A stretch of 64,000 nucleotides of DNA from NCBI RefSeq assembly GCF_011516655.1, contig NZ_WOSV01000001.1, positions 372,001 to 436,000 on the forward strand, written 5' to 3'. The position numbers and the translations under genes were made by a program. Source of the stretch: Acetobacter thailandicus (GTDB lineage: Bacteria > Pseudomonadota > Alphaproteobacteria > Acetobacterales > Acetobacteraceae). The notes below the pieces were generated by a model. The model made no database searches, was not told the origin of the DNA, and saw only the letters and a list, made by a program, of their open reading frames with translations. This document shows, in pieces, positions 1-64,000 of the stretch; positions within the stretch are counted from its first letter, which is position 1; the number at the start of each line of letters is the position of its first letter.

Positions 1-833
1 GGAGGCAGTAAATTCACCCTCAACCCGTTAATATCCAGAGATAAAGGAGCCGAAACCGTTGCGAGGTTGCGCCTCATATCAGCCATAGACACTCCCCCAC
101 CGGCATCGTGAGCAGCCTGAGAGAACACCTGACCAAGAGAGCCTGTATATAAATCACCTGTCCCGGCTGTGCGAATGCGCTCAAGAGATCCTGCAAGACG
201 TGACTGCACCATCAGGTCATTCGTCTTCAGAATTTCTCCTTTGCCATTGCTAAAAATCGCCTGTGCTTTTTCATCTGCCAGCAAGGCAGCGTCAACTGTG
301 CTCAGATCTGAAGCCAGTAATGTGCCAACAGGCACACCGTCACGGGCCATATTACGAGCCGGCATCAGCGTTTCGGAGAAATCGACACTGCCATAATGCA
401 ACTGCATCAGATAAAAGCCACGCACCAGCATAGGGACCGCAGCAGGACGCTCAGCTCCTGCCTCCGTTCCCGCCGGGGGCAGAAACAGAAAAGCTTCGCC
501 ATTCTTCTGCCCGGGTTTCCAGGCAAGACAGGCACCACCGGCTCCCAGTGAAGCACGTGAAGGTAATGTTACAGATAAAGCCAGCCCCAGTGTTGCCGCA
601 GCATCTGCCGCATTACCGCCCCGGGCCAGTACATCACGCGCAGCAAGCGCTGCCAGAGGTTCATCAGCGACAACTTCTCCGACAAAACCAGAAACAGCCG
701 TGAGCTGAGGTGCTGAAGACCCTCCACAACCCGCCAGTAACGCTGCCATAAACAAACTGGCAGCCACACGTGCGGGAGCGGAAAAGATCGATGTACGTCG
801 GGCAGAACCGGGGCTTAAATAACGCTCGGACAC
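1..833 (-). CDS. ggt: Gamma-glutamyltransferase, 5' part only (window edge)
   Basis: Read on the minus strand, this frame gives about 277 residues and runs off the left edge. A GTG start (833-831) follows a GGAGAGA ribosome site. The N-terminus carries a twin Arg, a hydrophobic stretch and an LAGC lipobox, so an envelope lipoprotein is likely. The following GGNAADAA and LGAGGACLAW segments are the family hallmark near the N-terminus of the large subunit of Ntn-hydrolase gamma-glutamyltransferases, which transfer or hydrolyse the gamma-glutamyl group of glutathione. The catalytic Thr of the small subunit lies outside the window, so activity cannot be judged. It is divergent from the DsbA-like gene. 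Family assignment is fairly sure; substrate is inferred from the family. Confidence 0.82.
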   Translation of the reverse strand, partial: MSERYLSPGSARRTSIFSAPARVAASLFMAALLAGCGGSSAPQLTAVSGFVGEVVADEPLAALAARDVLARGGNAADAAATLGLALSVTLPSRASLGAGGACLAWKPGQKNGEAFLFLPPAGTEAGAERPAAVPMLVRGFYLMQLHYGSVDFSETLMPARNMARDGVPVGTLLASDLSTVDAALLADEKAQAIFSNGKGEILKTNDLMVQSRLAGSLERIRTAGTGDLYTGSLGQVFSQAAHDAGGGVSMADMRRNLATVSAPLSLDINGLRVNLLP

Positions 834-996
834 GTCAGGATCTCTCCATTTATTCTCAGATACGCTCACAGACAGATTTTAGCTGCCTTCTTTTCGATAG
901 CCATCTTCGGCACACTCAGCAACACATACTCTGCGTTTGTGGTAAAGCTTTCTGTCTGCAATTCCCATTCTAACGCTTCTGCATTAGGGTAAAATC

Positions 997-1770
997 ATGA
1001 AAAAATCAGTTTTTCCCTCTCTCAGGCAACTTACTTTTGTAACCGGTGCCTGTCTTTCGCTTTCAGGTTTTTCTGTACCAGCTTATGCTGACAGCCAGAG
1101 CTTTACACCCGAGCAGCGTAAAGAAATCGTAAACATTGTGCGCGACGCACTTAAAACAGACCCCTCTATTCTGGCAGATGCCGTTGCCTCCATGCAGGCG
1201 CAGGCCACAGCAAAGCAGCAGTCTGATGCTCTTGCCGCTGTACGGGCGCACAAAGACCTGTTTGGACAGAGCAACACAGACATTGTTCTGGGCAACCCTC
1301 ATGGCACACTGGAAGTTGTAGAGTTTTACGACCCACGCTGCCCTTATTGCCGCAAGGTTCTGTCAGACCTGGACAAACTCGTTGCAAGCGAGCATGACCT
1401 GCGCCTGGTAGAAAAAATTGTGCCTGTTCTGGGCCCGAACAGTGTTCTCGACGCCCGTGCTATTCTGGCCGCCGGTGAGCAGCATGCTTACAAAGAGTTT
1501 CAGCTTGCTCTGATGAGCGACACGGCAAGTCCGTCAACAGATCGTATTCGCCGGGTTGCGCAGCATATTGGCCTGAATGCCAATCAGCTTATAAAAGACA
1601 TGCAGAGCCCAAAAGTGGCTACCGCCCTGCATAACAACATAGAGCTGGCCCGCTCCATCAACCTCGACGGCACACCAACGTTTGTCTTTGGTGATCTGCA
1701 GATTGTTCCCGGTGCGGTTTCTCTCGATGAGTTAAAAACCGCTCTCGCCCGCATGCGAAAAAGCCACTGA
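997..1770 (+). CDS. Exported DsbA-family thiol:disulfide oxidoreductase
   Basis: A 257-residue protein with a Sec signal peptide ending around AYA-D (residues 29-32). It has an N-terminal helical segment (35-75) like those of ScsC/Com1-type proteins, then a thioredoxin fold with the redox motif C115-P-Y-C118 and a cis-Pro in DGTPTF near residue 224. It should form, reduce or isomerise disulfides of periplasmic proteins. The N-terminal extension resembles that of oligomerising DsbA-like isomerases, but whether it oxidises or isomerises cannot be read from sequence. It stands alone, divergent from ggt and convergent with hemA, with a shared terminator downstream. The start follows a weak AGGG site. 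Confidence 0.88.
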   Translation: MKKSVFPSLRQLTFVTGACLSLSGFSVPAYADSQSFTPEQRKEIVNIVRDALKTDPSILADAVASMQAQATAKQQSDALAAVRAHKDLFGQSNTDIVLGNPHGTLEVVEFYDPRCPYCRKVLSDLDKLVASEHDLRLVEKIVPVLGPNSVLDARAILAAGEQHAYKEFQLALMSDTASPSTDRIRRVAQHIGLNANQLIKDMQSPKVATALHNNIELARSINLDGTPTFVFGDLQIVPGAVSLDELKTALARMRKSH

Positions 1771-1776
1771 AAAATT

Positions 1777-1812
1777 CAGACATTCCTCCTCGTTTAAGAG
1801 CAGGAATGTCTG
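1777..1812. terminator. Bidirectional hairpin between dsbA-like gene and hemA
   Basis: A perfect 11-bp inverted repeat, CAGACATTCCT (1777-1787) and AGGAATGTCTG (1802-1812), with a 14-nt loop. It lies in the convergent gap after the stop of the DsbA-like gene and reaches close to the hemA stop. The position fits a shared terminator; the T-tracts are modest. Confidence 0.7.
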
Positions 1813-1823
1813 CCAGCCAAAAG

Positions 1824-3092
1824 TTAGCCAACACCCTCTGGCTGCGGTTGCCAGGTGTGCACGATACCTTCCTCACGAAACAAAACAGAGAGCGCGCGCA
1901 CCATATCATCCATCATTTCATCCGTATGTGACGGACCTGGTGTCAGGCGCAGGCGCTCTGTTCCGACAGGTACAGTCGGGTAATTAACAGGCGTTGCGTA
2001 ATGCCCGAACTCCCGAAGCAGGCGCGCACTGATCCTTTTGCAACGCTCCGCATCACCGACAGGCACAGGTATGATATGACTTGGTGTCATCGTAAAAGGG
2101 ATACCCGCAGCACGCAGACGCTGCCTGAAAGCATGCACCCGCTCAAAAATAGCATCACGACGCCAGTTTTCTGCCCTTACCTTTTTTACACTCACCAGGG
2201 CAGCGCCAACAACAGAAGGAGGCAAAGCCGTAGTGAAGATAAAACCGGATGCTGTTGATCGCAGGAAATCAATAATCTCAGCTGATGCTGTAACATAACC
2301 ACCATGCACGCCAAAACCTTTAGCCAGGGTACCCTCGATGATATCAACCTGGTCGGCAACCGCATCACGCTGTGATACGCCGCCGCCTTCCTCGCCGTAC
2401 AAACCAACAGCATGCACTTCATCAAGATAAGTCAGAGCATTATATTTGCGGGCCAGAGCACATGTACCGGCAATATCAGAGATATCGCCATCCATTGAAT
2501 AAACACTCTCAAATGCAATCAGCTTAGGTGCATCAGCCGGCGCTGCCGCGAGTTTCTCTTCAAGGTCGGCCAGATTATTATGCTCAAAAATAACAGTCTG
2601 TGACCCTCTGGCCCCTTTGATGCCTGCAATCATTGATGCATGATTCATCTGATCCGAAAAACAGATCCAGCCTGGCATGGAGGTCAGAATTGTCTGTAAT
2701 GTTGCCTGGTTAGATACATAGCCAGAAACAAAAAGCAGGCCGGCTTCTTTTCCGTGCAAAGCGGCCAGTTCGGCCTCAAGCTCAGTATGAAGCGGGCTTG
2801 AGCCGGCAATATTACGTGTGCCACCTGCCCCGGCACCATGCTCACGCACGGCAGCGACGGCGGCTTCCATCACCTCAGGCACAACTCCCATCCCGAGGTA
2901 ATCATTGGTTGACCAGACAACAACTTCACGCCCTTCAGGTGGCGGTGCCATTCCCTCTTCATAGACAGGGAAACGGTCTGTCAGCCGCGACAGGGGCGTA
3001 AACGTGCGATAACGGCCCTGCTGCCTGATTTCGTCAAGAACCTCATGACACCGTTCATAAAACGGATGTCTGGCGTTTCTGGTTACTCTCAC
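1824..3092 (-). CDS. hemA: 5-aminolevulinate synthase (C4 pathway)
   Basis: About 422 residues from a GTG start at 3092 placed six bases after AAGGAGAG; the frame is open a little further upstream to 3116 but without a better site. It condenses glycine and succinyl-CoA to 5-aminolevulinate, the first step of tetrapyrrole synthesis in Alphaproteobacteria. Visible are the alpha-oxoamine synthase signature TNDYLGMG, the LDEVHAVG segment that holds the PLP-binding Asp, and the catalytic Lys in TLAKGFGVHGG. Length is normal for the family (400-430). hemE and hemJ, later steps of the same pathway, lie at 48.3-50.6 kb. It is convergent with the DsbA-like gene. Confidence 0.96.
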   Translation of the reverse strand: MRVTRNARHPFYERCHEVLDEIRQQGRYRTFTPLSRLTDRFPVYEEGMAPPPEGREVVVWSTNDYLGMGVVPEVMEAAVAAVREHGAGAGGTRNIAGSSPLHTELEAELAALHGKEAGLLFVSGYVSNQATLQTILTSMPGWICFSDQMNHASMIAGIKGARGSQTVIFEHNNLADLEEKLAAAPADAPKLIAFESVYSMDGDISDIAGTCALARKYNALTYLDEVHAVGLYGEEGGGVSQRDAVADQVDIIEGTLAKGFGVHGGYVTASAEIIDFLRSTASGFIFTTALPPSVVGAALVSVKKVRAENWRRDAIFERVHAFRQRLRAAGIPFTMTPSHIIPVPVGDAERCKRISARLLREFGHYATPVNYPTVPVGTERLRLTPGPSHTDEMMDDMVRALSVLFREEGIVHTWQPQPEGVG

Positions 3093-3181
3093 GCTGTTCT
3101 CTCCTTGCGTCACCACAGTAACCTGGGCGCGGCGTTTATGGCTTTTCTTTCGGCATTACGTCACATAAAAAAAATTGCGAC

Positions 3182-3658
3182 TTACCGCACATATACCCTG
3201 ACAACAGGCTTCGTCACTGATGAATCAGGCATAGCTGTTATCTCAACCTGCCCGGGCGGAGCACCCGCTTCTGTCAGAGCCTCAACCATAGCCTGACCAT
3301 CTGTTTTCACCAGATCTGTCAAAGCAGATCTGTCATGATCCGGCAGCCCGCTTGAAGGCACCAGACATTTCACGGTAAATAAAATGTTTGCTTTGCTCTG
3401 CAAAGCCTTTTTTACCATCGTTTCTACAGGGACACGCCATTCTTCTGACGGCGTGCCGGCAACAACCTGAAGCAACGGAGGCACAGGAGGAGGACCTGGT
3501 GGCTGTGGCGGAATATAAGGTACAGGAGGTTTGCCCGCCTGTGGATTAAATGTTTTCTGGTCGATCAGCTTACAACCGCTCAGGCACAGAACCGCCCCCA
3601 GCAGTGCGCTCACCCTCATAACCGAGCGCTGTGCAGTAATAGAAATAACAGAGGGCAT
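3182..3658 (-). CDS. Small proline-rich lipoprotein of unknown function
   Basis: Up to 158 residues. An LSGC lipobox follows a hydrophobic stretch, so the protein is probably lipid-anchored in the envelope. The more natural signal peptide begins at the internal ATG at 3619 (MRVSALLG...), giving 145 residues; neither start has a convincing ribosome site. A Pro/Gly-rich linker (PPVPYIPPQPPGPPPVPPLL) is followed by a compact domain of about 95 residues with no recognised motif. It lies upstream of hemA on the same strand with a gap of some 90 bases. No function is proposed. Confidence 0.6.
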   Translation of the reverse strand: MPSVISITAQRSVMRVSALLGAVLCLSGCKLIDQKTFNPQAGKPPVPYIPPQPPGPPPVPPLLQVVAGTPSEEWRVPVETMVKKALQSKANILFTVKCLVPSSGLPDHDRSALTDLVKTDGQAMVEALTEAGAPPGQVEITAMPDSSVTKPVVRVYVR

Positions 3659-3811
3659 AACAGGCGCATCTCCACAACAGTAGCATCGCTTCTTACGCCC
3701 ATTCTTCTCCGGCGCAAGAGTTCAAAAAATCATTCCCGGGGATAAGATACCCCTGTTACTCTCTTTTTACACAGTATTTCATTATAAAAGCACAGCGCAT
3801 AAGGTTTTCTC

Positions 3812-3863
3812 TTGTCCCGCTGCTAAGGCGGTTTATACTACCGCCATTCTTACAGCGGGACAA
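3812..3863. promoter_or_regulatory. Nested palindrome overlapping candidate promoter of the tkt-like/gap/pgk unit
   Basis: The outer arms are a perfect 11-bp inverted repeat, TTGTCCCGCTG (3812-3822) and CAGCGGGACAA (3853-3863). Inside is a second pair, GGCGGT (3827-3832) and ACCGCC (3840-3845). A plausible sigma-70 promoter lies within it: -35 TTGTCC (3812-3817), a 16-bp spacer, and -10 TATACT (3834-3839). This points to an operator covering the promoter; an alternative is a stable 5' leader hairpin. The first start codon is 41 bases downstream. Confidence 0.6.
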
Positions 3864-3903
3864 TCTGACCTGCTGCTGCACTGTCCTCTGAGACGAAAGC
3901 ATT

Positions 3904-5895
3904 ATGGCGACGTCAGACTCCACACGTCAGGGTCATCAGAAAAAAAATGAGCGGCGCTCTGCCCAGGCTACGGCAGTTTTGCGTATGGCTGGTACGGTCA
4001 GGCAACTTTTGTCTGAAACCGGGCATATCCCGCCTGCAAGCCGTGCTCTCGTTGAACTGATGTGTCTTCCGGTTACTGCTTTATGGTGTCGGGTACTGCG
4101 CTTTGACCCGCAAGCCCCTACGTGGCCTGACAGAGACCGCTTTCTTGTACCTTCCGCCTCTATGTTGCCACTGCTCGACATTATGCTCAGCCTGACTGGC
4201 AGCTCAGGCCCCTACAAAACGCCCCAAAACACGCACACTGAAATTGCCCCCGGGCCTGCCAGCTATGGTATTGCAGCCGCGGCCGGAATGGCACTGGGCG
4301 AGCAGACACTCGCCAGTCGCTTCGGCCGCTCTCTCATCAATCACCGGACATGGGCCGTTGTGCAGGATACAGACCTGGCGTCAGGAGCCGCGACAGAGGT
4401 CGCTCAGCTCGCAGGACAATCAGGCCTCGACCGGCTGACACTTCTGGTCGCATCACTATCTGACAGTCCCTCTCCTGAACTCATCACTTCACTCGCGCTT
4501 TTTCAGGCATCGGGGTGGAATATCCGTAAAATCACAGCGGGCGACCTGTCATCCGTTACATCCGCTCTGGCCGCGGCTCTGCGCTCAAGAAAGCCGACAC
4601 TAATCGTCTGCTCCCCCTCACCGGCCCGCAAAAGCTCAGATGAGCAAAACTCCCTTCCTCCGGCAGAACTCACGGGGCCATGGAGTCTTACAGCACGGCG
4701 AGGCGCATCTGCGCGCCGTTCGTGGCTACGCCGCCTGGTAAGGCACCGGCAGCGCAGCACCTTTCAGCGCGAGCAGATGGAACAGCTGCCTCCCCTTTTG
4801 TCCGAAGACTGGCTGCGCACATGGCGCTGGCATATGCGCCGATCTCATGACAGATCAACAAAAAACGCAAGCCTTGTCGCCTTTCATACTCTGGCAGGTC
4901 TTCTGCCAGAAATTATGTGCCTCTCATCCTCCGCTCTTCCTCTGCCTTCTGACATCCTGACGGACCATACTTTATCCCCCCCTGAAAATAGCACCGTCAT
5001 CTGCGGCTCTAAAGCTGAAGGGATGTCAGGTCTTATGATCGGACTCGCTCTGCATGGCGGGTTACTGGCCTGTTGCCAGGCCCCCCTGATAGCGGCAGAC
5101 CGAATGATGACAGCCCTGCGTATGGTCGCCTTTATGCGCAGAAAAGTGCTGCTTTTGCTGACTGAAAACAAACTCAATCAGGACTGTCTCAGCGGTGGTC
5201 TGCTCTCAGCAGAGCAGCTGCCGGCACTGCGGGCCATTCCTCACCTTGCGGTGTTTCGTCCCGCCAATGTGCACGAAACATTTCAGTGCTGGGAGGCAGC
5301 TCTTCGCTGGAAAGACGGGCCGTGCGTGCTCAGCCTCACCCCGGATGAAAACCCTGACACCCCTTTTCCCAAAAGCTGTTTTGGCAGCCCATCGCGCGGC
5401 GGATATCTGCTGCAGCATCAGCATGCCCCCCAGGTCACCCTTATCGCCTCAGGCTCAGAGGTTGCCATCGCGCTCGAAGCATCGCACCATCTGGCGAAGC
5501 AGGAGATTCGTACCGCGGTCGTGTCACTTCCCTGCTGGAAACTTTTTGCGGACCAGCCTGAAACCTATCGCCAGAAGGTTCTGGGCGGATCTGGCATACG
5601 AGTCGGTATCGAAGCCGCCTCAGGTTTTGGATGGGAACAGTGGCTTAGTCCCGGTGGAGTTTTTGTAGATATGAACGCTCTGAACATTTCTGCTCAGACC
5701 GGCACCTCATATGATCGTTCCGGCAGCATTGCCGAAGCGGTCTGCGAAGTGGTGAAACATCACCTTTTCGCATCAGGCATGATGCGGGACTCTCTCCCGC
5801 AGGCAGGCCTCCCCTCCGTGGACAAAAACGCGGAAAGCCACTCTGGCAAAGTCATAAAACAAGAATGGAAAACTCAACAATGGCAGTCAAAATAG
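3904..5895 (+). CDS. Transketolase homologue lacking catalytic residues (probable pseudoenzyme)
   Basis: The 663 residues follow the transketolase plan: PP domain (about 25-240), Pyr domain (about 320-490) and C-terminal domain (about 505-620). Conserved framework is clear, as in WPDRDRF, GIALHGG-like GLALHGG and LRAIPHLAVFRPA. Most active-site positions are changed. The NGHGS His is gone (PSASM, 83-87). The ThDP/Mg motif GDGxxxEG reads QDTDLASG (154-161). The DDNxIxIDG segment is SLSDSPSPE. The cofactor-activating Glu of REFGM is Ala371 (SKAEGM), and the His of GPTHQP is Leu433. Only the TGH His (H41) persists. A ThDP enzyme seems excluded; a structural or regulatory role is possible. It overlaps gap by 16 bases, so translational coupling is likely. 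Confidence 0.82.
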   Translation: MATSDSTRQGHQKKNERRSAQATAVLRMAGTVRQLLSETGHIPPASRALVELMCLPVTALWCRVLRFDPQAPTWPDRDRFLVPSASMLPLLDIMLSLTGSSGPYKTPQNTHTEIAPGPASYGIAAAAGMALGEQTLASRFGRSLINHRTWAVVQDTDLASGAATEVAQLAGQSGLDRLTLLVASLSDSPSPELITSLALFQASGWNIRKITAGDLSSVTSALAAALRSRKPTLIVCSPSPARKSSDEQNSLPPAELTGPWSLTARRGASARRSWLRRLVRHRQRSTFQREQMEQLPPLLSEDWLRTWRWHMRRSHDRSTKNASLVAFHTLAGLLPEIMCLSSSALPLPSDILTDHTLSPPENSTVICGSKAEGMSGLMIGLALHGGLLACCQAPLIAADRMMTALRMVAFMRRKVLLLLTENKLNQDCLSGGLLSAEQLPALRAIPHLAVFRPANVHETFQCWEAALRWKDGPCVLSLTPDENPDTPFPKSCFGSPSRGGYLLQHQHAPQVTLIASGSEVAIALEASHHLAKQEIRTAVVSLPCWKLFADQPETYRQKVLGGSGIRVGIEAASGFGWEQWLSPGGVFVDMNALNISAQTGTSYDRSGSIAEAVCEVVKHHLFASGMMRDSLPQAGLPSVDKNAESHSGKVIKQEWKTQQWQSK

Positions 5896-6902
5896 CAATT
5901 AACGGCTTCGGACGGATCGGGCGTCTTGTCCTGCGTGGACTGATTGAAAGCGGGCGGACAGACGTTGTGCCTGTAGCTATTAATGACCTGGGCAGCGTTG
6001 AAGCAAACGCGCATCTGCTCTCATATGACAGTGTGCACGGGCGTTTCCCTGCTGATGTAAAGGTTGACGGCAATAAGCTGATTATTTCTGCCAATGGCCG
6101 CACATGGGATCCGATTACTGTCTCTGCCGAACGTGACCCGTCAAAAGTACCTTTCAAAGGTATTGATGTGGCGATGGAATGTACAGGCCTGTTTACATCA
6201 AAAGAAAAAGCAAGCCCTCTGCTCCAGGCCGGCGCACGTAAGGTACTGATCTCAGCACCTGGTACTGATGTAGATGCGACAATTGTTTACGGTGTGAACC
6301 ACGATATTCTGACATCGGATATGACTGTCGTCTCTAACGCTTCATGCACAACCAACTGCCTGGCACCAGTAGCAAAAATACTTGAAGATCATTACGGCAT
6401 TGAACGCGGCTATATGGTCACCATCCACTCCTACACAGGTGACCAGCGCACAGTTGACACCCTGCACAAAGACCTCCGCCGCGCTCGTGCATCCGGGCTG
6501 AACATGATCCCGACATCAACCGGTGCTGCCCGTGCTGTAGGTCTTGTTCTGCCGCACCTCAAAGGCAAACTCGACGGCACAGCCATTCGTGTACCAACGG
6601 CTAACGTCTCTCTGGTATCACTTGATATTGTGCCTAAAAAAATCCCTGGATCGGTTGAAGAAATCAATGATCTCTTCAAAAAAGCCTCTGAATCCGGCCC
6701 GCTGGCTGGTGTTCTGGCCTATTCAGATGCCCCTCTGGTAAGCTCTGACTTTAACCATGCTATTGCCTCGTCCTCTTTCGATGCAACTCAGACCACCCTG
6801 GTTGATGGCGGCAAAATGGTTCGTGTCTGCTCATGGTATGATAACGAATGGGGCTTCTCTAACCGTATGGCTGACACGGCTGCTCTGCTGGGATCTCTGT
6901 AA
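5880..6902 (+). CDS. gap: Glyceraldehyde-3-phosphate dehydrogenase
   Basis: 340 residues from ATG 5880 ([15 protein letters not shown]), seven bases after GGAAA. An in-frame ATG at 5865 is less likely. It oxidises glyceraldehyde 3-phosphate to 1,3-bisphosphoglycerate with NAD(P). Seen are the Rossmann GFGRIG motif, the catalytic SNASCTTNC with Cys156, and the C-terminal [13 protein letters not shown]. It overlaps the end of the transketolase-like gene and its TAA shares a base with the pgk ATG, so the three genes form one transcription unit. In acetic acid bacteria, which often lack full glycolysis, this pair can serve lower glycolysis, gluconeogenesis, or both; direction here is inference. 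Confidence 0.97.
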
Positions 6903-8125
6903 TGGCAGAACTCTCCTTCAACACACTCGATAATCTCAACCCGGCAGGTAAGCGTATTCTGCTGAGGGCGGATCTGAATGTACCGGTTAAAGATGGTAAG
7001 ATTACCGACTTTAACCGTATTGAGCGGATTGTACCCACAATCCGCGAGCTCTCTGACAAAGGGGGGCGGGTTATTATCATCAGTCATTTTGACCGCCCCA
7101 AAGGCAAGGTTGTGCCTGCGATGTCACTTCAGCCTATAGCTGAAGCACTGGCCACAAAACTTGGCAAACCTGTCAGCTTTGCGCATGACTGCATTGGCCC
7201 GGATGCTGAGGCTGCGGCCATGTCTCTCAAAGACGGCGAAGTGCTGGTACTTGAAAATACACGCTTCTACCCTGGTGAAGAGGCCAATGCCCCTGACCTG
7301 GCCACAGCGCTCGCAAAACTGGGCGATGTGTACGTCAATGATGCGTTCTCAGCAGCACATCGTGCCCACGCCTCAACCACAGGCGTAGCAGACCATCTTC
7401 CTGCTTTTGCAGGACGTCTGATGCAGGCTGAACTGACAGCTCTCGACACCGCTCTTGAAAATCCTGACCATCCGGTCGGAGCCATTATTGGCGGAGCCAA
7501 GATCTCAACAAAACTGACTTTGCTGGAAAATCTTCTGGAAAAAGTTGATGTTCTGATCGTTGGTGGCGCAATGGCAAACACCTTCCTTGCGGCAAAAGGC
7601 TATAATGTCGGCAAGTCTCTCAAAGAAGAAGACATGCTGGATACAGCCCGCCAGATTATGGAAAAGGCTAAAGCCAGAAACTGCGAGCTGGTTCTGCCCG
7701 TCGACGTCGTGCTGACACAGGATTTTATTGCAGGCGCACCAACAACTGTCGCTGGTGTGGCTGACATTCCTGATGGCTGGATGGCTCTTGATGTTGGCCC
7801 TGAAACAGTCACGCTGCTGAAAGAAAAACTGAGCACTCTGAAAACACTGGTCTGGAACGGGCCACTTGGTGTTTTTGAGCTCCCTCCGTTTGATATTGGC
7901 ACCACGACGATTGCTCTCGAAGCCGCACGCCTGACAAAAGCCGGCACGCTGAAAACGATTGCCGGTGGTGGGGACACAGTCTCTGCCCTGCGTCACGCCG
8001 GTGTGCTGCATGACATGACCTATGTCTCAACAGCAGGCGGCGCGTTTCTGGAATGGATGGAAGGCAAAATTCTGCCTGGCCTGACTGCTCTGAGCAGAAC
8101 GCTTGAGCGCACTATTCCGATTTGA
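6902..8125 (+). CDS. pgk: Phosphoglycerate kinase
   Basis: 407 residues, slightly longer than the usual 390-400. It transfers phosphate between 1,3-bisphosphoglycerate and ADP. Motifs visible are [13 protein letters not shown] with the substrate Arg and Asp, SHFDRPKG, the [12 protein letters not shown] segment, GGAKISTK, and the C-terminal GGGDTVSAL nucleotide loop. The start codon overlaps the gap stop (TAATG). The unit ends at a strong hairpin immediately downstream, so pgk is its last gene. Confidence 0.97.
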
Positions 8126-8137
8126 CCGAACGATACC

Positions 8138-8169
8138 AAAGGTCTGGCAGATAACCCTGCCAGACCTTT
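8138..8169 (+). terminator. Terminator after pgk
   Basis: A perfect 13-bp inverted repeat, AAAGGTCTGGCAG (8138-8150) and CTGCCAGACCTTT (8157-8169), with a 6-nt loop. It lies between pgk and the convergent phosphatase gene and probably serves both. Confidence 0.85.
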
Positions 8170-8175
8170 ACCTGT

Positions 8176-8847
8176 TTATTCGCGCCTGAGCACCTGGTCC
8201 GTCATGAAAGAGGCCAGCTTACCCGCCACAAAATCACGCTTCAGGGCCACTTCATCATATTCATCACGCACCCAGTCAAGGAAAGGCAGACGCCCCTCGG
8301 CTTCAGCCTGGTAGCGCAGAAAAAAAGCGTCGAGAATACCAGTGCGGGACTGCTTAAAATGTCCGTAACGCCACGACAACTCTTTCATAGCGCGTGCGGC
8401 ACTTCCCCCTTCGAACACAATAACCAGGGCTGAAGCCAGCCCCGCTCTGTCGGCCCCTGATTTGCAGTGCATCAGCATCGGGAAAGCAATAGTCTTATAC
8501 AATTCTGCAAAACGCAGAATACGGTCACGATGTGGTGCACCACGACTTTCAAAAGCCATATCCACATGGGTAAGACCCAGCTTTTGGGCAGCCTGACGCG
8601 ACAGGGCATCAGAACCACATTTGCGGTGCCCGCGCAAATTAACAAGTGTGCGTAACCGGTAGCGATTCATCGCCCGTTTTAAGCGGGCGGGCGTGGGGTG
8701 ATTACACCGGTATACCTTGCCAGGAACCACCTCCTGAAAATTTGTCCAGACCAGCCTGAAAATAGCATGATCGACAAAAAGACTGTCGACCCAGGCTTTA
8801 ATACGTCTTGCCGGGGAGGTTATCTGACCATCAAACACAGCGTACAC
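8176..8847 (-). CDS. Dual-specificity/tyrosine phosphatase-like protein
   Basis: About 223 residues. The signature HCKSGADR (H127-C128-x5-R134) is the Cys-x5-Arg catalytic loop of Cys-based protein tyrosine and dual-specificity phosphatases. An Asp upstream (VDMAFESRGAPHRDR region) could be the general acid. The N-terminal half contains VYRCNHPTPARLKR, typical of bacterial DSP-like proteins that act on phospho-protein or inositol phosphate substrates; the substrate here is unknown. No signal peptide was seen, so it is probably cytosolic. The start is a GTG with a close GGAG site; a second GTG three codons later is equally possible. Confidence 0.78.
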   Translation of the reverse strand: MYAVFDGQITSPARRIKAWVDSLFVDHAIFRLVWTNFQEVVPGKVYRCNHPTPARLKRAMNRYRLRTLVNLRGHRKCGSDALSRQAAQKLGLTHVDMAFESRGAPHRDRILRFAELYKTIAFPMLMHCKSGADRAGLASALVIVFEGGSAARAMKELSWRYGHFKQSRTGILDAFFLRYQAEAEGRLPFLDWVRDEYDEVALKRDFVAGKLASFMTDQVLRRE

Positions 8848-8910
8848 AGCTCCACATCTGTCGGAGTTCGGGCTCCTCTCTTCCCTTAACAGGAAGAAAA
8901 CGTCAATCTT

Positions 8911-9444
8911 TTAGCGTGTGCTGCCACAGGGTGGCTCAGGCCACTCATTAAGCCTCAAAGCCAGTAAAGCCAGGTCAAGCCAGCGCCCGAACTTTACACC
9001 GGCCTCTTTCACAAGCCCGGCGTCCTCGAATCCAAATTCTTTATGTAATGCTATCGAAGCCGTATTTTCGGCCTCTATACCTGCAACCATGACATGCACA
9101 GCTGTCTCACGGGCACGTTTTATCAGTGCCTGCATAAGCAAACGACCGACACCCCGTCGTTGCCACAATGGGTGGACATAAACTGAATTTTCAACCGTAT
9201 AACGATACCCGTCAAAGGCACGCCATGGACCATAGCTGGCATAACCTGTGATATCTCCCGTTTCAGAGCAAAACGCGACAAAAACAGGAAACCCTGCCTC
9301 TTTACGCTGACGCAACCATGCAGCACGCTCAGCGCTCTCGACATATGTATCATTCCAGATCGCCGTCGTGTTCTGCACAGCATCGTTATAGATGCAGGTT
9401 ATCTCAGGCACATCAGCATAATCTGCATCTCGTATCTGTATCAC
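8911..9444 (-). CDS. GNAT N-acetyltransferase, phosphinothricin/methionine-sulfoximine acetyltransferase type
   Basis: 177 residues covering a single GNAT fold. The opening IRDADYADVPEITCIYNDAVQNTTAIWND and the central YRYTVENSVYVHP are characteristic of the Pat/MnaT (YncA) subgroup; RRGVGRLLMQ is the acetyl-CoA pyrophosphate loop. Members acetylate the amino group of phosphinothricin, methionine sulfoximine or related amino acids, often as detoxification. The exact substrate is not deducible. It sits between the phosphatase and glycosyltransferase genes on the same strand with modest gaps. Confidence 0.85.
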   Translation of the reverse strand: MIQIRDADYADVPEITCIYNDAVQNTTAIWNDTYVESAERAAWLRQRKEAGFPVFVAFCSETGDITGYASYGPWRAFDGYRYTVENSVYVHPLWQRRGVGRLLMQALIKRARETAVHVMVAGIEAENTASIALHKEFGFEDAGLVKEAGVKFGRWLDLALLALRLNEWPEPPCGSTR

Positions 9445-9492
9445 AACTCAGCTCTGCTCCTGATCTCTCTGACACGGTATGAGCAACAATGT

Positions 9493-11034
9493 TTATTTGC
9501 TCTCTTTTGCCAGACGATAAAGGTCGAGCGAGAAATAAGGAAGCTTTCCTTTACGCTGCGTCAGAGCGTTGACTGAATAAATAAGAGTATAATTCTTCTT
9601 CAGTACATCACAGACTGAGCGTTCAGCGTTACCTGTCATACAGGCATTAAATGGGGTCATCACCAAAGGCGGGTGCTGCGCAAGGTCATTCAGATAACGC
9701 TTCTCTGCCCCGGCCCCAAACATAATATCAACGTGATCTGTAAACGCGTAGCGGTCAAATGTTCTGAAATCGCCCATGTAAAAAAAAGCCTGATCAGCAC
9801 GAATATTTAATACACGCTGATGAGCGGCCTCACGGGTTATCAAAGCATAATCAATAAAGGACATATCCCACAGCCAGCGTATATTACGACCGGTACAAAA
9901 ACCCTGAGAAATAATAGAAACAATACATAAAAATAAAAAGCTATACCGTGGGAATTTAACATTCTGATAAAATAATACAGATGCCATAATAACAAGAGGC
10001 ACAAAACATAAAATATAATAATGGTTAAAAGGATGACCTGAAAGAACAGTCGCGGGTAATGATGAAATAAACCATAATGGCAATAGAAGCGAAGATGGTT
10101 CTCCTGCCCTCATCTCTTCCCGGTATTTGCGATACCAGAGTAGTAAGACCGGAAGAAACATAACTGTATATGCTATAGTGCATAATACACTGGAAATTCT
10201 GCTAACAGTATTGCCACCATAATTTTGCAGGAAATCATGCTGCATACGGAAATAACTCTGTAGCGCATTATTCCCTTCTATAAGGTAGGGAGAGAAAGAC
10301 GTCAGCAGCCCAACTATGCATCCAATCGAAAATATAAAAATATACTGTAATTTAAAAAAACGAGGAGAAAACAAAAGAAACAAAACAGGTAAGAAAAGAG
10401 AAACTGCAACCAGATAATTAATATTAATTAAAAGAGGGATCATAAACCCGGGAATGAAATAATTAACAAATCTTTTATTTGATAACCCACTATATAAAAC
10501 AGCAAGAACAATAGAAGAACCGGCTGTTAAAACATTTTCTGTATTCCCATCGAGAATTCCAAATATATTCCCGAAAAAAACATAAATAAACGATGCTGTA
10601 ATAATATTAAAAACGCCAAAAAACCGACAAAAATAAAGCGTAACAGCACCAAGAACTAAAGATAAGAAAAAGAAATCGCCGTGGAAAAAAGGACATATTT
10701 TATCCCACGCACCATAAAATAAATAAACACCCCACGGTTTATGATCAAATGCATAACTATAAGGTAACATATGGTCGCGAAAAATACCGCGCCCTACCAT
10801 AGTATAGTAAACAGTATCACCATTACCATATGGAAGATATAAAAAAGACAATATAGCAAGAACTGTTAAAAACGATCCCAGCCAGAACATCCATTTTTTT
10901 CCACAAAAAATTGGCAGAGACTCTAAATTATTTAGTGTTTTTATTAAAAAATCTATATTTTGTTTCACAGCAGGCCTGCACAATATTACTCTTAATAATG
11001 AGATTACAGGAATGTATCCAAAACCTGCCCCCAA
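9493..11034 (-). CDS. Polytopic membrane glycosyltransferase-like protein (GT-C/PMT type)
   Basis: Up to 513 residues with about ten hydrophobic segments and a periplasmic C-terminal part. The first loop has GNGDTVYYTMVGRGI followed by FDHKPWGVYLFYG. An acidic residue in the first loop followed by an [D/H]KP segment is the pattern of GT-C enzymes (ArnT/PMT-like) that use lipid-linked sugars, so a role in surface glycan modification is inferred. The start is unclear: a TTG at 11034 and a GTG at 10968 are both weak. Composition is much more AT-rich than flanking genes, which may reflect membrane-protein codon use or transfer. Confidence 0.65.
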   Translation of the reverse strand: MGAGFGYIPVISLLRVILCRPAVKQNIDFLIKTLNNLESLPIFCGKKWMFWLGSFLTVLAILSFLYLPYGNGDTVYYTMVGRGIFRDHMLPYSYAFDHKPWGVYLFYGAWDKICPFFHGDFFFLSLVLGAVTLYFCRFFGVFNIITASFIYVFFGNIFGILDGNTENVLTAGSSIVLAVLYSGLSNKRFVNYFIPGFMIPLLININYLVAVSLFLPVLFLLFSPRFFKLQYIFIFSIGCIVGLLTSFSPYLIEGNNALQSYFRMQHDFLQNYGGNTVSRISSVLCTIAYTVMFLPVLLLWYRKYREEMRAGEPSSLLLPLWFISSLPATVLSGHPFNHYYILCFVPLVIMASVLFYQNVKFPRYSFLFLCIVSIISQGFCTGRNIRWLWDMSFIDYALITREAAHQRVLNIRADQAFFYMGDFRTFDRYAFTDHVDIMFGAGAEKRYLNDLAQHPPLVMTPFNACMTGNAERSVCDVLKKNYTLIYSVNALTQRKGKLPYFSLDLYRLAKESK

Positions 11035-11070
11035 CCTTTCCGTTTGTTAACCTTTTTTTTGTGTAAAAAA

Positions 11071-11108
11071 AACCCCGTACTTTGCTTTCAAACAAAATAC
11101 GGGGTTTT
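11071..11108 (-). terminator. Terminator of the sdh operon
   Basis: Inverted repeat with ACCCCGTA and TACGGGGT arms, flanked on the minus strand by a run of T (the A-run near 11065-11072 on the plus strand). It lies just downstream of sdhB. Confidence 0.82.
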
Positions 11109-11132
11109 ACTTAACTAACAGATAAGAAGAGA

Positions 11133-11915
11133 TCAGCCCTTACGTTCCAGCTGCAGTTCCTTAATCTGACCAATAGCTTTTGCCGGGTTAAGCCCTTTCG
11201 GACAGGCCTGAGTACAATTCATAATCGTACGGCAGGCATAAAGCTTAAAGGTATCTTCCAGCTCATCCAGACGGTCGCCTGTATGTTCATCACGACTGTC
11301 GATAATCCAGCGATAAGCAGCCAGAAGCACTGACGGGCCAAGATAACGATCGCCATTCCACCAGTAAGACGGACAGGATGTCGTGCAGCAGAAGCACAAA
11401 ATACACTCCCACATACCATCAAGCTTAGCACGTTCTTCAATACTCTGACGACGCTCTGAATCAGGCGGCGGAGCACTGTCAGACTTCATCCATGGCTCAA
11501 TTGAACGCAACTGAGCATAAGCTGCATCAAGGTTTGAAACCAGATCCTTGACGATCGGCATATGTGGCAGCGGATTGATACGCACATCGCCCTTAACGTC
11601 TTTAATAGGTTTCAGACAGGCCAGTGTATTCTCGCCATCAATATTCATAGCGCATGACCCGCAGATCCCTTCACGGCATGAGCGCCGGAAAGTCAGCGTC
11701 GGGTCAACGTCATTTTTAATATGGATGATTGCATCAAGCACCATCGGCCCGATGTGATCCAGATCGATCTCGTAAGAATCGACGACCGGATTATTGTCAT
11801 CATCAGGTGACCAGCGATACACCCTGAATGTTTTAACATTTTTAGCCCCGGCAGGAGCCGGATAGGTTTTACCTTTTCCGACCACACTATTACGCGGCAA
11901 ACTGAATTCGACCAT
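11133..11915 (-). CDS. sdhB: Succinate dehydrogenase iron-sulfur subunit
   Basis: 260 residues, standard length. It carries electrons from the flavin subunit to the membrane quinone site through three clusters. Ligands are visible: the [2Fe-2S] motif CREGICGSC, the [4Fe-4S] motif [11 protein letters not shown] followed by PSYWWN, and the [3Fe-4S] region [17 protein letters not shown]. It is the last gene of the sdhC-sdhD-sdhA-sdhB unit, 36 bases after sdhA, and is followed by a strong terminator. A complete Sdh argues for a full TCA cycle and against Gluconobacter, which lacks this enzyme. Confidence 0.97.
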
Positions 11916-11951
11916 TATTTCCTCCCTTTCTCGCCTGATTGCTTAACCGAA

Positions 11952-13763
11952 TCAGTAAACGCGCTTTTTGGGTGGGAAGACTTCAACTTCATCGGTCAGA
12001 GTCTTCATATGAACCGGACGGTAGGTCAGCTTTACCTCACCCTTGTCATTAAGCCATGAGACAGAGTGCTTCAGCCATTCCTTATCATCACGATCAGGAT
12101 AATCATCACGGGCATGTGCGCCACGGCTCTCATGACGAGCCAGGCCGCTTTCAAGCGTTACCGTGCCGTTTGCCAGGAGGTTTTCAAACTCCAGAGCTTC
12201 CATCAGATCGCTGTTCCAGATCAGAGAGGAGTCAGAAACTGAAATGTCTTTCAGCCCACTCCAGATCTCACGAACCTTGTTAACACCATCCTGAAGGCTT
12301 TCTTCAGTGCGGAAAACAGCAGCATGAGACTGCATGTCACGCTGCAGGCGTTCACGCATTTCAGAGACTTTTGTTTTGCCATTGGCATAACGCAGACGAT
12401 CCAGACGATCGAGCGCAGCCTCACCGGCATTTGCAGGCAATGGCTTCACAAAATCTGCTGGTTTCACAACTTCTGCAGCACGACGCGCAGCAGCACGACC
12501 AAACACGATCAGATCGAGCAGAGAGTTTGTGCCAAGACGGTTCGCACCGTGCACAGAGACACAGGCTGCCTCACCCACAGCCATAAGGCCAGGAACAACG
12601 GCATCCGGGTTATCAGCTGTCGGACGAACAACCTCACCATGAATATTAGTCGGAATACCGCCCATATTATAGTGAACTGTTGGCAGAACAGGCACAGGCT
12701 CTTTCGTAACATCAACACCGGCAAACACGCGTGATGTCTCGATAATGCCAGGCAGACGCTGATGCAGCAGCTCAGAACCAAGGTGCTCGAGATGCATCAT
12801 GATATGGTCTTTTTTCGGACCAACACCACGCCCCTCTTTAATCTCGATCGTCATAGCGCGGGAAACCACGTCACGCGATGCAAGATCTTTAGCCGTTGGT
12901 GCATAACGCTCCATAAAGCGTTCGCCCTCAGAGTTCGTCAGGTAAGCCCCTTCACCACGGCACCCTTCAGTCAGCAGACAGCCTGCCGGATAGATACCTG
13001 TAGGATGGAACTGAACAAACTCCATATCCTGTGTTGGCAGACCCGCACGCATCACCATCGCATTGCCATCACCAGTGCAGGTATGAGCAGACGTACAGGA
13101 CTGATAGGCACGGCCGTAACCACCGGTTGCCAGAACCACCATCTTCGCATTGAAGCGATGGATCGTGCCATCATCAAGGCACCATGCGGTAACACCGCGA
13201 CAGTTGCCCTCATCGTCCATAATCAGGTCGATGGCAAAATATTCGACAAAAAACTCAACGTTATGTTTCAGACACTGCTGGTACAGTGTGTGCAAAATGG
13301 CATGGCCGGTACGGTCGGCTGCAGCACAGGCACGGGGCACAGGTGCTTTACCAAAGTCACTCATATGACCGCCGAAGGGGCGCTGGTAAATCTTCCCGTC
13401 TTCGGTACGGGAGAATGGCACACCAAAATGCTCGAGCTCATAAACAGCCGGTACAGCTTCGCGGCACATATATTCAATGGCATCCTGGTCACCCAGCCAG
13501 TCAGACCCCTTAACGGTGTCATACATATGCCACCGCCAGTTATCTTCAGCCATGTTGCCCAGAGACGCACCAATGCCGCCCTGAGCGGCAACTGTGTGGC
13601 TTCGTGTCGGGAAAACTTTTGTCACGCAGGCGGTCTTAAGGCCAGCAGCTCCCATACCCAGCGTGGCACGCAGGCCGGATCCCCCGGCACCTACAACCAC
13701 AACATCATATGCGTGATCAACAATTCGGTAAGCTCCCCGGGACGGAGAGGTATTGGCATTCAT
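11952..13763 (-). CDS. sdhA: Succinate dehydrogenase flavoprotein subunit
   Basis: 603 residues. The N-terminal dinucleotide fold [12 protein letters not shown] binds FAD, and [16 protein letters not shown] contains the His that carries FAD covalently. The [23 protein letters not shown] segment forms the substrate site and the [16 protein letters not shown] motif is typical. It oxidises succinate to fumarate on the cytoplasmic face of the membrane. The gap to sdhD is about 90 bases, larger than other gaps in the unit, but no terminator was seen there, so one operon is likely. Confidence 0.97.
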
Positions 13764-13855
13764 CGTGACGGCGCTCCCATGTGCGTTCGGCCTGTCATAT
13801 CTTCAGGATTTATGTCTGGCCTGCTATGCAGGCGCAGGCACCAGGTTAATAACTC

Positions 13856-14272
13856 TCAGGATTTCCGGCTAACGCCTGAAATCACCAGCTTGATGACGGA
13901 AAACACGCCCAGAAGGCCGATAAGCGCCGTCGCAGCTTTGACCAGAATACGTGTTGGTTTATGCAGCTTGCCATGCACATAATCGTCAACAATCACCTGA
14001 AGGCCGACACCGGCATGGTGGAATGTTGTAATAATCAGTGCTGTCAGCATCGTCGCGTTTACAGGCTTGCCACCCCACTTCACAACGGTGTCGTGTGATG
14101 CGCCTTTGAGGCGGAAGATCTGAATAACAAACCAGGCTGACAACGGCAGCAGAGTTGCTGCTGAAACACGCTCAGCCCACCAGTGCTCAGTGCCTGAACC
14201 ACCAGCACCCAGCCCGCGTGCACGCCCAAGCTGTGAGCGCATTACCTTAATGTGAGAAACAGAAGAGTCCAT
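13856..14272 (-). CDS. sdhD: Succinate dehydrogenase membrane anchor subunit
   Basis: 138 residues with three predicted membrane helices. The motif TTFHHAGVGLQVIVDDYVH is the SdhD hallmark, with the heme-ligand His and the conserved Asp-Tyr of the quinone site. The N-terminal GLGAGGSGTEHWWAERVSAATLLPLS matches alphaproteobacterial SdhD (the G-S/T-EHWW segment). It overlaps nothing: sdhC ends two bases upstream, so translational coupling with sdhC is likely. With SdhC it anchors SdhAB and binds heme b and ubiquinone. Confidence 0.94.
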   Translation of the reverse strand: MDSSVSHIKVMRSQLGRARGLGAGGSGTEHWWAERVSAATLLPLSAWFVIQIFRLKGASHDTVVKWGGKPVNATMLTALIITTFHHAGVGLQVIVDDYVHGKLHKPTRILVKAATALIGLLGVFSVIKLVISGVSRKS

Positions 14273-14273
14273 A

Positions 14274-14744
14274 TCAGGAAGCCTTCCCTACTTTGCTACG
14301 GCCGCCTGAACGTCCGCATGTGATCAGCAGTGCAGCGACCAGAAGGACACTCACACCTGCACTTACACCAACAGCAACCGGGCCATCCTTGTTAATTTGT
14401 TCTTTTTCGAAACGGTAGCCGCTATCCCACATGAGATGGCGAATACCACCAACCGTATGATACACCACTGAAGTGAGCCACCCGGCCAGAACAAGCTTGC
14501 CAAGCGGGTTACCTGTTACTTTACGCGCTGTGTCAAAAGACTTTGGGCCTTTTGCTGCAGCTGAAAGCCATAACACGCCCAGCGTTGCGCCGCCTGTGGC
14601 GATCACACCGGTAATACGGTTTAAAATAGAAAGAAACATGGAAAGCCGAAAACGGTACACCTGAAGGTGTGGCGACATTGGTCGCTGTATCAGCTTACCG
14701 TCACTGCGGCTTCCCACGAAGAGGGCCTTGCGGATATCCTGCAT
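14274..14744 (-). CDS. sdhC: Succinate dehydrogenase cytochrome b556 subunit
   Basis: 156 residues with three membrane helices. RPMSPHLQVYR and SILNRITGV are the SdhC signature containing the quinone-site Ser and Arg; YHTVGGIRHLMWD contains the heme-ligand His. The first helices and this motif match family order. It is the promoter-proximal gene of the sdh unit. The last 25 residues are Gly/Arg/Ser-rich and probably cytosolic. Confidence 0.95.
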   Translation of the reverse strand: MQDIRKALFVGSRSDGKLIQRPMSPHLQVYRFRLSMFLSILNRITGVIATGGATLGVLWLSAAAKGPKSFDTARKVTGNPLGKLVLAGWLTSVVYHTVGGIRHLMWDSGYRFEKEQINKDGPVAVGVSAGVSVLLVAALLITCGRSGGRSKVGKAS

Positions 14745-14813
14745 TGTCAGCCTCGTATCCCGTCCATCAATCCCTACACCGGCCAGGGGCGCCGGTGTTT
14801 CTGCATAGACTTT

Positions 14814-14842
14814 CGTCTACGCCCACCGGCAAAAGTGGTCAA
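14814..14842 (-). promoter_or_regulatory. Candidate promoter of the sdh operon
   Basis: On the minus strand, TTGACC (14842-14837) is followed after 17 bases by TAGACG (14819-14814), a weak -10. A short palindrome, TAGAC-TTTC-GTCTA (14806-14819), overlaps the -10 and could be an operator. It is 70-100 bases upstream of sdhC. The match is partial, so confidence is low. Confidence 0.35.
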
Positions 14843-14891
14843 TTCACTATGGCTACACGAGACCGAGAGGCCCTTCATTCTTTTTTTACTT

Positions 14892-15914
14892 TTAGTGTTT
14901 AGGCAAAAGGTCCAGAGCAACCATGGTTTCAGCAATCTGTACTGCATTAAGGGCCGCGCCTTTACGCAGATTGTCAGATACACACCAGAATGCCAGACCG
15001 TTTGGCACAGTCGGGTCAAGACGCAGACGTGAAACGTAAGTTGCGTCCTCACCGACACACTCTGTTGGTGTCACGTAACCACCATCTACGCGCTCATCAC
15101 GCAGAATAACGCCATCTGCTTCACGCAGAGCCTCGCGGGCACGCTCAAGATCAACAGGCTCTTCAAATTCTGCCACAACAGCTTCAGAATGTCCGATAAA
15201 GACCGGAACACGAACACAGGTCGCAATCACAGAGATATCAGGATCAAGGATTTTCCTTGTCTCAACAGTCATTTTCCATTCTTCTTTGGTCGCACCATCA
15301 TCCATGAAGCGATCAATCTGAGGAATGCAGTTAAACGCGATCTGTTTCTGAAACTGCTCAATAGCAGGCGGATCATTCACGAAACTACCACGGGTCTGGG
15401 CAAACAGCTCATCCATCCCGGCTTTACCGGCACCGGCCACCGCCTGATATGTCGCAACAACAACCCGCTTAAGGGTAAATAAATCGTGCAGTGGTTTCAG
15501 AGCGACAACCATCTGAATAGTTGAACAGTTTGGATTCGCAATAATATTGCGTTTCATACCCTTGAGCGCGTTTGGATTCACCTCTGGCACGACCAGCGGT
15601 ACACCGGGCTCCATACGAAAATGTGATGTGTTATCAATTACGACACATCCTGCTGCGGCAGCAATCGGGGCATATTTTGCAGATACAGAACCTCCGGGAG
15701 AGAACAAACCAACATCCCACCCTGTGAAGTCAAATGTCTCAAGGTTCTGAACCTTAAGCACCTTATCGCCAAATGACACTTCACGCCCTGCTGAGCGGGG
15801 AGACGCCAGAGCTACAATTTCATCAACCGGAAACTTGCGTTCCTCCAGTGTTTTTAAAATCTCACGCCCTACTGCACCCGTGGCACCAACAACAGCAACC
15901 CGATACCCCATCAC
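14892..15914 (-). CDS. asd: Aspartate-semialdehyde dehydrogenase
   Basis: 340 residues, normal length. It reduces aspartyl phosphate to aspartate semialdehyde with NADPH, the branch point to lysine, threonine, methionine and diaminopimelate. Seen are the N-terminal VVGATGAVGREIL nucleotide loop, SPRSAGR, the catalytic NPNCSTIQMV Cys, and the GAGKAGMDEL and CVRVPVFIGHSEAV regions. It lies upstream of sdhC on the same strand but 147 bases away and functionally unrelated, so probably separate. It is divergent from zwf. Confidence 0.96.
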   Translation of the reverse strand: MMGYRVAVVGATGAVGREILKTLEERKFPVDEIVALASPRSAGREVSFGDKVLKVQNLETFDFTGWDVGLFSPGGSVSAKYAPIAAAAGCVVIDNTSHFRMEPGVPLVVPEVNPNALKGMKRNIIANPNCSTIQMVVALKPLHDLFTLKRVVVATYQAVAGAGKAGMDELFAQTRGSFVNDPPAIEQFQKQIAFNCIPQIDRFMDDGATKEEWKMTVETRKILDPDISVIATCVRVPVFIGHSEAVVAEFEEPVDLERAREALREADGVILRDERVDGGYVTPTECVGEDATYVSRLRLDPTVPNGLAFWCVSDNLRKGAALNAVQIAETMVALDLLPKH

Positions 15915-16080
15915 TTCACCTAACTGTTTTATCCTTGCCAGAACGCCTGACAGGATGAAGAATCTAAACCAAAGACCATATAAATGGAATGAACATCCTC
16001 AGGGTAGCCCTTCAGAGTTCTGTTCTTCATAACAGCCAGAACGGGTATTGCGCTATCCTTTAGCAAGGAAACTCCGGCTT

Positions 16081-17631
16081 ATGACTTCTCCTCGCCACAA
16101 TGCATCCGCTTCTGCTCAGCCCTCTGTTGCTCCGGCAGCACGGCACCCGGCACCCGACGGTACCCTTGTCATTTTAGGAGCAGGCGGAGACCTGACGCAT
16201 CGCCTTCTGGTGCCAGCCCTTTATGACCTGGCGTGCAGTGGCTTTTTACCTGACGACTTTAAAGTCGTCGGTGTCAGCCTTGAAAAGCAGACTACGGAAG
16301 AATGGGTGGCTTCTCTGCGCGCACGCCTGGATGCTTTTACCCGCGATAAACATGCCGAGTTTTACACAACCAAAATCAGCGAAGAGACATGGCAATGGCT
16401 GGCAAGCCGCATGACCTATCGTTCCATGAGTTTCGTCTCTGCTGAAGAAATGCAGACCCTCACCGCAGATATCGCCGGACGTAACGCTGTTTTCTACCTC
16501 GCCATACCTCCCCGTTTTTTTGAAGAGTCAGTTGTCACTCTGGCAAAAGTCGGACTGCTCACCGAAAAACCTGGAATATTCAGACGGCTTGCCATTGAGA
16601 AACCTTTTGGCACCGACCTGGAAACAGCAGGAAAACTCAATGCGCACCTGCTCTCGGTAATGAAGGAAAGTCAGATTTACCGTGTTGACCATTTCCTGGG
16701 CAAAGAAACTGTGCAGAACCTGCTGGCCCTGCGCTTTAGCAACCTGCTGTTTCAACCCCTCTGGCACCGTGACTATATCGACCATATTCAGATAACCGCA
16801 GCTGAAACGCTCTCCGTTGAAGGGAGAGGTGCATTTTATGATGCGACGGGTGCTCTGCGCGATATGGTGCCTAATCACCTCTTTCAAATTCTTGCTCTTG
16901 TCGCAATGGAGCCCCCAACATCTCTCAAGGCTGAGCCTGTTCGTAATGCCAAACAGCAGGTTTTTGATGCAATACGCCCCATCACTCCTGAGAACGCCGT
17001 GCGTGGCCAGTACATAAAAGGCAGGAGCGGCGACCGCATTATTCAGGCATATCGCGAGAGTATGGGCGTCGCTCCGGATAGTATAACTGAAACTTATACT
17101 GCGTTAAAAATTGAACTGGACACCTGGCGCTGGGCGGGTGTGCCTTTTTATCTACGCACCGGGAAAGGGCTGAGCAACAGCGTGACGCAAATTATTGTGC
17201 AGTTTAAGCAAACACCCCTGTCACTGTTTCATACAGAAGATGGACAGCCACAGCCCCCCAACCGCTTTGTTTACAACATCCGCCCGGACAAAGGTGCAGA
17301 CCTTCATTTTAATGCGAAAAAACCTGGTCCTGAAACTAACATTTCAGAAGTTGTGGCGCAGTTTCGTTATGAAAAATCTTTTGGTAGCCTGCCAAATATT
17401 GGATATGAAACACTGCTTTACGATTGCCTTCAGGGTAGCGCTTCACTTTTTCAGAGAGCTGATAATATCGAAGCGGCATGGCGTGCTGTTGACCCCGTGC
17501 TGAAAGCATGGGCCAAAGATAAGAAACCTCCCGAATTTTACACAGCAGGAAGCAATGGTCCGGCTGGCGCCGACGAGCTTCTTGCACGAGATGGTCGTTC
17601 ATGGGGTCCGCTAAATAATATTAAAAAATAA
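16081..17631 (+). CDS. zwf: Glucose-6-phosphate 1-dehydrogenase
   Basis: 516 residues from ATG 16081 after AAGGAAA; the frame is open eleven codons further. It oxidises glucose 6-phosphate to 6-phosphogluconolactone. Seen are the coenzyme loop LGAGGDLTHRLL (a GxGGDLTxR variant of the usual GASGDLAKR), AIEKPFGTDLETA, and the catalytic YRVDHFLGKETVQN. A Ser/Ala/Pro-rich tail of about 25 residues precedes the fold. The pentose phosphate route is the main cytosolic sugar pathway in acetic acid bacteria, which fits. A strong terminator follows. Confidence 0.96.
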   Translation: MTSPRHNASASAQPSVAPAARHPAPDGTLVILGAGGDLTHRLLVPALYDLACSGFLPDDFKVVGVSLEKQTTEEWVASLRARLDAFTRDKHAEFYTTKISEETWQWLASRMTYRSMSFVSAEEMQTLTADIAGRNAVFYLAIPPRFFEESVVTLAKVGLLTEKPGIFRRLAIEKPFGTDLETAGKLNAHLLSVMKESQIYRVDHFLGKETVQNLLALRFSNLLFQPLWHRDYIDHIQITAAETLSVEGRGAFYDATGALRDMVPNHLFQILALVAMEPPTSLKAEPVRNAKQQVFDAIRPITPENAVRGQYIKGRSGDRIIQAYRESMGVAPDSITETYTALKIELDTWRWAGVPFYLRTGKGLSNSVTQIIVQFKQTPLSLFHTEDGQPQPPNRFVYNIRPDKGADLHFNAKKPGPETNISEVVAQFRYEKSFGSLPNIGYETLLYDCLQGSASLFQRADNIEAAWRAVDPVLKAWAKDKKPPEFYTAGSNGPAGADELLARDGRSWGPLNNIKK

Positions 17632-17640
17632 TATGTTTTT

Positions 17641-17672
17641 AAAAATGCCTTCTTTTTCAGGAAGGCATTTTT
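17641..17672. terminator. Terminator between zwf and polyol dehydrogenase
   Basis: AAAAATGCCTTC (17641-17652) pairs with GAAGGCATTTTT (17661-17672), ending in a T-run. The A-run on the other side makes it usable from both convergent genes. Confidence 0.9.
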
Positions 17673-17682
17673 ATCATGACTT

Positions 17683-19155
17683 TTAATTTCTTATTATTTT
17701 CTCAAGCGTTTTAGAAACACCTTTGCTTTTTATATCTTTCCTTAACTGTACAAATTCTTTTATAAAATTATTATTTTTATCCAGATCCCATCCTGAAAAA
17801 CTATTTATTTGTAATGATTTTTCATAATCATTATCAAGAATAAGATCCTTATCTTCATTACTCAGACGCGGCTCCTGCACAGAGTAACTTTGCCCCTCAT
17901 CATCCAGCCCTGAAATATAAGAACAGAAACACGCCAGAAGAAATGCAATTCTTCTTATATCTTCACCTTTTTTTACAACATCCATTGCTGTAGGCCTGAC
18001 AAAAACAGGAAGTTTTGATGCGCTGTCAGATGCAATACGTACAAGCTGATCACTCACAGCTTTATTGCTAAAGCGCGACAGTAGCTGCTGTGCATAAGCA
18101 GACAACGTAATACCCGGAGGGGCCTCAATCAGCGGAATGACATCAAGATGTAAAAACTTCTCAAGCAAAGCCGTAAGATGAGGATCTTTCATCGCCTTAT
18201 TCACCACACGATACCCCATCTGCACAGCAGGCAAAGCAAGCAGAGAGTGTGAGGCATTCAGCATACGCAGCTTCACCTGCTCGTATGGGGCGACGTCCTG
18301 AGTGAAGAGCACACCAACCTTCTCCCATGCAGGCCGTCCCTGCGGAAATTTATCTTCCACAACCCACTGAATAAAGTCTTCCGAATAGACTGGTGCACGA
18401 TCATCAATACCACTGGCCGCATTCAGACGTGTTACATCATCAGCTCTGACAGCAGGGGTAATGCGGTCAACCATGCAGGAAGGGAAAGCGACATGTTCAC
18501 TAATCCACCCGGCCAGCTCTGTGTTACGCTGATGTGCCCAGCCCAGCACTGCGTTGCGCGTTACCTGGCCATTATGCGGGACATTATCGCACGACAATAT
18601 AGTAAAAGGCGCGATACCAGCTTTACGTCTGGCGTTAAGCGCCTCAACAAGTAAACCAAAAGCAGTATGCGGCACATCACGCGCAACATCCTGCACAATA
18701 TCTGGATGATCAGACAGAAAACCTCCTGTCTCATCCATATAATATCCGCCTTCAGTAATAGTCATGGTGACCAGGCGAATGTGCGGGTCAGCCAGACGCT
18801 GTATAGCCCCTCTGCGATCATCAGGAGCATAGCAATACTCAACGATTGACTGCACGAGTCTGATCGTATCAGAACTATGTGCAGGGCACTCTGTGAGCGT
18901 ATATAGCCCCGACTGAGCCTGCAGAGCGCGCGCCTTCTCTTTCTCAGATGCAGACTCAACCAGCCCTATACCCAGAATTCCCCATCCTTCCTGACCAGGA
19001 AGGGCCAGAACACGGTCCGTATAAACTGCCTGATGAGCTCTGTGGAAGTTTCCGACACTCAGATGTGCAATACCCGGCCTGACTGCTGTACGGTCGTAAA
19101 TTTCGGTCACGATGCCAGACGGCAGGTCAGACAGAGTTTCTGCTGTTAACTTCAT
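17683..19155 (-). CDS. Mannitol dehydrogenase family polyol dehydrogenase
   Basis: 490 residues, normal for the polyol-specific long-chain dehydrogenases (mannitol 2-dehydrogenase, arabinitol dehydrogenase, fructuronate reductase). Seen are HLSVGNFHRAHQAVYTDR and GILGIGL in the N-terminal nucleotide domain, LSCDNVPHNGQVTRNAV in the middle, and the catalytic K-x4-N-x2-H motif in KLRMLNASHSLLA. It probably interconverts fructose and mannitol, or a similar polyol pair, with NAD(P). The last 80 residues are Lys/Asn-rich and coded by AT-rich DNA, unlike the rest. Confidence 0.9.
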   Translation of the reverse strand: MKLTAETLSDLPSGIVTEIYDRTAVRPGIAHLSVGNFHRAHQAVYTDRVLALPGQEGWGILGIGLVESASEKEKARALQAQSGLYTLTECPAHSSDTIRLVQSIVEYCYAPDDRRGAIQRLADPHIRLVTMTITEGGYYMDETGGFLSDHPDIVQDVARDVPHTAFGLLVEALNARRKAGIAPFTILSCDNVPHNGQVTRNAVLGWAHQRNTELAGWISEHVAFPSCMVDRITPAVRADDVTRLNAASGIDDRAPVYSEDFIQWVVEDKFPQGRPAWEKVGVLFTQDVAPYEQVKLRMLNASHSLLALPAVQMGYRVVNKAMKDPHLTALLEKFLHLDVIPLIEAPPGITLSAYAQQLLSRFSNKAVSDQLVRIASDSASKLPVFVRPTAMDVVKKGEDIRRIAFLLACFCSYISGLDDEGQSYSVQEPRLSNEDKDLILDNDYEKSLQINSFSGWDLDKNNNFIKEFVQLRKDIKSKGVSKTLEKIIRN

Positions 19156-19300
19156 AAAAATATCCCTTATGGCTGCATCCTGAGGGATAAATTTTTGTAA
19201 AACACCCCAGGTAACAGCGAAATGGATGTTTTAACTTAGAAAAACATCTCAATCCGTGCATAAGAAACAATAATAACCAGGCTGTAAACCGTATTTATTA

Positions 19301-20110
19301 TTATGAATTCTTTTCAGTCATATGCCTGACAAGCAGGACACCCGTCTCGACAAGCCTGTCTGTCAGCTTCAGCCCGGTCTGCGCATCACACAAAGCCGGG
19401 TCACCGCGGCCAATACCCTGCGTCGCGGTGACATCACCTTCAAAAGGCAGAGAAACAGAAACACCATTAAGGCTTACCTGGCCAAAATCAGCGACTTTAA
19501 GACCCCAGGCTTCTTTATCTGGCTCAGGCCTGACAAGCGCCTCTGGTTTCACCAGGTCAGGACACAGATGCATCGCAATACTAAACAACGGATTTGCCCC
19601 ATGCCCGGCTGACAGTTGTGCTTTTTGAGCACCCAGCAACTGAGGCAGGAGCTCTGATGCTGCACGCCACAGATACAGGTTAGGAATAACCACTTCTGTC
19701 TGCTTCATAATCTGTCGTGTGACATCATGAATCATCGCGCTGTTGCCGCCATGACCATTCAGAACAATGATTTTTTTAAAGCCCCGGGTTAACAGACACT
19801 CAAAAATATCTGTCAGCACAGCCCGTAATGTTGTTTGGGAAAGCGCTATTCCTCCGGGCATATACCCAAAATAATCAGCACCACCAAAAGGCAGAACAGG
19901 TGCGACATACGTCTCATATCCCTGCCCGGTTGCCTTAAGAGCAATACGTTCGGCCACCTTATCTGCCAGCAGATAATCGCCCATTGGCGTGCATGGCCCC
20001 TGATCTTCAAAGCTACCCAGAGGCAGGAGAAGAACAGGGGCTCTGGCGGCAATTTCACGCATGTCAGCAGCTGTCAGGCACGCCATATGCACGGTTTTCT
20101 TCTGTGTCAC
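19301..20110 (-). CDS. Creatininase-family protein, cytosolic
   Basis: 269 residues. The family signature GSxEQHGPHLPLxTD is recognisable but altered: GSFEDQGPCTPMGDY (32-46). The Glu is kept, the His two residues later is Gln, and the acidic ligand is shifted by one. The NGHGGN metal/substrate motif is intact. Family members are metal-dependent amidohydrolases acting on creatinine, formylated amines or peptide cofactor precursors. The substrate is unknown. No signal peptide was seen. A second, exported paralogue lies at 62634-63452. It is upstream of the polyol dehydrogenase with a 145-base gap. Confidence 0.8.
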   Translation of the reverse strand: MTQKKTVHMACLTAADMREIAARAPVLLLPLGSFEDQGPCTPMGDYLLADKVAERIALKATGQGYETYVAPVLPFGGADYFGYMPGGIALSQTTLRAVLTDIFECLLTRGFKKIIVLNGHGGNSAMIHDVTRQIMKQTEVVIPNLYLWRAASELLPQLLGAQKAQLSAGHGANPLFSIAMHLCPDLVKPEALVRPEPDKEAWGLKVADFGQVSLNGVSVSLPFEGDVTATQGIGRGDPALCDAQTGLKLTDRLVETGVLLVRHMTEKNS

Positions 20111-20142
20111 AGGAAGACCTTTCTCTGCTGATCTGAGAGTTA

Positions 20143-21321
20143 TTATGCGCGTGGTGTAAGCTGGTGAAACGCCCAGTCAAGCCATGGTAAAAGAGCTCTT
20201 ACATCGGCACTCTCTACGGTCGCACCACCCCAGATACGCAGGCCGGCAGGTGCATCGCGATAGCTCGCAATATCAAACGCCACACCCTCTTTCTCAAGCA
20301 AAGCCGTCAGCTGCTTAACCGTCTTCACCTGTTCTTTACGTTCAAGCGCAAGGAACCACGGTGCGATAATACGCAGGCAAATGGATGTTGATGAACGCTG
20401 AGCCGGGTTCTGCGCAAGGAACTCAACCCAGTCTGTTTTCTCTGTCCAGGCCGCTACTTCCGCCAGGTTTGCCTGGCTACGCGCTTTAAGAGCAGGCAAA
20501 CCTCCGACTGACTCAGCCCATTTCAGGCTGTCGAGTGCATCTTCAACACACAACATAGAAGGTGTGTTGATCGTATCTCCCTTAAAAATCGGCTCGATTA
20601 ACGCACCTTTTTTTGTCAGACGAAAAATTTTTGGCAAAGGACGATCTGTTTTAAACTGCTCCAGACGCGCCACAGCACGGGGTGAAAGAGCCAGCATACC
20701 ATGAGCAGCCTCACCACCCAGAGCTTTCTGCCAGGACCATGTTACGACATCCAGACGGTCCCATGGCAGATCCATGGCAAATGCAGCTGATGTTGCATCA
20801 CAGATCACCAGCCCCTCATGCTGCGCAGGCACAGCATCTGGTGAAGGCACACACACGCCGGAGGTTGTGCCATTCCAGGCCAGAACAACGTCGTGGTCCC
20901 AGTTTACCTCTTTAAGGTCAGGTAAGGCACCATAATCAGCACTGAGTACACGTACATCATCAAGCTTCAGCTGAGAAACAATGTCCTGAGCCCACAGAGC
21001 TGAAAAGCTCTCAAATGCCAGGACGTCAACCGGACGGGCACCCAGCACAGACCAGAGCACCATCTCCATCGCACCGGTGTCTGACGCCGGTACAATACCA
21101 ACACGCCAGCCCTCTGGCAAACCCAGCAATGCAGCAGAACGCTCAATCACGTCATTCAGGCGGGCGCGGCCTTCAGCTGAGCGATGTGAGCGGCCTGTGA
21201 GTGCACCACTCAAAGCCTCAACACTCCAGCCCGGACGCTTTGCACAGGGACCAGAGGAAAAACACGGATTGGCCGGACGGATGGCCGGACGTGAGGAAAC
21301 ATTATGCTGGGAGATTGTCAT
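20143..21321 (-). CDS. serC: Phosphoserine aminotransferase
   Basis: 392 residues from ATG 21321; an upstream in-frame TTG at 21351 abuts the tRNA gene and is rejected. It is the alphaproteobacterial SerC subtype: [15 protein letters not shown] start, [32 protein letters not shown], and the PLP Lys in [16 protein letters not shown]. It converts 3-phosphohydroxypyruvate to phosphoserine, and possibly acts in pyridoxine synthesis. serA, often adjacent in relatives, is absent here. It lies 33 bases upstream of the creatininase homologue on the same strand. Confidence 0.95.
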
Positions 21322-21355
21322 GTTTGTTGTCCGGATAAGGAAATGGGACAAACCC

Positions 21356-21442
21356 TGGTGCGAGAGAGGGGACTCGAACCCCTATGCCCGTAAAGGCGGT
21401 CGATTTTGAGCCGACTACGTCTACCGATTCCGTCACTCTCGC
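21356..21442 (-). tRNA. tRNA-Leu (anticodon CAA)
   Basis: An 87-nt cloverleaf including an encoded 3' CCA. The acceptor GCGAGAG pairs with CTCTCGC; the T-loop reads GGTTCGAGTCC; the anticodon loop CTCAAAA gives CAA, reading UUG. A long variable arm is present (between the anticodon stem and the T arm), as expected for leucine. Confidence 0.93.
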
Positions 21443-21525
21443 AGCTCTGAACCCTCTCGTATCAGCAAAACGCTTTACAGAAAAGTGCAGGCCTGAAAAT
21501 AAGCAGGGCTTAAGCTAATATTTTG

Positions 21526-21867
21526 TCAGCGGCAAACCCGCTGCGTACCATCAGAGGCAATGTAGGTACCGGTCTGTGGGTTAAAGCAGGCATTCTGAGT
21601 GCAGCTGCTGCCGGCAGAATAGGGCTGAGGATAATTTTGTGCTGCCATGGCCTGAGCTTCACGGGCAGCGGTGCCACATAAAGGTGTATCGGGCGATGCT
21701 GAAGGGTCGTTCACCACCATTGATTCACTATATGTTTCGGAGGGCTGTGACACGAGGCCGGGCGCAAATGTCTGGGGTGGCTTACGGGCAGGCTGTGCAG
21801 AACATCCGGCAAGAAACGTAATGACTGCACATGTCACCGCACCACGAAATAAAAAACCCTCAGACAT
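21526..21867 (-). CDS. Small lipoprotein of unknown function
   Basis: 113 residues. A hydrophobic segment ends in the lipobox LAGC at about residue 22, so an envelope lipoprotein is predicted. The mature part is Pro/Ser/Thr-rich followed by four Cys residues (CGTAAREA, SSCTQNACFNPQTGTY, ...RVCR), which could form disulfides in the periplasm. The C-terminal ACFNPQTGTYIASDGTQRVCR resembles short repeats seen in other small secreted proteins of acetic acid bacteria; compare the CSAGRVFNSMTESCVPR tail of the Gly-rich protein at 35.5 kb. No function is proposed. Confidence 0.6.
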   Translation of the reverse strand: MSEGFLFRGAVTCAVITFLAGCSAQPARKPPQTFAPGLVSQPSETYSESMVVNDPSASPDTPLCGTAAREAQAMAAQNYPQPYSAGSSCTQNACFNPQTGTYIASDGTQRVCR

Positions 21868-21984
21868 TCCTGCCCTCCCTTGATCAGAACGCCCTGGTCA
21901 GGACGATAACCACACCAGAATTAAATACGCGCCTGTGCCGCTATGATACGCCACATATGCTCAGCAGCTCAATATGCTTCCTGT

Positions 21985-23445
21985 TCAGAGATCAAGTAAT
22001 CCCTGCTCCTGCTTTTGTGCTTTTTTACGACTGATAACAGCCTCTCGCGCACCATCACCAAAGGTCAGCTCAACAGCCTGCCCGGCTTTCAGTGCACCTG
22101 ATGACGTCACAGGCTGCCCCTGCGCGGTAACGAGTACATATCCCCTGGCCAGAATAGCCTGAGGGGAAACAGCATCAAGCTGCCCGCATATACCAGCCAG
22201 GGCAGTTTTACGCTCGCGCAGGCAGGCCTGAAGCGGTGCAGGTGTAAGACGCTGACGCTCAAAACGTATATGCCATTTCTGCATCGTACGGGCTGTGCCG
22301 CTTTGTAGTGCTTTCTCAAGATAGGCAACGCGGGCACGCTGACCAGCCAGCAGGGCCGCAGCTGACGGCACAGAACGCTCAGCCGCCACCAGAGCCGCGC
22401 GCTTATGGCGCACAAAACCAGGAAGAGCCACTTCAAGCCGGCGCCAGCGTGTATCAAGCTGCATACTCGCTGTTTGCAACAGCCCGGGCAGATCAGGCAA
22501 AGCGCTGCCAGCACGCAGCAGGCGCAAGCGCGCTGTTTGCAGGCGGTGTGACAACGCACTCAGTGCGCGCGCACCACGATGTTCAAGGTCGGCCATAACC
22601 TCACTTATGACCGGCACAACCATTTCTGCCGCAGCAGTTGGAGTTGGTGCCCTGCGGTCAGAGGCAAAATCAATCAGTGTCGTATCCGTCTCATGCCCGA
22701 CCGCTGATACAAGCGGAACAGAACAGGCCGCAGCGGCCCTGACAACCTGCTCATCATTGAAAGCCATCAGGTCTTCCAGCGAGCCGCCACCACGTGCAAC
22801 AATCAGCACATCAGGGCGTGGCACTGCACCCTTACCATCAAGGCGGGAAAACCCCTCAATCGCGGCTCTCACCTGGCTGGCAGCACCCTCACCCTGCACG
22901 GCAACAGGCCAGACCACCACATGACGCGGAAACCGCCGGGCCAGCGTGGTGCAGATATCATGCAGCACGGCACCCTGGAGCGAGGTCACAACTCCGATCA
23001 CATCAGGCAGAACCGGAAGCGATCGTTTGCGCTCACCATCAAACAACCCCTCTTCAGCCAGCTTCAGACGCAACCGCTCAATACGGGCCAGCAGAGCACC
23101 CTCACCGGCATACTCCATCCGCTCGACAACAAGCTGATAATTTGAACGCTCGCCATAGGCCGAGACCTTGCCTGTCGCAATAATCTCCAGCCCGTTTTCA
23201 GGCACCAGCCCCAGGCGCGAAACTGACCCTCGCCAGACAACACCAGCAATCTTGCCGCGTTCATCTTTAAGCGAGAAATACAGGTGCCCGGAGGGGTAGC
23301 GCTTAAACTCTGTTATCTCGCCACGCACACGCACACGACCAAACGTGCCTTCAAGGGTGCGCCTGATCGCTCCGGAAATTTCCGAAACACTATATTCGGG
23401 CACATTCCCTGCGGATGGCCGCTCTGCTTCAAACTCTTCGTTCAT
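21985..23445 (-). CDS. xseA: Exodeoxyribonuclease VII large subunit
   Basis: 486 residues. The N-terminal OB fold (EYSVSEISGAIRRTLEGTFGRVRVRGEI, then SGHLYFSLKDERGKIAGVVWRG) binds single-stranded DNA. The catalytic domain has GVVTSLQGAVLHDICTTLARRFP, LIVARGGGSLEDLMAFNDE and SAVGHETDTTLIDFASDRRAPTPTAAAE. A coiled coil and C-terminal domain follow. It degrades single-stranded DNA together with XseB, which is not in this window. Divergent from purD with overlapping upstream regions. Confidence 0.96.
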   Translation of the reverse strand: MNEEFEAERPSAGNVPEYSVSEISGAIRRTLEGTFGRVRVRGEITEFKRYPSGHLYFSLKDERGKIAGVVWRGSVSRLGLVPENGLEIIATGKVSAYGERSNYQLVVERMEYAGEGALLARIERLRLKLAEEGLFDGERKRSLPVLPDVIGVVTSLQGAVLHDICTTLARRFPRHVVVWPVAVQGEGAASQVRAAIEGFSRLDGKGAVPRPDVLIVARGGGSLEDLMAFNDEQVVRAAAACSVPLVSAVGHETDTTLIDFASDRRAPTPTAAAEMVVPVISEVMADLEHRGARALSALSHRLQTARLRLLRAGSALPDLPGLLQTASMQLDTRWRRLEVALPGFVRHKRAALVAAERSVPSAAALLAGQRARVAYLEKALQSGTARTMQKWHIRFERQRLTPAPLQACLRERKTALAGICGQLDAVSPQAILARGYVLVTAQGQPVTSSGALKAGQAVELTFGDGAREAVISRKKAQKQEQGLLDL

Positions 23446-23512
23446 TCCGCCAACTTATGCTACAGACGCCAGACCTGAAAGAGCTGACAACAAAAGATAT
23501 GGGAGAAAAATA

Positions 23513-24787
23513 ATGCGGGTATTACTGGTCGGATCAGGCGGGCGTGAACATGCGCTGGCCGCAACACTTGCCCGCTCGCCTCAGCTGGCAGCCCTGTTTA
23601 TTGCACCGGGCAACCCTGGTACGGCTGATATCGGCACCAATGTTGCCATTAAAGCAGATGATGTGCCGGCTCTGATTGCCTTTGCCAGAGAAAACAACAT
23701 TGACCTCGTTGTGCCTGGCCCTGAAGCGCCGCTGGTTGCTGGTCTGGCCGATGCCTGTGCCAAAGCAGAGATTGCCTGTGCCGGCCCGACACGCGCCGCA
23801 GCGCAGCTGGAAGGCAGCAAGAAATTCACTAAAGAAATCTGCTATGCAGCCAGCATCCCGACAGCGCAGGGCGAATATTTTACGAATGCAGATAAAGCCA
23901 TCACCTATGTGCGTGAACGAGGTGCCCCTATTGTTATCAAAGCGGACGGACTGGCTGCAGGTAAAGGCGTGGTTGTTGCTCAGACTCTGAGTGAAGCTGA
24001 AGATGCTATTCGTCAGATGCTCAACGAAGGCTCAATGGGTGACGCTGGTCGTCATATCGTCATTGAAGACTGCCTTGAGGGCGAAGAAGTCTCTCTTTTC
24101 GCGTTTTGCTCCGGCGATAAAGCTGTGCTGATCGGAGCTGCGCAGGACCATAAACGTATTGGAGATAATGATACCGGCCCCAACACAGGTGGCATGGGTG
24201 CTGTTTCCCCTCCCCGCGGGTTTAGCCGTGAAGACCAGGAAAAAGCGCTCGACCTGCTGGTTCGTCCGATGCTGCATGAAATGCTGCGCCGTGGCATCTC
24301 CTTCCGTGGGGTTATCTTCGCCGGCCTGATGCTGACAAAAACCGGCCCGCAACTGATTGAATATAACGTGCGCTTTGGCGACCCCGAAGCACAGGCACTG
24401 CTTATTCGCCTGACCTCTGACCTGCTGCCTGCTCTGAAAGCTCTGGCTGATGGTACGCTTGAAACAGCCTCCATCACCTTCTCAGACAAAGCTGCTGTCA
24501 GCCTGGTGATGGCTGCTGAGGGCTACCCTGAAAAACCCGTCACTGGTGCCGTTATCAGTGGTGTGGATGCAGCCGCTGCTCTGGAAGGTGTTCAGGTCTT
24601 TCAGGCTGGCACAAAGACAAATGATGAAGGCGACCTGGTTGTCGCTGGTGGTCGTGTACTGTCGGTTTGCGCCCTGGGTGACACGGTGCGTGAAGCCCGT
24701 GACAAAGCCTATGCCGGTGTAAAGAAAATCAGCTGGAAAGGCGCACAGTGGCGCACTGATATTGGTGCCCGCGCACTCGAAAGCTAA
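23513..24787 (+). CDS. purD: Phosphoribosylamine--glycine ligase
   Basis: 424 residues from ATG 23513 behind GGGAGAA; the frame extends upstream into the xseA 5' end without a start signal. It ligates glycine to phosphoribosylamine in purine synthesis. Seen are MRVLLVGSGGREHALA, the PGNPGT loop, the ATP-grasp segments IVIKADGLAAGKGVVVA and FGDPEAQ, and DHKRIGDNDTGPNTGGMGA. Normal length. The xseA/purD divergent pairing is common in Alphaproteobacteria. Confidence 0.97.
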   Translation: MRVLLVGSGGREHALAATLARSPQLAALFIAPGNPGTADIGTNVAIKADDVPALIAFARENNIDLVVPGPEAPLVAGLADACAKAEIACAGPTRAAAQLEGSKKFTKEICYAASIPTAQGEYFTNADKAITYVRERGAPIVIKADGLAAGKGVVVAQTLSEAEDAIRQMLNEGSMGDAGRHIVIEDCLEGEEVSLFAFCSGDKAVLIGAAQDHKRIGDNDTGPNTGGMGAVSPPRGFSREDQEKALDLLVRPMLHEMLRRGISFRGVIFAGLMLTKTGPQLIEYNVRFGDPEAQALLIRLTSDLLPALKALADGTLETASITFSDKAAVSLVMAAEGYPEKPVTGAVISGVDAAAALEGVQVFQAGTKTNDEGDLVVAGGRVLSVCALGDTVREARDKAYAGVKKISWKGAQWRTDIGARALES

Positions 24788-24872
24788 AGCCTCCGTCCCT
24801 CTCCTTCGCGCCACGGTCATCAGCTTCGTAAGCCCGGCCGTGGCACAATTGCCTGAAAGGTGCCTGCCGTTT

Positions 24873-25373
24873 ATGAGTGCGCCCACCCATCACCTTACAC
24901 CTGAGGATCTGCTCTCTGCCGTGACCGGCATAACTGAGAGCGAGAACGACCTGATTGCGACTTTAGCCAATGTGTCGGCCCTGATTTTTGAAGCTCTGCC
25001 AGACCTTAACTGGGCCGGGTTTTATCTGCACAGGCGCGGCGAACTGGTTCTTGGTCCGTTTCAGGGGCGTGTGGCCTGCACACGTATTGCCCTGGGTAAA
25101 GGAGTTTGTGGCTCTGCGGCGCAGGAACGTAAAACGTTTCTGGTTGATGATGTACACAGCTTTCCGGGGCATATTGCCTGCGATGCAGCATCAGCCTCTG
25201 AAATTGTAGTACCGGTGATTAAAGACGGTCAGCTTATTGGTGTGCTCGACCTCGACAGCCCGCTGAAAAAACGTTTCACACAGCAGGAGCAAACTCTGCT
25301 TGAAGCGGTTGTGGCACGCCTGGTGCACACCATTAACACCGACGATCTGAAATGGCTTTCTGGCTCTGCCTGA
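24873..25373 (+). CDS. msrC: Free methionine-(R)-sulfoxide reductase (GAF domain)
   Basis: 166 residues from ATG 24873, preceded by GAAAGG. A single GAF domain with three cysteines, C69, C79 and C103, whose spacing (10 and 24 residues) matches the catalytic cysteines of E. coli fRMsr. GRVACTRIALGKGVCG and VVPVIKDGQLIGVLDLDSP are typical. It repairs free methionine sulfoxide with thioredoxin as reductant. It lies 85 bases after purD and is closed by a terminator. Confidence 0.92.
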   Translation: MSAPTHHLTPEDLLSAVTGITESENDLIATLANVSALIFEALPDLNWAGFYLHRRGELVLGPFQGRVACTRIALGKGVCGSAAQERKTFLVDDVHSFPGHIACDAASASEIVVPVIKDGQLIGVLDLDSPLKKRFTQQEQTLLEAVVARLVHTINTDDLKWLSGSA

Positions 25374-25399
25374 AAAACCTTACTCTTTTGCCATAACAG

Positions 25400-25433
25400 A
25401 ACCCGCCACGGGATTTTTTCCTGTGGCGGGTTT
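25400..25433. terminator. Terminator after msrC
   Basis: AACCCGCCACGGG pairs with CCTGTGGCGGGTTT (one mismatch) around a T-rich loop. It sits between convergent msrC and mmsA and may serve both. Confidence 0.8.
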
Positions 25434-25448
25434 ATTATTGTAAAGTGG

Positions 25449-26942
25449 CTAGCCCAGTGTTGGCATCACAAATTCAGCGCCTGACCTTATTCCCGCTGGC
25501 CAGCGCTGCGTCACAGCTTTAAGCCGCGTAAAGAAACGCACACCCTCGGGGCCATGCATGTGGTGATCACCAAACAGAGAATCTTTCCAGCCGCCAAAAG
25601 AATGAAACGCCATAGGAACCGGAAGCGGAACATTCACACCCACCATTCCTACATTGACCCTCTGTGTAAATGTGCGTGCGGCATCACCATCGCGGGTAAA
25701 AATAGCGGTGCCGTTACCAAACGGACTGTCATTTGTCAGCTTTAGTGCAGCCTCAAAATCTGACACACGCACGACGCACAACACAGGCCCGAAGATTTCT
25801 TCTTTATAAATATCCATCTCAGGTGTCACGTGATCAAACAATGTGCCACCGGTAAAGAAACCTTTTTCAAACCCTTTGACACTCACATTACGCCCGTCAA
25901 CGACCAGCGTTGCCCCCTGATCAACACCTGAATTAATGAGCGTTTCGACCCGAGCCTTATGCTGCGCGGTAATAAGAGGCCCCATCTCAGTTCTGGTATT
26001 GGTACCCTCACCTATGACAATCGTTTTGACTTTTTTACCCAGCTCTTCAACAAGGCGATCTGCCACAGGCTCAACCGCCACAGCAACAGACACAGCCATA
26101 CACCGCTCACCTGCCGAGCCATAAGCAGCACCAACCAGAGCATCGACTGTTTTCTCAAGGTCGCAGTCAGGCATAACAACGGCATGATTTTTTGCTCCGC
26201 CCAGAGCCTGCACCCGTTTGCCATGAGCGGTACCAGTTGCATAAATATATTTAGCCACCGGGGTCGAACCAACAAAGCTGACAGCGGCAATAGCAGGGTG
26301 TTTCAGAATAGCGTTCACCATATCCTTATCACCATGCACAACCTGAAACACACCATCAGGCAAGCCAGCCTCTTAAAAAAGATCAGCCAGCAAAACGGAA
26401 GCTGACGGGTCACGCTCTGAAGGTTTAAGAATAAAGCAGTTGCCCGTCGCAAGTGCGACCGGGGCCATCCACAACGGCACCATAACCGGAAAATTGAAGG
26501 GAGTGATCCCTGCGGCAATCCCCAGAGGCTGACGCATGGTCCAGGCGTCAATGCCACGGCTGACCTGCCCGGTATACTCCCCTTTTAATAGCTCAGGCAC
26601 GCCGGTTGCAAACTCTACAACCTCAAGCCCGCGCATGATCTCGCCTTTGGCATCAGAGAGCGTTTTGCCATGCTCAGCAGTGATAACAGCCGCAAATTTC
26701 TCAATATGTTTTTCAAGCAGGTCACGGGATCTGAACAGAATACGCGCTCTTGTGAGCGGCGGTGTATCTGCCCAGGCCGGAAAAGCCGCCTGTGCAGCAG
26801 CTACAGCGACATCCAGATCATCAGCAGTGCCAAGCACAACTTTATTCAAACGCTCACCCGTTGCAGGGTTGATAATATCACTATGGTTTTTATTCTGTCC
26901 CGGCGTGTGCTGCCCGTTAATGACATGGGGTACAATATTCAT
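25449..26942 (-). pseudogene. mmsA: Methylmalonate-semialdehyde dehydrogenase interrupted by an in-frame stop
   Basis: Two segments in the same frame read as one CoA-acylating MmsA of about 497 codons. The first (26942-26373) starts [11 protein letters not shown], contains [12 protein letters not shown] and [15 protein letters not shown], and ends ADLF-stop. The second resumes immediately with [12 protein letters not shown] and includes the catalytic Cys in GSAGERCMA and the C-terminal [15 protein letters not shown]. The TAA at 26375-26373 replaces the Lys/Gln codon expected between LL and EAG. No bases are gained or lost. Read-through or a sequencing error in the adjacent T-run cannot be excluded. 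The intact enzyme converts (methyl)malonate semialdehyde to propionyl- or acetyl-CoA. Confidence 0.82.
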
Positions 26943-26989
26943 TATTTTATGCCTTATTGTTGTTTTTATGAATTTCGAATGGATGCTCT

Positions 26990-28147
26990 TCAGCGCCATA
27001 TGGCCTCATAAAGGCGCGATATCTCGCTGTGGTCCGGAACGCGCGGGTTATTAGCGGGAGAGCCTGAGGCCAGAGCCTGTTCAGCCATCTGAGGGATCAG
27101 AGCATACCAGCGTTCTTTATCAATGCCGCAGGCTGCTGGTGCAGGCACATCCAGCTCCTGGCTTATAGCTCGCAATGCGTTAACGAGCGCTGTGCAGGCC
27201 GCTGTCTCATCTGCAGAAGAAGATGCAATACCCATAATTTTTGCACAGGCTGCATAACGCTCTGGTGCACCACTACATGACCAGGCTGTGATCTCTGGCA
27301 AAAGCATCGCATTGGAGAGACCATGCGCCACGTGAAAATGTGCACCTATGGGGCGGCTCATACCATGCACTAAAGCAACAGAGGCATTAGAAAACGCCAT
27401 ACCTGCCTCAAAGGCTCCCTGCATCATCTGCTCTCTGGCATGGTGATTGCCAGGATCTGAGCAGGCCACAGGCAGAGCGTGCCAGATACGTCTCATCGCC
27501 GAGAGAGCAAGACCATCTGTAAAGGCTGAGGCACGTTGTGAGACATAAGCCTCTATCGCATGTGTCAGAGCATCAAGCCCTGTATCTGCTGTCAGGCGGC
27601 GCGGCATTGTCAGCGTAAGTTCATAGTCAACGATGGCAATTCGCGGCAGATAGGCATAACCGGAGCAGAGCATTTTCTCGTCGGTTTTTTCGTCTGTTAT
27701 CACCGTGACTTTTGTAGCCTCTGACCCTGTCCCGGCTGTAGTCGGAATGGCAATAACCGGTAAACCGGGTTCATTTTGAATATGTGGCACTTTGAGTGCC
27801 GCAGGTGAGCTACCGTGTCTGGCAAGTACAGCAACCATCTTGGCAGTATCAATCGGGCTGCCACCACCCAGGCTAATAACACAGTCATAATGACCTGATT
27901 TGAGTGCTTTAAGAGCATTATAAACCGAAGTGACTGTCGGGTCTGGCACAGCGTCACCAAATGAGCCGGCACAGATGCCCTGCTGCTCAAGGCAGGTCAC
28001 CACACGCCCGAGCACCCCGGTTTTAACCATGAACTGGTCAGTAATAATAAAGGGGGCGTTCAGACCAGCCTGCTGCAGAGCGGCTGGCAACTCATTCAGA
28101 GCGCCTCCCCCGATACGCACGAGCGAAGGTAAAAAAAGAGCTGTCAT
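26990..28147 (-). CDS. Iron-containing alcohol dehydrogenase
   Basis: 385 residues of the group III metal-dependent dehydrogenase family. N-terminal nucleotide domain has [13 protein letters not shown] and [16 protein letters not shown]; the metal site is seen in [35 protein letters not shown] and the following His residues. It reduces an aldehyde or oxidises an alcohol with NAD(P). Being 48 bases upstream of mmsA on the same strand, a hydroxyacid such as 3-hydroxypropionate or 3-hydroxyisobutyrate is a reasonable substrate, but this is inference. It is divergent from a LysR-type regulator, its likely controller. Confidence 0.88.
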
Positions 28148-28314
28148 ACGTTTGCTCCTGGCGGAAAGGTTACACCCGGGGGTGTTCCTTTCTCTTTTTT
28201 GTTTTCTTATGCTGACTATCAGGGTGCAAAATAACTACGAAGAAAACCTGGTATTTTTCTGCATCCCCTGTGTGTTTTTGCACAGAGGCCATAAAACCAA
28301 AGGAGCAAAACGCT

Positions 28315-29214
28315 ATGAAACGCGGCCTGGACTGGAGAAATCTGCAGTTTTTTCTTGCTGTCGCCCGCTCCGGGTCACTGTCAGAAGCAGGCCGTTTAAT
28401 GGGCGTTGATCACGTAACTGTGGCCAGGCACATTACCTCACTTGAAGAATCTGTCGGGAAAATACTGTTCGAACGGCACCAGCGCGGTTACGCCCTGACA
28501 CGATATGGCGAAGACCTGCTTGCTGTAGCAGAAGAAATTGACCAGAAAGCACTTCAGATTCCAAAGGCTAACAGCCCTGCCAGCGGGCTTGCCGGTATAG
28601 TACGCATCAGCTCACTTGAGGGGTTCTCAAACTTCTTTCTTGCCCGGCGTATCGCAAGCCTGTTGAGCAGCCACCCGACATTAACTGTCGAACTTCTTAC
28701 TATTCAACAGATTATTGCGCTCTCCCGCCGGCAGGCTGACATTGCTGTTACGGTCACTCCATCCTCTGACAACCGTTTTATCTGCGAGAAACTCACAGCC
28801 TATACCCTCGGCATTTATGCAACCAGAGATTATCTCTCACGTGAAAAACCTATCAGAAAGCCATCTGATATCTCTGACCATCTTTTTGCAGGCTATGTTG
28901 ATGAGATGATTTTTATGCGTGAGCTTGACTACCTGGAGGAGCTGGGTGTTTCACGTCGCATGGTACGTATTCAGAACTCAAGCGTGCAGGCACAGATGGC
29001 CGCTGTACGCTCGGGCGTTTGCCTGTCTGCCCTGCCCGCCTTTGTGGCAGCAGGCTGCCCGGATCTGATAAGAGTTTTACCAGATGAGCTTAAAATACAG
29101 CGACATTACTGGCTTAATCTGCGGGCAGACGAACAAAGCGTGCCTCGCATAAAATATCTTTGTGATTTTATACGTCAGGAAGTTGAAAAAGAAAAAGAGT
29201 GCTTTCTTTCCTGA
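28315..29214 (+). CDS. LysR-family transcriptional regulator
   Basis: 299 residues from ATG 28315 behind AAAGGAGC. The N-terminal winged helix-turn-helix (DWRNLQFFLAVARSGSLSEAGRLMGVDHVTVARHITSLE) is followed by a periplasmic-binding-like effector domain (about 90-295). It is divergent from the iron alcohol dehydrogenase across a 167-base gap, the usual arrangement for a LysR regulator and its target. The effector is not deducible; a substrate of the adjacent dehydrogenases is the natural guess. Confidence 0.92.
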   Translation: MKRGLDWRNLQFFLAVARSGSLSEAGRLMGVDHVTVARHITSLEESVGKILFERHQRGYALTRYGEDLLAVAEEIDQKALQIPKANSPASGLAGIVRISSLEGFSNFFLARRIASLLSSHPTLTVELLTIQQIIALSRRQADIAVTVTPSSDNRFICEKLTAYTLGIYATRDYLSREKPIRKPSDISDHLFAGYVDEMIFMRELDYLEELGVSRRMVRIQNSSVQAQMAAVRSGVCLSALPAFVAAGCPDLIRVLPDELKIQRHYWLNLRADEQSVPRIKYLCDFIRQEVEKEKECFLS

Positions 29215-29216
29215 TA

Positions 29217-29292
<76 letters not shown>

Positions 29293-29358
29293 TCACAGTA
29301 TTTAACTGTAAGTGGAGAATTTTTTATCATTCTCCCCTGCCAAATACAAGACAGAAAT

Positions 29359-30282
29359 TCAGGCCTTGAGCAACGCCAGAACAACATCCAGCTGATCAAG
29401 ACTTTTATAATGGATCTCCAGTGAGCCTTTTTTCTGACCGTCAAAATTGACCGTCACATTAAGGCCAAGACGATGAGCAAGATCGCGCTCAAGAGCTACA
29501 ATCTCCGGATTCTTTTCTTTTTTTTCCGGTTTTTTCGCAGACGCCTTATCCCCCTGCTCAAGAACAGCCTGAACATAAGCCTCGGTCTGTCTTACTGAGA
29601 GCGCTTTTTCAAGCACATATTCCGCCCCGGCAGCTGGGTCAGGGTGTGTCAGCAACGCCCTGGCATGACCAGCTGAAAGAACACCACCGCCAACTTTTTT
29701 TCTGACCAGTTCAGGTAAGCGCAGCAGACGTAGTGTATTAGCAATATGAGGGCGAGATTTGCCAATAGCCAGCGCAAGTTCATCCTGCGTCAGACTATAA
29801 TCCTCAATAAGGCGGCTAAAACCCTCAGCTTCTTCAATCGGGTTCAGATCTGCACGCTGCAGGTTTTCGACCAGAGCTGCAGCCATTGCGCTGACAGCAT
29901 CAAGGTCGCGCACATGAACCGGTACGGTATGACATTGCGCCAGTTGTGCTGCACGCCAGCGACGCTCACCCGCGACAATCTGATAATAACCCTCTTTATC
30001 AGGGTTAGGCCTGACCAGAATGGGCTGAAGAATACCACGCAGACGAATAGATTCAGCAAGTTCCTGCAGGGCATCCGGATCGATATGCTGGCGTGGCTGA
30101 AAAGGACCAGGCTCAAGCATTTCTACCGGCAACACACTTGCCGGGGCAGACACAACAGGAGCTGCGTTTTGTTGTGCCACTGCCTCGCCTTCAGAACGCG
30201 TCATAACCGGAGGGGCTGTATCACCTAAAAGAGCTGCAAGGCCACGCCCAAGTTTAGGACGCATCTGAGGTTTACGAGACAT
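29359..30282 (-). CDS. parB: Chromosome partitioning protein ParB
   Basis: 307 residues. The N-terminal KLGRGLAALLGD is the ParA-contact segment; the CTP-binding/ParB N domain includes PFQPRQHIDPDALQELAESIRLRGILQPILVRP and the GERRWRAAQLA motif; the HTH domain covers LTQDELALAIGKSRPHIANTLRLLRLP. It binds parS and loads as a clamp beside the origin. Two perfect parS sites lie 1.3 and 3.7 kb upstream in rsmG and mnmE. It is two bases downstream of parA in the same unit. Confidence 0.97.
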   Translation of the reverse strand: MSRKPQMRPKLGRGLAALLGDTAPPVMTRSEGEAVAQQNAAPVVSAPASVLPVEMLEPGPFQPRQHIDPDALQELAESIRLRGILQPILVRPNPDKEGYYQIVAGERRWRAAQLAQCHTVPVHVRDLDAVSAMAAALVENLQRADLNPIEEAEGFSRLIEDYSLTQDELALAIGKSRPHIANTLRLLRLPELVRKKVGGGVLSAGHARALLTHPDPAAGAEYVLEKALSVRQTEAYVQAVLEQGDKASAKKPEKKEKNPEIVALERDLAHRLGLNVTVNFDGQKKGSLEIHYKSLDQLDVVLALLKA

Positions 30283-30284
30283 TA

Positions 30285-31076
30285 TTATGCCGTCCTTTTA
30301 CTAACTTCCGCAGCCAGAGCACGATAAGATGCTGCACCACTCGCTTTTGGGTCATAAATCATCACAGGCTGACCATAACTCTGCGCTTCTGAAATGCGAA
30401 TGTTACGCGGAATTACAGTTTCAAGAACATCATCACCAAAGAAGCTACGGGCGTCAGCACCGACCAGCTCAGAGAGATTATTACGACGGTCATACATTGT
30501 CAGCACAATGCCGGTTATACGCAGGTCAGGATTCAGTTTTTTCTGAACACGATCAATCGTTTTAACCAGGTGCCCCAGCCCTTCGAGTGCGAAAAATTCA
30601 CACTGCAATGGCGCCAGAACACCATTAGCGGCAACCAGAGCATTAAGTGTCAGCAGGCTGAGGCTCGGTGGGCAGTCAATAATAATATAGTCCATCTGCC
30701 CGGTCAGGGGCTGCACAGCAGACATCAGACGATTTTCACGCTCGTCCGCATCAACCAGTTCAATTTCAGCACCGACCAGCTCAGTATTAGCTGCAATCAC
30801 TGACAGGCCGTCAATCTCTGTCGGCTGTAGCAATTCTTCAGCGGGCTTTTCATGCATCAGCAGTGTGTAAGCTCCCCCCTGCCGGGCGTCATATCCAACA
30901 CCCAGCCCCGTTGAAGCGTTACCCTGTGGGTCCATATCAATCAGAACGACTTTTTTGCCCGCCTCAGCCAGAGCTGCAGCCAGGTTAATGGCGGTTGTGG
31001 TTTTACCAACACCACCCTTCTGATTTGCAACGGCCAGAATGAAGCATTTGCCGTTTTTTTTGTTCATATCAGACAC
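30285..31076 (-). CDS. parA: Chromosome partitioning ATPase ParA
   Basis: 263 residues of the Soj/ParA type. It has the deviant Walker A motif [20 protein letters not shown], the [14 protein letters not shown] switch and the [15 protein letters not shown] Walker B. It moves ParB-parS complexes to segregate newly replicated origins. Its start overlaps the rsmG end by 8 bases, so the mnmG-rsmG-parA-parB genes are probably cotranscribed and coupled. Confidence 0.97.
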
Positions 31077-31662
31077 GTTTAAGATTGCTCACTTCCAAAA
31101 TCAATCCGTCATGCCCTGTCATACCAGGGTGACAGCGAATAGTCATCTGCCAGAACGACTCAGCATCTTTAATTTCATTGATAGCGTTCTGACCTTTAAG
31201 AAAAACTGCCCGGCCTTCTTTTTTTAAAAGTGGCGCTGTCCACTCAAGCAACTTTGGCAGTGCAGCAAGGGCGCGGGCTGTCACCACATCTGCCGGGGCA
31301 ATATCCACTTTCTCAATACGTTCAGCCAGCACCGTAACCGGAGCTTCAGTCAGGCGGGCAGCTTCACGCAGGAAAACTGCTTTGCGCTGATCAGACTCAA
31401 CAAGCGTTGCCGGAATACCGGTTGCAATCGCGGCAACGATACCCGGAAAGCCACCCCCTGAGCCCAGATCTGTAAAACTTTCCGCTCCGGCAAGCAGAGG
31501 CACAATCTGCAGACTATCCTGCACATGCCGCTCCCACACCTGATGGATATCTTTGGGTGAGACCAGGTTAATACGCGGGTTCCACTTCAGCAAAAGCTCG
31601 ACAAAACACTTCAGGCGTTCTTCTGTTTCACGTGAAACAGAGATGCTGTTACCAGACTTCAT
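31069..31662 (-). CDS. rsmG: 16S rRNA (guanine-N7) methyltransferase RsmG (GidB)
   Basis: 197 residues. AdoMet-dependent fold with [17 protein letters not shown] (motif I) and [18 protein letters not shown]. It methylates G527 (E. coli numbering) of 16S rRNA. The start overlaps the mnmG stop by four bases (ATGA). A perfect 16-bp parS lies inside its 5' coding region and is translated as part of SVSRETEE, so the site constrains residues 9-14. Confidence 0.96.
31624..31639. promoter_or_regulatory. parS site 1 (inside rsmG)
   Basis: The sequence TGTTTCACGTGAAACA is an exact 16-bp match to the canonical bacterial parS palindrome. It is a binding and loading site for ParB, coded 1.3 kb away. Confidence 0.95.
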
Positions 31663-33533
31663 GATGCTGCCACGCGCTGACGAACGTGAACAAGCAACGC
31701 CACAAGAGCGGAGGGTGTCATACCCGGGATTCTCTGAGCAGCACTGAAGCTCTCCGGGCGAGCCTGTTCAAGACGCTCTTTCATTTCTGCACTCAGGCCA
31801 CCAATAGCACCAAAATCCATCTGTGCAGGAAAGCGTATTTCACCATCAGCTTCAAGCTGCTTAATTTCTCGCTTCTGCCTGACCAGATAACCTTTATAAC
31901 GGGCTTCGGTACGAACATGCTGAAACGCTCTTGGCGGCACCGTCGCCAGCCAGGGCGCTAACTTTTCAACCACATCCTCATCCGTGCCATAACCAAGAAC
32001 ATCCAGCAATGTTCTGCGCCGTCCATCCTGCGCCACTCTGACGCCTGACTGTGCAAGAATGTGAGCCGGCCAGCTTTCCTGCTCTGCACGCAGGGTCAGT
32101 TCATTAATAGCCTTACAGTCACTTTCAAACACAGCCTGACGTTCAGCACCAACACACCCCCACTCCACACCGGTGCGGGTCAGGCGCATGTCAGCATTAT
32201 CTGCACGTAAGGTCAGACGATACTCAGCACGCGATGTAAACATACGATATGGCTCACTGACACCCTGTGTCGTCAGGTCATCAATCATCACACCAATATA
32301 TGCTTTACCACGATCAAGCGTAACCGCAGCCTGCCCGCCAGCTTTGCGCGCCGCGTTTACTCCAGCCAGCAGACCCTGAGCACCGGCTTCTTCATAGCCT
32401 GTTGTTCCGTTGATCTGCCCAGCAAGGAACAGATTAGGGCATTTTCTCAACTCAAGAGAGGTCGTCAGCTCACGCGGGTCTACATAATCATACTCAACCG
32501 CATAACCAGGCTGTACGATCACCGCACGCTCAAGACCAGGAATTGTGTGAATCATCTCCTCCTGCACATCGGCAGGGAGACTGGTTGAAATACCATTAGG
32601 GTAAACAAGATGCCCGCCTTCATGATCGGGCAAGGCTTCCGGTTCAAGAAAAATCTGATGGCTGTTTTTTTCAGAAAATCTGACAACCTTATCCTCAATT
32701 GACGGACAGTAACGCGGCCCCTTACCTGAAATGGCACCACCATAAACGGCTGAAAGATGCAGATGTTTATTAATAATCGCGTGTGTTTTTTCAGTCGTAG
32801 CCGTAATCGCACAAACCATCTGAGGGTTTGTAATGGACTGTGTCAGACGACTGAAGCATTCCGGTGTTTCATCACCTTTATCTTCAGCCAGAGCCGCCCA
32901 GTCGATTGAACTCCGCAACAGGCGGGCCGGGGTACCTGTCTTGAGCCGGCTGATCGCCAACCCAAGGTTCCTCAGCCGTTCAGACAGAGCCACTGAAGGT
33001 TTTTCACCTGTACGGCCAGCAGGCTCTGAGTGATGACCAATATGAATAACACCACCAAGAAACGTGCCTGTAGTCAGCACGACAGCACCCGCATCATAAC
33101 GTGTACCATCTTCACAGATCACACCTGTCACTTCACCCCGTTCATTGGTCAGGAGGTCACCGGCGGCACCTTCTCTGCACTCAAGACCCGAAGTTTCAGC
33201 CAGAAGCCCCTGGATAGCCTGACGATATAAAAAACGATCAGCCTGAGCCCGTGGCCCCTGCACAGCAGGCCCCTTGGAGCGGTTAAGCAATTTGAAATGA
33301 ATGCCCGCACGGTCAGCAGCACGTGCCATAATACCATCAAGCGCATCAATCTCACGCACCAGATGCCCTTTACCGATACCTCCGATAGCGGGGTTGCACG
33401 ACATGGCACCAACCGTGCTTTTTTTATGGGTCAGCAACAGTGTATGCGCACCACACCGTGCAGCAGCCGCGGCAGCTTCACAGCCAGCATGCCCACCACC
33501 AACAACAATCACATCATAACGCTGAGTCACCAC
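31659..33533 (-). CDS. mnmG: tRNA uridine-34 modification enzyme MnmG (GidA)
   Basis: 624 residues, normal length. FAD-binding N-terminus [64 protein letters not shown]-like region; and [23 protein letters not shown]. The C-terminal helical domain ([29 protein letters not shown]) binds MnmE. With MnmE it makes the 5-carboxymethylaminomethyl group of wobble uridine. It follows mnmE by 21 bases. Confidence 0.97.
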
Positions 33534-33554
33534 ATCAGGCCTTTTTCACCGCAG

Positions 33555-34877
33555 TTATTTTCCAATACAAAACTGCCCAAATATCGCATCAAGCACATCT
33601 TCAACTCCAACCAGACCTGTAATACGGCCCAGAGCACGCATAGCAAGCCGAATTTCTTCACCACGCAGCTCCGGCCACTGCTGCTCAAGCGCTGCAGCCA
33701 GACTCTGCTGTGCCTCCTGCACCCCAGCACGATGCCGGGCACGCGTCAGCAACGGGGCGCTCCCTGGCAGGCGGGCTGTCAGGCTTTCAACCTTACGCTC
33801 CAGAACATGCCGCAGGGCCTTCAACCCCTCTCCTGTTTTCAGACTGACGGGGATCACTTCATGCCCATGAACCTCTGAGGGAACCGGGATCAGATCAGCT
33901 TTATTTCCTATCAGTATGGCATCAGAAAAAACCTCTTCCGGTATAGTCGCTCCGGGGAACATCTGCAAAACACAATCTGCATGTTTCACGTGAAACAGTG
34001 CCCGCCTGACCCCTTCAGCCTCAATAATATCCTCAGTTTCACGCAAACCAGCTGTATCGATAAAAGTCACGCGCACACCTGCCAGTGTGCCCCCGACCTC
34101 AATCGCGTCACGCGTTGTGCCCTCTACTGAAGAAACAATCGCTGCATCGCGTTCAGCCAGCCAGTTAAGCAGGCTGGATTTGCCTGCATTAGGTGGCCCG
34201 GCAATAGCAAACACGACACCCCGACGAATACGCTCCCCTTTTTCACCATCCTGCAAATGGCTTTGCATTTCTGCAATCAGGTTACTGATCTCATCTGTTA
34301 ATTTCTGCTCTGTTTCCTGTGGCAGATTCTCATCAGGAAAATCAATAAGCGCTTCCTGATAAGCCAGAATGTATTTCAGACGTTCGCGCCAGTTCTGATA
34401 CAATTTGCTCAAAGCGCCATCTGACTGCGCCAGAGCCAGTTTACGCTGACTTTCTGTTTCAGCGGCTATAAGGTCAGCAATCCCCTCCGCCTCGACCAGA
34501 TCCATCCGTCCGTTAGTAAACGCTCTGCGTGTAAATTCACCCGGCTCGGCAGGTCTTGCACCACTCTGCACAAGGGCTTCAGCTACCGCACTGATAATAG
34601 CAGGCCCGGCATGAAGATGAAGCTCAAACCCATCCTCCCCGGTATAACTCTCCGGGCCAGGAAACCAGAGCACAACAGCTTCATCGAGCAGGTTATCCTT
34701 CACAGCGCTGTCACGCCAGACACGCCGCAACACAGCGCGCCTGGGTGCCGGCAACGTGCCGCATAACTGCTGAAGCAAAACAGCACTCCCTGCCCCGCTG
34801 ACACGCATAACCGCTATAGCTGCACGCTCAAGCCCTGTAGACAGAGCAAAAATGGTTTCGTTATGCTGATAAGCCAT
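33555..34877 (-). CDS. mnmE: tRNA modification GTPase MnmE (TrmE)
   Basis: 440 residues from ATG 34877; an ATG four codons upstream lies directly on the GAGAGG site and is less likely. N-terminal formyl-THF-binding domain ([15 protein letters not shown]), helical domain, then a Ras-like G domain with [21 protein letters not shown] and GNKAD. It ends with the invariant FCIGK whose Cys is needed for tRNA modification. It is the first gene of the mnmE-mnmG-rsmG-parA-parB series and contains a perfect parS, coding for LFHVKHA. Confidence 0.97.
33982..33997. promoter_or_regulatory. parS site 2 (inside mnmE)
   Basis: A second exact TGTTTCACGTGAAACA, 2.36 kb from the first. Being within the coding sequence, it fixes the peptide FHVKH between the G-domain segments of MnmE. 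Confidence 0.95.
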
Positions 34878-35029
34878 ATTTTGCTTCATCCTCTCTACAG
34901 CCCCGTCACTGCACCGTTCATCTATTCCGGAGGCCAAAAAAGCAACATAAAATCTGACCAGACGGTATAAGATACCCAATAAATACTCTGCCTTACAGGC
35001 CTCGCTCCGTCTTACACAGGATATCTCTG

Positions 35030-35497
35030 ATGCCTCAGCTCTCTCTTCACTCCCCCCTTGGGCCACTCACCCTCACTGAGGAGGATGGTAAGCTTATCTC
35101 TCTCGACTGGGGGTGGGGTCGTGACCAGACTGAAAACCCACAGCTCTGCGAAGCACGTGACTGGCTTGATCAGTGGTTTGATGACCCAAAAACAGCAAAG
35201 CCCTTCCCGTTACCTCTGGAACCTTTTGGTACCGTCTATCAGAAGAAAATATGGGCTGCATTATGTGATATCCCGGTCGGAACAGTCATAACCTATAAAG
35301 AACTGGCAGAGCGTGCCGGTGGCAGCCCGCGCTCTGCCGGACAGGCCGTGGGGCGCAACCCCATTCCTATTCTTATTCCCTGCCATCGTATCGTTAGTTC
35401 AACGCATCCAGGAGGCTATTCAGGGGATGGTGGCATTGATGATAAACTCTGGCTCCTGGAACTTGAAGAGGCCACCCTCCCCTTTACTAAAAAATAA
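35030..35497 (+). CDS. ogt: Methylated-DNA--protein-cysteine methyltransferase
   Basis: 155 residues, a single-domain Ogt/AGT. The active-site motif PCHRIV is present, with the recognition helix [18 protein letters not shown] upstream. It moves alkyl groups from O6-alkylguanine to its own Cys. Divergent from mnmE; its last bases lie ten bases from the convergent Gly-rich gene. An AGGA site precedes the start. Confidence 0.95.
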
Positions 35498-35506
35498 AAT
35501 CTCTCT

Positions 35507-36172
35507 TTAGCGTGGCACACAGCTCTCCGTCATTGAATTGAAAACGCGCCCTGCACTGCACCTGACAACATCTGATGGGGCAGCATAAGCCGGAGGCGCA
35601 TAGGTTGAGGCCGCGGGCGCAGGGCTGCCCGCATAATAATCCGGCGTCGCGTAGTAGCTCTGATCAGCATAATAAGAGCTGTCTGCCACCGGCATAGCAG
35701 ATGCCGCGACCAGCCCTCCGGCAACCAGCCCTACAGCGGAACCGACAAGAAACGGCGTTTGCCAGCCCCAGCCCCAACCCCAGCCGGGGCCTCCCCAGCC
35801 CCAGCCAGGACCAACCCAGCTCCAACCATAACCACCACCCCAGCCAGGGCCTCCCCACCGTGGACCGCCCCAGCCGGGACCAGGACCACCCCATCGAGGA
35901 CCACCCCAGCCAGGGCCGGGGCCTCCCCACCGGGGACCACCGCCGTGAAAACCTCCGCCAGGGCCACCACCGTGAAAACCTCCGCCAGGGCCACCACCGT
36001 GAAAACCTCCGCCAGGGCCACCACCGTGAAAACCTCCGCCAGGGCCACCACCGTGAAAGCCTCCGCCAGGGCCACCACCTGGATGTGCAGAAGCACAAAC
36101 CAGCGGCATAGCAGACGATGTCAGCAACACCAGAGAGGCCATTATATTTTTAAAAATGACTTTTTTACCCAT
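35507..36172 (-). CDS. Exported Gly-rich tandem-repeat protein of unknown function
   Basis: 221 residues from ATG 36172 behind CAGGAG. A signal peptide ends near ASA-HPG (about 30). Five near-identical 9-residue GGGFHGGGP units follow, then PRWGGPGPGWGG units, a Gly/Trp-rich stretch, a short hydrophobic segment (TPFLVGSAVGLVAGGLVAASA), a Tyr-rich part and a C-terminal pair of cysteines (VVRCSAGRVFNSMTESCVPR). It is probably secreted or envelope-attached. The His and Trp content could allow metal or surface binding, but this is speculation. No family was recognised with confidence. Confidence 0.72.
   Translation of the reverse strand: MGKKVIFKNIMASLVLLTSSAMPLVCASAHPGGGPGGGFHGGGPGGGFHGGGPGGGFHGGGPGGGFHGGGPGGGFHGGGPRWGGPGPGWGGPRWGGPGPGWGGPRWGGPGWGGGYGWSWVGPGWGWGGPGWGWGWGWQTPFLVGSAVGLVAGGLVAASAMPVADSSYYADQSYYATPDYYAGSPAPAASTYAPPAYAAPSDVVRCSAGRVFNSMTESCVPR
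35939..36079. repeat. Five 27-bp tandem repeats coding GGGFHGGGP
   Basis: The 27-base unit (accaccgtgaaaacctccgc then cagggcc) occurs five times head to tail with one base change in the last copy. It is in frame with the Gly-rich protein, so copy number may change without breaking the gene. Confidence 0.9.
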
Positions 36173-36417
36173 GTCCTGCTCCTGTTCGTCTGCCATGGAA
36201 AACCATATTTTTCAGAAATAAGAAGGCAATCTCATGGCGCTGATAAGGCGGGTTACCTTCACCCCGTTCCCCCGCAAAAACTCTAAAACGCATTGACAAC
36301 ATCATTTATTGCGTACTAGCCAGGAGGAGATGGACTCTGCGGGTCTTCTCCTGTGCAGACCATATTTCTGAGTGTCTGCTCTGCTCAGAAAAACGTCAAT
36401 CCAAAGGCAACTGCTTC

Positions 36418-37326
36418 ATGACGCACACCGCACCAGAGAAGATGCTGGCAGCCTGTTTTTCACGTAACGTCACAACAGCTGGCCGGCAGACTATTGTGCA
36501 GGGAGACTGCCTGAAACAGATTAAACGCCTGCCCGATGCCTGTGCTGATATCATCATTACCTCACCGCCTTATAATATTGGCCTGAGCTACAACTCATAT
36601 GATGACACAATGCCCCGCCTTCAATACCTTAAATGGCTGGCACGACTGAGCGAGCAGCTTGATCGTATTTTAAAAGAAGATGGATCGTTTTTTCTCAATG
36701 TCGGCGGCACCGGTGCAGATCCGTGGCTTACCCACGAAATTGCCTCAGCTTTCAGGCATGAGTTTATTCTGCAAAATAACATTATATGGGTAAAGTCGAT
36801 CAGCATTGATGAAGAAAGTTTTGGCCATTTTAAACCAATTAACAGCCCACGCTTTCTCAACAATAATTATGAGCATATTTTTCATTTTACAAAAACAGGC
36901 ACAAATACAATAGACCGCCTGGCAGTTGGCGTGCCTTTTAAAGATAAATCTAACATTTCCCGCTGGGGTCATACGCGCGATAAACGCTGCGCAGGGAATG
37001 TGTGGCACATCCCTTACAAAACAGTCCTCTCAAAAACACAGAAATTTAATCACCCGGCAAGTTTCCCTGAAGAATTACCCATACGCTGCATGAAACTGCA
37101 CGGAGGGGACAATCTTACCGTTATTGATCCCTTCCTGGGGTCTGGCACGACACTTGCCGCAGCTGAACAGCTGGGCCACTACGGCACAGGTTTTGAGATT
37201 GATGCTGATTATATTGAAACCTGCGTTGCGCGCATAAACACAATAGCAGAGAGCCGGAGGGCTGGTATGCCAGTCAGAAAACTCAGCCGGCGCCAGCAAA
37301 TCATACAAAAAAATAGCAGGGGATAA
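36418..37326 (+). CDS. Orphan DNA methyltransferase (amino-group, beta-class order)
   Basis: 302 residues. The catalytic motif IV TSPPYN (48-53) precedes the AdoMet motif FLGSGTT (about 237-243), the order of beta-class N6-adenine/N4-cytosine methyltransferases; the middle (about 90-215) would be the target recognition part. SPPY is found more often in N4-cytosine enzymes, but both bases are possible. No restriction gene is adjacent, so it looks solitary and may act in regulation or in defence against incoming DNA. It is not CcrM, which has DPPYN and a C-terminal extension. Its 3' end overlaps the tyrS terminator. Confidence 0.86.
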   Translation: MTHTAPEKMLAACFSRNVTTAGRQTIVQGDCLKQIKRLPDACADIIITSPPYNIGLSYNSYDDTMPRLQYLKWLARLSEQLDRILKEDGSFFLNVGGTGADPWLTHEIASAFRHEFILQNNIIWVKSISIDEESFGHFKPINSPRFLNNNYEHIFHFTKTGTNTIDRLAVGVPFKDKSNISRWGHTRDKRCAGNVWHIPYKTVLSKTQKFNHPASFPEELPIRCMKLHGGDNLTVIDPFLGSGTTLAAAEQLGHYGTGFEIDADYIETCVARINTIAESRRAGMPVRKLSRRQQIIQKNSRG

Positions 37327-37340
37327 TTTTACCCCCTGCT
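37315..37340 (-). terminator. Terminator of tyrS
   Basis: AGCAGGGG (37315-37322) pairs with CCCCTGCT (37333-37340); the A-run at 37306-37313 gives a T-run on the minus strand. The hairpin overlaps the last codons of the convergent methyltransferase gene. Confidence 0.8.
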
Positions 37341-37361
37341 CTGCTGGCCACACGCCTTTAA

Positions 37362-38621
37362 TCAGGCAACTCTTACCTGAATATGATGCTTTTTGCCTGA
37401 CGAGAGGCGAATTGCGCCATCAACTGTATCCTGACGCGTAATCAGCTGATTTTCATCTTTCACAGCAACCATGTTAACCCGTGCACCACCACCGCGAATT
37501 AAGCGGCGGGCTTCACCGTTGGTTTTAACAAGACCAGATTCAGCAAGCAGGCGGAAAACAGGAATACCCTCTGCCAGATCAGCTTCAGAGACCGTATAGA
37601 CGGGCAGATCATCTGCAACAATCTGCCCCTCCTCAAAAGTCTTACGTGCGGCCTCAGCCGCAGCCTCGGCAGCCTCACGGCCATGGCACAATGCCGTTGC
37701 CTCTGTTGCCAGAATTTTCTTGGCTTCGTTAATGTCTGCGCCCTCAAACGCAGCCAGACGCTCACACTCATCCAGAGGCAGTTCGGTAAAGAGGCGCAGA
37801 AAGCGACCTGTGTCAGCATCTTCCACATTACGCCAGAACTGCCAGTAATCGAACACCGGTAAACGCGCCTCTGACAGCCAGACGGCACCGTTCGCTGTTT
37901 TACCCATTTTAGCGCCGGAGGACGTGGTCAGCAGCGGTGTGGTCAGCCCCATGACCTGCGTCTGGTCTGTACGGCGCACCAGATCAACACCTGAGACAAT
38001 ATTACCCCACTGGTCTGATCCGCCAAGCTGCAGGGTCACACCATGACGACGGTTGAGTTCACGGAAATCATATGACTGAAGGATCGAGTAATTAAACTCA
38101 AGGAAAGTCAGCCCCTGATCGCGGTCGAGACGATTTTTAACTGAGTCAAATGCGAGCATACGATTGATCGAGAAATGCACTCCGACATCACGTAGCAGGT
38201 CGATATAAGCCAGCTTATCAAGCCAGTCTGCGTTATTGACCAGTCTGACATCAGACGTATTTTCACCAAAGCGAAGAAACTGCCGCAGACACCCCTCAAT
38301 ACCGGCAAGATTGGACTGAATGATGTCCTCTGTCATCAGTCTGCGTGCTTCTTCACGGAAAGACGGATCACCAATACGGGCTGTACCACCACCCACCAGC
38401 GCCACAGGCCTGTGGCCATGTTTTTGCAGCAAACGCAGCATCATAATCTGAATAAGGCTGCCCACATGCAGGCTGTCAGCTGTGGGGTCAAACCCTATAT
38501 ACGCAGCCACAGGCCCCTTTGCCATGGCTTCATCAAGTGCCTGCGGGTCTGTGCACTGGAAAATAAAACCCCGAGCCGAAGCTTCCTGCATAAAAGAGCT
38601 GCTATAGCCGTTCTCAACCAT
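37362..38621 (-). CDS. tyrS: Tyrosyl-tRNA synthetase
   Basis: 419 residues. Class I catalytic domain with the HIGH-like HVGSL (after GFDPTADSL), GGSDQWGN and the KMSKS-like GAKMGKT; an S4 RNA-binding domain closes the protein (KTNGEARRLIRGGGARVN). Bacterial TyrRS of the TyrS type. It lies 81 bases downstream of tldD on the same strand. Confidence 0.97.
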   Translation of the reverse strand: MVENGYSSSFMQEASARGFIFQCTDPQALDEAMAKGPVAAYIGFDPTADSLHVGSLIQIMMLRLLQKHGHRPVALVGGGTARIGDPSFREEARRLMTEDIIQSNLAGIEGCLRQFLRFGENTSDVRLVNNADWLDKLAYIDLLRDVGVHFSINRMLAFDSVKNRLDRDQGLTFLEFNYSILQSYDFRELNRRHGVTLQLGGSDQWGNIVSGVDLVRRTDQTQVMGLTTPLLTTSSGAKMGKTANGAVWLSEARLPVFDYWQFWRNVEDADTGRFLRLFTELPLDECERLAAFEGADINEAKKILATEATALCHGREAAEAAAEAARKTFEEGQIVADDLPVYTVSEADLAEGIPVFRLLAESGLVKTNGEARRLIRGGGARVNMVAVKDENQLITRQDTVDGAIRLSSGKKHHIQVRVA

Positions 38622-38702
38622 TGTCTTACCTTATTCTGTCGCGCTGCATCATGCTGATATTAACAAACCATGCCCTGGCCAGGCCTATGGCTGTGTCAGT
38701 TA

Positions 38703-40160
38703 TCAGGCTGTACCACCTACTGTAAGCCCCGTCATTTTCAGGGTTGGCTGCCCTACACCTACAGGAACCCCCTGCCCGGCTTTTCCACAGACACCAATGC
38801 CAGGATCAAGCGCCATATCACTGCCGATCATAGAAACCTGTCTCATAGCCTCAGCACCGCTGCCAATCAGTGTTGCCCCCTTAACGGGTGCAGTGACTTT
38901 ACCATCTTCGATCAGATATGCCTCAGATGCTGAGAAAACAAATTTTCCTGACGTTATATCAACCTGCCCGCCACCAAAATGAACGGCATACAGACCACGC
39001 TTGACCGAACGGATCATGTCATCAACTGAAGCCTGGCCTGGCATCATAATCGTATTGGTCATACGTGGCAGAGGCACGTGTGCATAAGACTGACGACGAC
39101 CGTTACCCGTCGGAGCCATATTCATGAGACGGGCATTCTGACGGTCCTGGAGGTAGCCTGTGAGAATCCCATCCTCGATAAGCACCGTGCGGCCGGCTGG
39201 TGTGCCCTCATCGTCGATAGTCAGGCTGCCGCGCCGGTCAGGAAGTGAACCATCATCAACAACTGTAACACCGGGAGCTGCAATCTGCTTACCCATCATG
39301 CCGGCGAAAGCTGATGTACCTTTACGGTTAAAATCACCTTCAAGACCATGGCCCACAGCTTCATGCAGCAAAATGCCAGGCCAGCCAGCACCAAGAACAA
39401 CCTCCATCTCTCCGGCCGGAGCCGGACGCGCATCAAGAGCGACCAGCGCCTGCCTCAGAGCTTCGTCAGCAGCAGACTGCCATGTTTCAGACTCCAGCAG
39501 GCGATTGATCTCATAACGCCCTCCCAGACCATGGCTACCACTTTCACGTTTGCCATTCTGCTCTGCGACAACAGAAACATTCAGCCGCACCAGCGGGCGT
39601 AAATCAGCCACACGTGAACCATCAGCACGTATAATCTGCACGGCCTGCCATTCACCTGACAATGAGGCCATAACCTGCACTACGCGGCTATCCTTACCAC
39701 GGGCATAGGCATCAATCTGTGACAAAAGCCCTGAGCGGGCTGCAAAATCGCTCTCACCTAGCGGATTAGCGTCGGTATAGAGGCGTGTATTGGTTGAGCG
39801 TGGAGGCAGGGCCATAACCCCTGACCGCCCTGCCCTGACCGCAGATACCGTTTCAGCTGCCCGTTTCAGTGCTGTCTTACTCAGGTCATCTGAGTGAGCA
39901 AAACCGGTTTCCTCCCCCAGAACAGAGCGCAAACCAAAGCCACAACTGGTATTAAAAGACGCTGAGCGGATCACTCCGTCATCAAGCGAAATGCTTTCAC
40001 TTTCACGATACTCAAGAAACAATTCACCATCATCCATACCATCCAGGGCAGAATGAGTCAGACTTTCGGCCTCATTCTGTGCCAGAAGGGCCTCCGGACG
40101 CCTGAAAAACAGATCATCTGTAACAGCAAGAGCTCCGGGGCTTGAAGAATGAGACGACAT
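38703..40160 (-). CDS. tldD: Metalloprotease TldD
   Basis: 485 residues from ATG 40160 behind CAGGAG. The zinc motif HEAVGHGLEGD (HExxxH) lies near the middle, and TTNTIMMPG-like TNTIMMPG and the GGGQVDITSGKF segments are family hallmarks. With TldE/PmbA it forms a heterodimeric protease that degrades unfolded peptides and matures some RiPPs. TldE is not in this window. Confidence 0.95.
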   Translation of the reverse strand: MSSHSSSPGALAVTDDLFFRRPEALLAQNEAESLTHSALDGMDDGELFLEYRESESISLDDGVIRSASFNTSCGFGLRSVLGEETGFAHSDDLSKTALKRAAETVSAVRAGRSGVMALPPRSTNTRLYTDANPLGESDFAARSGLLSQIDAYARGKDSRVVQVMASLSGEWQAVQIIRADGSRVADLRPLVRLNVSVVAEQNGKRESGSHGLGGRYEINRLLESETWQSAADEALRQALVALDARPAPAGEMEVVLGAGWPGILLHEAVGHGLEGDFNRKGTSAFAGMMGKQIAAPGVTVVDDGSLPDRRGSLTIDDEGTPAGRTVLIEDGILTGYLQDRQNARLMNMAPTGNGRRQSYAHVPLPRMTNTIMMPGQASVDDMIRSVKRGLYAVHFGGGQVDITSGKFVFSASEAYLIEDGKVTAPVKGATLIGSGAEAMRQVSMIGSDMALDPGIGVCGKAGQGVPVGVGQPTLKMTGLTVGGTA

Positions 40161-40352
40161 GATTAACACTCCTGAATAAGGATCGTAACGACACACTGTA
40201 AAGCATCACTGATTACGAAAAAATATAGCGCGTGCAGGGGGAACATTAAACCCTTCCAAACTCTGCCCGTTTTACTCCAGGATGTGCATACTCTCTTCAC
40301 CATAACTCTGATGCCGCGAAGAGACACTTTATTGCCGGGAAGACAACAGACT

Positions 40353-42506
40353 ATGAGCATATCGCACCATAAAAAAAACCTTATAAGTTATTCCGCTCTG
40401 TCAGCCACAGGCTCTGTGTGCATCACTCTTCTTGCAATATTAAATTCTCCCGTTATGGCAGCACCGGCAGAGACGCCCTCTGCCCCGGCTACGGCGATAG
40501 AACATGCAGCCCTTCCCTCTGAACCTCCCGCAGCAGCACCTGCAACTGTTGAACAGGCTACAGGGGCTGAGGCCCCCGCTCCGGCGACGGCAATTCAGCA
40601 TGCTGCATTATCTGCATCTGCCGGGCTTTCAGCCATATCTGACGAAGTTAAAGAAAGCACAACTGAGACACAGACAGCTGCGGCAGATACAACAACAGCA
40701 CAGCCGTCACTGCCCTTACCTTCGCCCCAGGCGACTGCAACACCCATTATTTCTCCGATGGTTGTGCCGCAGGATTTAAGACCGCCTTCGGTCTCACTCG
40801 GAGATCTTTTTGTTGCGATACATCGTGCCAAAATCTATACAGATCCAAAATCTGCCTCTGATGCGACACCAGACCAGTCTCCTGACTCTCTGGTTGCTTT
40901 GTGGAAACAGGAAAAAGATAAACCCGGTTTTGACCTGAAAACATTCGTAACAAAACATTTTACTATGCCCGTGTTACGAACAGCATCCTATTCTCGAAAA
41001 CCTGATGAAAATGTAAGAGATTATATAAATGGGATGTGGGATGTTTTAACCCGCAAAGCAGATCAGCCTGTTGCCTGGTCATCCTTACTCTCTTTGCCAA
41101 ATGATTATATCGTTCCTGGAGGGCGTTTTTCGGAATGTTATTACTGGGACACATATTTTACAATGATAGGTCTTTATGAAGATCAGCATATCGACCTGAT
41201 GCGTAACATGGTAAAAAATATTGCCTCTCTCATTGATCGTTATGGCTTTATGCCTAACGGTAATCGTACATATTATATGGGCCGGTCACAGCCTCCGTTT
41301 TTCTCGGTTATGCTTGATCTTCTGGCAAGTCATGACGGACAAATAACATACACCACTTTCCTTCCGGCATTGCGACGTGAATATGACTACTGGACGAAAG
41401 GAATGGCTGACCTGAAACCCGGAAACGTATCTCATCATGTTGTAAAACTTGATGATGGAAGCATTATGTTTCGCCCATGGGACGATATGGATACCCCCCG
41501 GGATGAAAGCTATATTCAGGATATTGAAACAGCCGAAAAAACAAAGCGTGATAAAGCTGACCTGTGGCGAAATCTGAGAGCCGGTGCTGAAACAGGCTGG
41601 GACTATTCATCCCGCTGGCTGTCAGATGGCAAAACACTTTCAACCATTCAGGCAACATCACTGGTCATTATAGAATATAACTGCCTTATGGTACATCTTG
41701 AGCAAACTCTTGCTCATGCCTATGCCCTTAAAAACAATAAGGAAGAAGAAGCTTTTTTCACAAGACAGGCTGTTGAGCTTACCAATGCTATTAACACGTA
41801 TTTATGGAATGCTCAGAAAGGTGCTTATTTTGATTATAACTGGCAGACAAAAAAACAAAGCGATATTTTATCTGTTGCAACAACCGTGCCTCTCTTTTTT
41901 CATCTGGCGTCACAAAAGCAAGCTGATGCCGTTGCAGAAACAATTGAAAAACACCTTCTGAAAAAAGGAGGTTTAACACAAACAGATCGTGAAACAGGAC
42001 AACAGTGGGACTATCCTAATGGCTGGGCTCCTAATGAGTGGATGAGTATTAAGGGGCTTGAACAATATGGTCATAGTAAACTGGCAGAAGAAATTGCACG
42101 GCGCTGGATGGAACGTGTTATTGGAACATATGAGAAAAGTGGTGTTCTGCTCGAAAAATATGATGTTGTATCTGAACAAATAAACCCTAAAGGTGGTGCC
42201 GGAGGCGGAGAATACCCGATGCAGATTGGGTTTGGCTGGACAAATGGTACACTTCTGGGACTTATGAACCGCTACCCGCAAAAAATGCGTAATATTCTTG
42301 ATAAAAATCCATTAGCAGACCAGCCGGATCAACAGCCTTTGCCGCCGGTAGATGCCTGGAACGCTAAAGGGCCGGAAATTTCTATTACCGAAAAATCACC
42401 TGTTAAAGGTATGCCTCTGTCTGCTCTGCATACTGAACCATCCCCCCAGGTCGTAAATCCACCATCACCGCAGGAAAGAGTGAACTCTAAAGACCCTTCT
42501 CCTTAA
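40353..42506 (+). CDS. treA: Exported trehalase (GH37)
   Basis: 717 residues from ATG 40353. A signal peptide ends near VMA-A (about 36). A long Ala/Pro/Thr-rich region (40-150) follows, holding two copies of ATAI[E/Q]HAAL. The GH37 catalytic domain has both signatures, PGGRFSECYYWDTY (255-268) and QWDYPNGWAP near 565. A Pro-rich tail of about 50 residues ends the protein. It hydrolyses trehalose to glucose in the periplasm. The usual family length is 540-570; the extra length is the N-terminal linker and tail. The coding DNA is more AT-rich than its neighbours. Confidence 0.94.
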   Translation: MSISHHKKNLISYSALSATGSVCITLLAILNSPVMAAPAETPSAPATAIEHAALPSEPPAAAPATVEQATGAEAPAPATAIQHAALSASAGLSAISDEVKESTTETQTAAADTTTAQPSLPLPSPQATATPIISPMVVPQDLRPPSVSLGDLFVAIHRAKIYTDPKSASDATPDQSPDSLVALWKQEKDKPGFDLKTFVTKHFTMPVLRTASYSRKPDENVRDYINGMWDVLTRKADQPVAWSSLLSLPNDYIVPGGRFSECYYWDTYFTMIGLYEDQHIDLMRNMVKNIASLIDRYGFMPNGNRTYYMGRSQPPFFSVMLDLLASHDGQITYTTFLPALRREYDYWTKGMADLKPGNVSHHVVKLDDGSIMFRPWDDMDTPRDESYIQDIETAEKTKRDKADLWRNLRAGAETGWDYSSRWLSDGKTLSTIQATSLVIIEYNCLMVHLEQTLAHAYALKNNKEEEAFFTRQAVELTNAINTYLWNAQKGAYFDYNWQTKKQSDILSVATTVPLFFHLASQKQADAVAETIEKHLLKKGGLTQTDRETGQQWDYPNGWAPNEWMSIKGLEQYGHSKLAEEIARRWMERVIGTYEKSGVLLEKYDVVSEQINPKGGAGGGEYPMQIGFGWTNGTLLGLMNRYPQKMRNILDKNPLADQPDQQPLPPVDAWNAKGPEISITEKSPVKGMPLSALHTEPSPQVVNPPSPQERVNSKDPSP

Positions 42507-42519
42507 TGGAGAAGGTCTT
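42489..42519. terminator. Hairpin at the treA stop codon
   Basis: AAGACCCTTCTCC pairs with GGAGAAGGTCTT (one bulge). The treA TAA is in the loop. It lies between convergent treA and the histidine phosphatase gene; T-tracts are weak on both strands. Confidence 0.6.
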
Positions 42520-42529
42520 AAAAACAATA

Positions 42530-43219
42530 TTATATACCGGGAAGTTCATTAACTGTTACAACACGCCAGCCTTCATCAAGACGTTCGAGAATAGTCACAG
42601 ACAAATTCTGAATTGAAAAATGTAAGGCTGTTTCTATATGAACAGACAATGCATGTGACAGAGCTGCACGAATAGCTCCGCCATGACTGACCGCAATAAT
42701 GTTTTGTCCCGCATACTGGTGCGAAAGGCGATCAAGAGCGCGACCAGCACGGGCAGTCACCTCGACCATACTCTCACCATCAGGGGGGCACTCAGTCGCT
42801 GAAACAGGCCAGAACGGATGTGGCGGCATATACAGATAAGCCGTGACATCACTGTGAGGCATTCCCTGCCAGTCTCCAAGATTTTGTTCAATAAAGCCTG
42901 GTTCAACGTCTGCATGCGCCGGACCATAGCCTGCATCCCATATCGCTTCAGCTGTTTTTCTGGTGCGTGAAAGAGGCGTAACCAGCCAGTGTGCCTCCCT
43001 CGGCAGGCGTGCTGCGAGAGCTTCATACATCGGACGCTGCGCAATGAGTGTGTCCGGGCATAATGGCACATCAAGGGTGCCATAAAGGTTCATACGCGCA
43101 TTCTGTTCAACCAGTGCATGCCTGATAAACCAGAAGCGCGTAATCCCCGAAGCCAGCTGTGGGGTATCAAGGAAATTTCCCTGATTAAACTGAGCGGGAG
43201 CTGATACATTTTTTTTCAA
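42530..43219 (-). CDS. Histidine phosphatase (phosphoglycerate mutase-like)
   Basis: 229 residues. The phospho-His motif is FIRHALVEQN (RHA instead of the usual RHG) and the second catalytic His is in AVSHGGAIRAALSHAL; the acid is in the SMVEVTARAGRAL region. Members include cofactor-dependent phosphoglycerate mutases, GpmB and alpha-ribazole phosphatase (CobC); the substrate is unresolved. The start appears to be a TTG behind GGTGG, since no earlier ATG exists. Confidence 0.83.
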   Translation of the reverse strand: MKKNVSAPAQFNQGNFLDTPQLASGITRFWFIRHALVEQNARMNLYGTLDVPLCPDTLIAQRPMYEALAARLPREAHWLVTPLSRTRKTAEAIWDAGYGPAHADVEPGFIEQNLGDWQGMPHSDVTAYLYMPPHPFWPVSATECPPDGESMVEVTARAGRALDRLSHQYAGQNIIAVSHGGAIRAALSHALSVHIETALHFSIQNLSVTILERLDEGWRVVTVNELPGI

Positions 43220-43293
43220 GGTTATACCACCATCGTGCTATTAGCCCTGATTATGTAGCAAGCCCCCTCTCAGCAGGCAAAGTAATAAAACGA

Positions 43294-44415
43294 TTAAATA
43301 CCATCAACGGCCTGACGACCAATAGCCGGGTCATCAGTAAAGAAACCATCAAGCCCCATATCGAGATAACGGCGCATTTCAGCAACTGAACCAGGAATAT
43401 TGCGCGCTGTATCCCCGTCATTGTTACGGAGCTGAAGGGGCAGACAAATATTCTCTGGGCGGCAGGTGTAGGCATGCACCAGTAAACCTGCTGCATGTGC
43501 ATCATCAATCAGGGTTGTTGGCTTTTGCCATGCACCGTGAGCATCACGCGGGATCAGATCAGTGAGAGACGGACCAATTACGTCAGCATACGTTCTGACA
43601 TGCTTAAGGCCTTCTGGTGTCATCAGCTGCCCAAAAGTGGTTTTATCTCCTTTAGCCAGCAAATCAGGTGGTATCTGATTACGTTCACCCATCAGAAACA
43701 TTACTCTGGCCTGAGGGTTAATCTCTTTTACAGCCTTATTGAGTTTATGCAGGTTACCTGTTTCAAAAGACTGCACTTCAAGTGGCGCCTGACGTGTATA
43801 ATCATGTGCCGCAATCACTTCAAGAAACCTGGTTTCAGGATCAAGCCCCAGAGCATGAAAATGCGTTGAATTTTTTACTTCAGGAATAATACCAATAATC
43901 CGTCCGCGCGCTGCAGATTCAGCTGCAACAAAATCAATCATTTCCTCAAAAGTAGGAATATCAAAGCGCCCGTTATAACGAGTATTATGAGGGCGTAATT
44001 GCGGCAAACGCTCACGTGCACGAAGAGTTTTTAATTCAGCCAGAGTAAAGTCGGTCGTAAACCATCCGTTTTCCTCTCTGCCATCAATCACCATTGTCCG
44101 GCGTCGGTTTGCAAACTCTGGCCGGCTCGCAACATCACTGGTTTCTACAATATTACTTTCATGACGGCAAACCAGAACACCATCTTTTGTTGGCACAAGA
44201 TCAGGCTCAACAAAATCAGCTCCATCTGCAATCGCTTTTGCATATGAACCCAGCGTATGCTCAGGCCTTTGTGCTGAACAGCCACGATGCGCAAAAACCA
44301 GAGGCTTTGGTGCTAAAGACGGAGTGGCCTGAGCTGAACTGGCTTTAAAACCTCTGGCAATGACAGGCATTGCCAGAGTAGCGCACAGTAAGGAACGACG
44401 TGAAAAAGAAACCAT
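43294..44415 (-). CDS. glpQ: Exported glycerophosphodiester phosphodiesterase
   Basis: 373 residues from ATG 44415 behind GAGAGGG. The N-terminus VSFSRRSLLCATLAMPVIARG is a signal peptide with twin Arg, so Tat export is possible. The GDPD motifs are clear: FAHRGCSAQRPEHTLGSYAKAI and FVEPDLVPTKDGVLVCRHE. It splits glycerophosphodiesters into glycerol 3-phosphate and alcohol. It lies 12 bases downstream of a TonB receptor gene on the same strand, suggesting cotranscription. Confidence 0.94.
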   Translation of the reverse strand: MVSFSRRSLLCATLAMPVIARGFKASSAQATPSLAPKPLVFAHRGCSAQRPEHTLGSYAKAIADGADFVEPDLVPTKDGVLVCRHESNIVETSDVASRPEFANRRRTMVIDGREENGWFTTDFTLAELKTLRARERLPQLRPHNTRYNGRFDIPTFEEMIDFVAAESAARGRIIGIIPEVKNSTHFHALGLDPETRFLEVIAAHDYTRQAPLEVQSFETGNLHKLNKAVKEINPQARVMFLMGERNQIPPDLLAKGDKTTFGQLMTPEGLKHVRTYADVIGPSLTDLIPRDAHGAWQKPTTLIDDAHAAGLLVHAYTCRPENICLPLQLRNNDGDTARNIPGSVAEMRRYLDMGLDGFFTDDPAIGRQAVDGI

Positions 44416-44427
44416 AACCACGCCCTC

Positions 44428-46881
44428 TCAGAATGTGCTGCTAATTGTAAGGAAATACATGCGTGGTGCAATCGGGAAAGCCGTATACTGGCCAGACGCA
44501 TTGTTTGCGTTGATTGTTGACCACCCTTTTTCATTCGTCAGGTTCGTAACATTTCCCTGAATGCGCAGATTACGCACATGAGGAATACCTGTAATGTTAT
44601 AACCCGCATTCAGGCTAAACAATGCATAAGCTGATGCATGAAGATCGTTTGTAAACGTTGTATAACGCTTACCGACAACATCCCCCACAAACTGCGCATC
44701 GAAATTACCCCAGTGGGTCGAAGCCACAAATTTTTCAGTCCAGTTAGGCACGTCAGCAACATTTCTGCCAGCCGTATGCACCACGGTCGAACCAGTTATA
44801 TAATTATCGTTATAAACAGACTTATTGTAAGAAAGAGCGTTATAGAATGAGAAATGGTTACCAAACTGCGCGGTGAACGAGAAATCCATACCGTCGGTGG
44901 TTACTGACCCCACGTTTGTCAGGGTTGTAGCACTTCCTACGATAGAAGACAGAGTTTGTGTTGATGCTACTGCCAGCAAACGGTTTGAGAAATGAACATG
45001 ATAATATTCAAGCTGACCACTGATGTTTGTCAGAGGACCAAAATGCACACGTCGGTTGGTACGCAGGCCTGTTTCATACGTCCATGATGATTCAGCTTTA
45101 CCATGACGTTTGAAGTCTTCAAATGCTTCCTGGCTAGTTACACCCCAGGGGGTTGCATTACCATAACCAGCAGCCTGGAATGATCTTACGTTTTCCTGAA
45201 TATTAGCAAACCACTGCTCATGTTTTGTAATATTCCACAATGCACCAAATGAGGGCAGGAAAGGTTTAACTGTTGAAATTGTACCGCCAGGAACTGTTAT
45301 CGCTGTTTTAGGTGACAATGAACCCGGGATAGCAGAAACAGGCAGCGTACCATTGGTATAAACCAGCTCAGATTTAAATCCGGCATTTAACAGGAAATTT
45401 TTAGTAACCTGCCAGTTATCCTGCAAATGTGTGGTCCAGGTATTTGTATAAAAATTGTTGGTATATTGTTTAATTAACGGATTATGCTGACGGTCATAAG
45501 GTGTCGTGGGGTCAGATGCGCTAAATGGATACCAGCGACGGGCCTGCGTGTTGTTATTGCGCTCATACCAGCCACCCAGTTCGATATGATGATGACCAAG
45601 CTTATAACTCAGATTGCTGATAACGCCACCACGATTGTCCCAGTACTCTGTTGTTCTGGTCGCAATACCAGAACCACCAAATACTGTTTTCAGATCCTGT
45701 CCCGGAAAATATGAAGAAAACATTGCAGGCAGACCAGCAGCGCTGATCGGCCCTGCGACCACACCTTCACCAAGATCATGATGATAGTAAAAACTCGTGT
45801 CCCATTTTAAATTTTCACTGAAATCATGGTGCCATTTTGTATACATCAGGAAGTCTTCACGCTGTGCCGCAGAATAATAGTTGCGGTAGTTCAGACCTGC
45901 CTGTTTATACTCTGATGAATTATAGTACTGTAATGCCTGGTTAAGATTAGGATACATAAAGGGGCGCACATAAAGTGAGCCACCATTAGGCATCACAATG
46001 CCGTCTTCATTAGGCTCAACTTTATTGGACCAGTCGAAAAACACAGTGACTTTGTTTTTCTTATCTTCATGCACAAACTTGGCGTTAACCTGGTTACCAC
46101 CCTGATGACCGGCAAAGTCCCACGCACGGGCGTCCTGACGGGCCCAGGATACATATGCTGAGTTACCATTGCCAAAGTCACCGGTATCAATACGGGCAAA
46201 TGTACGAAATGTAGACCAGCTGCCAAAAGTCTGATTCAGCTGACCACCCGCACGGTGCAGAGGGTCCTGTGTGGTAAACTCAAGTGTTCCGCCCAAATTA
46301 CTGGTTGAAGCCGTACCAAGCGCACCAGCCCCTGTCGCCACAGAAGCTGAGCCTATATTTTCACTAATCGCTGCACGCTGAGGTGAAAGGCCGTTATAGT
46401 TACCATAAGACTGATCACCCAGCGGAATACCATCAAGTGTAAAACCCAGCTGGCTCTGATTAAACCCATGTACGAACAAAGACATATTCTGTTCGTTATT
46501 ACCCCATGGATCGGCATTGTTAAAAACCACACCAGGAAGAATCTGCAACGCCTTCAGCGGGTTAATCCCTGGTAAAATACGCTGCATTTCTGTGTGCCCG
46601 ACCGTCTGCTCAGAGCGTGTATGGCGACCTGTCGCAATAATCTGTTCAGATCCACCTGAAGCCACCTGTGTAGCACGACGCCTGGCCTGGCGATGAGGCG
46701 CCCCGGCCACCAGAGGCATGGCAGCTGCTGGTTTTACCTGAACCTGCGAACGGTTATGTGTCGTATGCGTTGCATGTACATGACGAGTATTACCCGCAGC
46801 GTGTGCGACTGATAGTGCCAGTGGCGAGCAAAACAGCCATAGCGCAGCACGATGGAGAGACGGCGATGAAGATAAACGCAT
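44428..46881 (-). CDS. TonB-dependent outer-membrane receptor
   Basis: 817 residues. Signal peptide (to about residue 28), then a short His/Thr-rich part, a plug domain (INPLKALQILPGVVFNNAD, LDGIPLGDQSYGN, GTASTSNLGGTLEF) and a beta barrel ending with an aromatic (YFLTISSTF). It takes up a ligand across the outer membrane with TonB energy. It resembles receptors lacking an obvious siderophore signature; the adjacent glpQ hints at a phosphodiester or other organic ligand. Upstream 270 bases are AT-rich and contain a 13-bp direct repeat. Confidence 0.92.
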   Translation of the reverse strand: MRLSSSPSLHRAALWLFCSPLALSVAHAAGNTRHVHATHTTHNRSQVQVKPAAAMPLVAGAPHRQARRRATQVASGGSEQIIATGRHTRSEQTVGHTEMQRILPGINPLKALQILPGVVFNNADPWGNNEQNMSLFVHGFNQSQLGFTLDGIPLGDQSYGNYNGLSPQRAAISENIGSASVATGAGALGTASTSNLGGTLEFTTQDPLHRAGGQLNQTFGSWSTFRTFARIDTGDFGNGNSAYVSWARQDARAWDFAGHQGGNQVNAKFVHEDKKNKVTVFFDWSNKVEPNEDGIVMPNGGSLYVRPFMYPNLNQALQYYNSSEYKQAGLNYRNYYSAAQREDFLMYTKWHHDFSENLKWDTSFYYHHDLGEGVVAGPISAAGLPAMFSSYFPGQDLKTVFGGSGIATRTTEYWDNRGGVISNLSYKLGHHHIELGGWYERNNNTQARRWYPFSASDPTTPYDRQHNPLIKQYTNNFYTNTWTTHLQDNWQVTKNFLLNAGFKSELVYTNGTLPVSAIPGSLSPKTAITVPGGTISTVKPFLPSFGALWNITKHEQWFANIQENVRSFQAAGYGNATPWGVTSQEAFEDFKRHGKAESSWTYETGLRTNRRVHFGPLTNISGQLEYYHVHFSNRLLAVASTQTLSSIVGSATTLTNVGSVTTDGMDFSFTAQFGNHFSFYNALSYNKSVYNDNYITGSTVVHTAGRNVADVPNWTEKFVASTHWGNFDAQFVGDVVGKRYTTFTNDLHASAYALFSLNAGYNITGIPHVRNLRIQGNVTNLTNEKGWSTINANNASGQYTAFPIAPRMYFLTISSTF

Positions 46882-47152
46882 TGAAAAAGCTAAGCCTTGC
46901 AGGAAATGAAACCTGCCTCATTCATAAAAATGAAAAGCTACAAATAAGAGTTATAGTTTTATGACAACGCCTCAGAACAGGCACTTTGTGTTAAAATAAA
47001 CACAATTAAGGAGAAAAATGTTTTTTCTATTGTTTCAGTTTTATGACAATAAAAAACATTACTATTAAACAATGAATGCAATGTATAACAGATCACAATA
47101 AAATTAGTTTATTATTTTATGTGATATTATTATTTTTAAAGGATTGAAAAAC
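46882..47152. promoter_or_regulatory. AT-rich upstream region of the TonB receptor with a 13-bp direct repeat
   Basis: No gene is seen. The 13-mer AGTTTTATGACAA occurs exactly twice, at 46955-46967 and 47037-47049, 82 bases apart. A short hairpin, GCAGG-8 nt-CCTGC (46899-46916), lies just upstream of the receptor start and may affect its translation. Promoter elements were not assigned. Confidence 0.45.
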
Positions 47153-47228
<76 letters not shown>

Positions 47229-47315
47229 GTGCAGTCATAAAGCTCTCACATTTGGGAATGGAGAGTTGATGACTGTCAGTTACAGGGAGTTGTAGTCGTT
47301 TGCAAGCCCCTTTTT

Positions 47316-47951
47316 TCAGGAAAAGATGACTTCTCTTTCACGTAGCGCCTGTAACAGCGGTAAGAGAGGCAGCCCAAGTATAGAAAAAAAATCGCCATCT
47401 ATCTTTTCAAACAATTGCAGACCTGGCCCCTCCAGCCGATAAGCCCCAACCGAATGCAGGCAATGCTCCCCTTCTGTCTCCAGGTAAGCATCGAGAAATG
47501 CATCAGAAAAAAAACGCATCCTCAGATGAGACTGAGTAACATGCTGCCAGGTCACAGCGCCATCCATATATAAAGCTACAGCAGTATGCAGCGTATGCGT
47601 TCTGCCTCTCAGGGCTTTAAGCTGGTCACGCGCCTCAGCCAGCCCCGCAGGTTTATCATAACAGTCTCCCTCACATGACAGCATCTGGTCCGCACCAATT
47701 ATACATCCTTCATGCAAGGCCGCGACCGCTGTGGCTTTTGCTTCAGCCAGAGACAACGCAACAGCCGAGGGGGAAAGGCCCTGCTTCATCCCCTCAAGCT
47801 TGAGAATATCCTCATCGACCTGCGCTGTATGTACACAAAAGGAGAGCCCAGCCTGCGTCAGAAGTTGTTTTCGGGCTGAAGACCCGCTGCCTAAAATCAG
47901 CCTGGCAGGTTCGTTATGCTCAGGAGTCGATGCTGAATGTGAAAATATCAT
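47316..47951 (-). CDS. maf: Maf-family nucleotide pyrophosphatase
   Basis: 211 residues. The opening LILGSGSSARKQLLTQAGLSF is the Maf signature; ADQMLSCEG and GRTHTLHTAVALY are also typical. Maf proteins hydrolyse modified or canonical dTTP/UTP/CTP as house-cleaning enzymes. In Caulobacter and relatives maf is close to the origin on the side away from hemE, as here. Confidence 0.94.
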   Translation of the reverse strand: MIFSHSASTPEHNEPARLILGSGSSARKQLLTQAGLSFCVHTAQVDEDILKLEGMKQGLSPSAVALSLAEAKATAVAALHEGCIIGADQMLSCEGDCYDKPAGLAEARDQLKALRGRTHTLHTAVALYMDGAVTWQHVTQSHLRMRFFSDAFLDAYLETEGEHCLHSVGAYRLEGPGLQLFEKIDGDFFSILGLPLLPLLQALREREVIFS

Positions 47952-48318
47952 AGAAACGAGTCCCTTATCGGTATGACGTGAAATCTGAGCTGTGTATAAA
48001 AAGTTGATAGCTGGGGTACGTGTGGATTGTACGATCTTCCTTTCTTCATTGTACCGAGTACCGTGAATAACAACCAGGAGTCATAAACCGGTGAATTGTA
48101 CACAGCCCTTCTGTGGAGAATTCTGGATAACTTCAAAAAATGGCTATTTCCCAGTTACATAAAACTTGTACACACTGTGGGAAAGATGGGGTACATTTTT
48201 GGAATAGTGGGTACCCCATCATCCACAGTACCCTATAAACTCCACAAAAATTTCTTTTCTTTTTTATATTAAGGGAGGCCATGGACAGAGATGAAAAAGA
48301 TGTGCAGGACTGCTGGAC
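47952..48318. other. Probable chromosomal replication origin (oriC)
   Basis: 367 bases without a gene, between maf and hemE. DnaA-box-like 9-mers (consensus TGTGGATAA/TTATCCACA) occur at 47991-47999 (8/9), 48112-48120 (8/9), 48122-48130 (8/9), 48219-48227 (8/9, reverse) and 48021-48029 (7/9). TTGTACACA occurs twice (48096-48104, 48166-48174). A 10-bp inverted repeat (48185-48194 with 48211-48220) and an AT/pyrimidine-rich tract (48232-48272) complete it. The hemE location equals that of Caulobacter Cori, and gene direction reverses here. No perfect DnaA box was seen, so the call is strong but not certain. Confidence 0.78.
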
Positions 48319-49398
48319 ATGAATAACGAACCTCAAATCCCTTCGACGAAACGTTTGCTCAGAACCTTAAATGGTGAAGCACTCTGGCCCCCTCCTGTCT
48401 GGCTTATGCGGCAGGCTGGCAGGTTTTTACCTGAATTTCGTGCAGAACGTGCTAAGGCCGATTTTCTGACACGGTGTATGACACCTGATATAGCAACAGA
48501 ATTAACGCTTCAGCCTATCCGTCGATTTGGAATGGATGGTGCTATTCTGTTCTCTGACATTCTGATTCTGCCATGGGCTATGGGTCAGTCACTTGAATTT
48601 GTAGAAAGCAAAGGTCCTCTTCTTTCTCCCATACGCTCAGAAGCAGATTTTAAGCGTCTTGATCGTCAGCGTATCGCAGATGTAACAGCTCCTGTTCTTG
48701 AAACACTTGGTCGTCTGAATAAAATTTTTAACGGCACAGACACAGTTGGTGTTGCAAAACCAGGTTCAACAACTCTGCTGGGCTTTACGGGCGCTCCTTT
48801 CACAGTTGCATGTTATATGGTTGAAGGAAAAGGCTCGCGGGATTTTGCAACTGTGCGAAAAATGGCTTTTTCTGAAACAGCTCTTTTTGATCGCTTAATT
48901 GCATTACTCACTGAAACAACCACAGAGTATCTCAGTGCGCAGATTACAGCCGGAGCTGAGGCTGTCATGTTGTTTGATTCATGGGCCGGTCTTTTACCAC
49001 CTTCAGAATTCAGGCGATATGTCATTGAGCCAACCCGTCAGATTGTAGCATCGCTCAAAGCCCGTCACCCTAGGGTTCGTATAGTTGGTTTTCCGCGCCT
49101 TGGCGGCATTATGGTGCCTGAATATGCTGAAAAAACAGGAGTGGATGTTGTCGCTCTTGATACGGGGACTGATCTGAAAAAAATCCTGCCACTTCTGCCT
49201 CCTTCCGTCGGTGTGCAGGGTAATCTTGACCCGATTGCTGTTCTCGCTGGTGGTGAGGCGATGAAGCGTGAAGCTTTATACGTCAGGGAAGCCGGTAAAG
49301 GGCGGGCTCATGTTTTCAATCTTGGGCATGGTGTTTTACCTCAGACACCTGTTGAGCATGTGCAGGAACTGATCAGAACAATCAGAGAAGAGCCATAA
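48319..49398 (+). CDS. hemE: Uroporphyrinogen decarboxylase
   Basis: 359 residues. Seen are the substrate Arg motif VWLMRQAGRFLPEFR, the FSDILILPWAMGQ segment with the catalytic Asp, GFTGAPFTVACYMVEG, FDSWAGLL and FNLGHGVLPQTPVEHV. It converts uroporphyrinogen III to coproporphyrinogen III. It is the first rightward gene beyond the origin and is followed by a HAD gene (2 bases) and hemJ. Confidence 0.97.
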   Translation: MNNEPQIPSTKRLLRTLNGEALWPPPVWLMRQAGRFLPEFRAERAKADFLTRCMTPDIATELTLQPIRRFGMDGAILFSDILILPWAMGQSLEFVESKGPLLSPIRSEADFKRLDRQRIADVTAPVLETLGRLNKIFNGTDTVGVAKPGSTTLLGFTGAPFTVACYMVEGKGSRDFATVRKMAFSETALFDRLIALLTETTTEYLSAQITAGAEAVMLFDSWAGLLPPSEFRRYVIEPTRQIVASLKARHPRVRIVGFPRLGGIMVPEYAEKTGVDVVALDTGTDLKKILPLLPPSVGVQGNLDPIAVLAGGEAMKREALYVREAGKGRAHVFNLGHGVLPQTPVEHVQELIRTIREEP

Positions 49399-49400
49399 TA

Positions 49401-50096
49401 ATGCAAACATCTTCAGTGCTGTCTTCTGAAGGCAAACTTAAACTTATTATTTTCGACTGTGATGGTGTTCTGGTCGACAGTGAGACAATTTGCTGTCAGG
49501 TCAGTGCTGAAGAGGCCCGTCTGGCTGGTATGGAGGCACCTGAAGAAAAAGCTGTTGAGCAGTTTTCAGGTATGGCATTGTCTCTTATTCAGCAAAAAAT
49601 AGAGAAACAGACAGGAAAAAACCTTGGCCATGACTGGATCAGTAAAATGCAGAAGCGTTTTATTGAGGCTATGGAAGATCACCTTGAACCAGTTGATGGT
49701 GTTTATGACATGCTTAAGAGAGTTGAAAAACTCTCTGTTCCTGTAAGGGTCGGTTCAAATTCATCAGCTCTTGAGATGGATCTGAAATTTAAAAAACTGA
49801 ATATGACACCTTATTTTCAGGATCGTATTCATTCTGCACAGGATATGGGAAAACCAAAGCCTGCACCAGATGTTTACATTAAAGCTGCATCAGATGAAGG
49901 CGTAAAACCTGAAAATTGTATCGTGCTTGAAGATAGTGATACAGGCGCCCGTGCCGCAGTGAATGCAGGTATGATGTGTGTTTTGCTTCGCGCGCCAGGT
50001 CTGCCTGTTCCTGACTGGCCAGGCCTTAAAGTTATCCATCATCTTTCAGAATTTTCTGATCTTATAGAAAATACTATAAATATTCAGAAAGAATGA
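49401..50096 (+). CDS. HAD-superfamily phosphatase
   Basis: 231 residues. Motif I FDCDGVLVDSE (D19, D21), motif II GSNSSA, motif III Lys in GKPKPAPDVY and motif IV VLEDSDTGARAA are all present, with an alpha-helical cap between I and II. It resembles phosphoglycolate phosphatase/beta-phosphoglucomutase relatives; the substrate is not deducible. It is packed between hemE and hemJ (4-base overlap with hemJ), so it is cotranscribed with heme genes, though a role in that pathway is unproven. Confidence 0.88.
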   Translation: MQTSSVLSSEGKLKLIIFDCDGVLVDSETICCQVSAEEARLAGMEAPEEKAVEQFSGMALSLIQQKIEKQTGKNLGHDWISKMQKRFIEAMEDHLEPVDGVYDMLKRVEKLSVPVRVGSNSSALEMDLKFKKLNMTPYFQDRIHSAQDMGKPKPAPDVYIKAASDEGVKPENCIVLEDSDTGARAAVNAGMMCVLLRAPGLPVPDWPGLKVIHHLSEFSDLIENTINIQKE

Positions 50097-50551
50097 AAAA
50101 TATGTTTATGTTTCTTTTGCCGTGGGTTTCCTGGCTTCTTGCTTTTCATGTGATGTCTGTCATCGCATGGATGGCAGGTTTATTTTATCTGCCGCGTCTT
50201 TTTGTCTATCATTGTCAGGTTAAAATCGGGTCAGAGGAAAGTGCTCGTTTTAAACTGATGGAGAGACGTCTGCTGCGGGCAATTATGAACCCTGCCATGA
50301 TATCAAGCCTTTTATTTGGTGCTCTTCTGACTTTAACACCCGGTCTTATAGACTGGTCATCCGGGTGGTGGTACTGCAAACTTGTTTCTCTTGTCGGTAT
50401 GTTTGCTTTTCATGGGTGTTGCGCCCGCTGGAGAAAAGAATTTGACAGTGACAGCAACATACACTCTGAACGATATTATCGTATCGCTAACGAAGTGCCG
50501 ACAATTTTTATGATTATTATTGTGATTATGGTAATCGTAAAACCATTCTGA
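50093..50551 (+). CDS. hemJ: Protoporphyrinogen IX oxidase HemJ
   Basis: 152 residues with four membrane helices. The conserved WLLAFHVMSVIAWMAGLFYLPRLFVYH holds the essential His; GWWYCKLVSLVGMFAFHGCCARW contains the second His and Lys. HemJ oxidises protoporphyrinogen IX to protoporphyrin IX in organisms without HemG/HemY. Overlap with the HAD gene (ATGA) indicates coupling. A hairpin terminator follows. Confidence 0.93.
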   Translation: MKNMFMFLLPWVSWLLAFHVMSVIAWMAGLFYLPRLFVYHCQVKIGSEESARFKLMERRLLRAIMNPAMISSLLFGALLTLTPGLIDWSSGWWYCKLVSLVGMFAFHGCCARWRKEFDSDSNIHSERYYRIANEVPTIFMIIIVIMVIVKPF

Positions 50552-50556
50552 ATTTA

Positions 50557-50594
50557 TTTTCTGCACATTTTATTAAAAATAAGTGTGCAGAAAA
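50557..50594. terminator. Bidirectional terminator between hemJ and NUDIX gene
   Basis: TTTTCTGCACA (50557-50567) pairs exactly with TGTGCAGAAAA (50584-50594) around an A/T-rich loop, in a convergent gap. Confidence 0.85.
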
Positions 50595-50601
50595 TTTATG
50601 T

Positions 50602-51177
50602 TTAAATAAGTTTTTTTGCTTTGATTAATCCGAAAGCTGCCAGTGTAACCATGCATATGATTTCATTGTTTGATATCATATCTTCAAATTTTTCGAGTGG
50701 CAATGTTGTACATAGCATATCCTGCTCGGTTTGCTCTCTTTCAGCCACATCCTGTGTCAGTTCTGTTGCAAGGTAGATATGTCCTTTTTGAGTTGAATAT
50801 CCCGCTCCCTGATAGACCGGGCCAACATAAAGCATCCTGCCTGCGATAAGACCGGTTTCTTCTTTCAGTTCCCCTGCCGCAAGGTCTTCTGGTTTTGCAT
50901 CCGGCTGTGTCTCCCACATCCCCATAGGAAATTCCCACAGACGTTCCCTTACAGGATAGCGATACTGGTTAACTAATGTGAGGGTAGGTTTCCCGTCTTT
51001 TGTTCTGCCTAACGGGCAGATAACAGCAAATTGACCGCGTTCAACAACACCATACAGACCATCTTTGCCATCAGGGCGTCGTATGATGTCCTCCCGCACG
51101 CGTGTCCATGGGTTTTCATAAGCAATGCGTGAGGAGAGAACAGAATATCCTCCCGGATCTGGCAGAGGGGCAGTCAT
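50602..51177 (-). CDS. NUDIX hydrolase (ADP-ribose pyrophosphatase-like)
   Basis: 191 residues. The NUDIX box is in ELKEETGLIAG following EDLAAG, with the metal-binding EE; the upstream QYRYPVRERLWEFPMG is the ADP-ribose pyrophosphatase pattern. It hydrolyses nucleoside diphosphates linked to a sugar; ADP-ribose is the likely substrate by similarity. It is divergent from the MFS transporter gene. Confidence 0.85.
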   Translation of the reverse strand: MTAPLPDPGGYSVLSSRIAYENPWTRVREDIIRRPDGKDGLYGVVERGQFAVICPLGRTKDGKPTLTLVNQYRYPVRERLWEFPMGMWETQPDAKPEDLAAGELKEETGLIAGRMLYVGPVYQGAGYSTQKGHIYLATELTQDVAEREQTEQDMLCTTLPLEKFEDMISNNEIICMVTLAAFGLIKAKKLI

Positions 51178-51260
51178 AGTTGTAGTCTCCTCGGGTTTTT
51201 TCGTTGTCCGTTCATGTTACCATGTTTCTGAAGAAGAAAAGAAAATTAAAGGTTTCTGTA

Positions 51261-52463
51261 ATGTCGTCCGCTCAGGTAAAATCTTCTTCTGCTTTAAAGA
51301 GTATTCTGCCAGTCGTTTTGTTTACGCTGTTTTGTTATATCGTCATTGGTCTGCAAATGGCCGTGACACCGCTGTTTGTGCATGAAAAGCTTGGTTTCAG
51401 CTCTGCTATGGCTGGTTTTGCAGTGTCAGTTCAATATCTGGCAACATTTGCAACCCGGGCAGATGCCGGCCGCCGCATTGATAGTGTTGGCCCCAAAAAA
51501 GTTGTTTTAACTGGTTTGCTGACAGGGGTGTTATGTGGGCTGCTTATTGCATTGTCCGGCATGCTTGCTACCTGGCCTTATATGTCTCTGACCGCTCTTC
51601 TTGCAGGGCGTATTACGCTTGGTTTTGCAGAGAGCTGGGTAGCAACATCTGTCATAGTCTGGAACATCAGGCGCGCCGGTGCTGAAAATACGGCGCAGGT
51701 TATTTCCTGGAATGGTGTGTGTTCTTATGGTGGTATTGCCCTGGGTGCTCCTGTAGCGATTTTTTTATATTATCAGCATGCTCTGGGCCTTCTGACCGGT
51801 TTTGGAATGGTGGGTATTTTATGTGCGGTTCTGATGGGGACTGGTTTCCCTCTGGCTTTTATGAAGCCTGCAGTCCCTCCGATGACGACACAAAAAAAAC
51901 AGTCATTTTTCAAAACGCTCTCACAGGTCTGGCCCTACGGGGCTACTCTGGCATCAGGCTCGGTTGGGTTCGGAGCTATTTCAGCACTGCTTACGCTTTA
52001 TTTTGCCCATCGTAACTGGAGCGGTGCCGCAGTCGGGCTTTCTTTGTTTGGTACTCTTTTTGTTCTCACCCGTTTCGCATTTACCAGGCAAATTGCAAAA
52101 CATGGCGGCGTAACGGTTGCTCTAGTTTCTCTTTTTGTCGAGGCTCTGGGGTTATCATTTCTGGCCTGGGCACCATCAGCTTTCTGGGCCTGTACTGGTG
52201 CAGGCCTCTCAGGCGTTGGCTTTTCTCTGTTGTTCCCGTCACTTGGGGTGGGGGTTGTTAACCGGGTTTCAGAAGAGAGCCGCGGTGCGGCTATCGGTGC
52301 TTTTTCGGTATTTCTTGATATTGCTATTGCTGTTTCAGGCCCGCTCCTTGGGTTTATTATTCCGCTTTGGGGATATGGAGTTTTGTTTTATCTGACGGCT
52401 GTTTGCTGTCTTGCAGGTGTTGGTATGTGTGTTGCTTTAAATGCACAGGCAAAACGATCATAA
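51261..52463 (+). CDS. MFS transporter (YhhS/YfcJ-like)
   Basis: 400 residues from ATG 51261 (MSSAQVKSS) behind AAAGG; ATGs at 51222 and 51204 remain possible. Twelve hydrophobic helices. VTPLFVHEKLGFSSAMAGFAVSVQYLATFATRADAGRRIDSVGPKKVV contains the loop 2-3 MFS motif (D-R-x-G variant) and matches the YhhS/YfcJ group of arabinose-efflux-like permeases. The substrate is unknown; relatives export sugars or drugs. Confidence 0.85.
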   Translation: MSSAQVKSSSALKSILPVVLFTLFCYIVIGLQMAVTPLFVHEKLGFSSAMAGFAVSVQYLATFATRADAGRRIDSVGPKKVVLTGLLTGVLCGLLIALSGMLATWPYMSLTALLAGRITLGFAESWVATSVIVWNIRRAGAENTAQVISWNGVCSYGGIALGAPVAIFLYYQHALGLLTGFGMVGILCAVLMGTGFPLAFMKPAVPPMTTQKKQSFFKTLSQVWPYGATLASGSVGFGAISALLTLYFAHRNWSGAAVGLSLFGTLFVLTRFAFTRQIAKHGGVTVALVSLFVEALGLSFLAWAPSAFWACTGAGLSGVGFSLLFPSLGVGVVNRVSEESRGAAIGAFSVFLDIAIAVSGPLLGFIIPLWGYGVLFYLTAVCCLAGVGMCVALNAQAKRS

Positions 52464-52539
52464 TGCTGGCCTTTTATTGGTGAGCATGAGAGCATAGGCA
52501 GGAATAAAGTAAAGAACAAACCGAGAGGAATATTGTATC

Positions 52540-53124
52540 ATGGCTGGTTCTGTTAGATCTGTTGCTGTATTTTGCGGGTCTCGTATGGGCAATAGCCCAT
52601 TGTACCGCACTGTTGCAGAGCAGGCAGGTCAGATACTTGCAAAAAATGGTGTGAAGCTGGTTTATGGCGGAGGGTCTAATGGCCTCATGGGGGTCGTAGC
52701 AGATTCCACCCTTAAAGCCGGAGGGACTGTAACGGGCATTATTCCGCATTTTCTGCACTCGCGTGAAAATATGCATGAAGGTGTGACGGATCTGATCGTT
52801 GTTGATTCAATGCATGAACGCAAACAGATTATGTTTGATACAGCAGATGCATACTGGATACTGCCTGGTGGTTTTGGTACTTTTGATGAGACTATGGAAA
52901 TTCTGACATGGAAACAGCTTCAGAGGCACGCAAAGCCTATTTTACTGGTTAATGCTGACGGCTGGGGTGATGCTCTGATTGCTATGCTTGATGCATCCGT
53001 TAAGCAGGGTTTTGCTGAGTCTACGGCCCGGGCAAAAATTGAGGTCGTACCAGATGTAGAGGCCGCTTTTGCCCGTAGCATCTCAGAAACCCGGCAGTAT
53101 GCCATATCAGTCGAACAGTTCTGA
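52540..53124 (+). CDS. LOG-family nucleotide 5'-monophosphate phosphoribohydrolase
   Basis: 194 residues (TIGR00730 family). It contains VYGGGSNGLMG, MHERKQIMF and PGGFGTFDETMEILTWKQL, the PGGxGTxxE motif that defines the group. Members release the base from nucleoside monophosphates, including cytokinin precursors; the natural bacterial substrate is uncertain. GAGGA precedes the start. Confidence 0.93.
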   Translation: MAGSVRSVAVFCGSRMGNSPLYRTVAEQAGQILAKNGVKLVYGGGSNGLMGVVADSTLKAGGTVTGIIPHFLHSRENMHEGVTDLIVVDSMHERKQIMFDTADAYWILPGGFGTFDETMEILTWKQLQRHAKPILLVNADGWGDALIAMLDASVKQGFAESTARAKIEVVPDVEAAFARSISETRQYAISVEQF

Positions 53125-53210
53125 CAGGAGATTTTATTACCTTTTCAGCTTTAGGCTATACGGCACTTGCTAAAATAATTCTGACGTTTTATAGGCGCAG
53201 GTGTAAGTGT

Positions 53211-53287
53211 CGGAGTATAGCTCAGCCTGGTAGAGCACTGTGTTCGGGACGCAGGGGCCGGAGGTTCGAATCCTCTTACTCCGACCA
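53211..53287 (+). tRNA. tRNA-Pro (anticodon CGG)
   Basis: A 77-nt cloverleaf with encoded CCA. Acceptor CGGAGTA pairs with TACTCCG; D-loop AGCTCAGCCTGGTAGAGC; anticodon loop TTCGGGA gives CGG, reading CCG; T-loop GGTTCGAATCC. Confidence 0.95.
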
Positions 53288-53410
53288 ATAAATTTCCGGT
53301 TAGTGATAAAAAAGATGCGGTCATTTTGTTGTTCTGACAAAGAATGACAGATAAAGCAGCATAGCACGGCAGGGAAACAGCCTTGTCGCTCTTTTGCCTG
53401 AGTTTACGAT

Positions 53411-54658
53411 ATGACATCTTCGCACCCCACAACCTCTTTGTCTTCTGGCAACAGCCTGACACTCTGGCGTATCGTCCTTCTGGGGTTGATTACAGGGATT
53501 GGCCCGCTGGCAACTGATATGTATCTGCCTGCCTTTCCGCAGGTTGAGCATGATCTGGTGGGGGGTGGTCCTGGTTCTGCTCAGTTTACGCTGGCTGCCT
53601 GGTTTATGGGGCTTGCTCTGGGGCAGTTTTCTCAGGGGCCTTTATCAGACAGGTTTGGGCGTCGCGCACCGTTGATTACAGGCCTGGCTGTGTTTTCTGT
53701 TGCATCAGCTGGTTGTGCCGTGGTGCAAAATTATCATCTTTTTTGCCTGCTTCGGTTTATTGGCGCCATAGGCGGCTCGGCTTCGGCTGTTATTCCCCGT
53801 GCTATTGTTAGAGATGTCGCAACCGGTAAAGCCGGGGCCAGACTGATGTCTCAGCTGACGCTGGTTTTTGGTGTGATGCCTGTTCTGGCTCCCAGTCTGG
53901 GAAGCATCATTCTCAAATTCGGCGACTGGCGGTGGATTTTCTGGACAGGCTGTCTTTATGGTCTTGTTGGCATTGCAGGCATTGTAAGCAGTCTTCCCGA
54001 CACCCTTGATGAGAGTAAAAGAACTTCTCTCTCTCCGCTGCGTATTGCCGGTCGTTATCTTACTATTCTGCAGGAGCCGGTGTTTCGTTATAATGCCCTC
54101 ATAGCGACCTTCTCTACCTTTGTTATGTTCTCTTATCTGAGCAGCGCGCCGGTGTTGTTCGAGCAGGTTCTGCATTTTTCTGCCTCACAGTTTGGTCTTT
54201 TTTTTGGGGTGAATGCCGCCGCGTTTATCCTCGGTACGCAGATCAATGGTCGTCTTGTGCATAAGTTCACTATGTCTTTTCTGCTCCAGACTGCTCTTGC
54301 CTGGGCGGTGGTCTCGGGGGCTGTATTTACCGTGCTGGCTTTAACAGGGTTTGCTGGTGAGCATCATGCTCTGCTGACCTGTGCTTTAATTACGAGCATT
54401 ACCGGTGCTCTGGGCTTCATTGGCCCTAATGCAACAGTGATGTCATTTTACCATCATGGGCAGCATGCAGGCAGTGCTTCTGCCATGCTCGGCACCTTGC
54501 AGTTTGGTATTGGCTCGATGAGTAGCGTTCTGGTTGCGATGGTGCCCGGAGGGGGGGCTATTCCTACCGCCATCGGGATGATGACGGGTATTGTGGCTAT
54601 GGGGCTGGCAGATCTGATGCGGCGCAGATTTGCCCGTGCGGGTCATATTTCAGAGTAA
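53411..54658 (+). CDS. Bcr/CflA-type MFS drug exporter
   Basis: 415 residues, twelve helices. The opening LLGLITGIGPLATDMYLPAFPQVEHDL is the Bcr/CflA signature, as are QGPLSDRFGRRAPL (loop 2-3) and RAIVRDVATGKAGARLMSQL. Members expel bicyclomycin, chloramphenicol, sulfonamides or other small molecules by proton antiport. No adjacent regulator was seen. Confidence 0.93.
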   Translation: MTSSHPTTSLSSGNSLTLWRIVLLGLITGIGPLATDMYLPAFPQVEHDLVGGGPGSAQFTLAAWFMGLALGQFSQGPLSDRFGRRAPLITGLAVFSVASAGCAVVQNYHLFCLLRFIGAIGGSASAVIPRAIVRDVATGKAGARLMSQLTLVFGVMPVLAPSLGSIILKFGDWRWIFWTGCLYGLVGIAGIVSSLPDTLDESKRTSLSPLRIAGRYLTILQEPVFRYNALIATFSTFVMFSYLSSAPVLFEQVLHFSASQFGLFFGVNAAAFILGTQINGRLVHKFTMSFLLQTALAWAVVSGAVFTVLALTGFAGEHHALLTCALITSITGALGFIGPNATVMSFYHHGQHAGSASAMLGTLQFGIGSMSSVLVAMVPGGGAIPTAIGMMTGIVAMGLADLMRRRFARAGHISE

Positions 54659-54750
54659 TAGTTTTTTAACAGGACTTGTCCAGTTCGCATTGTGGCACCA
54701 ACTGAGGTAAGATCTTATCATACCGACAAAGAACATCAGGATCACAAACC

Positions 54751-55314
54751 ATGTTTATTGAAACCGCTGACACGCCGAACCCATCCACACTGAAATTTTT
54801 GCCCGGCCGCTCTGTTATGGGAGATGCCGGTACTATCGATTTCATTGATGCCGATGGGGTTGCCGGTCGCTCTCCTCTGGCGGATGTTCTGTTTGCTATT
54901 CCTGGTGTGTCGCGTGTTTTTCTGGGGCACGACTTTGTTTCTGTGACAAAAGCTGATGATGCTGACTGGTCAGAGGTACGCTCTGTTGTGCTGACTACTC
55001 TGGCAGATCATCTGGTGGCAGGTCTGCCGGTTGTAACCGAAGGTGCAGGCGTTACCGAAGATAAGATCGCCCCGGAAGACGAGGAAATTGTGAAGCAGAT
55101 TAAAGAGCTGCTCGACACACGTGTACGTCCTGCCGTTGCGGGTGATGGCGGCGATATCGTTTTTCGTGGCTACCGTGAAGGTGTTGTAAGGCTGACAATG
55201 CAGGGTGCATGTTCAGGCTGTCCTTCTTCACGGGCAACGCTTAAACATGGGGTTGAGAACATGCTGCGCCACTATGTGCCAGAGGTTGTTTCTGTTGAAC
55301 AGGTTGAAGACTAA
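54751..55314 (+). CDS. nfuA: NfuA-type Fe-S cluster carrier
   Basis: 187 residues. N-terminal Nfu domain (FIETADTPNPSTLKFLPG, about 1-90) and C-terminal NifU-like domain (about 105-185) with the cluster motif CSGCPSS. This two-domain layout is the alphaproteobacterial/mitochondrial NFU1 type, which delivers [4Fe-4S] clusters to client proteins. AGGA precedes the start. Confidence 0.95.
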   Translation: MFIETADTPNPSTLKFLPGRSVMGDAGTIDFIDADGVAGRSPLADVLFAIPGVSRVFLGHDFVSVTKADDADWSEVRSVVLTTLADHLVAGLPVVTEGAGVTEDKIAPEDEEIVKQIKELLDTRVRPAVAGDGGDIVFRGYREGVVRLTMQGACSGCPSSRATLKHGVENMLRHYVPEVVSVEQVED

Positions 55315-55380
55315 CCTGTTCAACCGTTTAAAAACGGGCACAGCACGGTATGTGCGCGGCAGCGGGTAAGGTGATATATT

Positions 55381-55962
55381 ATGCTGGATAGCAGTGCACA
55401 GGATCTACTTTTTCAGAACGCAAGGACACCGCGTCGCTGGACAACCCGCCCTGTGGAGGCTGAAACCCTGCGCCGCCTTTATGATATGGTGTGCCTTGGT
55501 CCTACTTCGGGGAACTGTTGCCCTGCCCGTTTTATTTTTATTACCGGCTCAGAAGGGCGTGAAAAGCTCCGCCCGGCTTTATCTGCCGGTAATATTAACC
55601 GTGTCATGGGGGCCCCTGTTATTGCCATTGTCGCGCATGACCCTCTGTTTTTTGAACAACTCCCTTACCTCGCCCCGGGTGAGGAGCTTCGGTCCTGGTT
55701 TGCCACCGATGTAGGCCTTTCTGAAGAGACAGCCTTTCGTAATGGTACGCTTCAGGGGGGATATATGATTATGGCGGCCCGTGCACTGGGGCTTGATGTT
55801 TTGCCAGTATCTGGTTTTGACGAAACAACAGTGGAAGAGGCTTTTCTGGCCGAAACAGGCTGGCGTGCGAATTTTTTGCTGTGTCTGGGCTATGGTGACA
55901 CAGATGGCTTAGCTGCACGGGCCCCGCGTTTATCTTTTGAAGAGGCCTGTCGTTTACTATGA
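55381..55962 (+). CDS. RutE/HadB-like nitroreductase-family flavoprotein
   Basis: 193 residues. FMN-dependent nitroreductase fold; the ARTPRRWTTRPVEAETLRRLYD start, GPTSGNCCPARFIFI and GLDVLPVSGFD resemble RutE, which reduces malonic semialdehyde to 3-hydroxypropionate. No other rut genes are near, so a different enal or quinone substrate is also possible. Good AAGGTGA ribosome site. It overlaps tsaB by four bases (ATGA). Confidence 0.85.
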   Translation: MLDSSAQDLLFQNARTPRRWTTRPVEAETLRRLYDMVCLGPTSGNCCPARFIFITGSEGREKLRPALSAGNINRVMGAPVIAIVAHDPLFFEQLPYLAPGEELRSWFATDVGLSEETAFRNGTLQGGYMIMAARALGLDVLPVSGFDETTVEEAFLAETGWRANFLLCLGYGDTDGLAARAPRLSFEEACRLL

Positions 55963-56663
55963 CTGATATGCGCCGCATCCTTGTTCTTGATGGCAGTGCT
56001 GCGGGAGAGTCAGCATATGGTCTGGCCGCGTGTGTTGAGCATAAAGCAGGGCGATACACTCTTCTTTCCTGCAGCAAAGTAGCTGGTAAGCAGGCTGCTG
56101 AGGGTATTGCCGGCCTTGCACACCATGCTCTTGATGATGCCGGATGGAGCAAAGAGGCTGAAACGGCTCCTCATTGTGTTGCCGTTGTCGTGGGCCCGGG
56201 TTCTTTCACAGGCTTACGGGCATCCTGCGCGGTGGCTGCTGGTTATGCTCTGGGGCTGGGTGTACCTGTTACGGGTGTTACGCGTGGAGAAGCTCTTCGT
56301 CCTTCTCTGGAGCAGACTATTCGTGAACATAGTGAGCAACCATTGCAGGGGTGGCTACTGGTTACAGCAGCTCGTAAAGGTCGTGTTTTTATTGAAACTA
56401 CGGAGGGTGTTCAGGCCGTATCCCTCGCTGACTGGATCCCTCCGTCGGGAGTGTGGCTGGTCGCCGGTGATGCGGTGAGCCTTTTACCTGCCATGCCGGA
56501 GGGAGAAGTCAGCACACTGGCTATGCCCGATGCTGAGCAGATTGCTCAGGTGGCTCTGGCGAGACTGAACGGTTATCTGCCCCCGCGGGATGCACTGCCT
56601 GTCTATGTTGATCCGCCAGAAGCAAAACGTCCTGCCGGTGGACTAAGATCGGCTCCGGTCTGA
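55959..56663 (+). CDS. tsaB: tRNA threonylcarbamoyladenosine synthesis protein TsaB
   Basis: 234 residues. ASKHA fold with ILVLDGSAAG at the N-terminus and GPGSFTGLRASCAVAAGYALGLGVPVTGV, the TsaB hallmark. It partners TsaD for the t6A37 modification; the kinase-like sites are partly lost, as usual for TsaB. rimI follows at 12 bases, a widely conserved pair. Confidence 0.93.
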   Translation: MTDMRRILVLDGSAAGESAYGLAACVEHKAGRYTLLSCSKVAGKQAAEGIAGLAHHALDDAGWSKEAETAPHCVAVVVGPGSFTGLRASCAVAAGYALGLGVPVTGVTRGEALRPSLEQTIREHSEQPLQGWLLVTAARKGRVFIETTEGVQAVSLADWIPPSGVWLVAGDAVSLLPAMPEGEVSTLAMPDAEQIAQVALARLNGYLPPRDALPVYVDPPEAKRPAGGLRSAPV

Positions 56664-56675
56664 GTATAAAATAAT

Positions 56676-57125
56676 ATGACTTCTGATATTATGCAGGCTG
56701 AACCATGCCATGCCGGGGTTCTTGCAGCTCTTCATGCACATAGTTTTTCAGAAGCAGACCGCTGGGATGAAGCGGCTTTCTCTGAACTTTTTACCTTGTC
56801 TGGTGTGCTAACAGGGATTGCGTTGCACCAGGATCAGCCTGCTGGTTTTATTATGGTGCGCAGTGTTGCGGGAGAAGCTGAAATTCTTACCGTGTGTGTT
56901 GACCCGGCGTACAGGCGGCAGGGTATTGCCCGTAAGCTTTTACAATGGGCAGAGCAGACTGTGTATGACAATGGTGCTGAACGCTTCTTTCTGGAAGTGT
57001 CAAAAGCGAACGAAAGCGCACAGGCCTTATATTTCTCAGAGGGGTTTGCTGAGGTCGGGGTCAGAAAACGCTATTATCCCGATGGCTCTGACGCGCTTCT
57101 GCTGTGCCGTCAGTGGGCGTATTAA
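56676..57125 (+). CDS. rimI: Ribosomal-protein alanine N-acetyltransferase RimI
   Basis: 149 residues, one GNAT domain. EILTVCVDPAYRRQGIARKLLQWA is the acetyl-CoA motif and FFLEVSKANESAQALYFSEGFAEVGVRKRYY the typical RimI C-terminal part. It acetylates the N-terminus of ribosomal protein S18 and perhaps other proteins. It follows tsaB as in many bacteria. Confidence 0.92.
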   Translation: MTSDIMQAEPCHAGVLAALHAHSFSEADRWDEAAFSELFTLSGVLTGIALHQDQPAGFIMVRSVAGEAEILTVCVDPAYRRQGIARKLLQWAEQTVYDNGAERFFLEVSKANESAQALYFSEGFAEVGVRKRYYPDGSDALLLCRQWAY

Positions 57126-57181
57126 CTTTGCGTGTGAAGACATACACAGGGTTATGAGAATTAATCTGCTGTGTTTAAAAA

Positions 57182-57604
57182 TTACTGCGCCTGTGGAGCA
57201 GATGGCGTGGCAGAGGTTTTTTGCTTAGGAGCATTGCCATAAACTGGCTCCTCCTGAGGAATAACCATATGGCCATCGCCCGTTGTAAGCGGACCAGAGG
57301 ACGCATTCCCCGGCGCAATAGCTTCATAAGGCTGACTGGATGAAGTTTTGTATTTTTCAGGATGAAGGGCTTCAGCCTGTTCCTGGCGTGCAACATCTTC
57401 TCTCGCCCGGCGCGCTTCAGCCTCTGAGGCTTCAGGGAGAAAGCGACCTGGCCGCTCAGGCGGAATATCGATATTCTCTCCCTCAATTTCCTGATGGCAG
57501 CCTGTTAGCCATGGCGAGACCAGGAGAATCCCCAAAAGAAGGCTGACAGAAGGTTTTCTGACACAAAAATTCACCGGGCGTGCGTGACCTTGCTGCTGCG
57601 ACAT
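57182..57604 (-). CDS. Small lipoprotein of unknown function
   Basis: About 140 residues from ATG 57604 (a GTG six codons upstream is possible). A hydrophobic stretch ends in the lipobox LTGC, so an envelope lipoprotein is likely. The mature part is rich in Pro, Glu, Arg and Ala with a charged, probably helical stretch (SEAEARRAREDVARQEQAEAL) and a low-complexity tail. No domain was recognised. It is the last gene of the leftward cnoX-LON-Trm112 cluster, 44 bases after the Trm112-like gene. Confidence 0.6.
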   Translation of the reverse strand: MSQQQGHARPVNFCVRKPSVSLLLGILLVSPWLTGCHQEIEGENIDIPPERPGRFLPEASEAEARRAREDVARQEQAEALHPEKYKTSSSQPYEAIAPGNASSGPLTTGDGHMVIPQEEPVYGNAPKQKTSATPSAPQAQ

Positions 57605-57648
57605 CAGAGAGAGAAAAGGCACAACGTATAATCCGTTGTCAGAGGGAA

Positions 57649-57843
57649 TTAGTCTTTAAGCCGGCGGGCCTCATCTGGCAGCATAACAGGGATACCATCG
57701 CGCACAGGGAAGGCCAGACCAGCTTTTTCGCTGATGAGCTCATTTGTAAGCGAATCATAGATCAGAGGAGACTTTGTCACCGGGCAGACCAGGAGAGAGA
57801 GCAGACGCTGGTCAGGGGCGACGTGGTTATGAGGCTCAGACAT
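57649..57843 (-). CDS. Trm112-family small protein
   Basis: 64 residues. [17 protein letters not shown] and [27 protein letters not shown] are the Trm112/YcaR pattern; in eukaryotes and archaea this domain activates methyltransferases. Only one Cys of the zinc-binding set remains, as in most bacterial members. The upstream LON and thioredoxin-like genes form a conserved group in Alphaproteobacteria. Confidence 0.88.
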
Positions 57844-57890
57844 CAGGAGAGGCTCCTTTAAAGAAACATCAGAAAAGAGGACTCTTATTG

Positions 57891-58574
57891 TCAGAGTCCG
57901 GTCAGGTCGAGCAGCCTGTGTAGCAGATTAATACGCTCACTCAGAGTAGCTGCGTCAAGCAATGCCTGTTTTTCTGTCGGAGGGAAAGGACAGATCATAG
58001 GTAAGGTAATGAGAAGAATGTCATCTTCCATCTGTTCAATGGCTGACCAGCGGACATTAATATTTTTTTTTGATAAATAGTAACGCAGCGCAGTGAGCAG
58101 TTTTTTACGATCAAACGGGGCTGATGACACCTCACTCAGGTCTCCGGCAAAGCCGGAGGCATCGATACGGGCACACCGGTAATTCCGGTGCGGTTGTGTT
58201 TCCCGCAGGGTTCTGAAGCGTATAATACCACGCAATGTGATGACAAAGGTATTATCAGGCTTTTCAGCAAATGAGATAATCCGCCCGACGCAACCGGTCT
58301 TATAAAGTGGTATCGTGGCCTGCCCGGTCAGTTGTTCAGAAGTGTGTATGTCGGGCTGAATAATGCCAATTAGCCGATGTGATGCCAGGGCATCTTCAAC
58401 CAGGGCGATATAGCGTGGTTCGAAAACATTCAGTGGTAGTTTTCCATGCGGCAGCAGCACGATACCAGACAGAGGAAAAAGGCCGATTTCAGCAGGGATA
58501 TCAGCCAGTGTCATGTCTGAAATCTGCGGCACCCGCCGCAGAAGGTCAGTATTAGCAGGAAGAGAGGGGGGCAC
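57891..58574 (-). CDS. LON substrate-binding-domain protein
   Basis: 227 residues. It has the Lon N-terminal domain ([34 protein letters not shown]) without ATPase or protease parts. Such proteins are widespread and their role is not settled. It is 12 bases after the thioredoxin-like gene. Confidence 0.9.
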
Positions 58575-58586
58575 TTGTCAAAATAC

Positions 58587-59543
58587 TTATGAAAAAAGGA
58601 AGGATGAAAGTTTACGACGCGATGTTAGTGTTACCGGGTCAGTATGCCCCCAGGCTTCAAAAAAGCGCAAAAGCTGTTGTTTAGCAGCACCATCGTTCCA
58701 GGTATTATCGGTTTTGATAATGTAAAGCAGCTGCTCTGCAGCTTCTTCGCGTTTACCTGCGACGTTTAAAGCGGTTGCCAGTTCGCAGCGTGCTTCAAAA
58801 TCATCAGAGTTAGCTGCCAGGCGAGCGTGAATCTCCTCGCTTTGTTCTGCGGCTTTACGTCCTTCTTTTTTCAGTTCGAGAGCGGCTCTGGCACCTTCAA
58901 TATCCGGGTGTTTTGCAATGGCTTCGGGCACATCTTCCAGTGCGGCAAGGGCAGACTCTTCATCATCCAGTGCGAGCAGTGCACGAATAAGGCCGCTCCA
59001 GGCTTTCGCATTTTCCAGCTCTTCGCCGATTACAGTCGAATACAGGCCAGCTGCTTCCTCGGGCTTGCCAGCTTCAAGAGCGGTATCAGCTTCGCTCATC
59101 AGCTCTGTCGTGGGAAGAGGGCCACCGCCAGTGTTTTTAACGACATTCTCGATGAATTTTTTGATCTCGCTTTCTGAGGGCGCACCCTGGAACATATCAA
59201 GAATCTGACCTTTCCAGAAGACGGCCACCATTGGGATAGACTGCAAAGGCAGGCCAGCCTGTGCAAGCTGTGCGGCAAGAGACTGGTTCGCTTCAACGTC
59301 AATTTTAACCAGTCTGACGCGTCCTTTGGCCGATGTTACAACGCGCTCGAGAACCGGTGCCAGCTTTTTACAGATATTGCACCACTCAGCCCAGAAATCG
59401 ACCAGGACAGGAACCGTTTTACTGGCCTCAATCACATCTTTCATGAAGGTGGCCTGTGAGCCCTCAGAAATAACAGGGGTATTGTCTGAATATGGGGCCC
59501 CTGCTGGTTTACCTTGGAGTGACTGGCCGATAATCTGATTCAT
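58587..59543 (-). CDS. cnoX: Thioredoxin-like co-chaperone CnoX/YbbN
   Basis: 318 residues. Thioredoxin domain (about 25-135) with the motif WCNICKK, keeping both cysteines, followed by TPR-like helices (about 145-310). CnoX protects proteins under chlorine or oxidative stress and hands them to DnaK and GroEL. First gene of the cnoX-LON-Trm112-lipoprotein unit; divergent from uvrA. Confidence 0.92.
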
Positions 59544-59750
59544 AAAGTCGTTATCCTTGTTTTATCGCAGGGAGCCTCTCAGGTTTTCCCTGTAGTCTGG
59601 TTGGTGTGTGCCATTTCCTGTTGCTTTAGATGGTCTATCATGTGTCTGGGTGCAATGGGATATTCAAAGAGTTATTGTGTGTGTAGCGTAGCAGATCACC
59701 TTGCCGTCATGGTGCCGTGGTTGCGGGTCAGTGAAAAAGCGGGAGCCGTT

Positions 59751-62627
59751 GTGAAAAAGCCGACAAAAAAAACTCTTACATCTGAAAAGCCGGTTATTCG
59801 TGTACGGGGTGCACGGGTGCATAACCTCAAAAATGTGGATATAGACATTCCCCGTGATTGTCTGACCGTAATGACGGGCGTGTCTGGCTCGGGTAAGTCA
59901 TCCCTGGCATTTGATACGATCTATGCCGAGGGGCAGCGTCGTTATGTTGAAAGCCTCTCAGCTTATGCCCGTCAGTTTCTGGAGCTGATGGGTAAGCCGG
60001 ATGTGGACTCGATTGAAGGCCTCTCCCCTGCTATTTCGATCGAACAAAAAACAACGTCTAAAAACCCGCGTTCTACCGTTGGTACGGTGACAGAGGTTTA
60101 TGACTATATGCGTCTGTTATGGGCGCGTGCAGGTGTACCTTATTCTCCGGCTACCGGGCTGCCGATTGAAGCGCAGACAGTCAGCCAGATGGTTGATCGC
60201 ATAATGGCCCAGCCTGAAGGTGCACGTTATCTCCTGCTGGCCCCGGTTATTCGTGACCGTAAGGGGGAATATCGTAAAGAGCTGCTTGAGTTGCAGCGTA
60301 AGGGCTTCACCCGCGTTAAAGTGGATGGTGCGCTGTATGACATTGCTGATGTACCAGCTCTGAACCGCAAGCTGCGTCATACTGTTGAGGTGGTTGTTGA
60401 TCGTATTGTCGTGCGTGAAGGGCTGGAAACGCGTCTGGCTGACAGTCTTGAAACGGCTCTGGGTTTGTCAGACGGTATTGTTTATGCGGAAGAGGCATTA
60501 AAAGACAGTGACGTAACACCTGAGCGTCTGGTTTTTTCTTCGCGGTTTTCGTGCCCGGAGAGTGGTTTTACACTCGAAGAAATTGAGCCGCGTCTGTTTT
60601 CGTTTAATGCTCCCCAGGGGGCATGCCCTGCCTGCGATGGTTTGGGAACAGAGACATTTTTTAACCCGGTTCTGGTTGTGCCTAATACGGCTCTTTCTTT
60701 ACAAAAAGGAGCTGTTGCACCATGGCGTGATTCGAAAACGCCTTTGTTTGATCAGACGCTCGAAAGCCTTGCCCGGCATTTTGATATTAAAATGGATACG
60801 CCCTGGAAAGATCTGCCTGAAACAGCACAGGATGGTATTCTTAACGGGGTAAGTGAAGATGTAACCTTCACATATCATGATGAGAAAAAAAGCTATACTG
60901 TTACAAAACCTTTTGAAGGTGTTTTGCATAGTCTGGCACGCAGGCTTATGAATACAGACAGCGCCTGGGTTCGTGAGGAACTTTCACGTTATCAGTCTGA
61001 AAAAGCCTGTCATGTTTGTGATGGTGCACGTCTTAAACCTGAAGCCTTATGTGTCAGGGTTGCAGAAAAAACCATTGCAGAAGCATGTCTTTTTCCAATT
61101 AATAAAGCTCTTTCCTGGTTTGATACAGTTTTGCCTGCACTTACGCCGCAGCGTGCAGAAATTGCCCGGCGTATTTTACGTGAAATTCTTGACCGTCTGA
61201 AATTTCTTGATGATGTTGGCCTGGATTATCTTACACTGGCCCGCAGCTCCGCTACTTTATCAGGGGGAGAAAGTCAGCGTATCAGGCTGGCTAGCCAGAT
61301 TGGTTCAGGGCTGACAGGTGTGCTGTATGTACTTGATGAGCCATCGATCGGGTTACATCAGCGCGATAATGAGCGTCTTCTTGGTACGCTTGAGCGTTTG
61401 AAAAAACTTGGCAATACACTGATTGTTGTTGAGCATGACGAAGATGCTATTCGTAGTGCTGACTGGCTGGTTGATATGGGGCCAGGAGCGGGTGTGCATG
61501 GTGGTACAGTAATAGCGGCAGGTACGCCTGAGCAGGTTGCAAAAGTGCCGGAAAGCATTACCGGTGCATATCTTTCGGGTCGTAAAAAAATTCCTGTACC
61601 ACAGAAGAGACGTAAGGCTGACAAAAAAAGAATTTTAAAAATTGAAGGTGCTACAGGTAATAACCTTAAAAATGTGACAGCACGTTTTCCACTGGGGACG
61701 TTTGTTTGTGTTACTGGTGTTTCAGGCAGTGGTAAATCAACACTGGTTATTGATACGCTTTATAAAACATTATCCCGTGAGCTTATGGGGTCATCAACAT
61801 CTCCCGAGCCCTGTAAAGCGATTACAGGCACTGATAAAATTGATAAAATCATTGATATTGATCAGTCTCCTATCGGGCGTACACCACGTTCAAACCCGGC
61901 AACTTATACAGACTTGTTTGCACCAATACGTGACTGGTTTGCCGAACTGCCTGAAAGTAAAGCCCGGGGCTATAAGCCCGGACGCTTTTCTTTTAATGTG
62001 AAAGGCGGACGGTGTGAGGCCTGTCAGGGTGACGGTGTACTTAAAATTGAAATGCACTTTCTGCCTGATGTGTTTGTAACATGCGATACCTGTAAAGGTG
62101 CACGCTATAACCGTGAAACACTTGATATTAAGTTTCGTGGTAAATCTATTGCTGATGTACTGGCTATGAGTGTTGATGAGGCACTGGAGTATTTTTCTGC
62201 TCAGCCTCGTATAAAAGACAGACTGGTGATTTTACAAAAAGTTGGCCTTGGCTATATGACGTTAGGGCAGCAGGCTACAACTCTTTCAGGTGGTGAGGCG
62301 CAACGCGTAAAACTATCAAAAGAGCTGGCTCGTCGTGCAACAGGTCGTACATTATATATTCTTGATGAGCCAACGACAGGCTTACATACTGAAGATGTTG
62401 GTAAGTTACTTGAGGTTTTGCATGTTCTGGTTGATCAGGGCAATACAGTTGTTGTCATTGAGCATAATCTTGAAGTGATAAAAACTGCTGACTGGATCGT
62501 TGATGTTGGTCCAGAGGGAGGAGATGGTGGTGGTCAGATTATTGCCGAAGGTACCCCTGAGGAAATCGTCGCCTGTAAGAAAAGCTATACAGGAAAATTC
62601 CTGAAACCACTTCTTGATAATAAGTGA
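59751..62627 (+). CDS. uvrA: Excinuclease ABC subunit A
   Basis: 958 residues from GTG 59751 six bases behind GGGAG; the frame is open 50 codons further upstream but that part has no UvrA similarity. Two ABC modules: [14 protein letters not shown] with [12 protein letters not shown], and [14 protein letters not shown] with [12 protein letters not shown]. Two zinc modules are visible, including [20 protein letters not shown] followed by CDTCKG. It detects bulky DNA lesions with UvrB. Six bases separate it from an exported creatininase homologue. No LexA box was recognised upstream. Confidence 0.97.
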
Positions 62628-62633
62628 AAAATA

Positions 62634-63452
62634 ATGAAAATATTAAAAGCTGTTACATTATTTTCAGTTGTTCTTAGTGGATTTATTTCTGATACCAGTT
62701 ATGGGCAAACCAGTCAGAGTGATAGTGTACAGTTTGAAAAACTGACATGGACAGAGATAGATAATAAAATTCACTCCGGAACAACGACTATTATTATCCC
62801 TGTTGGAGCAACTGAGCAGAGTGGTCCTTATCTGGCTGTTGGCAAACATAATACACGGGTTAAATTGCTGGCAGATGAGATTGCTCAAAAGCTTGGTCGT
62901 ACGCTTGTTGCACCAGTCGTTTCTTATGTCCCTGAAGGTAGCACGACGCCGCGATCTTCACATATGCGCTTTCCAGGAACGATAACAGTACCTAATGATG
63001 TTTTCGAAAAAATGATGATATCTGCGGCTGAAAGTTTTCGGGTGCAGGGGTTTAAACTGGTTGTGTTTCTGGGAGATCACGGTGGTTATAATTCTGTCCT
63101 TGAAAAAACTGTAAAAACATTAAATAAATCATGGCATGATAAAAATGCCAGAGCATTTTTTGATGTGGGATATTATACCGCCGTCACACATGATTATGCA
63201 CACTGGCTGGCGCAGCATGGCTATGCGAAAGAAGTTGGCATGCATGCTGATATCAGCGATACATCTCTTCTTATGGCAGCAGACCCGTCAATGGTGCGGC
63301 AGCAGGCTTTGCGGCAGTCAGGTCAGCCTCTGACCAGTCAGGGGATTTATGGTGGTGACCCCAGGCGTGCTTCTGCTGCACTGGGCAAAGTTGGCCTTGA
63401 AATGCAGGTTAATGCTGCAGTGCATGATATCAGGTCGTTGCAGCAGGAGTAA
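62634..63452 (+). CDS. Exported creatininase-family protein
   Basis: 272 residues with a signal peptide (to about 24, SYG-Q). The family signature reads GATEQSGPYLAVGKH (58-72): the Glu is kept (E61), the next ligand His is Ser63, and the ligand Asp position is His72. The second motif is GDHGGYN rather than NGHGGN. Metal binding may be retained through different residues. Export is unusual for this family, which is mainly cytosolic. It begins six bases after uvrA and precedes an exported beta-propeller gene. AT content is above average. Confidence 0.82.
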   Translation: MKILKAVTLFSVVLSGFISDTSYGQTSQSDSVQFEKLTWTEIDNKIHSGTTTIIIPVGATEQSGPYLAVGKHNTRVKLLADEIAQKLGRTLVAPVVSYVPEGSTTPRSSHMRFPGTITVPNDVFEKMMISAAESFRVQGFKLVVFLGDHGGYNSVLEKTVKTLNKSWHDKNARAFFDVGYYTAVTHDYAHWLAQHGYAKEVGMHADISDTSLLMAADPSMVRQQALRQSGQPLTSQGIYGGDPRRASAALGKVGLEMQVNAAVHDIRSLQQE

Positions 63453-63563
63453 TATGCTGCTTATCGTGGCAATGGACGATATCAGGCCATTATGGTAAAA
63501 ATGGAGAAATGCCTGTTTTTTGTATTGTGACAGGCATCATTCAAATAATAGGCATATAAAACT

Positions 63564-64000
63564 ATGGTATTTAAACGACATCTGACAGCGGCAACTGCTG
63601 TTTTTGTCATGCTTGGTACAGGTTATGACCTTGTGTCTGCGCAGACGGTTTCATCAGCTTCACAACAGGGTGGAGTGCCTGCGGTTCAGACTATTCCTGG
63701 CATGCCGGCTGTTACCGATGCTTCTAATTTATATAGTGAAACAGGTGTGGGGCATATTGCGCCGCAGATCGCAGCTGATCCTGAACGGGTTTATGTGCCC
63801 AATCTGCGTTCAAACAGTGTTTCTGTTATTGACCAGCATACGAACAAAGTTGTTGAGACGATTAAGGTCGGTAAAAGTCCACAGCATGTTGTACCTTCGT
63901 GGGACCTTAAGACCCTGTGGGTGACGAATAATGCTGAGGGCACATTTGACGGCAGTCTGACCCCGATTGATGCGCAGACTGGTAAAGCTGGTGCGGCTGT
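63564..64000 (+). CDS. Exported YVTN/YncE-like beta-propeller protein, 5' part (window edge)
   Basis: At least 145 residues, cut by the right edge. A signal peptide (to about LVSAQ, residue 27) is followed by RVYVPNLRSNSVSVIDQHTNKVVETIKVGKSPQHVVPSWD, the YVTN repeat that forms seven-bladed propellers in YncE and related surface or periplasmic proteins. DLKTLWVTNNAEG is the start of the next blade. Function is unknown. It is 111 bases after the creatininase homologue on the same strand. Confidence 0.85.
   Translation, partial: MVFKRHLTAATAVFVMLGTGYDLVSAQTVSSASQQGGVPAVQTIPGMPAVTDASNLYSETGVGHIAPQIAADPERVYVPNLRSNSVSVIDQHTNKVVETIKVGKSPQHVVPSWDLKTLWVTNNAEGTFDGSLTPIDAQTGKAGAA

Follow-up and report, generated by a model that had tools for sequence, protein, structure and literature searches.

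Directly upstream of gap and pgk in Acetobacter thailandicus lies a long open reading frame (ORF) that resembles a transketolase with a ruined active site. Is it an unusual enzyme, a decaying relic, or a protein retained for something other than transketolase chemistry? A first-pass annotation, made from the sequence alone, favoured the last of these. I examined the ORF within a stretch of 64,000 nucleotides (contig NZ_WOSV01000001.1, positions 372,001 to 436,000; hereafter the window), and in related genomes.

The ORF and its gene unit

The elements of the unit, in window coordinates, are:

3812..3839, plus strand: promoter-like site TTGTCC-16-TATACT upstream of the pseudo-transketolase (9/12, a weak consensus match only)
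3904..5895, plus strand: pseudo-transketolase ORF (663 amino acids, transketolase fold, 1 of 20 cofactor/substrate positions left)
5880..6902, plus strand: gap, glyceraldehyde-3-phosphate dehydrogenase (conserved ATG start at 5880, other ATG at 5865)
6902..8125, plus strand: pgk, phosphoglycerate kinase (its own ATG shares one base with the gap stop)
8138..8169, plus strand: terminator-like hairpin of 13 pairs, 3' of pgk, the probable end of the unit

The frame is intact, as first described, being open over 663 amino acids, and it lies directly upstream of gap on the same strand, as a member of the operon. It also heads a tight unit, with gap overlapping it by 16 nucleotides and pgk then overlapping gap by one base. 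The first-pass annotation had called it fused to gap by overlap; the overlap is real, but there is no fusion, only 16 shared nucleotides counted from the ATG at 5880 (31 from that at 5865). Promoter-like sites number 4 in the region against 2.5 expected from shuffled sequence, and terminator-like hairpins 9 against 5.3. Homologues of the window gap in three genomes of the same genus are 85–86% identical to it.

The gap start (5850-5882) is without the ACGGAG-like ribosome site found in most relatives, and is overlapped by the upstream ORF; translation of gap may be coupled to that ORF in the window. Among the best 80 of 493 named-genome loci (see below), 78 of the 79 with gap downstream, live and dead alike, have no such overlap. 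On the minus strand, the surroundings include a proline-rich, lipoprotein-like ORF without a Pfam match (3182-3658), a tyrosine phosphatase family gene convergent with pgk (8176-8847), and a 513-residue ORF without a Pfam match that is hydrophobic by eye (9493-11034).

The fold is kept and the active site is lost

Retention of the transketolase fold, proposed earlier, is borne out by prediction: the Pfam transketolase domains of the 663-residue protein score above their cut-offs, and an AlphaFold2 model (pLDDT 83.9, pTM 0.84) matches solved transketolases along the chain (best match 4xeu, E 2.9e-37, TM 0.73, rmsd 5.3), with the three domains of that fold. The protein thus shares its fold, its Pfam domains and a similar length with TktA and the TIGR00232 family, whose intact members hold the identical place before gap in related genomes. 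It differs from them in scoring far under the TIGR00232 equivalog cut-off (255.6 against 682.25), in its shortened or absent loops (near TktA His100, Asn185-Asp190 and His261), and in its active site.

I scored 20 cofactor and substrate positions, taken from TktA biochemistry (30 TktA positions were compared at first, 20 being scored afterwards; G116 and R409 were left out for a letter mismatch with TktA). Nineteen of the 20 are at least 97% invariant among 49 live gap-linked copies. Both Escherichia coli TktA and the second transketolase of the window genome have 20/20; the window protein has 1/20, the sole survivor being the Asp of the GDG motif, and lacks the other residues for thiamine diphosphate (ThDP), Mg and substrate. 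All five positions named at first are changed: the His of NGHGS is Ser, GDG reads DTD, the DDN-ISIDG loop is gone, TktA Glu411 is Ala371 and His473 is Leu433. That list needs correction only in that the Asp within GDG remains, and the damage, at 19/20 positions, is wider than was first seen. A catalytic set merely displaced in the alignment was considered and rejected, as no residues at shifted positions were found in alignments with TktA, the genome's own transketolase or the live linked copies. The intact tkt sought elsewhere in the genome lies on contig 4, at 201601-203706.

The protein is therefore an enzyme homologue whose catalytic residues are lost, and its reading as a conserved pseudoenzyme without catalysis is well supported. 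That it might still be a working transketolase with an unusual site is scarcely credible given the single remaining Asp and the TIGR00232 score, even though APA386B_1521 is entered as a second transketolase in a published reconstruction of A. pasteurianus 386B (PMC3751514).

Occurrence in Acetobacter and in named genomes

An orthologue is found in 47 of 49 Acetobacter genomes, called at 41–57% identity against 27–37% for the genuine transketolase. The 38 of these scored at the active site all have 0–5/20, and gap adjoins the orthologue in 38 of the 39 loci with flanks read. Close relatives carry orthologues with comparable losses, a point that the first-pass annotation asked to be checked. The two other genomes (G236 and G237; 1.5 and 1.7 Mb, the smallest in the genus) gave no match to the pseudo-transketolase, only to the genuine enzyme.

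A scan of named genomes with the single window protein as query gave no match. With an alignment as query, the best 80 of 493 loci were taken, and these include Acetobacter, Gluconacetobacter, Komagataeibacter, Novacetimonas and others, the nearest named relative among the matches listed being Acetobacter orientalis. Of these best 80, 55 are dead (0–5/20), 24 intact and one half-way (16/20); gap follows within ~220 bases downstream in 79 of the 80, and adjoins 54 of the 55 dead copies. Among 69 dead copies uncut by contig ends, 67 consist of one continuous frame of no fewer than 480 amino acids, the two broken frames (L059 and L060) coming from the same genus and possibly reflecting assembly error. 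To judge by sequence, the window protein belongs to a family-wide orthologous group, and is not unique to one genome.

Repeated loss beside a second transketolase

To follow the gene across the family, 200 genomes were drawn; gap was found in 191, not all with coordinates, and the stretch upstream of it was read for 122 loci of the draw (30 + 92) and for 8 extra members of the genus. In 84 family genomes the linked gene could be classed, as an intact or near-intact transketolase in 51 (among them a copy truncated at a contig end, a 16/20 copy, and two, in L109 and L118, that lie ~1.4 kb from gap) and as a dead one in 33. Another 29 family genomes have no such gene within 4.5 kb upstream of gap, so that whatever job the pseudo-transketolase performs is dispensable there. 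The remaining nine loci are unclassed because of contig ends, breaks, short length or lack of linkage. Four short ORFs (L060, L062, L084, L093) were left out before site scoring, and two others, L149 (truncated, 10/20) and L059 (frameshifted), were scored and are absent from later sets.

In each of the 33 genomes whose linked copy is dead, another transketolase is encoded at a separate place, against more than one transketolase match in 12 of the 51 with a live linked copy (Fisher 1.2e-13, kinship ignored). On a tree, 40 unlinked transketolases form four groups; about 12 of the 33 other transketolases are not among these 40, a match to the Tkt of the window genome being the sole evidence for them. 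Half-decayed forms also exist, with site scores of 16, 13, 12, 8 and 6 of 20, and all five of these genomes, when searched again, hold another transketolase. Three members of a single genus score 16 (L124), 13 (L016) and 3 (L021) of 20.

The origin of the dead forms was addressed with a tree of 108 rows, and with a mixture-model tree of 32 rows. In both, the dead copy of L018 pairs with a live copy as its sister, away from the main dead clade (SH-aLRT 99 and 100), and a second, L020, also falls outside that clade in the 32-row tree, with weak support. Constraining the dead rows to a single origin is rejected (AU p = 0.001; p = 0.037 with the half-decayed L124, at 16/20, counted as dead), the tested group having been defined with the first tree already known. 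Since one origin is rejected, the trees indicate two or more separate losses of catalysis in the operon copy, which was itself retained.

The constant presence of a second transketolase raises the possibility that the dead protein forms a heterodimer with the genuine enzyme and alters its activity, as proposed for human TKTL1, which is reported to form heterodimers with TKT although it does not itself bind ThDP (PMC12525540). A complete fold in the predicted structure would allow this, and a possible partner is present in 33/33 of the genomes with a dead linked copy. The genuine transketolase is, however, only ~27% identical to the window protein and comes from four groups across lineages, so that a single dimer interface common to all is hard to picture, and the gene stays with gap in 54 of 55 named genomes. 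I consider this explanation unlikely, though not negligible.

Dead copies are under purifying selection

Codon models gave an omega of 0.150 for the dead copies of 16 Acetobacter, and 0.157 and 0.129 for dead clades of 6 and 7 sequences, compared with 0.069 for eight intact gap-linked tkt and 0.030–0.053 for gap. In these three dead clades, omega = 1 is worse by 530–1531 log-likelihood units. By domain, the Acetobacter values are 0.33 for the N-terminal tail, 0.10 for PP, 0.12 for the linker, 0.10 for the pyrimidine domain and 0.19 for the C-terminal domain. Pairwise dN/dS (NG86) is 0.03–0.18 for close dead pairs, and 0.18–0.19 for the two most distant. Purifying selection on the dead copies is weaker than on the live enzymes and far from neutral.

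Maintenance by selection is therefore seen at the level of the clade (omega 0.13–0.16), not from the window branch alone. Together with the orthologue in 47/49 genomes, these values agree with the original proposal that an intact frame with a dead site reflects selection for a non-catalytic role. The alternative raised alongside it, a plain pseudogene absent from relatives and decaying fast, is contradicted by the same two results, and is ruled out for the clade.

A milder version, in which the gene is a functionless relic still decaying and so far undisrupted, draws on an omega that is 3–5 times the gap value and roughly double the value for live linked tkt, on the broken frames of L059 and L060 (if these are not assembly errors), on the absence from the two smallest of 49 genus genomes, and on the window copy itself, the most divergent of 23 compared. 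I regard it as very unlikely, and largely refuted for the clade, in view of the strong rejection of omega = 1, the single frames of 67/69 dead copies, and the new residues common to 40 of them (described below).

The window copy retains 90 of 100 columns conserved in other dead copies, compared with 95–100% for the 22 others tested. Relative to the outgroup L005, its transketolase-like protein is 47.4% identical, against 60.6–62.1% in five sister genomes. An acceleration special to this gene was considered and set aside: the window gap is also less conserved relative to L005 than in the five sister genomes (85.9% against 88.8–91.5%), and the window lineage is thus fast as a whole. The window pseudo-transketolase gene may in addition be somewhat relaxed.

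Action in cis or in trans

The frame could also be kept for an effect in cis on gap, as a leader, by translational coupling or through an internal promoter, with an idle protein. At fourfold sites, nine Acetobacter pairs diverge by 0.08–0.16 in the last 60 codons, against 0.22–0.43 in the preceding 80. This drop, to about a third of the upstream level, is clear only in the Acetobacter pairs, the other groups offering few sites. With so few synonymous differences there, the 3' end of the pseudo-transketolase gene in Acetobacter may contain a promoter or RNA signal for gap. In the window, these last ~60 codons correspond to about 5715-5890. No conserved RNA hairpin was found before gap, the hairpins varying between species.

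A precedent for control within such an operon exists in Legionella, where a CsrA/Rho switch within tkt-gap controls gap (PMC5338858), and the overlap of ORF and gap in the window suggests coupling. A purely cis role would nevertheless leave the amino acids of some 600 codons free, while omega is 0.10 in the PP and pyrimidine domains.

A further case is Acetobacter sp. AN02 (L253 3866-10954, a draft assembly). There gap is on another contig, and the pseudo-transketolase frame is open over 626 amino acids; a hemA-like gene, a lipoprotein-like gene and the pseudo-transketolase follow each other in the window order, and then comes an aconitase-like gene (names by eye). The ORF between the hemA-like gene and the pseudo-transketolase resembles, by eye, the window ORF at 3182-3658. 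An open frame without gap beside it, combined with the low omega, favours a protein acting in trans, as far as one case in a draft assembly can, and the unlinked copy in this draft weakens any need for co-expression with gap. I therefore hold the cis explanation to be distinctly improbable.

What the dead copies keep

In 67 dead copies, the catalytic columns are kept at 13%, compared with 58% for 249 other columns invariant in live copies; by this alignment, the loss is aimed at the active site. Among columns typical of gap-linked transketolases and not of 43 unlinked ones, 24 are kept in at least 90% of the dead copies, Arg271, Leu275 and Arg277 included, and 32 are gone in more than half. 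Two regions stand out:

4684..4782, plus strand: Arg-rich linker helix, codons 261-293 (10 K/R, 2 D/E)
5002..5217, plus strand: former cofactor pyrimidine pocket, codons 367-438 (C367, C390, R400, Q438 conserved)

The 33-residue TktA stretch at the place of the linker helix has 5 K/R and 6 D/E. R271, R272, L275 and R277 are common to live and dead gap-linked forms, and occur in 2–26% of the 43 unlinked transketolases, most of which belong to one group; W274 is found in E. coli TktA too. What live and dead linked forms have in common may owe as much to ancestry and a stable fold as to a surface for a partner.

In the old pocket, 40 dead copies, all from the largest dead clade, share Arg400 (40/40, at the position of TktA Tyr440), Gln438 (40/40), Cys367 (39), Trp at 433 (37) and Cys390 (35). 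Such new residues in common could mean that the cofactor pocket was rebuilt as a binding or catalytic site for a metabolite other than ThDP. The pocket is not uniform, however, as the Glu411 position keeps Glu in most Acetobacter copies and is Val in eight group C copies. The window copy has lost both that Glu (A371) and the Trp found in 37/40 (L433), and Arg400 is absent from the separate dead lineages (Tyr in L018, His in L020). A rebuilt site is thus rather improbable.

A proposed role

That the ORF encodes a selected protein that is not a transketolase seems very probable. As to what it does, a non-catalytic partner of Gap/Pgk is the role I find most likely, and I offer it tentatively. The two roles put forward in the first-pass annotation, regulation of a genuine transketolase or of Gap/Pgk assembly, are both conjectural. 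Linkage to gap, the separate losses beside different transketolases, and the traits that live linked forms have in common with dead ones would tie the older function to the gap-pgk node and not to the real transketolase. The gap-linked transketolase of Acetobacteraceae would already have had a second job independent of catalysis; another enzyme would then have taken over the chemistry, leaving only the second job under selection. The protein would fold as a transketolase-type dimer that acts in trans, binding or tuning Gap and/or Pgk, perhaps through surfaces common to live and dead gap-linked forms such as the Arg-rich linker helix (261-293). This account as a whole, a conserved pseudoenzyme with an older second job as partner of Gap/Pgk, I hold with somewhat less than even confidence.

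It is possible, if rather doubtful, that tkt-gap-pgk transketolases in general have a catalysis-free second function, probably that of organising Gap and Pgk. If so, the operon copy would become a pseudoenzyme whenever another transketolase takes over the chemistry, and ordinary gap-linked transketolases would have the same function without its having been noticed. Several rounds in which the chemistry was replaced and the protein retained amount to a natural experiment separating a possible moonlighting role from catalysis.

As for the wider genome context, pyruvate phosphate dikinase scores above cut-off in 16 of the 20 genomes that carry the dead gene (a set that includes G117, whose copy is unlinked, and the contig-end cases G009 and G132) against 5 of 29 that lack it (Fisher 2e-5), a contrast confounded by phylogeny and genome size. 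The window genome (G000) gave no dikinase match, unlike three other genomes of the genus tested. Fructose bisphosphatase (PF00316) is matched in 1 of 49 genomes, which is uninformative for a link to gluconeogenesis.

Relation to known systems

The trypanosome prozyme is reportedly a pseudoenzyme paralogue that activates its live partner. Like it, the pseudo-transketolase is a dead homologue kept beside a live enzyme; its own partner is only proposed, whereas the prozyme is said to activate the live one. Human TKTL1 is likewise a transketolase-like protein beside a genuine transketolase, with cofactor segments lost, although its inactivity is disputed, one study's title reportedly calling it a bona fide transketolase. 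In the present case, by comparison, the real enzyme is a distant homologue, the loss takes in nearly the whole site and arose two or more times, and the gene lies beside gap-pgk. TKTL1 is described as close to TKT, with a single 38-residue deletion; it has lost cofactor-binding segments, and coexists with genuine TKT (PMC12525540). The Legionella operon lpp0154-lpp0151 has the same order, tkt-gap-pgk; its tkt is described as encoding transketolase (PMC5338858), and differs in this from the dead gene of the window. Searches of the open-licence literature turned up no account of such a bacterial pseudo-transketolase.

Acetic acid bacteria are used for vinegar and for bacterial cellulose. The annotation of A. 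pasteurianus 386B has two transketolases, APA386B_1152 and APA386B_1521, of which the second adjoins gap (APA386B_1520) and pgk (APA386B_1519) by tag number (PMC3751514); from this numbering, APA386B_1521 would be the same gene as the window pseudo-transketolase. The published map of a cellulose producer shows four transketolases, and the pseudo-transketolase is possibly, not certainly, among them. Published maps of acetic acid bacteria thus appear to count this gene as a transketolase, and if it is dead, such maps are wrong at the pentose phosphate pathway node.
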